Shown here one piece after another: positions 1 to 42,273 of a DNA stretch of 42,273 nucleotides. Every line of letters starts with the position of its first letter. The first letter of the stretch is position 1. Source of the DNA: a virus. The DNA is taken from the IMG/VR virus record IMGVR_UViG_3300042451_001200, positions 1-42,273 of that record; one strand, written 5' to 3'. The position numbers were made by a program, and so were the translations under genes. Below the pieces are notes generated by a model, which ran no database searches, was not told the origin of the DNA, and saw only the letters and a program-made list of their open reading frames with translations.

Positions 1-3000
1 ATAATGATGTACTTTGCGTTGACCCCGCTCTATTTCCTCTAAGATTTGCCATCTCATTTAAAATTTGTAAACTTTCTGTAGTGGCCTTACCCGCGGTTTG
101 TCTCACGTTAAATCCGTTAAAAATTTGTTGATTTTGAGGTCCAATGTCAACATTAAACCCAACCACTCTATTAGATAATGCGTGGTCTTGTTTATTTGTT
201 GAGGTTTCTACCAAAGCATTATTAGTTTTACTAATGTCTAATCCATCGTTTCTATATCTGTAGTCAACATTATTTTTCAGATTTAAATGTTCACTAGGTT
301 TATTAGAATAAAAACAAACCATTTTAGAAGATGAATCTCTGTAATCAACATTTAAAAACGTTCCAAATAAATTATTCGCAAATTCTGTAGTCCCTTCAAA
401 TTTAGGTATTGCGTTTTTTGTAACATCTTGTACATTATAAAAATTAATATATGAAGGAAGATTCATAATAACAAAATTATTCTCAACTAAAATCGATTGA
501 ATAAAAGATAACATAGTTGAATCAGCATTTATATTTGTCAATCTATTTTTTAATTTATATATGTCTACTAATATCTTATCTCCAATGTTTCTTGACGCTC
601 TATCAACTAACAAAACATCTTCAAATAAAGTTTTGTTTTTAAAATCTGAACCTGAAATCCATTTATCATTTAAAGATTTTAAAGTGTCATAAATTTCATA
701 TTTTGTTTGGTTACCGTCAAGTTTTGAAAAAGTTCCAACATTAGTTGATACCGAAACATTAGGTAATTTATTCCTTACATTAGTAAAAACATTATTAAGT
801 ACCCTACCCAAAAATCTGTCATTTTTTAAAATGTACTCATTCATCGATTCTGTAAATTTTGACGGATTCAAATTAGGGTCTGATAATTTTTGTGTTGCGT
901 ATATTTTTATAATAGGATATAAATTTTTAATATTATTCACCGTAAACGCAATATTATTATCAATAAAAAAATCGGTAATATATGAACCTGAATCTTTATA
1001 AGTCAATTCAACAATTTCACTAAAACCAACGTATAAGAATAATGCTTTCCATTCTTCTTGGTAATTTGCAAATGATTGTGAAAAAGTTACCGAGTTTGAA
1101 GTGGCCGGTAATGCGTTAGGTGTTAATATTGTATAATTATCCCAAACATATGGGTCAGAAATTTCAAACGTTGAGAAGGTATAAAACAACCTCTTACTAT
1201 AGTTTGATGGATTTCCAAATTTAAATATGATATCAAAATTTAAAAAATTCTTAATTCTCTCAACGATATTGGCGGTTTGAGTTATCTGAACATTACTTAC
1301 GTAATCCGTTCCTGTTTTTCCATTAACTTTAGATATCTTCATCATATCAATCATAAACGATTGAAAATTTAACATTTTCTTTTTAGATTCATCTAACGTT
1401 ATGGTGTTAGAAATATTATTAACAACATCGTTAGTATTAGTATTAATTCCGTCCCCGGTATCGTATATTGACTTAGAAAAATTAAGAAACTCGTTTTCAA
1501 ATGAATCTAATATGTCTTTATTAAAGGTACTAAATAAATCACTTATCGATGTATAATCGGATCCCCCTATTCTAGATTTAATATCAAAATTAGATTGGAT
1601 ATTACTATCAGGGTTTATAGTTTTTAAATACTCTGAGTAATATGGGGTCTCAAGTTTATTTGTGTTAAAATAACCATAATTTGGTGCCGCCCAAAAATTT
1701 CTAACTGACCCATTATACATCGACTCATTATTAATTACCTCGGTTTTTAAAGAATTTGGTGTTTTCGTAATATCAAAACATTCGTTTTTTGTCTGATTAA
1801 TTAATGAGCCCGCCGATGGAAATACAAATGAAAATTTGTCATCTAACGTATCAACCGTTACAGACCAAGGTATTATCCTTAGACTTCTTGTTTGTGAGGC
1901 GGGGTCAAATCCATGACCCGTTGTTCCTGATCTTGGTAAATCAATAATAGCATTATCGACATAATTTAAATTTACCCCTAGGGTAAACCCTGATTGAATG
2001 TCTAAACTAGTAAATCCTGAATATATGTTGAACCCTTGATAAAATACGTTAAAATCATTAATCAATTTAGGGTAAAACCCTACATTAATTAATGTGAATT
2101 CCTCCCCTCCTACGAATGTATTATCTTGAAGTACAATATCTATTTGTGAACCATTAATAGATAAACTATAAATTTTTTCAGGGTTACTTGTCTCAGGATC
2201 ATAGTTATCAACGTAACTAAACCCAGACCAAGACTTCTCTAATATGTCAACACCAGTATCATTATACTTTTTATATCTATGCCAAACGGAACCTATTTTT
2301 AATATCCAAGCATATGGTACTTTGTGTATTGCTCCAAATTTTTTAAATGAAGACATAATATAATCAAGTTCCTCAATATTAGGTTTAAGGTCTCCATTTG
2401 GGGTGTATGATTTATATCTCTCTCTTAGAGTTGCAACGGGTAAGCTATTTATAAAATAGTAAGCAGAAGAAACAAATGGATATTTTTCATAATTTCTAAA
2501 GTTAGAAACTCCTTCTTGAATTGAGTTAATAAAATAAGGGGTGTTTAAAACTGAAGTAGTTTGTTTGTATAATAAATTATCCGTGTAATCAGAATAAATA
2601 ACATTTCCTTCTGTTGGTAATTGATCCTCATTGTTTCTATTTTTGTAAAAATCTTTCAATAACGGGTAGTCCATATCAATCAAACTAGGTGATATTACTT
2701 TACCAACCCAATTAAAATTAGTTATAGGTCTAATCTTTTCAGTATTAGTATTGTCTTTAAAATTAGTAATTGTTTTTCTGTCTTGGTCATAATTTAACAC
2801 TTTAGTAGTGTTAAAAGCTTGTTTAGCAGTTCCAATATTTTTAGAATCTGCCATTTTAAATTTAATCCATTCTAAATCGGTTAATGGATATGTATCAGAA
2901 AAATCATACTCGTTAGATGTTGTTGATTCGTTAAAATACTTAGACAATTCATCTTGTTTTGATACCGATACTGATGGTGAACATATACTACTTGATAGTA

Positions 3001-5527
3001 AATCGGGATTAATGAAACTAAATTGCGAATTATTAATTAAATTTTTTAAATATGATGTATTAAAAACCCCTCTTAAAAAGTTTTGCCAACTTTCCCCAAT
3101 ACCATCATTAGAAAAATGTCTTAATATTTCTAAATAATTTATAGACGTAAATGTATATTCTTTTAACTTACTTAGAAGAAATGGACTATCATTCAATAAA
3201 CTATTATTTATATTTGAATATTCAAACTCTGATAGTATAGTTGCAAATAAATCCGTTTCTATTACACTATTTGAAGATCTTGATAACTTAGTATAATCAG
3301 AATATAAAGATATTCTTTCGTATATTTCAAAAAAATACTTTATTTCTTCTTTATTTGAAAAAACTTCATTATTTATTGGGAATTCTATGGGATTTAACGA
3401 CGCCTTTGTAATATCTAAAGTTTCGTTTTTAATTGGTTCAGGATTTTTCTTAACTTCATCCCTTTTAGTTAAAGCGGTAATAAATTCCTCAACAAATTCT
3501 ACTTCAGGCCAATAGGTGAAGACGTTAGTCTTATAATTACTTTGTAATACAAATTTACCGGGATATTCTAATGAATATTTTTCATCTCCATTTTCATCTC
3601 TATTTGAGACAATTACTTGTGGCCAAGGATAAATAGGTGTATCTTTGTCGTACCCAGGTGTTGGGTTGTCCGTATTCACATCTGACGCGGAAGTATTAAA
3701 AACCAATTTTTTTCTTTCCCTTGTCGCATCCAAATCAGAATTTAAATTCCAAGCATTTGTGTGCGTATCATCTAATAGTCTTAAAAAAGCTTCTCCATTG
3801 GCAAAAATAACCGATAAAACATTTCTTATAGTCGGATTGAATCCGATACCATTATTTTTACTTTGTAAAATATCAGATAAAGCGTCTGTTAACTTTGTTT
3901 CAATTTCTTTTCTGATTTCGGATAATTTTCTTCCTAGTTCGGAAGTGTACTCCATAAATGTGGTATTTGGTTTTAAAATAAAAGATTTTGAATCTTTAAT
4001 ATTTCCATTTGGTTCAATTCCTGTAGTACCACTCTCAAACCTAAACCATTGAATTTTATACTTTTTACCGTTTTTAGTCTCGATACCTCCTAAAGAATTT
4101 TTTAATTTAAAATTAGATTCAGCTTCTGCGATTTCAGCACTTGTCGGTTTTTGTTTACCTTTTTTTCTTTTTAATATTGTTTGTTCAAAATCAATGTCAT
4201 TTTCAGTAACACTATCAAATATAAATTGTTGTAGTGTTACGTTACAATTTATACTTGACGGAAAAGGTCCTTTACCTCCAACGGAGTATTGTCCATTTTT
4301 ACCACAAACAGGATTATTATTTAATTTTTTATTATATTTGTCTATATATTCGTTTTCTAATTTACTTAACGCAGTTTTGTTTTTTGAAACGTCTTCATCT
4401 TTAAAAGTATATATTTCCCCACCATTATTCTTTAAAACGTAGAAATTTTCGGAATCCATAAAATCGCTAAACCAAGAACCATTAACCGCCAAAAAAACAT
4501 CTTTTCTATATTCATTTAATGTGTCCGAATAACTATCTAAGTTATTTAATGGCGCCAAATTTTCCTTAGTAAAAGTATCTAATATATTATTAACAAAATT
4601 ATCGATATTATTTCTTAATTCTAATATTGTTAATTCAGGCATATCTTCCGATATTAATCCTTTTGACTTATATTCACTATAAATCTCTTTCATTTTCTGA
4701 TACCCTCTTTCAACTACAGAATTTTTAGAATTTGTTAGTTGTGTCGAACCTCCTTGTTTCGGGGTTACTGAAATTGTTGAGGGAAACATATGTGGTGTCG
4801 CTAATAACGCACCCATAGTTAGATCACTAAGAACACTATATTTGTATGTGTAAAATTTTAAAGTTATATCGAAATTTTGACTTGAATAGTCGAAACTGGA
4901 GTTAAAGCTTTGTAACATTAATGGTAACCTTATCGCTTTACCATAATACCCTTTAATAGTAAGATAAAACATAGGATATGGTAAATTAAAAAACGCCGCA
5001 TAAGGTGAATTATCACCCAATTCAAATAACGCCCTACCTTTAATGTCCGTTAATCTAACCGTTATAACCGGCATAAACGAAGTGTTTTGGGTGATGTCAA
5101 TCCCTACAATACCTAAAAGACCAGTATCTAAAGATCCCGGTTTACCCCCTGTTAAGATTGTTTGTCTTAGAAAATCGGCACCAGGAACCGTCTCATATCC
5201 AGGTTGATTTACTCCTTGACCTTTAATAGTGTTTTTACCCGTAATACTATCAGTCCAATCGTTTTCTAAAAAAGATTTATCTCCAGGTTTTAAAAAATTT
5301 ATAGTTGCCAATGATATTGTTTGTTGTCTGTCGCTTGGAGCGACTCCAATCGCCAATTTAGTTCTTGGGACTAACTTACACTCCAAATTGGCATACATTA
5401 CTAAGTTTTCTTGTTTTACAAGTCTTTCCTTAGCGTTACCATTTTCATCTACGATTTTGTTTGGGTCTACAACTATAATGTTGTTATAATCATACTCCAC
5501 TAATATATTCTCTCCATCACCTACCAT
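1..5527 (-). CDS. Giant tail/baseplate structural protein, 3' end beyond the window
   Basis: The frame is open from an ATG at 5527 to the left edge, about 1842 residues with no stop seen. The ATG at 5517 is in another frame and hits a stop after five codons, so 5527 is the start; it overlaps the gp53-like gene by 11 bases. I do not recognise the family. The first 250 residues are beta-rich, with the stretches FMPVITVRLTDIKGRALFE and YPMFYLTIKGYYGKAIRLP, which look like a hub or tube-associated fold. The rest is Asn/Ser/Tyr/Phe-rich with no catalytic motif or transmembrane segment. Its place directly after the LysM baseplate gene points to a baseplate component. It is far larger than any T4 baseplate wedge or hub protein. 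The role is inferred from context only. Confidence 0.75.
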   Translation of the reverse strand, partial: MVGDGENILVEYDYNNIIVVDPNKIVDENGNAKERLVKQENLVMYANLECKLVPRTKLAIGVAPSDRQQTISLATINFLKPGDKSFLENDWTDSITGKNTIKGQGVNQPGYETVPGADFLRQTILTGGKPGSLDTGLLGIVGIDITQNTSFMPVITVRLTDIKGRALFELGDNSPYAAFFNLPYPMFYLTIKGYYGKAIRLPLMLQSFNSSFDYSSQNFDITLKFYTYKYSVLSDLTMGALLATPHMFPSTISVTPKQGGSTQLTNSKNSVVERGYQKMKEIYSEYKSKGLISEDMPELTILELRNNIDNFVNNILDTFTKENLAPLNNLDSYSDTLNEYRKDVFLAVNGSWFSDFMDSENFYVLKNNGGEIYTFKDEDVSKNKTALSKLENEYIDKYNKKLNNNPVCGKNGQYSVGGKGPFPSSINCNVTLQQFIFDSVTENDIDFEQTILKRKKGKQKPTSAEIAEAESNFKLKNSLGGIETKNGKKYKIQWFRFESGTTGIEPNGNIKDSKSFILKPNTTFMEYTSELGRKLSEIRKEIETKLTDALSDILQSKNNGIGFNPTIRNVLSVIFANGEAFLRLLDDTHTNAWNLNSDLDATRERKKLVFNTSASDVNTDNPTPGYDKDTPIYPWPQVIVSNRDENGDEKYSLEYPGKFVLQSNYKTNVFTYWPEVEFVEEFITALTKRDEVKKNPEPIKNETLDITKASLNPIEFPINNEVFSNKEEIKYFFEIYERISLYSDYTKLSRSSNSVIETDLFATILSEFEYSNINNSLLNDSPFLLSKLKEYTFTSINYLEILRHFSNDGIGESWQNFLRGVFNTSYLKNLINNSQFSFINPDLLSSSICSPSVSVSKQDELSKYFNESTTSNEYDFSDTYPLTDLEWIKFKMADSKNIGTAKQAFNTTKVLNYDQDRKTITNFKDNTNTEKIRPITNFNWVGKVISPSLIDMDYPLLKDFYKNRNNEDQLPTEGNVIYSDYTDNLLYKQTTSVLNTPYFINSIQEGVSNFRNYEKYPFVSSAYYFINSLPVATLRERYKSYTPNGDLKPNIEELDYIMSSFKKFGAIHKVPYAWILKIGSVWHRYKKYNDTGVDILEKSWSGFSYVDNYDPETSNPEKIYSLSINGSQIDIVLQDNTFVGGEEFTLINVGFYPKLINDFNVFYQGFNIYSGFTSLDIQSGFTLGVNLNYVDNAIIDLPRSGTTGHGFDPASQTRSLRIIPWSVTVDTLDDKFSFVFPSAGSLINQTKNECFDITKTPNSLKTEVINNESMYNGSVRNFWAAPNYGYFNTNKLETPYYSEYLKTINPDSNIQSNFDIKSRIGGSDYTSISDLFSTFNKDILDSFENEFLNFSKSIYDTGDGINTNTNDVVNNISNTITLDESKKKMLNFQSFMIDMMKISKVNGKTGTDYVSNVQITQTANIVERIKNFLNFDIIFKFGNPSNYSKRLFYTFSTFEISDPYVWDNYTILTPNALPATSNSVTFSQSFANYQEEWKALFLYVGFSEIVELTYKDSGSYITDFFIDNNIAFTVNNIKNLYPIIKIYATQKLSDPNLNPSKFTESMNEYILKNDRFLGRVLNNVFTNVRNKLPNVSVSTNVGTFSKLDGNQTKYEIYDTLKSLNDKWISGSDFKNKTLFEDVLLVDRASRNIGDKILVDIYKLKNRLTNINADSTMLSFIQSILVENNFVIMNLPSYINFYNVQDVTKNAIPKFEGTTEFANNLFGTFLNVDYRDSSSKMVCFYSNKPSEHLNLKNNVDYRYRNDGLDISKTNNALVETSTNKQDHALSNRVVGFNVDIGPQNQQIFNGFNVRQTAGKATTESLQILNEMANLRGNRAGSTQSTSL

Positions 5528-5843
5528 AATATAAAAAATGATTGTCTAATTGATTGTTGTAATCTTGTAATGAAGCTATTAAAGGAAATGGAATAGTCAA
5601 TACTGACCCGTCAGGAATATTCCATTCTCTACCTCCAAATTTTGGGTTGGCCATTAATATCAACCATCCGAATGTTGGTGTGTTATAATATTGTTGAGAT
5701 ATTATATCCAATCTACTTTGTCCCACCTTATAAATGTATTTCTTATCTGTGGTTTTAATCGGTAAATTAATATATGGTACTACGGTTTGGTTTCCGTTTA
5801 TAAGAAATTCATTATATCTCTGATATGATTGTCTTTTTGCCAT
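5517..5843 (-). CDS. 53: Baseplate wedge protein, gp53/LysM-like
   Basis: A 108-residue protein. Residues 35-90 form a LysM-type module: a Tyr-x-Tyr-x-Val-Gly-Gln start, Arg-Leu-Asp-Ile-Ile, a QQYYNTPTFGWLILMANP core, then IPDGSVLTIPFP. This is the pattern of T4 gp53 and of phage tail protein X, which clamp baseplate wedges or cap the inner tube. It is shorter than T4 gp53 (196 residues) and keeps essentially only the LysM core plus a tyrosine-rich N-terminus. The start codon shares one base with the stop of the upstream 1660-aa gene (TAATG), so translation is probably coupled. The LysM/gp53-like fold is well supported; the exact equivalence to gp53 is inferred from tail-module context. Confidence 0.75.
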   Translation of the reverse strand: MAKRQSYQRYNEFLINGNQTVVPYINLPIKTTDKKYIYKVGQSRLDIISQQYYNTPTFGWLILMANPKFGGREWNIPDGSVLTIPFPLIASLQDYNNQLDNHFLYYGR

Positions 5844-8800
5844 TATGAATCTAATTTTGATTTTCCGTCAAATGTTGATGTATTGGTATTAGTATTTGTT
5901 GTCGAATATATTTCAGATATGTTAGCCTTCTGAGTTTCTTCTTTACTTATATCGGGTACCGTTGTATATGTGAATTTCCTTACCTTACCTTTTGGATATA
6001 ATAATGTTTCAATTCCTTCGGTATATTCTTTATATTCTTTTGTTTTTTTGAATTTATTATAGAACTTTTCTTCTTCTTTTATTTCGTTTTTATATTCGTC
6101 CGCAATGTCATTAACAATTTCTGTAAAGTTATTGACTAGTTTTGACGTTAATGATGATGAATTAGTTATAGTCTTAATAAAATCATTTTTTTTATTTTTA
6201 TCTGTCAGAATTCTAGAGAAAACCATAAAGAATCTTCTATTTTGTTCACTATCATTAAAATCTTTAGGATCAGAAATAATAAAAAAGTCGCCAGGATTTG
6301 GGCCGTAGGTATTAGTAACAATATCTTCTTGATATAAGAACGAATCAAAATCCCTTAAATAAAAATTAAAATTACCATAGTCATATTTAAGTTCTTCCAA
6401 TGTATTTGTTGGTACGATAGGTTGCGGAGTATTTTGTTTATTACTAACTTGGTCTGTTGGTGTTATATTATATACCCTAATAATACCTCCATCAAGTATT
6501 TTACCATCAGTATTTGTTGTTATTAAATTAATTTTTTGAATCGACTTTATAAGTTCTAACTCAACAAAAACTATTTCTTGTAAAATTGAATATATTCCAC
6601 TATCAAACCCTAATTGTTTCGATAAATAACTAACTAAGTTACTTTTAACTATTCTCTTTTGATCATCAGTAAATAATCCTTTACCAAATAACTCACTAGT
6701 TATTGGGTCTAGTTCATTATTTATATCTATCTCTATTTGTTTTAGTAGTGATATTATATTTTCACTTAATTTTTCTCTATTAACATTTCCGAAAATATTA
6801 GTTTTATCCGTATCAATAATAGTAGATGTTACCCCAGACGTAGTTCCTGACGTAAATAATCTTTCTTTAACCGTCAATTGTAAAATTCCGTAATTATAAG
6901 ATAATAAAATTTTTTCTAACTGATTAACTACCGTTTCCGAATACTTCTTGGTCGTTGTTATTAGGTCATCCATAATTTTTTGATAAGACGTTTCTCCTGT
7001 CTGACCGCCAGTAACAGGTATATTTGTTAAAATTTCACCTATTGTCGAACCTCCATCATTTTTTTGAAGATTTTCAACATTTTCAATTGTTGCGGGTTTC
7101 TCACTTTCGGCAATAGAATTGAATATCTCTTTATCTAGTTTTGTAACGTCCTCCGTCGCTACCGCTCTCTCATCATAAATTTCGGTGTTAGCATAAAAAT
7201 TAAATGATAACGCGTTTTGTAATTGCTCTACAGGTTTTGCTAATCCGTGCCCTCCTATCATATTGAACCCCATACTAACACTAACAATCATTGGTTGTAC
7301 ACCAATACCTTCAGGGTTAAGGTCTAACGTTAGAGGGTCATATGTGAACGCCATACTTGTTGGAACAATTTTAGTGTGGTAAAAATCTCCGATTCTCAAC
7401 ACTAAAATTGGTGGGGTACCAAATGAAGTGTTTTGGGCGTTGTTATATACAGGTTTACCATCTTGTATAACAGGTATTGTTTCGCCAGGTCTTACGCATT
7501 GATTTAAAAAGGTAAGTCTAGCGTTTAATCCTTCAGGTGTCATTGAATGAAATGCCGGATTAAAGTATTTTATTTTTTGTTTTATTGAGTCATATATTGT
7601 TGGGTCAGATTCTTTAACGACCTCAAAATAATCACACTCAGTTAATAAATTTCTAAGTATTTTTTTACTAATACCTTCTTTTATTTTCTCAACTACCGTT
7701 TTTGTTGATTTTGGTTTTGATGGTTGTATTGTTACGGTGTCAATATTAGCAACAGGATTCTCAACATTTTTTTTCTCCACCTTATCTTGTTTAGGAATAA
7801 CACTAAGATTAATCCTAACCTTTCTACAGGCCATAGCGTTAACCGCATATACCTGAGATTCTGGAGTAACTTTATTTGGTTTTGATTGGGTGCTACCTGT
7901 TATGTCTTGTCTACAATCAACTTCATCGAAAACTAAAGTACCTGCCTTTGGGGTTACAAATGTTTCCTCTCCAACAGATGAATCTACAACGTTTATCACT
8001 TTATCTTTAAAAAGTTGGTCTAACTTAATACCTCCAACATCTTTTTGTTGTAGGAATGTTTTAACGCTTTGGACTCTTCTTTCTGATAATTTTTTATTGT
8101 AGTCTACAGAAGCAGTTGCGGAAGCCGATCCACTAAAAGTTATTGTTATTTTTTCTGCAACATTATCAGTAATAAGTTTATTTGTTGCGGTTATAAAGTT
8201 ACCTAATCTACTATAATTCCATTCGATAACTTGATTAAAAAAATTACCAACTTCTTTTTGTTTTTTACAAAAATCAGGGTTTTTGGAACAATAGGACGAT
8301 GGTATTGCTTCATTAAAAGCACTCACACTATTAGATGTGTATTTATCTTTATTTCCACTATTAACGTACTTATTATAAGTATCTTCATAATTTTCATCTC
8401 CACTTTTAGGGATGTCATTATCAAAATAAAACGTTAAATCACCAAATTCTTTAATATATTCGTCAATTGTTTTTTGGTTGTCGGTTAATTTAATTTCTTG
8501 TGTTACAACATCTATATTAGCTACTTGAATTTCTTTAGTAATTCCCTTTTTTTCCTCATCTGTTAATCTAGGATTTTGTAAAAGTTCTTGGTAAGTAACC
8601 AATTCGCTACGTTTTAATGTATTAAATTTTAAACCTAATTTATAAATGTCATATTTAACACATCCGGCAAAAAAAGAATCCATTATTGAATTAGCCCTTT
8701 CCTTATTAACCCCTTTTAATTGTTTTTCAACAATTAAATTAGTTACAGACGGATTATCAACAATGATTTTGAAATTTAATGTTCCAGATCTAGTGGTACT

Positions 8801-10825
8801 CTTATACGTATATATTGGTTCAGGTCTACCCATAAATTCTACCGGAGTAAAACTTGGCGTACTAGTGTCGTTAAATTTAATATCATAGGGTGGAAACCAC
8901 ATAATTCTACCTCCATTAGGTCCTTTTTCACACGCAGGTAAATCATCATAAGTAAAACCAGGTTTACTAGATGTTCTCCAAGCTAAATTCTCAATAGAGA
9001 ACATATACTTTTTAACTTTACCGTCAACAATATTGGTAGAATCACTACCTTTTATTGGTGCTATATTTAAATTATATGTCTTGTCTAAAATTGAATTGGT
9101 AAATCTTCTACCTTCGGTAGTTATACCATCTGTTTTTTGTAAATCACCATAAGTGTAATATGGCGTGTCTTTAGTAAAAACTCTACAATATTCAACTCCT
9201 TTTTCTGAACCATCGGTAAAATCTTTATAAGAAACTACTCTAGAACCCTTTGTTAATTCTTTATACCCATCATTAAAAACTTTAGAGACTTGATTTATAG
9301 CGGTGCCTACGTGTTTTAATTTAGCGATACCCGAAACATTATCGGCAGAGTCTATTAATCTTTGTGTGTTATCTAAAATAGAACCTCTTTTAAAAGTTAT
9401 ATTTGTAGATTGGTCTTTATTATATGATGAACTTATTTGATTAAATTCTTTATCTAACGAACCATTTCCTCCACCTATTACCGCTTTAAATCCCGCATTA
9501 CCTTTGTATTTTGGTGATGTCCAAACAAATTGTCCTCCAATACCCCCACCATCTATAGTGGGTTTACCGTCCAATCCAAAATTTAATAAATTTCTATTAC
9601 CTTCATATAAAATAGCCATTTCTGAAGGTCCGTAAACAGGTGTTTGTTCTTGTTGTCCGTAAGGGTTTACAGGAACTTGATTTGTCGGTGAATTTAATGT
9701 TGAGGGTTCTGAATTTCTACTTCCAACATAATAACTACTATTTATTGTGTCATTAGCAGAGTCTATTAAACTAGCTCTAAACTCAACACTATTTGGGTTA
9801 TTTAGTAAAGATGTAACATCATCTTTATATAATGGTTTATATCTATTATATTCAATGGTTGAAAACAATATTGATTTTTGACCATTACCAGTATTCTCTA
9901 AAAATATTTCAGAGGGTTTAATTGTTTTTACGGGTATTGGACCAAAAGTACCACTCCTACCAAAAATATTACTAAGTACTTGATTCGCTTGGTCAATCGC
10001 TCCTGAAACTTGTAATGTTAACGGAACATTTAAATTAATTTCTTGAAAATAGTCTCCAGGTATTGGTGATGTTGGAGAGTATATCCCTTCGATTCTAGAT
10101 AATAATTTTTCATTGTCTCTCTCCCTTTGCTCTGATGGTGAAGTTATTTTAAAATCATTATAATTAAATGATGTTGGTTTACCATTTATTAATAAATTAA
10201 CACCCTTAATACCTTTAAATGTTTCGACCGAAATTCTATTCTCAAACGAACTTTTTAAAGTTTTCGCCCCCAATCTAGCAATAAACGAATCCTCGGATAA
10301 AGGTCCGTCACTACCTGTTGGGTTTTGTTTTGTTAATATATCATATGGTGAATAAGAAGAGGGGTTAAATATTGGAGGATCCCAATACGGTAAAGAAATT
10401 TTTTCATTATTCTGTAAGTCATCAATAACAACTAAACTATTATAACCACCCTCAGGACCATATTTGTTGGTTATAAAGGCAGCATCAATATAAAATTCGT
10501 TAATTATGTCTAACTGGGTATCATTAGGGTCGTATTCTCCTTTATTTGAATCTTTAGTTAAAGGTGGGTTATTAAAATTGATGTTTAATTTGTATCCACC
10601 AGTAGGTCCGTATTCGTTTAAAGGATATAAATCTCTTGAAAAAGTTCCGTTAGTTAACGTTTCTCCCGGTGAATCAATAACATTATAATCGTTTATATTA
10701 GCAGTATATGTTGTCGATCCTCTAGGGGTAAATATTCCTGGTATTCTGTAAGGTTTTAAATTTCTACCTAAAAGGTTATTCCTAAATAATTGTGTTGACG
10801 CAAAAGATAAACTACTTTCAGACAT
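5843..10825 (-). CDS. Large tail/baseplate protein with OmpA-like domain, 1660 aa
   Basis: A 1660-residue structural protein directly after the tape measure and before the LysM baseplate gene. Around residues 650-710 is an aromatic block (GGRIMWFPPYDIKF, then EFMGRPEPIYTYKSTTRSG) like tube or baseplate-hub beta domains. Around 870-1020 is an OmpA-like region: ITITFSGSASATASVDYN followed by a helix with KKLSERRVQSVKTFL, the pattern of peptidoglycan-binding OmpA C-termini. Around 1130-1220 comes LRIGDFYHTKIVPTSMAFTY and NPEGIGVQPMIVSVSMGF, again tube-like. The C-terminus is Lys/Glu-rich. In T4 this position holds gp48/gp54, which initiate the tube on the baseplate; this protein may combine that job with cell-wall contact. 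A promoter-like element lies 13 bases upstream of the ATG. Structural role likely, exact T4 counterpart uncertain. Confidence 0.7.
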   Translation of the reverse strand: MSESSLSFASTQLFRNNLLGRNLKPYRIPGIFTPRGSTTYTANINDYNVIDSPGETLTNGTFSRDLYPLNEYGPTGGYKLNINFNNPPLTKDSNKGEYDPNDTQLDIINEFYIDAAFITNKYGPEGGYNSLVVIDDLQNNEKISLPYWDPPIFNPSSYSPYDILTKQNPTGSDGPLSEDSFIARLGAKTLKSSFENRISVETFKGIKGVNLLINGKPTSFNYNDFKITSPSEQRERDNEKLLSRIEGIYSPTSPIPGDYFQEINLNVPLTLQVSGAIDQANQVLSNIFGRSGTFGPIPVKTIKPSEIFLENTGNGQKSILFSTIEYNRYKPLYKDDVTSLLNNPNSVEFRASLIDSANDTINSSYYVGSRNSEPSTLNSPTNQVPVNPYGQQEQTPVYGPSEMAILYEGNRNLLNFGLDGKPTIDGGGIGGQFVWTSPKYKGNAGFKAVIGGGNGSLDKEFNQISSSYNKDQSTNITFKRGSILDNTQRLIDSADNVSGIAKLKHVGTAINQVSKVFNDGYKELTKGSRVVSYKDFTDGSEKGVEYCRVFTKDTPYYTYGDLQKTDGITTEGRRFTNSILDKTYNLNIAPIKGSDSTNIVDGKVKKYMFSIENLAWRTSSKPGFTYDDLPACEKGPNGGRIMWFPPYDIKFNDTSTPSFTPVEFMGRPEPIYTYKSTTRSGTLNFKIIVDNPSVTNLIVEKQLKGVNKERANSIMDSFFAGCVKYDIYKLGLKFNTLKRSELVTYQELLQNPRLTDEEKKGITKEIQVANIDVVTQEIKLTDNQKTIDEYIKEFGDLTFYFDNDIPKSGDENYEDTYNKYVNSGNKDKYTSNSVSAFNEAIPSSYCSKNPDFCKKQKEVGNFFNQVIEWNYSRLGNFITATNKLITDNVAEKITITFSGSASATASVDYNKKLSERRVQSVKTFLQQKDVGGIKLDQLFKDKVINVVDSSVGEETFVTPKAGTLVFDEVDCRQDITGSTQSKPNKVTPESQVYAVNAMACRKVRINLSVIPKQDKVEKKNVENPVANIDTVTIQPSKPKSTKTVVEKIKEGISKKILRNLLTECDYFEVVKESDPTIYDSIKQKIKYFNPAFHSMTPEGLNARLTFLNQCVRPGETIPVIQDGKPVYNNAQNTSFGTPPILVLRIGDFYHTKIVPTSMAFTYDPLTLDLNPEGIGVQPMIVSVSMGFNMIGGHGLAKPVEQLQNALSFNFYANTEIYDERAVATEDVTKLDKEIFNSIAESEKPATIENVENLQKNDGGSTIGEILTNIPVTGGQTGETSYQKIMDDLITTTKKYSETVVNQLEKILLSYNYGILQLTVKERLFTSGTTSGVTSTIIDTDKTNIFGNVNREKLSENIISLLKQIEIDINNELDPITSELFGKGLFTDDQKRIVKSNLVSYLSKQLGFDSGIYSILQEIVFVELELIKSIQKINLITTNTDGKILDGGIIRVYNITPTDQVSNKQNTPQPIVPTNTLEELKYDYGNFNFYLRDFDSFLYQEDIVTNTYGPNPGDFFIISDPKDFNDSEQNRRFFMVFSRILTDKNKKNDFIKTITNSSSLTSKLVNNFTEIVNDIADEYKNEIKEEEKFYNKFKKTKEYKEYTEGIETLLYPKGKVRKFTYTTVPDISKEETQKANISEIYSTTNTNTNTSTFDGKSKLDS

Positions 10826-10838
10826 TTTATTGTTTTAA

Positions 10839-10847
10839 TATAAATAG
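10839..10847 (-). promoter_or_regulatory. Candidate phage promoter element (CTATTTATA)
   Basis: Read on the minus strand this is CTATTTATA, 13 bases before the ATG of the 1660-aa tail gene. With the following bases it reads TATTTATATTAAAACAATAA, identical to the site before the tail sheath. No -35 box is visible. Part of the recurrent set described in the findings. Confidence 0.5.
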
Positions 10848-10879
10848 AATAAAATACAATTTTTATTATACGAATTCAA

Positions 10880-12709
10880 CTACTTTTTAGTTAAACCGTA
10901 ATTAGATTTATGGTCATCTATAAGTTGTTGTAGTTTTCTCATAAACTCACTATCCTCCAAAATTTTACTAAACTTAGTTTCATCGATACCATCTCCCGTA
11001 ACATTAACTTCAACTTTAATCTCCCCATTTAAATTAGTGTTCTGAGTCTCAACTTTACCCGACTTATCAGTATTTTCCGCCGGTAATTCTGTATTTAAAT
11101 TTTTAGGTTTAAAATCTGCAGAACCAGGTATTTCAAATCCTTTAGGTAATATATCTTTATATTTTTCTTTTACTTTATCCACTATTAACCTTAAAGTTTC
11201 GGAACCTTTAATTAATTTTCCAAATTCTTTACCTGTATTAGTGAAAGCTTCGGTTAAATTTGTTCTCATAATCTCTTCCAATTTTAACCCTTGTTCTCCG
11301 ACTTTTTGGAAGGAGTCTTTTAATGTGGTTTTATCACTAAAATAGTCTTTCGCAATATTAATAATTTCCCCTCCAGTAGATTCTAAATTTTTAGTCATTT
11401 CACTAGTTTCTTTACCAAAAGGATTGAGGGACCGATATATTTCTGACGCCGATGAGACACCTGTTCTAACTACATCTGTAGATGTTTTCCCTAATTCACT
11501 ACCAGCGGCCGAATACCCAAAACCATCCCTTAAAGCTCTTAAATGACCTTCAGCAAGTTTATTGGTACTTAATTGTTCTTTCGCAAGGTCTTCAATAGTT
11601 TTTGGTTTTTGGTCTTCCATAAATTTATCTAGTAACTCTTTGTTTTTACTAAACTTATCCATAGCTTCATCAATTCCAAGTTTTTCACCATTTAAATTAA
11701 TTTCATATTTACCATCCTTACCCATTTGAGCCATATTGGCGATAAAATTTTTCTGGTCTTCATCAAATGCGTTAACAGGAAATTTTATCTTATTCATTTT
11801 GTCTTGAATTTCAAAACTGGATATCGCCATTTTAGATAGTTGTCCTGCAGGATATCCTAACGCAGATTCAATTTCCATTAATTGTCGTTTGGCGCCAGGC
11901 ATAATTTCAAAACGACCATCTTTACCCAACTGAACAAATTGTTTTGACATTTGGGATATTTGATTTTGTAGTTCCGTTGGGTCGTTTTGAGCCAAATCCA
12001 TTAGTCTTAATGGGTCTAATAGATCAGATTGTGCAACACCCAGTCTTTGCATTGACGCCGCCATCTCAATAGCTTGTTCAGGGTCGAATAATTTTTTCGC
12101 CAAATTTAAAGTGTCTGACATTTGAACCCTTAAACTAACCGCCTGCGCAGCCATTTTAGCGAGTCCATCGACTCCGTTCGCAAAATTAAATTGGTTCATC
12201 GTACTTAAATTCGCCAACGCTTGTTCAGAAACTTTTTGACTACTAACTCCAAGTGCTCTTGAACTCTCAACCACTTTATTCATTTGATCGGATATATGGG
12301 ATGTTGAATACCCGATAGTTTTAAAAGAGTTCGTTAGTGTTCCAACTTGTTGTCCTGTAACTAAATACGTTTCATATAGAGATTTTACCTCTTCCTTATT
12401 TTGTAATACGTTTTTACCTAAAGCTTCTGAAGTATCTTTTTGTATATCCACAATATCTTGTATGTTTCCACCCAATAACGCTATATCGGTAAAAGAATTT
12501 GTTAAACTTTTTGATATTCCTTCTATGTTTGCTCTACCAACGCCGAACTTTGTTGCAATACTTGACGCTTTTTCATCTATTTCCAACATTTTTTTTACAA
12601 TACCATCAACATCTTTAAAGCTTTGTTCAAAGTTTTTTTGAAATTTACCTAAAGCGGCGTCAAAAACTTTACCTATTTGGTCTAAGATATTTTTTTCTCC
12701 GTCAGCCAT
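10880..12709 (-). CDS. Tail tape measure protein (gp29-like)
   Basis: A 609-residue, largely alpha-helical protein with an N-terminal coiled-coil stretch (residues 1-55), a middle region rich in Met/Gln/Ala helices (LGVSSQKVSEQALANLST, AASMQRLGVAQSDLLDPLRL), and a charged C-terminus ending in a short beta segment (GEIKVEVNVTGDGIDETKF). This composition and its position after tube and chaperone genes match tape measure proteins, which set tail length and are injected. T4 gp29 is 590 residues, so a tail of about T4 length is expected; that is an inference. No lytic transglycosylase or peptidase motif was seen. A promoter-like AATATTTATA lies 13 bases before the ATG. Confidence 0.75.
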   Translation of the reverse strand: MADGEKNILDQIGKVFDAALGKFQKNFEQSFKDVDGIVKKMLEIDEKASSIATKFGVGRANIEGISKSLTNSFTDIALLGGNIQDIVDIQKDTSEALGKNVLQNKEEVKSLYETYLVTGQQVGTLTNSFKTIGYSTSHISDQMNKVVESSRALGVSSQKVSEQALANLSTMNQFNFANGVDGLAKMAAQAVSLRVQMSDTLNLAKKLFDPEQAIEMAASMQRLGVAQSDLLDPLRLMDLAQNDPTELQNQISQMSKQFVQLGKDGRFEIMPGAKRQLMEIESALGYPAGQLSKMAISSFEIQDKMNKIKFPVNAFDEDQKNFIANMAQMGKDGKYEINLNGEKLGIDEAMDKFSKNKELLDKFMEDQKPKTIEDLAKEQLSTNKLAEGHLRALRDGFGYSAAGSELGKTSTDVVRTGVSSASEIYRSLNPFGKETSEMTKNLESTGGEIINIAKDYFSDKTTLKDSFQKVGEQGLKLEEIMRTNLTEAFTNTGKEFGKLIKGSETLRLIVDKVKEKYKDILPKGFEIPGSADFKPKNLNTELPAENTDKSGKVETQNTNLNGEIKVEVNVTGDGIDETKFSKILEDSEFMRKLQQLIDDHKSNYGLTKK

Positions 12710-12722
12710 ATTCTTTTTACTT

Positions 12723-12732
12723 TATAAATATT
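12723..12732 (-). promoter_or_regulatory. Candidate phage promoter element (AATATTTATA)
   Basis: Read on the minus strand this is AATATTTATA, 13 bases upstream of the tape measure ATG, in the 36-base gap after the chaperone genes. The spacing equals that before the 1660-aa gene. Confidence 0.5.
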
Positions 12733-12745
12733 CAAATAAGAATTT

Positions 12746-12928
12746 TTAAGTCTCAACTTCTATCAGTTTGTTTATCACATATTTTCTAAAATACGTTGGC
12801 ATGGACATAAACTCGGAATACTGAACTCCGAGTTTTTTAGATAAGAAAATAAATTCATTAATTATATATTCCCTATAACTAGAAGAAAGGCCGAAAAAAT
12901 TCAACCCCAAAGTTGATTTCAGTTTCAA
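12746..12928 (-). CDS. Second reading frame of the tail assembly chaperone (probable +1 frameshift extension)
   Basis: A 60-codon frame (TTG start at 12928) overlapping the end of the gp26-like gene by 50 bases in the +1 frame. Its only early start is TTG; later Met codons lie deep in the frame. After the overlap it encodes about 48 residues (GLSSSYREYIINEFIFLSKK then a short helical tail). Between tube/chaperone and tape measure this is where phages place the G/GT chaperone pair, in which the second frame is reached by ribosomal frameshift. An AGGAG lies 6 bases before the TTG, but no other gene here uses a Shine-Dalgarno, so I favour frameshifting. A T4 gp51-like separate small protein is the alternative. 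Confidence 0.55.
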   Translation of the reverse strand: MKLKSTLGLNFFGLSSSYREYIINEFIFLSKKLGVQYSEFMSMPTYFRKYVINKLIEVET

Positions 12929-13637
12929 CTATTTCTCCTGAAGGGGCGATTACACTTTTTTTTAGGTCTAATGAGGGCAAATTATCTGACATAAACTTTC
13001 TAATATATTTTGAATCTAATATAGGCATTGTATCAACATATTTTGATATCATCTCTCTATCAGAACTACCATTAATTTCTAAAATAAGTTTATTTAATCT
13101 CCAAGTAATTTTGGGCGCAACTCTATTTGGTGGATATGATGAAACCATTTTATCAATTTCCATTAATTCACCATAGTTTAAAGGTTTTAATTTAATAACA
13201 TCACCGCTTTTAGGTAATGTTGTTGTGAAAGTCCCATCGGAGTCGGGCGAATATTGAGTCTGTTTAATATTTAATTCGTCTAATACAATAGTTGTTTCAA
13301 AACTTTTACCATTTGAGGGGTCAGATAAAGAAAAAGTATATTCAGGACCAAAAGATGTGTTTCTTAAATATATTAATATCGCTTCAATATCCGGTTCAAG
13401 TAACTCTTCAGGTCTAATATCGTGTTCATAAAGTTTACTTCTTAATAAATTTATCATAACACCATCTTTGTTATTTTGTAAACCACTCAATAAAATATTT
13501 TCATCATTTGCTGTTAAATAACCAACCTTAACACTTTTCTTTTTGTTTTTATAGAAAATACCTCCAGTTGGGAGTGGTACAATGTCGTGAGGTAAATTAA
13601 AATCTTGAGTTGCGGCTTGTATAAATTGTGAATCCAT
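12879..13637 (-). CDS. Baseplate hub/tail assembly chaperone, T4 gp26-like
   Basis: A 252-residue protein with the signature of the T4 gp26-type baseplate family: LPTGGIFYKNKKKSVKVGYL near residues 22-41, TANDENILLSGL, then LRSKLYEHDIRPEELLEPD and AILIYLRNTSFGPEY around residues 65-100. These proteins assist baseplate hub assembly and are not abundant in the virion. The reading frame ends in Phe-Phe-Arg-Pro-Phe-Phe over a run of six T residues followed by a CGG codon, where a +1 slip would join it to the overlapping frame. The upstream leader is A-rich with a variant promoter element 12 bases before the ATG. The homing endonuclease upstream separates it from the tube gene. Confidence 0.7.
   Translation of the reverse strand: MDSQFIQAATQDFNLPHDIVPLPTGGIFYKNKKKSVKVGYLTANDENILLSGLQNNKDGVMINLLRSKLYEHDIRPEELLEPDIEAILIYLRNTSFGPEYTFSLSDPSNGKSFETTIVLDELNIKQTQYSPDSDGTFTTTLPKSGDVIKLKPLNYGELMEIDKMVSSYPPNRVAPKITWRLNKLILEINGSSDREMISKYVDTMPILDSKYIRKFMSDNLPSLDLKKSVIAPSGEIVETEINFGVEFFRPFF
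12893..12899 (-). other. Putative +1 ribosomal frameshift site (TTTTTTC)
   Basis: On the minus strand codons 247-249 of the gp26-like gene read TTT TTT CGG. A tRNA-Phe on TTT can re-pair with TTC by slipping one base forward while CGG, probably rare in this AT-rich genome, waits in the A site. The next codon is then GGC in the overlapping 60-codon frame, giving a fusion of about 296 residues. Inference from sequence only. Confidence 0.4.
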
Positions 13638-13649
13638 AATTTTTTTTAT

Positions 13650-13660
13650 TATAAAAATAC
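13650..13660 (-). promoter_or_regulatory. Variant promoter element (GTATTTTTATA)
   Basis: Minus-strand GTATTTTTATA lies 12 bases upstream of the gp26-like ATG. It differs from the consensus in the central T run, so it is a weaker member of the set. Confidence 0.3.
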
Positions 13661-13668
13661 ATATATTT

Positions 13669-15252
13669 TTAGATTTTTAAATACTCCCACCTAACATTAC
13701 CACAATCAAATATTCTATATATTTTTCTATCGAACATAATTTGTTTTTCTGTTTTTGTTTTATCAAAACCCTCTTTAACTAATACAGATTTTCTAAAATT
13801 AAATCTATGATATCGAATATCATCAATAACGTACCAATAATTTGGTTTTGATTTCCATATTTTACTAAACCCTAAATTACCATACATTTTTCCATCAAAT
13901 AATCTTATATCAGAGTATGATATAATTTTTTCAGGGTTGTATGTTTTTTTAAAAAAACTAAATAATTTTGATGCCGCCCCAACAACATTAAAATTAATTT
14001 TATTACAAAATCTAGTTAATTCCCACTCATCTTTTTTACCTCCAAGTATAACCCTTCCTTTTGAAAAGGTCATTAATGATACTAACTCCTCATTAAAAAA
14101 AAGACCGATTTTGACTTTTGAATTTACGTTACCCTGTATATGGTTATCGTCCAAAAAAATTCGGGATTCATTATCTTCAACTTGTTTTATTTTACATTGT
14201 CTTGCAAATATTTTATTGTCTATTAAACCCAATTTATTTAACAATATGGATTTAACTATTTCTTTTTTATATAACCACTCATCCTCAAATATCTGAATTA
14301 AATCAATTCCATTTTCATTACATATATTGTTTTTATTTAAATGATATTTATCCGATTTAAATAATTCATTATGCCAATACACTCCATTTATCTTAATACC
14401 TAAGTTATTTTTAGGTATTAATATATCAATTTCTAATTTTTTGGGTAACCCTCTATACGATTGAATAACCTCAACGTTTTTACTTAATAAAAATTCCGAT
14501 AATTCGTTTTCATAACCGCTTCTAGAATTTTGACCTATAGGATTACAAATAGTACAAACATCATAATTTCTTTTATATCTCTCATACAAAAGTTGTTTGG
14601 TTAATGAACTATCTTCTCCACATTTATCACAATTGATACTAACCAACATTCCGTCAATTGTGTTTATTTTAATCCCTTTATATTTTTCTTTAAAGGAATT
14701 TGAAATTTTTTCCTTATAAAAATCACTATAAACTATATTTTCCTTCCCATATTTATTTAAAATTGTTTTCTTTTGTTTTTCTAAATTGTTATAATTTTCG
14801 TCCCCATATTTTTCAAACTTAGTTATTTTACTTTTCTCTGTATTATTATAATTCTCACTTCCGTATTTTTCTTTTTTAGTTTTTTTTTGTTTGTTTATAA
14901 AATCTTTATGTTGGGGGTAATAATCTACGGAATACTTTAAGTTAAAAGCATTTTTTTGTCTTTTGGACATTTCTTCCTTGTTTTTGTTTATACAGAGTAG
15001 GGAACAAAATTCTCCGTATGGATTGTCAAACCTTTCTCTAAACTTTACATCAGAATTACAAGTAACACATTTTGGTCTTTCTGTTAAGTTATTATAATAG
15101 AACCAAATTCTTTCTTTAAAAGAAAGTTGTAATGTAAATTTAGATGAATAATTTAATATTTTTTCGTATAATTCTGGATGGTTTTTAGATAACCAAGATT
15201 CTTTGGTTTTGTACCCAGATTTATTGTCTGTTATAAAAAAAGAAAATTCCAT
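13669..15252 (-). CDS. Free-standing homing endonuclease, Vsr-like nuclease with zinc ribbons
   Basis: A 527-residue protein of the large phage homing-endonuclease type. Zinc-ribbon cysteines are C62/C65/C83/C87 and C208/C211/C233/C236. Residues 120-175 hold three KKxxxKYGxENYNN-like repeats typical of these DNA-binding regions. The nuclease core is residues 248-330: LEIDILIP (D276), the Tyr-Trp-His of VYWH, YHLNKNNICNENGIDLIQ and IFEDEW. The C-terminal part (HIQG near 375, LMTFSKGRVILGG, ELTRFCN, SYSDIRLFDG) is the usual accessory domain. The family normally has Glu in IE(Y/F)NGxYWH; here it is Lys (K287), so catalysis may be altered. It sits between tail tube and chaperone genes, a typical intrusion, and is probably dispensable. 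It has a promoter-like element just before its ATG. Confidence 0.8.
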   Translation of the reverse strand: MEFSFFITDNKSGYKTKESWLSKNHPELYEKILNYSSKFTLQLSFKERIWFYYNNLTERPKCVTCNSDVKFRERFDNPYGEFCSLLCINKNKEEMSKRQKNAFNLKYSVDYYPQHKDFINKQKKTKKEKYGSENYNNTEKSKITKFEKYGDENYNNLEKQKKTILNKYGKENIVYSDFYKEKISNSFKEKYKGIKINTIDGMLVSINCDKCGEDSSLTKQLLYERYKRNYDVCTICNPIGQNSRSGYENELSEFLLSKNVEVIQSYRGLPKKLEIDILIPKNNLGIKINGVYWHNELFKSDKYHLNKNNICNENGIDLIQIFEDEWLYKKEIVKSILLNKLGLIDNKIFARQCKIKQVEDNESRIFLDDNHIQGNVNSKVKIGLFFNEELVSLMTFSKGRVILGGKKDEWELTRFCNKINFNVVGAASKLFSFFKKTYNPEKIISYSDIRLFDGKMYGNLGFSKIWKSKPNYWYVIDDIRYHRFNFRKSVLVKEGFDKTKTEKQIMFDRKIYRIFDCGNVRWEYLKI

Positions 15253-15256
15253 ATAC

Positions 15257-15265
15257 TATAAATAT
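15257..15265 (-). promoter_or_regulatory. Candidate phage promoter element (ATATTTATA)
   Basis: Minus-strand ATATTTATA ends 4 bases before the ATG of the homing endonuclease. If it is a -10-type element, the transcript would be almost leaderless. Confidence 0.45.
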
Positions 15266-15296
15266 ATGGAATTTTATTTTGGTTGTAAAGGATATG

Positions 15297-15304
15297 TATT
15301 TATA
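15297..15304 (-). promoter_or_regulatory. T4-type late promoter box (TATAAATA)
   Basis: On the minus strand the sequence after the tail tube stop reads TATAAATA, the exact T4 late promoter core, about 44 bases upstream of the homing endonuclease ATG. It could come with the mobile gene. In AT-rich DNA a chance match is quite possible. Confidence 0.25.
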
Positions 15305-15312
15305 GTAAAAAA

Positions 15313-15801
15313 CTAGTACACCAATATACAACGATCCATTCTAAGCGAAGCGTCAATTGTTGCGATACCATCTTGACCGTAAGCTAATGAACCAAAGTTA
15401 ACACTAGTTAAGAACGTTCCTTGTAATATCCATTTTTCTACCACAACCCCTGTAGGGTCTAACATTTCCAAATCAATATCTTTCTTATACCCCGCCGCAT
15501 AACCCATACGACCTGTAACTGATTCTGCACATAAACGAACCCATTCCATAAGAGCTTGAGCCGCTGAAGGACCTATTGGGTCTCTAAATTTAACGGAGAT
15601 AGGATCCCAATTAAAACGTCCTGCAACATATGTTGAAGTGTTTAAAAATTGGATTTCAGTTGCATTTGTTTTCCAACTAGGTCTTGCCGCTGATTCCACA
15701 AACCATTCGTTGATTCCTAATGTAGAAGGAAATCTTACTATAAATCGGTTTTGCCTTTTTGGTTCATAAGGAACCGGCATTTTCATTAACAAATCTGCCA
15801 T
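15313..15801 (-). CDS. 19: Tail tube protein, gp19
   Basis: A 162-residue protein, matching the 163 residues of T4 gp19. Typical tube features are an N-terminal MPVPYEPKRQNRFIVRFPS strand, ESAARPSWKT, the TSTYVAGRFNWDPISVKFRD block, the helix ALMEWVRLCAE, and a C-terminal beta section that includes GSLAYGQDG. These hexamerise and stack into the rigid inner tail tube through which DNA passes. The gene follows the sheath and HAD genes on the minus strand, in the usual sheath-then-tube order interrupted by one gene. The ATG is preceded by an A-rich leader of about 40 bases behind a promoter-like element, as expected for a highly expressed virion gene. Confidence 0.9.
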   Translation of the reverse strand: MADLLMKMPVPYEPKRQNRFIVRFPSTLGINEWFVESAARPSWKTNATEIQFLNTSTYVAGRFNWDPISVKFRDPIGPSAAQALMEWVRLCAESVTGRMGYAAGYKKDIDLEMLDPTGVVVEKWILQGTFLTSVNFGSLAYGQDGIATIDASLRMDRCILVY

Positions 15802-15840
15802 TGTTTTGTTTTTTTGGTTTTAATTTTTTTTATTCTTATT

Positions 15841-15850
15841 ATATAAATAT
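15841..15850 (-). promoter_or_regulatory. Candidate phage promoter element (ATATTTATAT)
   Basis: Minus-strand ATATTTATAT lies 39 bases before the tail tube ATG. It is followed by an A-rich leader. A T4-type TATAAATA also occurs on the same strand at 15887-15894, further upstream; either could drive the tube gene. Confidence 0.45.
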
Positions 15851-15908
15851 ATCAAGTTATTTTTTTTCTATTTACTTTTGTTTTTTTATTTATAAATTCT
15901 ACTAGAAA

Positions 15909-16868
15909 CTAGTTTATATTATATAATTTATTTTTAATTCTTTTAATTAAATAATCTTCATTAATATTTTCATCTTCTTTTATTCTATTAATTACCAGTT
16001 TTCTCATTCCTCCCTCAGAAGTGTCTTTAACAATGAATTTAATTTCAGGATACATAACTGATAATTCGTCTTCTATGTGTTGAATCATACTTTTAACATT
16101 TCTAACGTCATCGTCAGAGAACCCTAAAGAAACAGAACCATATTTTCCACTTTTAATTAAATGTCCAACTTTATCATAAACTTTTTCTATAAAATCAGAT
16201 AATGCGATTTTTTTGGAATGTTCAGGACTTGACGCACCTCCAGCAGAGTCTAATTTAAATCTTTTACCAAACTCAGGTGATGAAACAGGGTAGTATTCCC
16301 CCTTCTCATCTAAATAAATGTCTATTAATTGTTTGTCATCATTTTTACCTAATTTATAATACCCACCCAAATCCTCAAATTCAAAAACATTTTTAATGTT
16401 ATTAATCATCGTGTCTTTTTCTTCGGGAGATAATACAGAATCGATAAAAAGTTTGACACCCTTTTTAATCACATTTGGACTATGACCTCTCGCGGTGATT
16501 ATGGAGAATGGACTCGCTTTGATTAACGCCTTCTTAAAACCAATAAAACTAGGTGACAATCTATTTTTCTTAATTGCCTCCATAGTGTCAGTTAAAAAAG
16601 TTTCGTGGTGAGTAAAATCTCTAAATGCGTTATTATCCAAATTTATAATAGTTTCTCCTTCATACTCAAAAGGTTCTTTACCTATCATACTTCTATAATG
16701 AGCAAAATCATCGGTCGACATTCCAACAACACCACCATTATCGGTTTTAAGATAAATTTTAGTCGGCATTCTTAAAATATTATCGTCCCAATCTAAAGCA
16801 AATAACTTTAATTTTCTGCGATTAACGTCTTCTAATAAAACTTTTTTAATTAAATTTCTAATACTCAT
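15909..16868 (-). CDS. HAD-superfamily phosphatase-like protein
   Basis: A 319-residue protein with HAD hydrolase motifs. Motif I is LFALDWDDN, with the nucleophile Asp at 26 and a second acid at 28. Motif II is FSIITARGHSP around 121-131. An acidic GFSDDD motif at 249-254 matches motif IV. HAD enzymes usually remove phosphate from small molecules, nucleotides or proteins; the substrate cannot be read here. The N-terminus (SIRNLIKKVLLEDVNRR) is a short amphipathic basic helix, possibly a targeting or virion-association tag. It lies between sheath and tube genes, normally neighbours, so it may be a virion or assembly protein or an insertion. A terminator and promoter-like element precede it, giving it its own transcription unit. 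Confidence 0.7.
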   Translation of the reverse strand: MSIRNLIKKVLLEDVNRRKLKLFALDWDDNILRMPTKIYLKTDNGGVVGMSTDDFAHYRSMIGKEPFEYEGETIINLDNNAFRDFTHHETFLTDTMEAIKKNRLSPSFIGFKKALIKASPFSIITARGHSPNVIKKGVKLFIDSVLSPEEKDTMINNIKNVFEFEDLGGYYKLGKNDDKQLIDIYLDEKGEYYPVSSPEFGKRFKLDSAGGASSPEHSKKIALSDFIEKVYDKVGHLIKSGKYGSVSLGFSDDDVRNVKSMIQHIEDELSVMYPEIKFIVKDTSEGGMRKLVINRIKEDENINEDYLIKRIKNKLYNIN

Positions 16869-16871
16869 AAC

Positions 16872-16881
16872 AATAAATATC
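16872..16881 (-). promoter_or_regulatory. Candidate phage promoter element (GATATTTATT)
   Basis: Minus-strand GATATTTATT ends 3 bases before the HAD gene ATG and lies just downstream of the sheath terminator. This terminator-then-promoter order supports a promoter role. Confidence 0.5.
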
Positions 16882-16888
16882 TTATAAT

Positions 16889-16920
16889 AAAAAAAAAGGG
16901 GAGTTTTAATCCCCTTTTTT
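16889..16920 (-). terminator. Intrinsic terminator after tail sheath
   Basis: A-run, GGGG, 9-base loop, CCCC, T-run: symmetrical, so it can work in both directions. It follows the tail sheath stop by 16 bases and separates it from the HAD gene. Confidence 0.8.
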
Positions 16921-16936
16921 ATTTTTTGTTTTTAGA

Positions 16937-19900
16937 TTATATGTTCTCGAAAGATGCTCCCGTTGGAGTGATATAGAATGTGATATCTATAAACTCTAAA
17001 GAACGAGTCGGTTTAATATAAATCTTACCTGTCATTTGATTTCTATCCAAATCAGCAGTATCCGAAGAAACCGTTACACGGAAATCATATAAACCTCTAT
17101 CTCTTCTGATAGCGTCTAAGATTGGGTTAACCGAGTCTAAGAAATCTTGTCTTACTTTGTCATCGTTTTGTTCAAATAACAATCTTACAGAAACCGCTGA
17201 AATCAATTTACGAGCCTGTAACAACAATCTTCTTACGTTAATTCTGTCAAGAGCTGATTGTCTAATCTGTAGAGTTTTATTACCCCAAATTACCGTTCCA
17301 ACATCCGAGAATGTTGCGATTGGGTTAATTCTTCCTTGATATAAAACATCTCTATCTTCTTGTGTTAATTTCTTTCTAGCCTTAACACCATTTACAATAC
17401 CTCTTGTGTAACCTGCCGCCGCAAACCAAGGGAAAGCGATATTATCAGTTAATGCCAAGTTTCTTGTAACTTCAGCAGTTGCCGGAATGTAGATTTGAGT
17501 ATTATTAACCGAATCTCTTGTCAATATCCAAGGATAGTAAGTACAAGTATAATTTGAATCGATATTACTTTCTTCAAGTCTATCTACCGATTCTTGTGGG
17601 TAAACTAAATCAATTTGGTCTCCTGTTTGAGGGACAAACATATTGTAGTCAGGTGTGGTTGTAATATACAATGAATCCGCTCTGTCGTTTTCAATCATAT
17701 CAACCGCAGCTTCAACTAAGTTAGAATTGTTAACATAATCAATACCTGGAGTAACAAATAAATTCACGTTAACCGCCTCAGGATTTGCAAATGTTCTAAT
17801 ACCTAATAAATAAGCGTAATAATCGGTATTCGCCCAATCAGTTGTGTTATCACCAACAGATATTTGTTTGAACGCTCCCCAACCAGTTGCGTTAGGGTAT
17901 TTTATACTAGGACAAGCCCCGTTTCTATAGAACGTTTGACCTAATCTGAATCTATCACCATTAGTTCTATACTCTCTATAAATGTCCCATCCGTCAAAAC
18001 CTCCTTGACACAACAATGAGAATTTACGAGCGTATATTCTATAATAAGGGTTACTTTCGTTTTGTGGGTCAGAAGTGAATTCTGCGGAACCGACAAAGAA
18101 TTCAGGTGTTCCACTTGTAGTATAAGAATTTGGAATAGTGATTGAACTTGCGTTTACATCCATATGGAAACCTTTTGTTCTGTAAGACCATTCATCTCCT
18201 GTAACATCAGTACAAACACTTAAAGGTAATTGTTTACCTTTATACGCGAAGAAATCAAAGTCAAAACCAATTGTGTCTGATAAACCTAAGTAAGTTCTTC
18301 TAACATTATCACCACCTGATCTAACCGCGTCATCCGCACCTGAAGATAAACCAAATGGAGGATTATAAATAACTTCACCAGGGAAATCGTATTTTGTTTT
18401 ATAAATAGGGAATGGAGGTTTAATACCCGCGTATTCTCTAATATTATAACCCTCGAAACCACAAGGTAATGAATCAACAGGAGCGTCAAGATTAACTTCT
18501 AACATTACATATTTAGAATTTAATTGAAACTCTCCGTCAGAAGTTCCTATTTTTTTAGCGATATAAGAATTGTCACTAGGATCCATATTACAATTTGTAA
18601 ATTTCTCTAAAACAACTGGATTTGCGTCAGTATCAAAATAATCTCTAACTAAAACATCGAATGTTTGATTGTTAAATGACATATTTGCGATTGATATTTT
18701 AACCTCATAGTTAGAGTTATTACCATCGGAAATTGTAGTGAATTTAAATAATCTAAATACTTTACTACCTCTTAACTCAGAAACAACCCAAGGAGATGTA
18801 GATGACTGGTATTTTTCCAAATACCAAGCGATTGACGTTGGATCATCTTTTCTAGCTTCAGGTAAGTACGTTAAATCACAACTTAAACCTCTAATAAATC
18901 CTTTTCTCCAACCATAATTTAATAGGTTTTGGAATACCTCCTCAACAAATAAGGGATTTGTTTGTTTAGGTTTTTCAAAATTACTTTTACCAAATACTTT
19001 TGTTAAATAATTACTATCTGAATTAGTTAACGAAGTCTCAAAAAATAAACTTTCACCATCCTTATTAGTTATATTTAATCCAAATGTTGAATAAGGGTTT
19101 TTTAATACACTTGAATATCCGTTAGCACAATTTATAGATACTTTAGTTTCTCCTGTCACCTCATATACTGCACCATCATCTTCCGTATAAGTTGCAATAC
19201 CTCTTGAACGTAAAGTTGCTACAACTAAATCATCGTAATCCGTATACGCTTTACCTTCATAAACAAATATTTCACCTATAATATTACCTTCATAACAAAA
19301 TACAGGTTTAACCGTAGTTGTTGTTGTAGTTGTAGGTGTTACAGGGTTACAAGGATCTGTTGTTGTCGTAGTAGTAACCGGAACTATAGTTGTTGTAGTT
19401 GCGGTTGGAATTAAATCCGCCTCAACAATTGAATAAAAAGAAAAACCTGAATAATTACCTCCTCCGTTATTATCGAATAAAGAATAATACCAAGGATCGT
19501 TATTAGAATCTGAATAATTTGCAGTATCCGAATTAACATCATCTATCCCATAAACGTTAGTTTGAGCGGTAAAAGAAGATAGAGTATCATAAGTACCTCC
19601 AGATATAATACCGTAATAATAAATTGACGTATTTTGAGCGTTTGTTACGTCATCACTATTAATTATATTAAAAATTTGACTTTTAAAATTATCTTCTAAA
19701 GATGATGTAGACCCATTAAACAATTCATACCCTTGAGTAAATTTATTTTTAATCTGAGCAGGTATCATAGACTCATCGAAAATTATCGAATCAGTACTAT
19801 TAGTACAAGCTGTAAAAGGTACAGAATAAGGTATAACCTCATAATCAACACAAGTTGTAACACAACTAAATGTTACTGCACTTGTACATAAAAATTCAAC

Positions 19901-20260
19901 GGTTGTTGGGTCAACGTTGGCCTTTGTTGTAATAGACCAAGAAGGACCTGCGTCATATCCTGATAACCCCAATATTCTGGTTACAAATAATTGATTTGAT
20001 TGTTGTAAGTAAGCTTTAGCGATGTAACCCGCTTCATACTTAGGGATTTGTGTGTTTACAAATTTTTCAGGGGAAGTTCCGCCAAAATAAGTGGAAAATT
20101 CGTCAAAGTTTCTGATGAAAATAGGTTCAAAGGCAGGACCTTTAATCGTTTCACCAACAATACCTAGGGTTGTAACACCCACACTTTGTGCTACAAAACT
20201 TAAATCTACCTCTGAAGTGTAAACTCCGGGAGATACAAATACTTTGCTGTTTGATGCCAT
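16937..20260 (-). CDS. 18: Tail sheath protein, gp18 (enlarged)
   Basis: A 1107-residue contractile sheath protein. The N-terminus (VFVSPGVYTSEVDLSFVAQS, residues 7-26, then VGETIKGPAFEPIFIRNF) and the C-terminus (RRLLLQARKLISAVSVRLLF, RQDFLDSVNPILDAIRRDRG, IKPTRSLEFIDITFYI) are canonical. T4 gp18 has 659 residues; here about 450 extra residues lie in the middle. They include a threonine-rich linker at about 286-318 with Cys304, and a small domain beginning at Cys322 (FCYEGNIIGEIFVYEGKAY). The insert should face outward in the assembled sheath, as variable sheath domains do in other phages. The gene has its own promoter-like element 38 bases upstream and a strong terminator after the stop. 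Confidence 0.95.
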   Translation of the reverse strand: MASNSKVFVSPGVYTSEVDLSFVAQSVGVTTLGIVGETIKGPAFEPIFIRNFDEFSTYFGGTSPEKFVNTQIPKYEAGYIAKAYLQQSNQLFVTRILGLSGYDAGPSWSITTKANVDPTTVEFLCTSAVTFSCVTTCVDYEVIPYSVPFTACTNSTDSIIFDESMIPAQIKNKFTQGYELFNGSTSSLEDNFKSQIFNIINSDDVTNAQNTSIYYYGIISGGTYDTLSSFTAQTNVYGIDDVNSDTANYSDSNNDPWYYSLFDNNGGGNYSGFSFYSIVEADLIPTATTTTIVPVTTTTTTDPCNPVTPTTTTTTTVKPVFCYEGNIIGEIFVYEGKAYTDYDDLVVATLRSRGIATYTEDDGAVYEVTGETKVSINCANGYSSVLKNPYSTFGLNITNKDGESLFFETSLTNSDSNYLTKVFGKSNFEKPKQTNPLFVEEVFQNLLNYGWRKGFIRGLSCDLTYLPEARKDDPTSIAWYLEKYQSSTSPWVVSELRGSKVFRLFKFTTISDGNNSNYEVKISIANMSFNNQTFDVLVRDYFDTDANPVVLEKFTNCNMDPSDNSYIAKKIGTSDGEFQLNSKYVMLEVNLDAPVDSLPCGFEGYNIREYAGIKPPFPIYKTKYDFPGEVIYNPPFGLSSGADDAVRSGGDNVRRTYLGLSDTIGFDFDFFAYKGKQLPLSVCTDVTGDEWSYRTKGFHMDVNASSITIPNSYTTSGTPEFFVGSAEFTSDPQNESNPYYRIYARKFSLLCQGGFDGWDIYREYRTNGDRFRLGQTFYRNGACPSIKYPNATGWGAFKQISVGDNTTDWANTDYYAYLLGIRTFANPEAVNVNLFVTPGIDYVNNSNLVEAAVDMIENDRADSLYITTTPDYNMFVPQTGDQIDLVYPQESVDRLEESNIDSNYTCTYYPWILTRDSVNNTQIYIPATAEVTRNLALTDNIAFPWFAAAGYTRGIVNGVKARKKLTQEDRDVLYQGRINPIATFSDVGTVIWGNKTLQIRQSALDRINVRRLLLQARKLISAVSVRLLFEQNDDKVRQDFLDSVNPILDAIRRDRGLYDFRVTVSSDTADLDRNQMTGKIYIKPTRSLEFIDITFYITPTGASFENI

Positions 20261-20298
20261 TAGTTTTTAATTTTTTTTTAGTTAATTTATTGTTTTAA

Positions 20299-20308
20299 TA
20301 TAAATATC
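20299..20308 (-). promoter_or_regulatory. Candidate phage promoter element (GATATTTATA)
   Basis: Minus-strand GATATTTATA lies 38 bases before the sheath ATG. The following bases give TATTTATATTAAAACAATAA, the same 20-mer as before the 1660-aa tail gene at 10839. Confidence 0.55.
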
Positions 20309-20341
20309 AATAAAAAATACAAAATACTTTACTTTTAAAGT

Positions 20342-20351
20342 GATATTTATA
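20342..20351 (+). promoter_or_regulatory. Candidate phage promoter element (GATATTTATA)
   Basis: Plus-strand GATATTTATA lies 34 bases before the ATG of the small RHH-like gene, divergent from the sheath site about 35 bases away. Confidence 0.5.
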
Positions 20352-20385
20352 AATTAGGTAGAATATTTTCTTCCTTTTTTATCCT

Positions 20386-20547
20386 ATGTCAGACAATAAA
20401 AAAATAAAGAATTTGAAGATATCTGTGGAGGTTCACGATATTTTAAAAAAATACTGCGAAAAGAAAGGTATTAAAATTTATAGATTTTTAGAAAAAATAA
20501 TTTTAGAAAAATGTAAAGAAAAGAAAGATATTTACGGAGAGGATTAA
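20386..20547 (+). CDS. Small ribbon-helix-helix-like protein
   Basis: A 53-residue ORF (MSDNKKIKNLKISVEVHDIL and onward). The pattern is a basic N-terminus, a short strand (NLKISVEV), a helix (HDILKKYCEKKG) and a second helix (YRFLEKIILEKCKEKK), as in ribbon-helix-helix DNA-binding dimers such as Arc or MetJ. Function is probably transcriptional regulation, inferred from the fold pattern alone. It is the only plus-strand gene in this part of the tail cluster, has its own promoter-like element, and its last four bases overlap the end of the convergent gp15-like gene. It resembles the 52-residue protein at 27696-27854. Confidence 0.6.
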   Translation: MSDNKKIKNLKISVEVHDILKKYCEKKGIKIYRFLEKIILEKCKEKKDIYGED

Positions 20548-21581
20548 ATTATATCACTTTTAAGTAATATATTAGATTCTAAATCATAATCTAACTTTAC
20601 AATATCTATTCTAAGAGAATCTCCATCAGTTATTTGAATCTCAGAAACGTCTGAACCGTAAAACTCATTATTAATAAAAATATCATAACTATCGATGTTA
20701 TTTGTTGATAATATAGATAAGTTAGATGTATAGTAAAATTTTTGAGACAATGAAGTTACTCCTGATAAAAATAAAACATCTAATTCAGATGATTTGTTAT
20801 TTGAATCTAATTTTTGTCTTCTTTTTTTTGTGGATGGATCAAACTCTACTACCTGTAACACCCTGGTTATTGCTGGAGAAACTTCAAACTCATCTTCATC
20901 AATTAAAAAACCTAACATTGTAAATTCGTAACTCTGTATATAATATTTTCTTTTTTCAACATCCATAACCGATTCATCTGAAATATTATTCATTATAATC
21001 GGAATATAATGACCTTTAATTTGGGCGTAAGCTTGTCTCGATGAGAATTTTTCTAAAACAATTTTATTAAACTGATTTAGTTCTCTCATTCTATTACAAA
21101 TAATTTTAACGGAATATGTTATATCTACAGGGACAGGTTGTGGTATTTTATAAATGTCCATACCAGATCTTTGACCATCCCAAGTCGGAACTTGAGCGTA
21201 AAAATATTGTCTCCTATTTGGTATAGTATATAAAAGTGATGGATTTGTTCCATATTTTACTTCAGGATTTCTAATTACGGTTATTATCGGAGGCTCAACA
21301 TTTTTATCGATATTTTGAAAATCCCAAGTTTGAGTAAATTGAGCCCAATTTTGGGTTGTTAGTAAAATATCAACGTTAGGTATTACTTTACCACTAACAA
21401 TTGTTTTTAAATCATTCTTAACAAAATCTAAAAATCCCCCATCCAAATCTGCGTGTAATATTGATTTAGGTAAAAAAGTCCCATCTTTGTTGATTTTATC
21501 AACAAGTTCCTGTCTTCTCTCTAATAAAATTTTAGATTGAGTTAAAGGAATATTCTTTTTTATTTTTTTAGGTAAACCCAT
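20544..21581 (-). CDS. Tail sheath stabilizer/completion protein, gp15-like
   Basis: A 345-residue protein. The central region VPVDITYSVKIICNRMREL, then FSSRQAYAQIKGHYIPIIM and YYIQSYEFTMLGFLIDEDEF, has the alternating strand pattern of T4 gp15-type tail terminators (272 residues in T4), which cap the tail and lock it to the neck. The C-terminal 90 residues are an acidic beta-rich addition. It lies three bases downstream of the gp14-like neck gene and upstream of the sheath, matching the T4 order 14-15-18 without the terminase genes. Identification rests on pattern and gene order rather than a clear signature. Confidence 0.55.
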   Translation of the reverse strand: MGLPKKIKKNIPLTQSKILLERRQELVDKINKDGTFLPKSILHADLDGGFLDFVKNDLKTIVSGKVIPNVDILLTTQNWAQFTQTWDFQNIDKNVEPPIITVIRNPEVKYGTNPSLLYTIPNRRQYFYAQVPTWDGQRSGMDIYKIPQPVPVDITYSVKIICNRMRELNQFNKIVLEKFSSRQAYAQIKGHYIPIIMNNISDESVMDVEKRKYYIQSYEFTMLGFLIDEDEFEVSPAITRVLQVVEFDPSTKKRRQKLDSNNKSSELDVLFLSGVTSLSQKFYYTSNLSILSTNNIDSYDIFINNEFYGSDVSEIQITDGDSLRIDIVKLDYDLESNILLKSDII

Positions 21582-21584
21582 TTA

Positions 21585-22100
21585 TTATAAACCTCTAAAT
21601 TCATTATCAACAACTGCGGATGCCATTATTGTTCTATAATAAGGTCTTGTTCCCGCGTAATTGTGTTTATTATCTGAAACAACTCTACCATCATTATTTA
21701 CGGTATAATATCTAACTCTATCTTCAGTTTCATAATAACCAATATAATCACCAAAACTAATATCAATACCCAACTCATCTAAATGTTTTTGATAAACAGA
21801 TAATTTCATATTACCAGGTTCAAATTGATTTAATTTTGTATTTCCTAAGTTTTTATTTTCAGGTACCATAATTTGAACATATCCTTTAAATTCTACAGGA
21901 GGTAGGAATTTTATACCATCGCTAATAGTTTCACCATAAACATCATCAGTCTTGGTTTTCAACCTATCAACTCTATAAAGAACTAAAGTAAAGTTCATAT
22001 CACCATATAACCATTCTTCACCTATCCCTAAATCAAGTGAAAAATCTTCTTCCGAGAAGAACTTATTCATCCTTGTTATTGGTACTTTGTTTTGTGACAT
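21585..22100 (-). CDS. Neck protein, gp14-like
   Basis: About 171 residues from the ATG at 22100. A longer frame from a TTG at 22115 would run through the promoter-like element, so the ATG is preferred. The features are an aromatic N-terminal half with a DVYGETISDGIKFLPPVEF stretch, FGDYIGYYETEDRVRYYTVN, and a C-terminal region rich in Tyr/Arg (YAGTRPYYRTIMAS). The shape matches T4 gp14-type neck proteins that sit below the portal with gp13. It pairs with the gp15-like gene (three-base gap) and a gp13-like gene lies nearby on the plus strand. Moderately sure that it is a neck or head-completion protein. Confidence 0.5.
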   Translation of the reverse strand: MSQNKVPITRMNKFFSEEDFSLDLGIGEEWLYGDMNFTLVLYRVDRLKTKTDDVYGETISDGIKFLPPVEFKGYVQIMVPENKNLGNTKLNQFEPGNMKLSVYQKHLDELGIDISFGDYIGYYETEDRVRYYTVNNDGRVVSDNKHNYAGTRPYYRTIMASAVVDNEFRGL

Positions 22101-22103
22101 ATT

Positions 22104-22113
22104 GATAAATATC
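22104..22113 (-). promoter_or_regulatory. Candidate phage promoter element (GATATTTATC)
   Basis: Minus-strand GATATTTATC ends 3 bases before the neck gene ATG. It is embedded in the near-palindrome TTGATAAATATCAA, between the divergent neck and helicase genes. Confidence 0.45.
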
Positions 22114-22120
22114 AAAAAAT

Positions 22121-22127
22121 TATTTAT
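22121..22127 (+). promoter_or_regulatory. Weak candidate promoter core (TATTTAT)
   Basis: Plus-strand TATTTAT inside AATTATTTATT, 13 bases before the GTG start of the helicase, the same spacing as at two tail genes. It lacks the preceding A of the consensus. Confidence 0.3.
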
Positions 22128-22140
22128 TTTTAAACATATT

Positions 22141-23904
22141 GTGACAACAGGTCAAACATTTAATTTAATAGAGTTAACCGCTTTAGATATTCTCGATAAA
22201 TACGAGGGGGCGAATAATTTTATCCTTAAATTAAAACAACAAAAAGATTCTAATAAAAAATTCTATCCTACAAGGTCTCAATCAGAATATATTATTAAAA
22301 ACCATTTAGAAACACCTAAAGTCGCTAAAAAATGGGTTGACTTAGATCCGTATTTTGCTAAGAAAATGGCAGATGAAAAACTATACACCAAAATACCTAA
22401 AGAAATTTGGGTTGAAAAATTATTGGCGGAAAAAGAAAAATCTTATCATATTTGGGGTAAATTTTTTAATGATGAGAACATTCACGATTTTTGGGTACCA
22501 AAGGCGGCGTTACTAAAAACCCACGTAATAAAAGAAGTTAAAATAGATTATTCTAAATATTCTCATAGACCACCATTAGAACATCAAAAAATTGCGATTG
22601 AAAAATTAGTTGGTAGTAAGAAGTTTATTTTGGCGGATGATATGGGTTTGGGAAAAACCACGTCAACAATTATTGCAGCGTTAGAGACGGGTGCTAAAAA
22701 AATATTAATCATTTGTCCCGCATCTTTAAAAATAAATTGGGAAAGAGAAATTAGAAACTATACAGATAGAAGTGTTTTTATTTGTGAAGGTAAAAAATTT
22801 TCATTAGAACACGATTTTGTTATTGTTAATTATGATATCTTAAAAAACTTTTACGACATAAAAGAAAAAGAAGATTCATTGATTTATAAATTAAATCCTG
22901 AATTAATTATTATTGATGAAGCTCATTATGCTCAAAACGGACAAGCGAAAAGAACAAAATTAATCAATCATTTTTCTAAAAGGTCTGAAAGACTTTGGTT
23001 ATTAACAGGAACTCCAATGACTAATAGACCTATGAATTATTTTAATTTATTACAATTAATTGAAAGTCCTGTATCTCAAAACTGGATGGCTTACGCCATT
23101 AGGTATTGTCAGGGGTATCAATTTACTGCGGGTAATAGAAAAATATGGAATGTTACAGGCGCATCTAATTTAGAAGAACTTAGAGATAGAACATCAAGAC
23201 AATTTTTAAGAAGATTGAAAACTGAGGTTCTAGATTTACCCGATAAAATAATAACTCCTGTTTATTTAAGATTGTCTTCTAAAGAATATGAAGGTTTAAT
23301 GGGAGAATACTTTAATTGGTATAAAAATAATAAAGAAGAGTCGGGTTCGCTAACAATTCAGTTTTCAAAACTTATGAAAGTTAGACAGGTAATTGCCGAA
23401 GAAAAAGTAGAACACACAATAGAACTTATTCAAAACGTTATAGACCAAGATAAGAAAGTTATTGTTTTTACAAATTTTACTGACACTTTAAATAGAATTG
23501 CGGATCATTTTGGTAAACAGGCGGTAAGATTAGATGGTAGTACCTCAAAACCTCAAAGACAATTTGCGGTCGATCAATTCCAAGAAAACGATAAAATAAA
23601 AATTTTTGTTGGTAATATGAAAGCGGCTGGAGTTGGTTTAACTTTAACATCTGCTGAAGTTGTAATTATGAATGACCTATCATTTGTTCCTGGTGATTTA
23701 TCTCAAGCTGAAGATAGAGCTTACAGATATGGTCAAAAAAATAATGTTTTAGTTTATTATCCTATCTTTGAGAATACAATCGAAGGTATTATTTACGATA
23801 TTGTCAATAACAAGAAATCTATAATTGAGACCGTAATGGGTGATAACCTAAATAAAGGTGATATTGTTGAGGAAATTATGAATAAAATCAATTCAATACG
23901 ATAA
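22141..23904 (+). CDS. SNF2-family helicase/translocase (SMARCAL1-like)
   Basis: About 587 residues from the GTG at 22141; a TTG 54 bases earlier would overlap the divergent neck gene and its promoter element. Motifs of SF2/SNF2 ATPases are complete: DDMGLGKT (166-173), DEAH (259-262), LTGTPMTN, VFTNFTD, an AGVGLTLT block and QAEDRAYRYGQ. Such enzymes move on double-stranded DNA and anneal or remodel stalled forks, a job done in T4 by UvsW and related helicases. The 140-residue N-terminal part is unrecognised, rich in Lys and Trp, and may bind DNA. It leads a plus-strand operon with the dismutase fusion and the gp13-like gene. Family call is firm; the role in replication or recombination is inferred. 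Confidence 0.85.
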   Translation: MTTGQTFNLIELTALDILDKYEGANNFILKLKQQKDSNKKFYPTRSQSEYIIKNHLETPKVAKKWVDLDPYFAKKMADEKLYTKIPKEIWVEKLLAEKEKSYHIWGKFFNDENIHDFWVPKAALLKTHVIKEVKIDYSKYSHRPPLEHQKIAIEKLVGSKKFILADDMGLGKTTSTIIAALETGAKKILIICPASLKINWEREIRNYTDRSVFICEGKKFSLEHDFVIVNYDILKNFYDIKEKEDSLIYKLNPELIIIDEAHYAQNGQAKRTKLINHFSKRSERLWLLTGTPMTNRPMNYFNLLQLIESPVSQNWMAYAIRYCQGYQFTAGNRKIWNVTGASNLEELRDRTSRQFLRRLKTEVLDLPDKIITPVYLRLSSKEYEGLMGEYFNWYKNNKEESGSLTIQFSKLMKVRQVIAEEKVEHTIELIQNVIDQDKKVIVFTNFTDTLNRIADHFGKQAVRLDGSTSKPQRQFAVDQFQENDKIKIFVGNMKAAGVGLTLTSAEVVIMNDLSFVPGDLSQAEDRAYRYGQKNNVLVYYPIFENTIEGIIYDIVNNKKSIIETVMGDNLNKGDIVEEIMNKINSIR

Positions 23905-23909
23905 TAGTG

Positions 23910-23919
23910 GATATTTATA
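23910..23919 (+). promoter_or_regulatory. Candidate phage promoter element (GATATTTATA)
   Basis: Plus-strand GATATTTATA directly after the helicase stop and 18 bases before the GTG of the superoxide dismutase fusion. Confidence 0.5.
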
Positions 23920-23937
23920 GTAATTAAGACAATTGCT

Positions 23938-25488
23938 GTGAATAAACTAATTGAAAATATTGAAAAAAGAATTTCTTTAATAAATGAAGAGATTTTTTTA
24001 GAAGAAACCAAACCCCATAAGGAATTTATTATTTCTGAGATGAAAAGAATTGGTATTGAAAAATTACCTTATTCTTATTCCGCATTAAAAAATTTTATTG
24101 ACCCTAAGACAATGGATATCCATTATAATAAACATTATAGGGGGTATGTTGATAAGTTAAACAAGGCCTTATCAAAAAAAGATTATGGTGACGTTGAACT
24201 TGAAAATATTGTTAAATCTATATCAAGATATAATAAAGAAATTAGAAATAATGCCGGGGGAGCTTTTAATCATGCCTTATTTTGGAAAATGTTATCACCA
24301 AAAAAACAAGAAGTTAATGGTAAAATATTAGAAAAGATAAATAAGAAATACGGAACTTTTAACGAATTTAAGAAAAAGTTTGAATCAATTGCGCAGAAAA
24401 GATTTGGTTCGGGTTGGGTTTGGGTAGTCTTAACAAGAAGTGAAAACATTAAAATAGTTTCAACACCAAATCAAGATAACCCATTAATGAATATTATAAA
24501 AAATGGTGGGTTTCCAATATTAGGTTTAGACTTATGGGAACATTCTTATTATCTAAAATACCAAAACAAAAGAGACGAATACATTAAAAACTTTTGGGAT
24601 TACGTTAATTGGGAGTTTGTTAATTCTTTAATCGATAAAAAAACAAAAAAGAAACCTTTAACAGAAACAATAGATAAAAAAAATATTATTTTGGAAGATA
24701 AATTTGAGGGGTGTACAAAAGATGACATATTCGCCATTAGATCCGTTTTCAATATGAATGGGGAGGTTGTTAAAATTTTTAGAGAATGGATAGATAAATC
24801 CATTAAAGAAGTTTTTCCTGACAAATATTACGGAAGAAATGAATATGATGGTAAAAATCTAAGCGGAATTTATAATTTGGAGCAATCCGGTCGATCAATA
24901 ATTAATAAATTAAACACACATTATGTTGGTTTTTGTATTTTATTAAAAGACATTAATAAAGTACTAAGATACGAAGGAAGACCTGAAATTAAAATTATTG
25001 GTGTTAAACCATCCGAACAATTGGAACAAACAAAAAGATTGGGAGAAGAAATATATAGATTTAAAGATAGGATATTTAATGTTGATTCACCAACGTTTAA
25101 AAAAATTATGGATGTTATTACGGGTTCTAACACAAAGGGTCAGAAAAATGAGGATAATGTTATTAAAATTTTAAAAAGTATTTATGGTGATATAAACGTT
25201 AAACCCGTAGGGGCTTTGGGGTCCAAAGAAGATGCTTTATTGGGTATTGATTGTATTGTAACAATTAATGGTAAAGATTACACAATACAAATAAAACCTT
25301 TTGGGGAGATTATTGATGAAGGGGAGCACTATCGAATGAAAGAGACTGGTAAAACCAAGAAATATAACACAGATGTTTTAGCTTTCATTAAGGGGGATAC
25401 AATATATTTATTTAATAATAATAAATCTAAAATTGACCAAGGAGATTTTTATTTACCTAAATCTAGTTTACTGAGAAAAATTAACTAA
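23938..25488 (+). CDS. Mn-type superoxide dismutase fused to a PD-(D/E)XK-like nuclease domain
   Basis: A 516-residue, two-part protein. Residues 40-232 are a full Fe/Mn superoxide dismutase, which converts superoxide to oxygen and peroxide. Metal ligands are all present: H62, H112, D198 and H202 (GLDLWEHSYY), with gateway Y70. NNAGGAFNHALFW and PNQD (Q179) are of the manganese rather than the iron type. A 39-residue helical N-terminal extension precedes it, and M35 could be an alternative start. Residues 250-516 are not recognised as a known family; 436-453 (D438, then Q451 and K453 in YTIQIKP) look like the D...QxK core of restriction-endonuclease folds. The gene lies between an SNF2 helicase and a gp13-like neck gene, with a promoter-like element upstream. 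SOD assignment is firm; nuclease assignment is tentative. Confidence 0.85.
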   Translation: MNKLIENIEKRISLINEEIFLEETKPHKEFIISEMKRIGIEKLPYSYSALKNFIDPKTMDIHYNKHYRGYVDKLNKALSKKDYGDVELENIVKSISRYNKEIRNNAGGAFNHALFWKMLSPKKQEVNGKILEKINKKYGTFNEFKKKFESIAQKRFGSGWVWVVLTRSENIKIVSTPNQDNPLMNIIKNGGFPILGLDLWEHSYYLKYQNKRDEYIKNFWDYVNWEFVNSLIDKKTKKKPLTETIDKKNIILEDKFEGCTKDDIFAIRSVFNMNGEVVKIFREWIDKSIKEVFPDKYYGRNEYDGKNLSGIYNLEQSGRSIINKLNTHYVGFCILLKDINKVLRYEGRPEIKIIGVKPSEQLEQTKRLGEEIYRFKDRIFNVDSPTFKKIMDVITGSNTKGQKNEDNVIKILKSIYGDINVKPVGALGSKEDALLGIDCIVTINGKDYTIQIKPFGEIIDEGEHYRMKETGKTKKYNTDVLAFIKGDTIYLFNNNKSKIDQGDFYLPKSSLLRKIN

Positions 25489-25504
25489 TAAAAAAAACAA
25501 AATT

Positions 25505-26632
25505 ATGTCAATAATCCCTGAGCCAGAAAGAAGTGATTTGTACAAGAAAGTACGTCACTTATTGGGAGCGCCGTTAAGATCTGTAGAAATTGACGATGAG
25601 CAAATGGATACCCTATTAGAATTTTCTATTGATGATTATTCCCAATACGTCCAAGATTGGTTAATTGAATCTCAATGGACATCCTTATTTAATTTAAATT
25701 TGGAAACTCAATCTTTATCAAAGGCATTGGTTTCAAAAACATTAGACTACGAACAAAAATATACTTACGCCTATTCTAAAATTGTTGGATTACAAGCTGG
25801 AGGTGATTCGGTTCTTAAAAAAGATTATATTCAGTTAGTTAGAAATCAACAGATATATGAAATTCCGGCGGGAAGAGAAATTAATGAATTACTTTGGTTT
25901 TCACCCGCAACATTAAACAATGTTATGTTTGACCCTTGGTCTTTTGGAGCATTAGGTGCCGGCGGAGGACTTGGTGGTGGGGGAGGTCTCGCTCAAATGG
26001 GTAATATGGCGGGAGGATACTTTATGATGCCGGCGTTTGATATGTTATTGAGAATGCAAGAAATTAACATACAAAGAAGGGTTATCGCCGGTGATTTAAC
26101 TTATAGAATCACAGCATTGCCTGATGGTAAAAAGGCAATTCATTTAATGAACACTCCAGGAGGTAAATTTGATTTTGGTAATGGAACTCTAACGAGAGGG
26201 CAGGTTTGGTATTGGTATTATGAAGCCGATGGTCCTGATAGAGATAAATGTTTAAAAGACAATCCTGACATAGTAAGATTACCATCTGATGTTCCTTTTG
26301 ATAAAATAAGTTGGGCGGATTTAAATAATCCCTCACAACAATGGGTTAGAAGATGGTTTGTTGCTTATTGTAAAGAAACTTTATCTAGAGTTAGAGGTAA
26401 GTTTAGTGGAAATCTTAAAACTCCCGACTCTGAACTAACATTAGATTATCAATCATTAGCAACTGAAGCTAAAGACGAAAAAAGTAAACTAATTGAGGAA
26501 TTAACCGGTGCTGAAGGTAGACTTACAAGACTAAGACCCGAAAAGGTTATGGAAAGAGAGGCTTTGTTAGCTGAGAATCTTAATAAAGTTAAAAAGTTAA
26601 CCGCAATGCCAAGACAAATATATATCATATGA
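25505..26632 (+). CDS. Neck/head-completion protein, gp13-like
   Basis: A 375-residue protein. The start (YKKVRHLLGAPLRSVEIDDE, residues 13-32, then QMDTLLEFSIDDYSQYVQDW) matches the N-terminal helical region of T4 gp13-type neck proteins, which bind the portal after DNA packaging. Residues 150-175 form a glycine-rich flexible segment (GALGAGGGLGGGGG), and the C-terminus is a charged helix ending in a Lys/Arg-rich tail. It follows the dismutase fusion by 16 bases with an A-rich leader and no own promoter element, and its stop overlaps the next start (ATGA), so these genes are co-expressed. In T4 gp13 is 309 residues; the glycine loop accounts for part of the difference. Confidence 0.65.
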   Translation: MSIIPEPERSDLYKKVRHLLGAPLRSVEIDDEQMDTLLEFSIDDYSQYVQDWLIESQWTSLFNLNLETQSLSKALVSKTLDYEQKYTYAYSKIVGLQAGGDSVLKKDYIQLVRNQQIYEIPAGREINELLWFSPATLNNVMFDPWSFGALGAGGGLGGGGGLAQMGNMAGGYFMMPAFDMLLRMQEINIQRRVIAGDLTYRITALPDGKKAIHLMNTPGGKFDFGNGTLTRGQVWYWYYEADGPDRDKCLKDNPDIVRLPSDVPFDKISWADLNNPSQQWVRRWFVAYCKETLSRVRGKFSGNLKTPDSELTLDYQSLATEAKDEKSKLIEELTGAEGRLTRLRPEKVMEREALLAENLNKVKKLTAMPRQIYII

Positions 26633-27039
26633 TTAAATCTACATTTGCAAAGAAAAAAGTTGGTGATAGACTTATGGTCGACAACAACACAAAATATATT
26701 ATTAATACGGAGACTTCTATTGTCGAAAAAGAAGTTGAAAAAGAAGTATTTGTAATACCGAAATTTAACAAAAAAATTATAACCGATTCTGTGTACACGA
26801 CAAATGGTGAAGATTTTATTGTGTTGAAGGGGTCAGATTATTGTCGTTTAATATTGGACCCTAAAACCACTACCCACATAATTATAAAATCTTTAACAAA
26901 AGGTGTTATTGATTCTAATGGATATAGAATTGATGAGTACTACGATGAACTATCGATAGATAAGGGAGTTTGCGTTGAGTTAGTATTCTTAGATGAATAT
27001 TGGTATGTTACGTCATCTGACGGACTTAAAATGGTTTAA
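26629..27039 (+). CDS. Small beta-rich protein of unknown function
   Basis: A 136-residue protein translated from an ATG overlapping the stop of the gp13-like gene by four bases. The second half is strand-rich with a WYVTSSDG end, a pattern common in small phage virion proteins (head decoration or fibre tips). No catalytic motif, signal peptide or membrane segment is visible. The tight coupling suggests a role together with the neck protein, but this is not shown by the sequence. It ends one base from the convergent HNH gene. Confidence 0.6.
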   Translation: MIKSTFAKKKVGDRLMVDNNTKYIINTETSIVEKEVEKEVFVIPKFNKKIITDSVYTTNGEDFIVLKGSDYCRLILDPKTTTHIIIKSLTKGVIDSNGYRIDEYYDELSIDKGVCVELVFLDEYWYVTSSDGLKMV

Positions 27040-27040
27040 A

Positions 27041-27718
27041 TTATAAAATTTTATTACTCTTAGTCAGATTTTCTTTAGCCCATAGAGGTTGGAGATTTGT
27101 GTAATGACAAAGTTTATAAACTTCTTCTTCGGTTTTTGCTAATGATAAAGGAATTATATGGTCGATATGCCATCCGTAAAGACCGTAGTTATCCCAACTC
27201 ATACCTTCTTTAAATTGTTTTTCTATATGTTCTTTTAATAATTTGGGAGAACAACCAACAATTTCGAATGTTTTATTGTTTTTATTTATTTTTTTAGATT
27301 TAAAAAAATCAGAAATTCTACCCCTAACTAGGGTTTTCAACCTATATACAACATCCGCCTTTTTTTTATTTTTCTCATATGAATTTCTTTTATCTAAATT
27401 TTTTTGTGTATATAATTTTATTCTTTCTTTATACTTTTCTTTATTTTTATGGTAAGATTTTAATTTTATTTCTTTAACTTTATCGTGATTATTACTCAGA
27501 TATTCTTTAGTTTTTTCTTTAATTTTTTCTTTATTCTTTTCGTAATATTTTTTAATAGTTTCACTTCTTTTATGTCTGTTTTTTTCTTTATAAATCTTAC
27601 TCTCAATTTTTCTACAATCATTACAAGTCGACCTTAGCCCTGTTTTAGTTCTAACATTTCGACCAAACATATCGACATTTTTCCCCAATTTACATCTACC
27701 GCAAACCTTTGTTTCCAC
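27041..27718 (-). CDS. HNH homing endonuclease
   Basis: A 225-residue protein with an N-terminal zinc ribbon (C6, C9, C32, C35), a long Lys/Tyr-rich helical linker (residues 40-120), and a C-terminal HNH nuclease: WHIDHIIPLSLA (H184, D186, H187), then NLQPLWAKENLTKSNK (N208, N217). This is the usual layout of free-standing T4-like phage homing endonucleases that cut a homologous allele and copy themselves. Its ATG lies 23 bases inside the end of the small RHH gene upstream, so the two are probably translated together. It sits between the neck operon and DNA polymerase, on the minus strand, as an inserted cassette. Confidence 0.85.
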   Translation of the reverse strand: METKVCGRCKLGKNVDMFGRNVRTKTGLRSTCNDCRKIESKIYKEKNRHKRSETIKKYYEKNKEKIKEKTKEYLSNNHDKVKEIKLKSYHKNKEKYKERIKLYTQKNLDKRNSYEKNKKKADVVYRLKTLVRGRISDFFKSKKINKNNKTFEIVGCSPKLLKEHIEKQFKEGMSWDNYGLYGWHIDHIIPLSLAKTEEEVYKLCHYTNLQPLWAKENLTKSNKIL

Positions 27719-27854
27719 AATATTCCCGAATTATTTTTTCAATTATACGAGACCTTTTACCCCCATCTTTCATTATAAAATTATATAAATTTCTATCTAA
27801 ACTTATATTTATTTTAATTTTTTTATCCTTTTCTTCTTTTTTTAAACGTCCCAT
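27696..27854 (-). CDS. Small ribbon-helix-helix-like protein overlapping the HNH gene
   Basis: A 52-residue ORF starting at the ATG at 27854 (MGRLKKEEKDKKIKINISLD and onward). Basic N-terminus, strand KIKINISLD, helix NLYNFIMKD, second helix SRIIEKIIREYC: an RHH-type pattern similar to the protein at 20386-20547. It overlaps the HNH gene start by 23 bases. A promoter-like element ends three bases before its ATG. It could regulate the endonuclease or other phage genes; no operator was proven. The pairing with a mobile nuclease suggests that both arrived as one unit. Confidence 0.55.
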   Translation of the reverse strand: MGRLKKEEKDKKIKINISLDRNLYNFIMKDGGKRSRIIEKIIREYCGNKGLR

Positions 27855-27857
27855 ATT

Positions 27858-27867
27858 AATAAATATC
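27858..27867 (-). promoter_or_regulatory. Candidate phage promoter element (GATATTTATT)
   Basis: Minus-strand GATATTTATTAATATG: the element ends three bases before the start codon of the small RHH gene, the same arrangement as before the neck and HAD genes. Confidence 0.5.
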
Positions 27868-27896
27868 TCAATTTTATAAAAAGTTCTACTTTTATT

Positions 27897-30677
27897 TTAA
27901 ATATATTTCTCCCATCCCGGCTCGGCTAAATCATAAATATAATTCGGGTCTATACCCCTTTTTTCCCAATACCTTTTTTCACCCTCTTCTAATTCTAAAA
28001 CATCTTCCTCTAATCTATCTTGGTCACCATCTTCAAACGGAACACCATTAATTAACTCACATTGGTCTTTTGTAAAGAAAGATCTTTCTTCAGGATTATC
28101 TATTAATAAATTTTCTCTTACTTCTTCTTTAAAAACAACAAGAAGTGGTTCTATTCTTTTATTAAATGTTACAATCGCTCTTGCCACGTTATATTCACCT
28201 GTTAAATTAGGGTTATCCTCAATTGTTTTTGAATCTAACATATAACAATTTAATTGTATCTCACTAACAGGTGGTGGCGGGTTTTTCTTATGAGTTGCGA
28301 TATATTCTTCAGTTTGTTTCTTTGTTAGTTTTTTAGTTATTTTCTGAACGTCCCCTTCTGACGCCTTCTTACCATTATTAACATAATAAATAACATCGCC
28401 TAAGTTAACATTCAGATTATGTTTAATTGCCAACTCGATATGTGCCATTCTCGATAAATCCCCTCCTGACTTGTTTTTTTGTTTTGTTCTTTTAAGGTAA
28501 TCATCAATTGATAATTTAACCTTAGCCCTTTGAGCGATTTTAACTAATGGGATTTGTTTGTCGTATATTTTTGTTAGGTATTCATAATACCACTCAATAA
28601 ATTCTTGACCCTTACCTTCTAAAAGTAACTTAACACCTTTATCCAAAAAGTCTTCAATATATAGAGGTAATTTTTTTGATTTAATTGTATTACCCGTTAA
28701 TTTAATCTTACCATTCGCCTCCATAACCGCGTAGTTCTTTCTCGCTAAGTTAATACAACTTGGCCAAGTCCCATCCGTGTCAAGAGCCATCTCACCCTTC
28801 ATAAAGGTATCATTAAACTCTGCAACATCCGCGTCATCGCCCTTATATTCTTTACCTTTTTTAACTTTCCAATTTAAACCTTTACCAATATATCTTCTAT
28901 TCTCCCATCCTTCAGGTTTTGAAAAATTGACCCCGTCAGTATCCATCACGAGCGGAGTATATCCTCTTTTCATAAAGAACTTAATCATCTGTCTAAGATA
29001 TTGTCTTCCCGTACAAGTTATCTGTTCACCCATATACATATCTCCCCAAGCAAATACTTGAGGGGCGGATAACGCGCCAAACATTGAGTTGATAAAAATC
29101 TTAATCGGTAATTGTTTTCTATCGTAAGATAATGATTTCTTTTTATCTTTCTCATACCATTCTCCCGCCAAATTCTTATACATAATACGAGTGTTTCTAA
29201 AATATGTTAACATCGCCTTCATTCCTCCCATAATATCACAATCAGGAAATACTTCGTGAACTAATTGTATTGACGGGTAAAGAGAAGAGTAATCTAACTT
29301 TAAAACATTTGTAGAATAACCAACTTTAAGTAATCTTGAAAGTCCCCCAACGAATTCCGTCTTTTGTTCTTTTTGAGGTATCGCAATTTTATGTTTATAT
29401 GACCAAGCCAACATTAACATTTTCCAAAGCGTAGCTGTCCCCATCGTTGAAACTCTCTCGTAAGTTGTTGGTACCATTGATGCCAGTAAGAATGTTCCTT
29501 GGTTGAATTCTTCATCAACTAAAAGGGTTTCCTCCAAATCATCGTCAAGATATCTCTCAACAATATCATCACCTGTTGTTTTAATGTAAACATTTGGAAA
29601 TCTTGTATCTAAATTATCAAACTCAGGGTTGTCAGCTCTTTTGTATTTTCCATTAGTCAGGTTTAACCAATACTCTTCTTTTTTTGAATACATTGAACCT
29701 ATGTTTTCGTGTGAAATATAAACACGATCTTTGGCCTCGGCATTAATATATTGTGTAATATATTTTAATCCCGCGGATTTAATACTTGAATTAATTGCTT
29801 GAGCTCTTCTAACTGAATGTAAAATATCGATAACATTATAACCCCACATTCCAACCTGATTATATTTTTCAACTTCATTTGCAAGTTTTAACATATTCTC
29901 ACTTTGTTTTATGTTATAAATTGGATTTAATGTTCTACATATCTTTTTAATATCTAATGTAAGGGCTTTACATCTCTCAAAAATCCAATACCAGTCAAAG
30001 TTCGCCGAATTGTAACCACCAATAATACTCGGTTTTAATTCATCAATAATTCTAAAAAACTCTATTAAACCCCTTCTTTCTTCCTCCTCATTAGAACATT
30101 CAATAACTTTCTTAAATCCTTTATTTGTTTTTAATCCAATCATAAATATACGACCATCCTTTGGTTCCAAAGCGGTCGTCTCCAAGTCAAATACAAATCT
30201 CGTAACATCATTGTATTCTTCATAACCTTTAAATAAACGTTTTTCTTTTTGAACTAAGTATTGTTCTACTGGAGGTAATATTAATACTTTATCTTTCGTT
30301 CTTTCACCCCAAGGGTCAACTCCGCCATCTCTAAAAAACTGAATAAGTGACCTATAACCTTTTAAAGATTTAACCATAAATTTAAGACCATTCTCCAATC
30401 TTTGATTTCCTTTGGTTTCTAATTTCTCAATCATAATACCATACTTGGACATAGATTCCTTCTGTAAAGCCTTTGATGATTGATAAAAATTAAGACCTTT
30501 TAAATCGCCAACCCAAGCAAATGCTGTGAAAGTATCTTTTTTAATTGTCTTTGGTTGACCCGGTGGTTCTTTTATTTTGTAAATTGATTCTGTTGCGTAA
30601 TCGAATTCTACCGCAACTATGTGTTCTTCGGGGTCATTACCCTCTAAGAAAGATTTGATTTCTTCTTGACTTATCAT
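27897..30677 (-). CDS. 43: DNA polymerase, family B (gp43-like)
   Basis: A 926-residue replicative polymerase with proofreading exonuclease. Exo I is FVFDLETTAL (D164, E166), Exo II GGYNSANFDWYW (D228), Exo III Y280-x3-D284. Polymerase motif A is KLDYSSLYPSIQ (D462), motif B KIFINSMFGALS, and motif C VMDTDGVNF (D579, D581), a variant of the usual DTDS. T4 gp43 has 898 residues. The C-terminus is acidic with a terminal helix that may contact the sliding clamp. Unlike its neighbours it is preceded by a sigma70-type promoter, so early expression by host polymerase is likely. The next gene upstream is divergent. Confidence 0.95.
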   Translation of the reverse strand: MISQEEIKSFLEGNDPEEHIVAVEFDYATESIYKIKEPPGQPKTIKKDTFTAFAWVGDLKGLNFYQSSKALQKESMSKYGIMIEKLETKGNQRLENGLKFMVKSLKGYRSLIQFFRDGGVDPWGERTKDKVLILPPVEQYLVQKEKRLFKGYEEYNDVTRFVFDLETTALEPKDGRIFMIGLKTNKGFKKVIECSNEEEERRGLIEFFRIIDELKPSIIGGYNSANFDWYWIFERCKALTLDIKKICRTLNPIYNIKQSENMLKLANEVEKYNQVGMWGYNVIDILHSVRRAQAINSSIKSAGLKYITQYINAEAKDRVYISHENIGSMYSKKEEYWLNLTNGKYKRADNPEFDNLDTRFPNVYIKTTGDDIVERYLDDDLEETLLVDEEFNQGTFLLASMVPTTYERVSTMGTATLWKMLMLAWSYKHKIAIPQKEQKTEFVGGLSRLLKVGYSTNVLKLDYSSLYPSIQLVHEVFPDCDIMGGMKAMLTYFRNTRIMYKNLAGEWYEKDKKKSLSYDRKQLPIKIFINSMFGALSAPQVFAWGDMYMGEQITCTGRQYLRQMIKFFMKRGYTPLVMDTDGVNFSKPEGWENRRYIGKGLNWKVKKGKEYKGDDADVAEFNDTFMKGEMALDTDGTWPSCINLARKNYAVMEANGKIKLTGNTIKSKKLPLYIEDFLDKGVKLLLEGKGQEFIEWYYEYLTKIYDKQIPLVKIAQRAKVKLSIDDYLKRTKQKNKSGGDLSRMAHIELAIKHNLNVNLGDVIYYVNNGKKASEGDVQKITKKLTKKQTEEYIATHKKNPPPPVSEIQLNCYMLDSKTIEDNPNLTGEYNVARAIVTFNKRIEPLLVVFKEEVRENLLIDNPEERSFFTKDQCELINGVPFEDGDQDRLEEDVLELEEGEKRYWEKRGIDPNYIYDLAEPGWEKYI

Positions 30678-30739
30678 ACTATATTTTTGAGTGGTTTATT
30701 AGCTCTCAAATTATTTTGAGATTTACCTTAATAATCATA

Positions 30740-30768
30740 AGTATAATGATATAATATCAAAACGTCAA
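30740..30768 (-). promoter_or_regulatory. Sigma70-type promoter of DNA polymerase with palindromic spacer
   Basis: On the minus strand TTGACG, a 17-base spacer and TATACT form a near-consensus sigma70 promoter about 63 bases before the polymerase ATG. The spacer holds the inverted repeat TGATAT-T-ATATCA, which could be an operator. No other gene here has a comparable pair of boxes. Confidence 0.6.
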
Positions 30769-30780
30769 ATCGAGAAGTTA

Positions 30781-30790
30781 AATATTTATA
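30781..30790 (+). promoter_or_regulatory. Candidate phage promoter element (AATATTTATA)
   Basis: Plus-strand AATATTTATA ends four bases before the ATG of the J-domain protein, in the 117-base divergent region shared with DNA polymerase. Confidence 0.5.
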
Positions 30791-30794
30791 TATT

Positions 30795-31352
30795 ATGTCT
30801 GACAAACTTAAAAAACTCCAAATTAAAAAATTAATACAAGAATACGATTTTTTAACTACGGAAAATGAATATTTAAACCAAATTGTTAATGATAATAAAA
30901 ATTTTTTTTTGGAGTTAACTCAAGAAGCTAGGAAAAAATTAAACAAACCAATATCAGAAGCTAAGATACAAGAAGAAATCGAAAAAAAATCTAAAGAAAA
31001 TAAACCAGAAAATGTTTCAGAATCCACAAAAAGTAAAATAAAAAAAATATATCGAGAAATTGTTAAATTAACACACCCCGATAGAACAAACTCTGAAGAA
31101 TTGGTGGAAGTATACCGAAACGCAACAATTGCCGCTGATAACTACAACATTTTAGAATTATTCCAAATTTGTGTGGAACTTAAAATACCAATTGAATTGG
31201 ATATGGAGGATGTTGACACTTTAAATTTTTTAATTAAAACCAAAAAAGATGAAATAAAAAAAATTGAATGTTCATTTATTTGGTTGTGGGTTAACGCTAA
31301 GGATGATGATGAAAAAAATAAAATAATAACAATGTTTGTTGAACAGACATAA
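30795..31352 (+). CDS. J-domain (DnaJ-like) protein
   Basis: A 185-residue protein. Residues 1-75 are a charged coiled coil. Residues 80-130 form a J-domain: KIYREIVKLTHPDR with the invariant His-Pro-Asp at 94-96, then helix III (EELVEVYRNATIAADNYNI). J-domains stimulate the ATPase of Hsp70 chaperones; a phage one could recruit host DnaK for replication complexes or virion assembly. There is no Gly/Phe region or zinc finger, so it is a minimal type. The C-terminal 55 residues are helical and acidic. It is divergent from DNA polymerase and convergent with the glycosyltransferases. Confidence 0.75.
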   Translation: MSDKLKKLQIKKLIQEYDFLTTENEYLNQIVNDNKNFFLELTQEARKKLNKPISEAKIQEEIEKKSKENKPENVSESTKSKIKKIYREIVKLTHPDRTNSEELVEVYRNATIAADNYNILELFQICVELKIPIELDMEDVDTLNFLIKTKKDEIKKIECSFIWLWVNAKDDDEKNKIITMFVEQT

Positions 31353-31387
31353 TCTGTGTCAAATATTTTTCCTTGGTTTGAAATAGA

Positions 31388-31405
31388 ATAGTTAAAATTA
31401 ACTAT
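31388..31405. repeat. Inverted repeat at the end of the glycosyltransferase gene
   Basis: ATAGTTAA-AA-TTAACTAT, arms of eight bases, spanning the stop codon of the minus-strand gene and lying 36 bases after the plus-strand J-domain gene. It may end transcription from both sides, but there is no clear T-run. Confidence 0.35.
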
Positions 31406-33446
31406 AATAATTACTTAATTTAATGTATCCCATCTCTTCATATTGTTTTCTATAATTCAATCTATGGACAGAAACGTTACTAATGTGAATTAAACTACCA
31501 AAATCATTTTCAATCGCTAAAGGAGGGTTAACAATACCCTGTTCGAACATTACCGGGAATATTGAATCTGGGGTTAGGTAAACCATTTTATTTTGTTTTA
31601 ATTGGTTTTTTTCGGAAAATTGCTTTATTGAATCGTAAATTTCTTGTGCAGATTCTTTATGTAAATGGTGTACAATTTTTTTCGCAGTATCCATTGGAAA
31701 TATTTGTGCTTGAGCTCCCCATATTGCAAACCCTTTGTTATAAAAACCATAGTAAATTCCATCTCGGTTTGTAATTAAAGATAATTTTTCATTATCCAAA
31801 AAAGAACTTTTAAAGTTGTATTTTTTTTGATACTCCGCATTACTCGTTGTTGTCGGTAAATAACCGATTGTCAAATACTCAACATCGTTGTTTTTATTAA
31901 AATTATCCAAATGTTCTAGTAGTTTTTTCTTAAAATTTTCTTTTAATAAAGAAACGTCATCCTCAAGAACACAGATATAACGTTTATTAGGATAATTTTC
32001 TGTAAATTCTTTAATGGCCGAAATATGACTTCTAAGACAAGATTGTAATTTGTCAGGTGAATATTTATCATTTTTAACCACCCAATCCGAAGAATCTTTT
32101 GGTGTGTAAGCGTTGAAAAATACAACATTACTATGTAAATCAAGTTCAATAAATTGTCTTTTCATAAAATCTAATCTATCTTGATTTGAAGATATAACAT
32201 AAAAAACAATATCATCTATATTAACTTTATCAACATTTTTTTTAATCGGTTTGGTCTCTGTTAAATCTAAATTTGTGTAAAGGTTTTTCATAACATCGTA
32301 AGATAATCCTTCATTACCTTTACCCCTAAATAAGTTTTCGATTAATTTATCATAAGTTCTAACCAAGTCAGGATTGTTAATTGAATACCTATCAAAAACC
32401 TTTTTATTTTTTTCCCTATAATTTTCTAAATTGTTATCGTGGTTCTCGAGTATCCAGTTTAACATTTTTGAACCTTCAACCGTGGATGAACCCTCATAAT
32501 AATAACCCAAATCTTTACACATATACGCGTTATGTAAAACGGGATATCCCATATAAGCAACATCCAAATAAAGATAATTTAAAGGATTCATTAATTGATG
32601 TGAAATAAGAACATCCAAATGTTGGGATACTATGAACGCTGTCTGATATCTGCTTTCAGCACTTATCTTCTTATCTTTGAATAAATCAAAGGTTTTAATT
32701 ATTGATAAAAAACTTTTATGTTTACCTAACTCAGAAGAGTTTGTTAACATTAATTTTTCTATCTTAGATTTACCAATTTCAGTTCTATAAGATTCTTCCG
32801 CAATCATTGTTGGTATTAATGAATATTTAACAATATTCAAATTTGGTTCCATAATACCAAGTGTTTTTTTTTCTTTTGGTTCGTATTTTGAACTTTTTTT
32901 AAATTTACCACTTTTAAATGACAAATCCACAGATTCCAAAGACTCATCTAAATCCTTACTATCCCATAAAAAAGGAACTATAATTGAGTTTGTTCTATAT
33001 AATGTATGATAATAACCATTATTATTTTCGTGTTGTTGTGGAATATACCAAACCTCATCAAAAGATGTTTCGTATTGTGAATTAACACCTTCTTTAAATA
33101 AAGTTTCTTCCATATGAAGAACATAATTATTACCACATTTATAAGACACCACTTTTTTGTTACCCTGACTTTTAAACTTTTTTAAATCATCGTCACTTAC
33201 TTGAGCACCCATAACAAAGATTAAATCCATTTCCATAAATTTTTCATCAAAATTATAAATGTCGATATTATTTAAATAATTTGGTTTTGTGTCCCAGTTA
33301 ACGTTAACGGTATTTAAAATACAAACATCGTATTTTTTGTCGGATTTTTTAAGTAGTCTAACTAAATTAAGGACGTTTAATTTTATACCATTTGTCCAAA
33401 TAGATTCTTTATTGTCTTTCAAACCAATTGTGATTCCAATCTTCAT
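31398..33446 (-). CDS. Bifunctional glycosyltransferase: DUF2827 plus GT25
   Basis: A 682-residue protein. Residues 1-385 match the DUF2827 pattern: MKIGITIGLKDNKESIWTNG, FVMGAQVSDDDLKK, YKCGNNYV, then a GT-B-like second half with SHQLMNPLNYLYLDVAYMG and YPVLHN. Residues 405-682 look like family GT25 (LPS biosynthesis type): VFYVISSNQDRLDFMKRQF, CLRSHISAIKEF and the VLEDDV acidic motif at 493-498. DUF2827 proteins occur in phages and bacteria and are thought to be glycosyltransferases; GT25 adds galactose or glucose to sugars. It follows the 403-aa paralogue by three bases. Targets could be virion fibres or host surface glycans; the sequence does not say which. Confidence 0.75.
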   Translation of the reverse strand: MKIGITIGLKDNKESIWTNGIKLNVLNLVRLLKKSDKKYDVCILNTVNVNWDTKPNYLNNIDIYNFDEKFMEMDLIFVMGAQVSDDDLKKFKSQGNKKVVSYKCGNNYVLHMEETLFKEGVNSQYETSFDEVWYIPQQHENNNGYYHTLYRTNSIIVPFLWDSKDLDESLESVDLSFKSGKFKKSSKYEPKEKKTLGIMEPNLNIVKYSLIPTMIAEESYRTEIGKSKIEKLMLTNSSELGKHKSFLSIIKTFDLFKDKKISAESRYQTAFIVSQHLDVLISHQLMNPLNYLYLDVAYMGYPVLHNAYMCKDLGYYYEGSSTVEGSKMLNWILENHDNNLENYREKNKKVFDRYSINNPDLVRTYDKLIENLFRGKGNEGLSYDVMKNLYTNLDLTETKPIKKNVDKVNIDDIVFYVISSNQDRLDFMKRQFIELDLHSNVVFFNAYTPKDSSDWVVKNDKYSPDKLQSCLRSHISAIKEFTENYPNKRYICVLEDDVSLLKENFKKKLLEHLDNFNKNNDVEYLTIGYLPTTTSNAEYQKKYNFKSSFLDNEKLSLITNRDGIYYGFYNKGFAIWGAQAQIFPMDTAKKIVHHLHKESAQEIYDSIKQFSEKNQLKQNKMVYLTPDSIFPVMFEQGIVNPPLAIENDFGSLIHISNVSVHRLNYRKQYEEMGYIKLSNYYS

Positions 33447-33449
33447 ATC

Positions 33450-34661
33450 TTAATTTTTTTTAAAACATAAGTTTTTTTCTGAATCATAATACATCTCAGT
33501 ATTTCCACCGTTAAATAAATTATGAATTAGTTTATCGTAATTATCAATTAAATCTTCGTTTGTGTTAGAATATTTTTTTAATACCTGTCTATTTCTGTAT
33601 GTATATTCCTCCAAATTTTTATCGTGTTCAGTTAAAATCCAATTTAATTTTTTTGATGCTTCAATCGTATTTGAACCCTCATAATAATAACCCAAGTCTT
33701 TACAAAGAGGTGCATTATGTAAAATAGGGTAACCCATATAAGCAATATCCAAATAAAGATAATTTAAAGGATTTAATAGTTGATGCGAAATAACCACATC
33801 AATATATTGGGTTAAAATAAAACTTGTTTGATACCTTTTTTCTGAAAAAATTTTCTTTTCCTTATATAAATCCAAAGTTTCGATTATGGATAAAAATTCT
33901 TTGTTTGTTGAAATATTTTCCGAATTAGTTATTAATAGTTCTTGTATTCTTTCTTTACCTATTCTTGTTCTATAACTTTGTTCCGCAATTAACGTTGGAA
34001 TCAAAGCGAACTTAACAATATTAATGTTAGGTTCCATAATCCCAATAACCTTTTCTTTCTTTTCCGAATTGTATTTATAACCTTTTTTGTATTCACCTTT
34101 TTTATAACCCATTTCTATGTCGAACAAACCGTCAACAATAAATTTATTATCCCATACAAAAGGAACCATTATTGCGTTTGTTCTATAAAGTGTTCTATAA
34201 AAACCATAATTGGTTTCGTGTTGTTGTGGAATATACCAAATTTCATCAAATTCTTTTTCATATTGGTATATCGTGTTTTTTTCGGGCTCTTTAAATAAAA
34301 TGTTTTCCATTGTAACAACATAGTTGTTTCCACATTTATACCCAATAACTTTTTTATCTTGTTTTTCCTTAAATTTTTTCAAATGAACTTCATCAACTTG
34401 AGCACCCATAGAAATGATTAAATCCATTTCTTTAAATTTTTCATCAAAAAAATAAATGTCGATTCCTTTTAAATAATCAGCCTTTGTCGACCAATCTAAC
34501 TTTACGGTGTTTAGAATACAGACTTCGTATTCTTTTTTTGAACGTTTTAATAATCTGACTAAATTAAGTACATTTAATTTAATACCATTTGTCCATATAG
34601 ATTCATTGGTGGTTTTTAAACTTAATGTGATTCCGATTTTTAATTTTGTTGTTTCTTTCAT
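33450..34661 (-). CDS. DUF2827 family glycosyltransferase
   Basis: A 403-residue paralogue of the first half of the next gene, with the same landmarks: KIGITLSLKTTNESIWTNGI, ISMGAQVDEVHLKKF, YKCGNNYVV, DEIWYIPQQHETN and SHQLLNPLNYLYLDIAYMG. There is no GT25 part; it ends after the segment matching residue 385 of the fused paralogue. The pair is probably a tandem duplication, with the GT25 domain gained by one copy or lost by the other. It is the first gene after the fibre-region terminator, with its own promoter-like element 14 bases upstream. Function: likely transfer of a sugar to a virion or host acceptor. Confidence 0.7.
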   Translation of the reverse strand: MKETTKLKIGITLSLKTTNESIWTNGIKLNVLNLVRLLKRSKKEYEVCILNTVKLDWSTKADYLKGIDIYFFDEKFKEMDLIISMGAQVDEVHLKKFKEKQDKKVIGYKCGNNYVVTMENILFKEPEKNTIYQYEKEFDEIWYIPQQHETNYGFYRTLYRTNAIMVPFVWDNKFIVDGLFDIEMGYKKGEYKKGYKYNSEKKEKVIGIMEPNINIVKFALIPTLIAEQSYRTRIGKERIQELLITNSENISTNKEFLSIIETLDLYKEKKIFSEKRYQTSFILTQYIDVVISHQLLNPLNYLYLDIAYMGYPILHNAPLCKDLGYYYEGSNTIEASKKLNWILTEHDKNLEEYTYRNRQVLKKYSNTNEDLIDNYDKLIHNLFNGGNTEMYYDSEKNLCFKKN

Positions 34662-34675
34662 ATTTTATAACTAAT

Positions 34676-34684
34676 TATAAATAG
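34676..34684 (-). promoter_or_regulatory. Candidate phage promoter element (CTATTTATA)
   Basis: Minus-strand CTATTTATA 14 bases before the first glycosyltransferase, directly after the terminator of the appendage gene, as at the HAD gene. Confidence 0.55.
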
Positions 34685-34694
34685 TTTTATGTAT

Positions 34695-34726
34695 AAAAAA
34701 AGACCTCCGATTTGGAGGTCTTTTTA
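34695..34726 (-). terminator. Intrinsic terminator after appendage gene
   Basis: AAAAAGACCTCC, 4-base loop, GGAGGTCTTTTT: strong hairpin with T-runs on both sides. It follows the stop of the 561-aa gene. Confidence 0.85.
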
Positions 34727-34746
34727 ATTTTGAGTTGTTTTTTATT

Positions 34747-36432
34747 TTACACTTGTCTACCTAATGATGTTTGATACGATTGGACGATAGTATATAATGT
34801 CGAAACCTCTGAATCTGTTAATCCATATCCTATTGAAACAAAAGCCGATTGTCTATCTGAATAATTATTAAGTTGTTCACCACCATTATCCACAAAATAA
34901 TTGGCACCGATTACAATACCTCCTTGACCTTGAGTTACCGTAGTTACATTGGTTGTATTTGCGGTTAACAACAAATTATTCTTATATAATTTTAATGAAT
35001 TGTAAGCTGTTTTTGAACCGGTAACAAAACCTCTAATATCTGTACCACTACCTAAAGTATATGATGTTCCCACCGTACCACCTAAACCAGCACCCAATAC
35101 GTTATTTGCACCAGAACCGACATATAAACTCATCCAATTGTTTGTACTACCCGCAGCCATTTCATATTTACCATAGTAAGGAGCCCCACCAACACCAGTA
35201 TTATTTGTTACGTTATAGTAACTCATATGAACATTATTAGCTGCTAAGTAAGTTGCTGGAGTAACTATATTTGTTCTGGCAAATCCGTTTGTACCGTTAG
35301 GTTTTGCACCCAAAGAATTAAATGTCCAACCCCCAACAAAAGTCAAATTAAATCTAGTTGTATTTGCTAAATTATATGTGTTAGATGTTTGAGTCCCCCC
35401 CACAAAAGGATAAATAGCAATCATTTTTGACCAAAGATTATTTGTTTTTAATGAAGTCACTAGGGAATCAACCGCATTTATTTGGGTAGTATCAGTTATT
35501 CCACCATTAAAAATAAACGCATTTGTTTCGTTGGTATAATTTCTATTGTAATAGAAAGACTTACTTGTGTTAACGTTTCTTCCTAAAGCATATTGGAACT
35601 TCTCAATAATTTGGTAGAATACGGTTGATTCTATGTCTGTTAACCCCTCACCAATTGATGCAAACGCACATTGTTTGTTAGAATAATGCATAGGTGCGTT
35701 AGTTACAGTAAGACTCGTACCAACAGAATTCCCCGCACCAAGATACATTTTAATGGTTGTCGTTGCATTTGATGCCGCGGTGGTTGAAAACCCCGCAATT
35801 GTTGAACCATTTTTGTAACCTTTCATTACATTACTAGCTGTTCTTGATGCGAGATAAAACCCTAAAGTGTCTGACAAAGTTACCGTTGGATTAGTTAGAC
35901 CATTATTCCACCTGAAAACAGACGAACCCGCACTCCTTATATGTAATCCCGTATAACTATCTGGTATGGATTTAAACCCGCCAATTTCTACCATAGCGGT
36001 GGTATTAAGATTGTTTGTTCTAGAATAATACGATAAATGACCCGTGTTTAATCCGATATCTGATGTACTTATAAAGGTTTTAGCATAACCATCAGTTCCA
36101 TTTGGAGTTGCACCACTAGAACTATGTGTCCATCCACCGTTAAATTCTAGTCTGAAAGCACCATCCAAATCCCTTGGGTCCTTTAAGTTCCATTTATGAC
36201 TTGCTGCCGTTCCTCCTACCATTGGATAGAGAGTTCTCATTTTTGTCCAAATTCCTGCCGCTTTTAAATCAAGAACAAGGTCATTAACTGCGTTTTGTTG
36301 TGTTGTCTCAGTTAAGGACGCTGATGTTATAAAAGCTTGAGCGTCTGAATCAAATGATACTGATTGTGATTGAGATGAGTTAGGATTTCTTATTCCCGCT
36401 ACCCCAACTCCATTTATTACTTGTACTGGCAT
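34747..36432 (-). CDS. Duplicated LamG-like appendage/fibre protein A
   Basis: A 561-residue protein made of two similar halves. Each starts with a helix-rich lead (DAQAFITSASLTETTQQNAV; the second copy FIFNGGITDTTQINAVDSL), then a KM...YPMVGGT block, then GGWTHSSSGATPNGT and HLSYYSRTN, and ends in a short (I/V)xxxQxxLGR helix. The beta-rich core is like a LamG/concanavalin-type jelly roll, usually a carbohydrate binder. The N-terminal 10 residues (MPVQVINGVG) equal those of the next gene upstream and probably anchor both to the same virion partner. Host-surface recognition is inferred. A terminator precedes it and another follows. Confidence 0.65.
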   Translation of the reverse strand: MPVQVINGVGVAGIRNPNSSQSQSVSFDSDAQAFITSASLTETTQQNAVNDLVLDLKAAGIWTKMRTLYPMVGGTAASHKWNLKDPRDLDGAFRLEFNGGWTHSSSGATPNGTDGYAKTFISTSDIGLNTGHLSYYSRTNNLNTTAMVEIGGFKSIPDSYTGLHIRSAGSSVFRWNNGLTNPTVTLSDTLGFYLASRTASNVMKGYKNGSTIAGFSTTAASNATTTIKMYLGAGNSVGTSLTVTNAPMHYSNKQCAFASIGEGLTDIESTVFYQIIEKFQYALGRNVNTSKSFYYNRNYTNETNAFIFNGGITDTTQINAVDSLVTSLKTNNLWSKMIAIYPFVGGTQTSNTYNLANTTRFNLTFVGGWTFNSLGAKPNGTNGFARTNIVTPATYLAANNVHMSYYNVTNNTGVGGAPYYGKYEMAAGSTNNWMSLYVGSGANNVLGAGLGGTVGTSYTLGSGTDIRGFVTGSKTAYNSLKLYKNNLLLTANTTNVTTVTQGQGGIVIGANYFVDNGGEQLNNYSDRQSAFVSIGYGLTDSEVSTLYTIVQSYQTSLGRQV

Positions 36433-36454
36433 AATTTTTTTTATTTTTTTTATT

Positions 36455-36484
36455 AAAAGGTCTCAAATGTTTGAGACCTTTTTA
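36455..36484 (-). terminator. Intrinsic terminator between appendage genes
   Basis: AAAAGGTCTCAAA, short loop, TTGAGACCTTTTT: long stem with T-run, after the stop of the 571-aa gene. Confidence 0.85.
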
Positions 36485-36497
36485 AAGTTTATTATTT

Positions 36498-38213
36498 TTA
36501 CACTTGTCTACCTAATGATGTTTGGAATGTTTGAACCGCATTATAGAATGCTAAAGCTTCGGCATCCGTTAAACCATCTCCGATTGATGCAAAGGCGCAT
36601 TGTTTTGATGAGTAATTTAATATGTTCCCATTAGCAGCACCTAACCATATACTTCTTGTAGAAGGATTTCCTGATGAAGTTAGATTATTTGTACCTCTAT
36701 TTGCACCATTTTTATATATAGTGGATAGTGTTGATGATGTTCTACCGGCAATATAAAACCCCAAACTATTATCGTCTATAAAACTAGGATATGAAGATGA
36801 GCTTGTATTTTGAATAATTGAGTAAGTTCTATTAGATAAATCTGACCTTCTTATACCTAAGAAAGTATAATGAAGCCCAGAACCATCCCAACAACCAATC
36901 TCATTTGATACCGTGTTTACATTTGTTCTTGAATAGTAAGACAAGTGTGTAGAATTTAATGTTAATACTGATGATGGTATTATATTGGTATTTGCGTAAG
37001 CATTGCTACCATTTGGAGTTGCTCCACTGGAACTATGAGTCCATCCACCATTAAATGTTAAATCATATGTTCCCGGCGTTTTTAAATTAACTGAATGACC
37101 GGTTGAGGTTCCTCCGACCATTGGGTATATCGCTTTCATTTTTGTCCATATACCTTCAGTTTTTAATGTATTTACTAAAGTATTGATAGCACTTTTTTGG
37201 GTTGGGGAGGAAATGTTTGCGCTATATAAAAAGTCATTAACTTCCGTACTATATGTGTCATCATAGTAAAAACTTCTTGAGGGTTCTAAGCTACGACCCA
37301 ATGTATTTTGAAATTTTTCAATAATTCTATATAAAAATTTCATCTCCGCACTGGTTAAACCATCACCGATAGTGGTAAAGGCATTTTGTCTTGCCGAGAA
37401 CTGTTTATTAATTGACGACCCTAATCTTACTGGTTCACTAGGTCTAAACGTATAACGATATGTGACATGGTGAACAGAATAGTACCCATTTGTGTAAAAT
37501 TGCCACGCTCCACCGGCAAAATAATAGAGAGTTTCAGCAATCGAGTTTCTGGTCACACTATATCCGGCACTACTTTCTCTTGACATACCAAATAAACCCG
37601 TGGTATTTCCATATTGATATCCGGCTCTAGGTTTAACATTATCACTCCAAGATTGGTAAATCCCAGTTCCACCTAACTGAGCAGGTGTTAAATTACCGGA
37701 CGCATACTGTCTTTCTGTTGCACCATAAAGACCAAAGGTACCATCGGTAGACATACCGTCACACATTAAATCTGCCGCAACTGTACCTCCATTACCTATA
37801 TCTCTAAGATAAATTGTAAAATGATTATTTGACGCTTGAATATGTCCTGAATAAGGTATCAATCGAGTATCAGCATATCCGGTGCTCCCGTTTGGTTTTG
37901 CTCCAGTTGAACTATGTGTCCAGCCGCCGTAAAATACTAATCTAAAGGCCGCATCCAAATCTCTTGGGTCTTTTAAATTCCATTTATGGCTTGATGCCGT
38001 TCCTCCGACCATCGGATAAACCGATTTCATTTTTGTCCAAAGACCGGCGGATTTAAAATCTTTAACTAATGTATTAATTGTGTTTATATGTACCGAATCG
38101 GTTAGAGTTGCCGCACTTATAAATAGTTGTGCGTCAGAATCTATTTGTTGAGAGGATGCGTTAGGATTTCTTATTCCTGCTGTCCCAACTCCATTTATTA
38201 CTTGTACTGGCAT
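36498..38213 (-). CDS. Duplicated LamG-like appendage/fibre protein B
   Basis: A 571-residue paralogue of the next gene with the same two-module layout: N-terminal MPVQVINGVGTAGIRNPN, then KMKSVYPMVGGTASSHKWNL, GGWTHSSTGAKPNGS, and a second module with KMKAIYPMVGGTSTGHSVNL and HLSYYSRTN. The first module differs most: it has a long Tyr/Arg/His-rich segment (residues 130-260), as expected for a surface that changes specificity. The last residues TSLGRQV are shared with protein A. It lies between two terminators with only the leader AAAAAAATT before the ATG, so its transcription must be read-through or an unrecognised promoter. Confidence 0.65.
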   Translation of the reverse strand: MPVQVINGVGTAGIRNPNASSQQIDSDAQLFISAATLTDSVHINTINTLVKDFKSAGLWTKMKSVYPMVGGTASSHKWNLKDPRDLDAAFRLVFYGGWTHSSTGAKPNGSTGYADTRLIPYSGHIQASNNHFTIYLRDIGNGGTVAADLMCDGMSTDGTFGLYGATERQYASGNLTPAQLGGTGIYQSWSDNVKPRAGYQYGNTTGLFGMSRESSAGYSVTRNSIAETLYYFAGGAWQFYTNGYYSVHHVTYRYTFRPSEPVRLGSSINKQFSARQNAFTTIGDGLTSAEMKFLYRIIEKFQNTLGRSLEPSRSFYYDDTYSTEVNDFLYSANISSPTQKSAINTLVNTLKTEGIWTKMKAIYPMVGGTSTGHSVNLKTPGTYDLTFNGGWTHSSSGATPNGSNAYANTNIIPSSVLTLNSTHLSYYSRTNVNTVSNEIGCWDGSGLHYTFLGIRRSDLSNRTYSIIQNTSSSSYPSFIDDNSLGFYIAGRTSSTLSTIYKNGANRGTNNLTSSGNPSTRSIWLGAANGNILNYSSKQCAFASIGDGLTDAEALAFYNAVQTFQTSLGRQV

Positions 38214-38234
38214 AATTTTTTTTATTTAAAAAAT

Positions 38235-38268
38235 ATAACCCCACCAAAAAACAATTTGATGAGGTTAT
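38235..38268 (-). terminator. Intrinsic terminator after the 74-aa gene
   Basis: Minus-strand ATAACCTCATCAAA, 5-base loop, TTTGGTGGGGTTAT and T-run. Two G-U pairs form only in the minus-strand RNA, which fits minus-strand transcription. Confidence 0.8.
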
Positions 38269-38288
38269 AAAATATGTTTATTTTATTA

Positions 38289-38513
38289 TTATTCTCCACC
38301 ACCGATTAAGTCTGGAGAAACAACTGGATTGTAATCAATTTCAGGTAAATCATTAATCCAATTGAATTCGTTTTTATTACAAAATTGAATTTCTTCATTT
38401 GATATAAACCAATTTCCATCGGCGTCTAATGTTGGGTTAAAAAAACAAACGCCATCATATGTTTGTCCTACTAATTGGTCTTTTTGTTCTTCTGTTAATT
38501 TTCTTACTTTCAT
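38289..38513 (-). CDS. Small fibre-associated protein of unknown function
   Basis: A 74-residue acidic protein starting MKVRKLTEEQKDQLVGQTYD, with NPTLDADGNWFISNEEIQFC and a Pro/Gly-rich end. No domain is recognised. Similar small proteins lie beside tail-fibre genes in T4-like marine phages and may be fibre-associated proteins; that is from memory of gene context and is uncertain. It has its own terminator on each side. The start is preceded by an A-rich leader without Shine-Dalgarno. Confidence 0.55.
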   Translation of the reverse strand: MKVRKLTEEQKDQLVGQTYDGVCFFNPTLDADGNWFISNEEIQFCNKNEFNWINDLPEIDYNPVVSPDLIGGGE

Positions 38514-38542
38514 TTTTTTTAATTTTTATTTTTTGTTTATTT

Positions 38543-38576
38543 AAAAAAGACCCCCGTATTAAGGGAGGTCTTTTTA
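38543..38576 (-). terminator. Intrinsic terminator after the long fibre gene
   Basis: Minus-strand GACCTCC/GGGGGTC stem flanked by A- and T-runs, with a U-G wobble that only forms in minus-strand RNA. It follows the stop of the repetitive fibre. Confidence 0.8.
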
Positions 38577-38585
38577 TTTCGATGA

Positions 38586-41500
38586 TTAATATACACCGTA
38601 AGTAATAATTGTTGAACCTGAATTAGGAGCCACAGTGAATGTGAATCCAGTTACAAATCCAGACGCATTTGTACCTAATGTGTAATCATTCGTTACCGAT
38701 TGTAACAAACCATTTAAGTAGATTTGTTCTGAACCAGATTTAACAGGGTTTGTTAGAGTAAACACCGCGTTAGAACCATTTACTAATCCTGACGTTGTAT
38801 TTTTTCTACCATAGATTGAATCAAAGTAACCTTTTGTAATTAAGGTTAAATCGTCAAATCCTGCTAATGTATTTGGTTGTACGGACATTTTAGCTAATAC
38901 ACCACTATGTGTTGTTGCTCCACTAAATGTTGTTGTACCACCACTAAATCTGATATCGCCTTGTAATACACGGAACGTTGTAGCTCCACTACCATCTTTA
39001 GCTGGTGCAACTGTTTGTTTTAAACGAACCGTATTGTCAGAAGTGTTAACCTCTAATGTTAATCCGTCTGTAGATGGTAAAGCAACGATTTCAGCGTTTA
39101 AAGATACTTCAACACTTGTACCTCTAGAAATTTCAGAAGAAATTCTTGAACTTAAAGATGTCTCAACACTTTGTGCACGTGATTCTTCGGCAGATACTCT
39201 AGACGTTAATGAAGTATCGGCACTTGCTCTTGTAACCTCTTCAGAAGATACTCTAGTTGTTAAAGACGTTGAACGTGATTCTTCAGCAGATACTCTAGAT
39301 GCTAATGAAGTATCAGCACTTGCTCTTGCAACCTCTTCAGAAGATACACGAGTTGTTAAAGATACTTCAGCACTTGTCGCTCTTGAAGTTTCAATAGATA
39401 CTCTTGTTGTTAAGGAACCTTCAGCAGAAATTGCACGACTCTCTTCATTATCAACATCAACAACTCTATTTGAAATTTCGGCAGATAAAGCATTATTTAA
39501 CGAACTTTCAACTGACTGAGCTCTAGATGTTTCTGAACTTAAACCTGATGACGCGGTAGAAGATAATGCTGTAATAGTATTATTTAAGTTACCGTCAGCA
39601 GATTGGAACGCCGCAACGATTTCAGTTAAAGAATCTAAAGCCGCTGGGTCAGCGTTTGACATAATATTCGCAACCGTTGTAGCTAAAGAAGATTCAACTG
39701 AAGACGCTCTTTGTGTTTCTGAAGAAATTTTATAATCTAAAGAACCTTCAGCCGCCTGAGCTCTACTTTCTTCGGAATATAAACGACTTGTTAAAGAATC
39801 TTCTGATTGAGATGCTCTATTTTCTTCATTAGATAAACGAGAATTTAATGAAAGTTCAACACTTTGAGCTCTATTCTCTTCAGATAATACACGAGAATCT
39901 AAAGATGACTGAGCCGTTGTTCTAACACTTTCTTCAATACCTAAACGAGTATCCAAAGAAAGTTCAGCTCCTGACGCTCTTGACACTTCAGATGATAATC
40001 CACTTTCTAAAGAACCTTCAGCACCTGATGCTCTACTTTCTTCGTTTGATAAACGAGTATCTAAAGATAATTCTGTGTCAAATAAACGATTGTGTAAAGA
40101 CGTATCAATACTTTCCGCTCTAAATATTTCATCTGATAAACTAGAAGCTAAAGAACTTTCAACAGAGTTCGCTCTACTTTCTTCAGAAGATAAACGAGAA
40201 TCTAAAGAACCTTCAACAGAGTTTGCTCTAACTTCTTCAGAAGATAAACGAGAATCTAAAGAACCTTCAGCACCTGACGCTCTACTTTCTTCATTTGATA
40301 AACGAGAATCTAAAGATAATTCAGCGCTAGCTCTATTAACCTCTTCAGAAGATAAACGAGAATCTAAAGATAATTCAGCACTAGCTCTATTAACTTCTTC
40401 ATCTGATACACGAGCGTCTAAAGAACCCTCAACAGATTGTGCTCTAGAAATTTCTGAACTTAAACCTGAAGCTGCCGTTGAAGATAATGTGGTGATTGCA
40501 CCGTTTATATCTCCATCCGCAGATTGAAACGCTCCAACGATTTCTGTTAGAGAATCTAAAGCCGCTGGGTCAACGTTAGAAATAATGTTTGAAATGTTAG
40601 TTGCTAATGAAAGTTCTACCGATTCTGCACGAGATTGTTCAATAGATAAATTATTAGTTAACACTAGTTCTGCAGATTCTGCTCTTGATTGTTCTGCACT
40701 TACTGCAGATTCTCTATTAACAACCTCAGTAGATAGATTATTAGTTAATACTAATTCCGCTGACTCAGCTCTTGATTGTTCTGCACTTACTGCGGATTCT
40801 CTATTAGCGACCTCAGTTGATAGATTATTAGTCAATACTAGTTCTGCAGATTCTGCTCTTGATTGTTCTGCACTTACAGCGTTTTCTCTATTAGCAACCT
40901 CAGTTGATAGATTATTAGTCAATACTAGTTCTGCAGATTCTGCTCTTGATTGTTCAGCGCTTACTACAGATTCTCTATTAACAACCTCAGTAGATAAGTT
41001 ATTAGTAAGAACTAATTCAGCGGCTTCCGCTCTTGATTGTTCAGTACTTACTGCATTTTCTCTGTTAACTACCTCAGTAGATAAATCATTAGTTAATACT
41101 GATTCAGCACTTGTTGCTCTTGATTGTTCAGCACTTACTGCAGATTCTCTATTTGCAACCTCAGTAGATAAATTATTAGTTAATACTAATTCTGCTGACT
41201 CAGCTCTTGATTGTTCTGCCGATAAACCTGAAGTCGCGGTACTACTTAAAGATATAATCGCACCATTCAAATCACCATCAGCAGATTGGAACGCTGAAAC
41301 TATTTCGGTTAATGAATCAATTGCTGCAGGGTCTACATTACTTGTTATAAAATCAATTTGATTCTGTAATGATAAATCACCGGAAATTCTGTTAGAAACT
41401 TCAGCTGATAAATCATTAGTAAGAACTAATTCAGCAGCTTCTGCTCTTGATTGTTCAGCACTTACCGCATTTTCTCTGTTAACTACCTCAGTAGATAAGT

Positions 41501-42273
41501 CGTTAGTAAGAACTAATTCAGCACTTGTTGCTCTTGATTGTTCGGCACTTACTGCAGATTCTCTATTAACAACCTCAGTAGATAAGTCGTTAGTTAATAC
41601 TGATTCAGCGGCTTCCGCTCTTGATTGTTCAGCACTTACCGCATTTTCTCTGTTAACTACCTCAGTAGATAAGTCGTTAGTTAATACTGATTCAGCGGCT
41701 TCCGCTCTTGATTGTTCAGCACTTACTGCAGATTCTCTGTTAACTACCTCAGTAGATAAGTCGTTAGTAAGAACTAATTCAGCACTTGTTGCTCTCGACA
41801 CTTCAGCACTTAATTCTGAAGAAATTTCTACAAATGAATCAACATTACTAAAATCAGTATTTGATAATAAGTAACTTACATCACCTGAAATTCTGGTGTC
41901 TAATGAACCTTCAACACTTTCAGCTCTTGAAATTTCTGCTGATAATGCGTCAGATAATAGACTTTCAAAACTAAATGATCTACTTTCTTCGGAAGATAAA
42001 CGACTACTCAAAGATAATTCCGATGACTCGGCTCTTGATTGTTCTGCACTTACTGCGTTTTCTCTATTAGCGACCTCAGTAGATAAGTTATTAGTAAGAA
42101 CTAATTCAGCCGCTTCCGCTCTTGATTGTTCTGTACTTACCGCAGATTCTCTATTAGCGACCTCAGTAGATAAGTTATTAGTAAGAACTAATTCAGCCGC
42201 TTCCGCTCTTGATTGTTCTGTACTTACCGCAGATTCTCTATTAGCGACCTCAGTAGATAAGTTATTAGTAAGA
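38586..42273 (-). CDS. Long repetitive tail fibre, 5' end beyond the window
   Basis: The frame is open from the stop at 38586 to the right edge, at least 1228 residues; the TTG at 42011 is inside the repeats and is not the start. Most of it consists of about 29-residue repeats of the type SRAESAELVLTNDLSTEV and 12-15-residue SRLSSEESRA units, predicted as a trimeric coiled-coil shaft. Three copies of a NVDPAALDSLTEIVxAFQSA module interrupt it, and TDFSNVDSF begins a divergent fourth. The C-terminal 200 residues are beta-rich (NGSNAVFTLTNPVKSGSEQI, LNGLLQSVTNDYTLG), a typical fibre tip. Such fibres bind the host surface. The strongly biased repeat composition creates long false frames on the other strand. 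Confidence 0.85.
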   Translation of the reverse strand, partial: LTNNLSTEVANRESAVSTEQSRAEAAELVLTNNLSTEVANRESAVSTEQSRAEAAELVLTNNLSTEVANRENAVSAEQSRAESSELSLSSRLSSEESRSFSFESLLSDALSAEISRAESVEGSLDTRISGDVSYLLSNTDFSNVDSFVEISSELSAEVSRATSAELVLTNDLSTEVVNRESAVSAEQSRAEAAESVLTNDLSTEVVNRENAVSAEQSRAEAAESVLTNDLSTEVVNRESAVSAEQSRATSAELVLTNDLSTEVVNRENAVSAEQSRAEAAELVLTNDLSAEVSNRISGDLSLQNQIDFITSNVDPAAIDSLTEIVSAFQSADGDLNGAIISLSSTATSGLSAEQSRAESAELVLTNNLSTEVANRESAVSAEQSRATSAESVLTNDLSTEVVNRENAVSTEQSRAEAAELVLTNNLSTEVVNRESVVSAEQSRAESAELVLTNNLSTEVANRENAVSAEQSRAESAELVLTNNLSTEVANRESAVSAEQSRAESAELVLTNNLSTEVVNRESAVSAEQSRAESAELVLTNNLSIEQSRAESVELSLATNISNIISNVDPAALDSLTEIVGAFQSADGDINGAITTLSSTAASGLSSEISRAQSVEGSLDARVSDEEVNRASAELSLDSRLSSEEVNRASAELSLDSRLSNEESRASGAEGSLDSRLSSEEVRANSVEGSLDSRLSSEESRANSVESSLASSLSDEIFRAESIDTSLHNRLFDTELSLDTRLSNEESRASGAEGSLESGLSSEVSRASGAELSLDTRLGIEESVRTTAQSSLDSRVLSEENRAQSVELSLNSRLSNEENRASQSEDSLTSRLYSEESRAQAAEGSLDYKISSETQRASSVESSLATTVANIMSNADPAALDSLTEIVAAFQSADGNLNNTITALSSTASSGLSSETSRAQSVESSLNNALSAEISNRVVDVDNEESRAISAEGSLTTRVSIETSRATSAEVSLTTRVSSEEVARASADTSLASRVSAEESRSTSLTTRVSSEEVTRASADTSLTSRVSAEESRAQSVETSLSSRISSEISRGTSVEVSLNAEIVALPSTDGLTLEVNTSDNTVRLKQTVAPAKDGSGATTFRVLQGDIRFSGGTTTFSGATTHSGVLAKMSVQPNTLAGFDDLTLITKGYFDSIYGRKNTTSGLVNGSNAVFTLTNPVKSGSEQIYLNGLLQSVTNDYTLGTNASGFVTGFTFTVAPNSGSTIITYGVY
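38950..42273 (-). repeat. Coding repeats of the fibre shaft
   Basis: Tandem degenerate units within the fibre gene. The 87-base unit encodes 29 residues around the motif SAEQSRAE; the shorter unit of 30-45 bases encodes SRLSSEESRA-like helices. Copies differ mostly at synonymous or conservative positions, so the array is maintained by duplication within the gene. Confidence 0.85.
42061..42273 (-). repeat. Identical 87-base tandem repeat at the window edge
   Basis: Two full 87-base copies (42061-42147, 42148-42234) are identical in my reading, and a third begins at 42235 and runs into the edge. Copy number may vary or be collapsed in an assembly. Confidence 0.8.

Follow-up and report, generated by a model that had tools for sequence, protein, structure and literature searches.

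A superoxide dismutase and a nuclease joined in one gene of a large lake phage: a probable cargo precursor with prohead-protease-like linkers

Introduction

Why should a phage carry a superoxide dismutase (SOD) and a nuclease as one polypeptide? The gene that raises this question lies in a stretch of 42,273 nucleotides, hereafter the window, which is a 42-kb fragment of a large lake phage and lacks the head gene cluster. We examined the two halves of the gene product, the stretches that connect them, and the relatives in which the same slot of the genome holds other combinations.

The open reading frame and its neighbours

The open reading frame is real and its phage origin was upheld. Its parts and the conserved genes on either side are as follows.

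22087..23904, plus strand: SNF2-family helicase, conserved on the left side of the slot; start listed as TTG
23938..25488, plus strand: whole open reading frame, predicted precursor of internal proteins, 516 aa, GTG start, without internal stop; tag/linker 1, MnSOD, linker 2 and putative PD-(D/E)XK nuclease
23938..24057, plus strand: residues 1-40, N-terminal tag-like segment with three [LI]xE sites
24058..24633, plus strand: residues 41-232, Mn-type SOD (H62, H112, D198, H202, Y70, Q179)
24634..24705, plus strand: residues 233-256, linker 2, DKKTKKKPLTETIDKKNIILEDKF, with L-T-E243 and I-L-E253
24706..25485, plus strand: residues 257-516, helical region and predicted PD-(D/E)XK nuclease core (E405, D432, D438, Q451, K453)
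25505..26632, plus strand: T4-like head completion/neck protein (phrog_211), conserved right neighbour
26629..27039, plus strand: 136-aa protein, conserved next gene of the plus-strand cluster

The sites of the tag-like segment are I-N-E17, L-E-E23 and I-S-E34, after which the sequence continues with MKRIG; MKKIIRLTESDLTRIVKRVIKEQ is a candidate tag sequence that is an alternative to residues 1-40. The TTG of the helicase gene overlaps a gene on the opposite strand and its true start may be further in. Scans for promoters and terminators between 22000 and 27100 stayed at chance level.

The SOD half

Both SOD domains were recognised well over the curated Pfam cut-offs (Sod_Fe_N, E=1e-22, 80.6 bits against 27; Sod_Fe_C, E=6e-38, 129.3 bits against 20.9), and residues 42-235 match the MnSODs of the PDB with an E-value of about 1e-62. 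Direct reading found H62, Y70, H112, Q179, D198, E201 and H202, all of them invariant in nine full-length homologues. The sequence thus bears out the earlier claim of an intact Mn-type enzyme, which had named H62, H112, D198, H202, Y70 and Q179, and an intact active site is supported at this level. The ligands, the second-sphere glutamine and the gateway tyrosine are common to the Fe/Mn SOD family, in which the Bacteroidota enzymes reach about 50% identity to the phage SOD. Unlike the members of that family, the phage domain has tag-like linkers on both sides and other modules joined to it.

In a tree of SODs a 100/100 branch splits the proteins of this locus from 44 of the 45 cellular SODs sampled, the branching order within the phage group being unresolved. 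The matches obtained in the genome_contigs scan were essentially limited to the SOD, covered mostly residues 40-238 and came nearly all from Bacteroidota. A cellular origin of the fusion was rejected, as the SOD matches in genome_contigs were all without the nuclease. No plasmid match was found for the nuclease of the window. The host is likely to belong to the Bacteroidota, because the closest cellular SODs are from this phylum and the weak matches of the neck protein include Flavobacterium phages; a Microcystis phage, however, is also among these matches. The SOD on a contig of a Fluviicola metagenome-assembled genome (L134) sits among the phage SODs in the tree on a long branch, of length 1.13; a phage contig in the bin or a tree artefact are possible explanations.

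The nuclease half

Sequence searches of residues 257-516 against Pfam, PHROG and the PDB returned no family at a useful E-value. In an alignment of 11 sequences, with identity down to 20%, only ten columns are invariant, and E405, D432, D438, Q451 and K453 are among them (residue numbers are those of the first sequence in the alignment plus 236). The D438...Q451-x-K453 pattern from which a nuclease had been proposed is therefore kept throughout, and it is joined by E405 and D432, which had not been named. The C-terminal half was modelled with AlphaFold2 from nine sequences at a mean pLDDT of 76. Foldseek ranked I-Ssp6803I first among the PDB folds (prob 1.00, E 5e-3), ahead of numerous Hjc Holliday junction resolvases; nothing fell below 1e-3 and the query-normalised TM was only 0.26. 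I-Ssp6803I is a homing endonuclease with the PD-(D/E)XK fold, and TnsA has the same kind of E/D/QxK set.

The C-terminal half shares the predicted fold and the E/D/QxK residues with I-Ssp6803I and Hjc; about 113-147 of its 280 residues align with them, no sequence similarity was detected, and the phage protein has an additional helical region at its N-terminal side. Since only the core aligns, membership of the PD-(D/E)XK nucleases is supported at the level of the predicted fold only. To that extent the original nuclease call was upheld, by the invariant E/D/D/QxK set and by a fold search that retrieved a nuclease core.

One slot with many modules

The same join of SOD and nuclease was found in nine contigs from different metagenomes (L002-L010), at 43-55% identity and with conserved synteny. 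As it recurs in independent contigs, an error of assembly or annotation is ruled out, and the search for the same two-domain order in phage and metagenome sequences was answered by these same contigs. The fusion is also already in the databases without comment. The best match in BFVD to the model of the C-terminal half was a protein of 501 aa from an uncultured phage (UniProt A0A6J5L953, "superoxide dismutase" [uncultured Caudovirales phage]), which has the same C-terminal fold (TM 0.77, 36% identity); its entry name mentions the SOD, with the nuclease and the cut-site linkers absent from it.

A scan of IMG/VR found 152 stretches that encode a relative, of which the best 80 were kept. The gene order was compared in 14 neighbourhoods as far as the loci reach: the tail sheath and proteins of 345 aa and 170 aa lie on one strand, and the helicase, the SOD gene, the neck protein and the small protein lie on the other; the gene for DNA polymerase B follows. 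The protein in the slot between helicase and neck consists of an optional HExxH metalloprotease, then the SOD, then a swappable C-terminal module. This last may have either of two nuclease folds, bear a third motif that resembles a nuclease, be a small domain, or be missing. At least six combinations of modules occur in this slot; the forms recorded were these.

SOD and nuclease: the window, L002-L010
HExxH protease and SOD alone: L021, L024, L059
Protease, SOD and nuclease: L011, L014, L080
Protease, SOD and a second nuclease type, "RGxDFE..PxD..iSxK": L025, L036
Protease, SOD and a third type, "KADL..FEVKxMD": L072, L078
SOD and two nuclease-like modules: L023, L041
Small C-terminal domains: L017, L067, L076

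A model of the second nuclease type (pLDDT 82) best matched the restriction endonuclease Eco15I, in its N-terminal domain (E 2.9e-4, prob 1.00); NhoI and further restriction enzymes came next. The third type can be called a candidate nuclease from its motif only. The HExxH domain was recognised by eye, with HEW[VI]H and EDEAN invariant in 16 sequences, and had no match over the cut-off in Pfam. When architectures were first sorted by regular expressions, 24 protease-bearing proteins were left over, partly because they are fragments at contig edges or SOD-only forms and partly because of their lettering; a later alignment assigns several of them to the second nuclease type.

Prohead-protease-like sites in the linkers

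In T4 the prohead protease gp21 cleaves after L/I-X-E, and the internal proteins carry N-terminal propeptides of 10-19 residues that target them to the head (PMC9026906). The protein of the window likewise has a short propeptide-like stretch with [LI]xE at its end, ahead of the predicted mature domain. Among 21 representatives of less than 90% identity, linker 1 has 9.5 [LI]xE sites per 100 aa and linker 2 has 5.9, whereas the SOD core has 0.62 and the C-terminal domains have 1.17. Charged helical linkers favour E and L, for which shuffles within the linkers that preserve composition provide the control, and none of 2000 reached the observed count. The glutamates of the linkers lie at fixed offsets (-24/-18/-7 and about +7/+15-17) with a variable middle residue, and nine full-length homologues all keep E34, E243 and E253 in linkers that otherwise vary. 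These counts are partly non-independent, the sequences being of common descent; as a cross-check on shared ancestry, the [LI]xE pattern persists ahead of unrelated C-terminal modules. Proteins without such a module (L021, L024, L059 and others) end where linker 2 would start. The linkers thus look like carriers of conserved, predicted sites for a prohead protease.

The protease itself is known from relatives, the head cluster being outside the window: the gp21 family (PF03420) was found over the cut-off in eight of 12 large contigs of relatives, in the cultured Flavobacterium phage immuto, which yielded no SOD, and in two phages that have a SOD, PA5oct and Vibrio 2.275.O. Predicted sites also lie at the expected propeptide end of the major capsid proteins: "SFLINE|ATGEG" in a 296-kb relative and "QIVSE|ANVTG" in immuto.

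Two other phage SODs were also noted. The stand-alone SOD of Vibrio phage 2.275.O (L110, 2968-3537; 28% identity) ends in KMLDESVNIRHLINFISK, which is very like linker 2; as the motif forms a C-terminal tail there, it is not strictly a tag of the module that follows. The SOD homologue of PA5oct (EST35_0261, annotated as hypothetical; L111, 2956-3504) begins with MNDSIKKYISIAEAASS, which fits an I-x-E|A site.

Tags on other genes of the lineage

The 296-kb relative has 32 open reading frames with short N-terminal tags, which fall into three classes. Eleven of the tags are near-identical 22-mers (MKKIIRLTESDLTRIVKRVIKE) on eleven bodies without detectable similarity, and the LTExDL pattern occurs in the open reading frames of this genome at N-termini only. 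One tagged gene lies two genes from gp21, and in immuto the tag-like genes cluster just upstream of the terminase, portal, gp21 and capsid genes; the 5'-3' deoxyribonucleotidase of immuto (109856-110455 of the record) has a tag-like start. Elsewhere, small tagged genes are inserted near the SOD gene (L056 4290, L061 2310, L023 9179, L008 2072). A tblastn search of cultured phages with a 23-aa tag found nothing, a result of little weight with so short a query.

If the modules are cargo, their stand-alone copies are expected to carry tags, and this expectation was confirmed in part. About 12 stand-alone paralogues of the small C-terminal module of L017 and L076 occur in the 296-kb relative. Several are immediate neighbours of the SOD gene, and most begin with "MKII[IS][TS]E[NS]QYKLIKEN". 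The nuclease type of the window stands alone in four relatives. The copy in G005 starts with MKIVITESQYKNLIIEQ, a clear tag; the other three are without a textbook tag and each adjoins a tagged gene. The copy of a 735-kb phage (L082 5743) is without a clear tag, and no relatives of this stand-alone domain were found in IMG/VR. No N-terminal tag is obvious on the zinc-protease module itself.

On contig G001, that of L018, there are about 12 paralogous proteins of 150 aa (for example at 78977-79426, 238754-242671 and 283644-284162), mostly with the tag MKIIITESQYKLIKEN, one copy being fused to the SOD. The window itself holds one further gene with a tag-like start:

15909..16868, minus strand: 319-aa protein whose gene lies between those for tail sheath and tail tube; its N-terminus, MSIRNLIKKVLLED, resembles a tag

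This protein had no family in Pfam and looks HAD-like when read by eye; it may be a further tagged cargo protein of this phage.

A cargo precursor for the phage head

We consider it probable that the gene encodes a modular, protease-cleavable precursor of cargo that is targeted to the head, cut by gp21 and injected. What can be read from the letters comprises the modules, the intact catalytic residues, the site-like linkers, the gp21 of the relatives and the shared tags; packaging, cleavage, injection and the biological targets are what we infer from them. The tag-like segments ahead of the SOD and of the nuclease would bring the precursor into the prohead core, where a protease of the T4 gp21 type would cut after E17, E23 and/or E34 and also after E243 and/or E253. 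An active MnSOD and a PD-(D/E)XK nuclease would then be released inside the head and enter the cell together with the DNA. The SOD may clear superoxide during or just after entry, and the exchangeable nuclease may attack non-self DNA, be it the host chromosome, a plasmid or a competing phage. Selection to cut different DNA, of the sort seen in conflict systems, may explain why nuclease types replace one another in this slot.

T4 heads have been loaded with nucleases, EcoRI and staphylococcal nuclease among them, by means of the T4 targeting sequence (PMC9026906, PMC9024508), so a packaged nuclease is tolerable, and an active SOD is packaged in the virion of chlorovirus PBCV-1 (PMC7019647). No virion proteomics of a close relative was found in the literature, and that of MIJ3 identified only four major bands and is uninformative. 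The "ESI-MS/MS" note in the record of the PA5oct SOD was set aside as weak proof of a virion protein; the ribonucleotide reductase and the thymidylate synthase bear the same note.

The original prediction saw here a SOD joined to a nuclease in an operon with the helicase. To read this as a single bifunctional enzyme is probably the wrong frame, the join being one of at least six combinations, with conserved prohead-protease-like sites in the linkers. A protein that stays whole in the infected cell, in which the SOD shields a DNA-processing nuclease or its substrate and acts with the helicase, would account for a single uninterrupted reading frame, two intact active sites and a co-oriented SNF2 gene. 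Yet the nuclease is optional and exchangeable, relatives having no C-terminal module, another nuclease fold, a small domain or a protease; the linkers hold conserved [LI]xE sites, and the nuclease domain also exists as a tagged stand-alone version. We regard this reading as unlikely. The neighbours that had been named are indeed present and conserved; the helicase operon is uninformative, and it is the tagged cargo genes and gp21 that are informative. Protection of DNA or the virion from oxidation, also proposed earlier, is compatible with the cargo model.

The tags might instead be real and sort the protein elsewhere (to the membrane, a replication compartment or a host complex), with the [LI]xE sites cut by another protease or left uncut. 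They are indeed short and amphipathic-looking, and only their resemblance to T4 propeptides links them to the head. Nevertheless they end in the gp21 consensus, the capsid proteins have matching sites, a tagged gene lies close to gp21 in the 296-kb relative, and tag-like genes lie just upstream of the head genes in immuto, which makes such sorting quite improbable. Most improbable of all is that the protein is a structural component of neck or head, neither cut nor injected, with the SOD and nuclease folds as scaffolding. The neck protein gene is adjacent and the gene order is kept in all relatives examined, but pure scaffolding needs no catalytic residues and those of the SOD, the nuclease and the HExxH domain are invariant; the module content is also too variable.

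The cargo precursor proposed here is best compared, by consensus and architecture, with the T4 internal proteins (IPI, IPII, IPIII and Alt; PMC9026906), which likewise have short N-terminal segments ending in [LI]xE, a gp21 (here in relatives) and varied cargo behind a common tag. In contrast to T4, two or three enzymes are joined in one polypeptide with internal sites, and the putative cargo consists of SOD, HExxH protease and exchangeable PD-(D/E)XK nucleases. The Cu/Zn SOD A245R of PBCV-1 is also virus-encoded, and is expressed late and packaged in the virion (PMC7019647); it differs in being a single-domain protein of another SOD family from a eukaryotic algal virus, and protease-site linkers are unreported for it. 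The antirestriction proteins DarB/Dar of phage P1, likened here by their description, are large, have an N-terminal signal into the head and are thought to enter the cell (PMC9024508); they are not known as a polyprotein of SOD and nuclease.

A wider reading, to which we give an even chance, is that giant T4-like phages, probably of Bacteroidota, use lineage-wide tags and polyproteins of joined cargo genes to deliver an arsenal at infection, with the prohead protease as both polyprotein processor and activator. This arsenal would comprise SOD, metalloprotease and exchangeable restriction-like nucleases, carried in with the help of dozens of capsid-targeting tags. Should the model hold, cargo could be read off the sequences of uncultured phages: any open reading frame that has the tag, or is flanked by [LI]xE linkers, would be predicted to be injected. 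The candidate injected phage proteins would then come to include SOD, an HExxH protease and restriction-like nucleases that can be exchanged, and in these tailed phages the head protease would also serve to process polyproteins. The swapping of nuclease modules in the slot would be a sign of an arms race early in infection, within its first minutes, and foreign proteins could be loaded into the head of such a phage by means of its packaging tag.

Other genes of the window

Two adjacent DUF2827 proteins are encoded on the minus strand at 31398-34661 (E 5e-93 and 6.5e-94), and the first of them has an additional glucosyltransferase-like C-terminal part; a role of the pair in glycosylation of DNA or of the surface is possible. 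On the plus strand, at 30795-31352, a 185-aa protein gave a partial match to the DnaJ domain (E 2.6e-4), below the cut-off. A homing/HNH endonuclease gene (13669-15252, minus strand) is inserted between the tail tube and baseplate hub genes. Finally, the minus-strand gene at 38586-42011 encodes a protein of 1141 aa with repeats of SAEQSRAESAELVLTNDLSTEV, which is probably fibre-like; the open reading frames on the opposite strand are shadows of the repeat.
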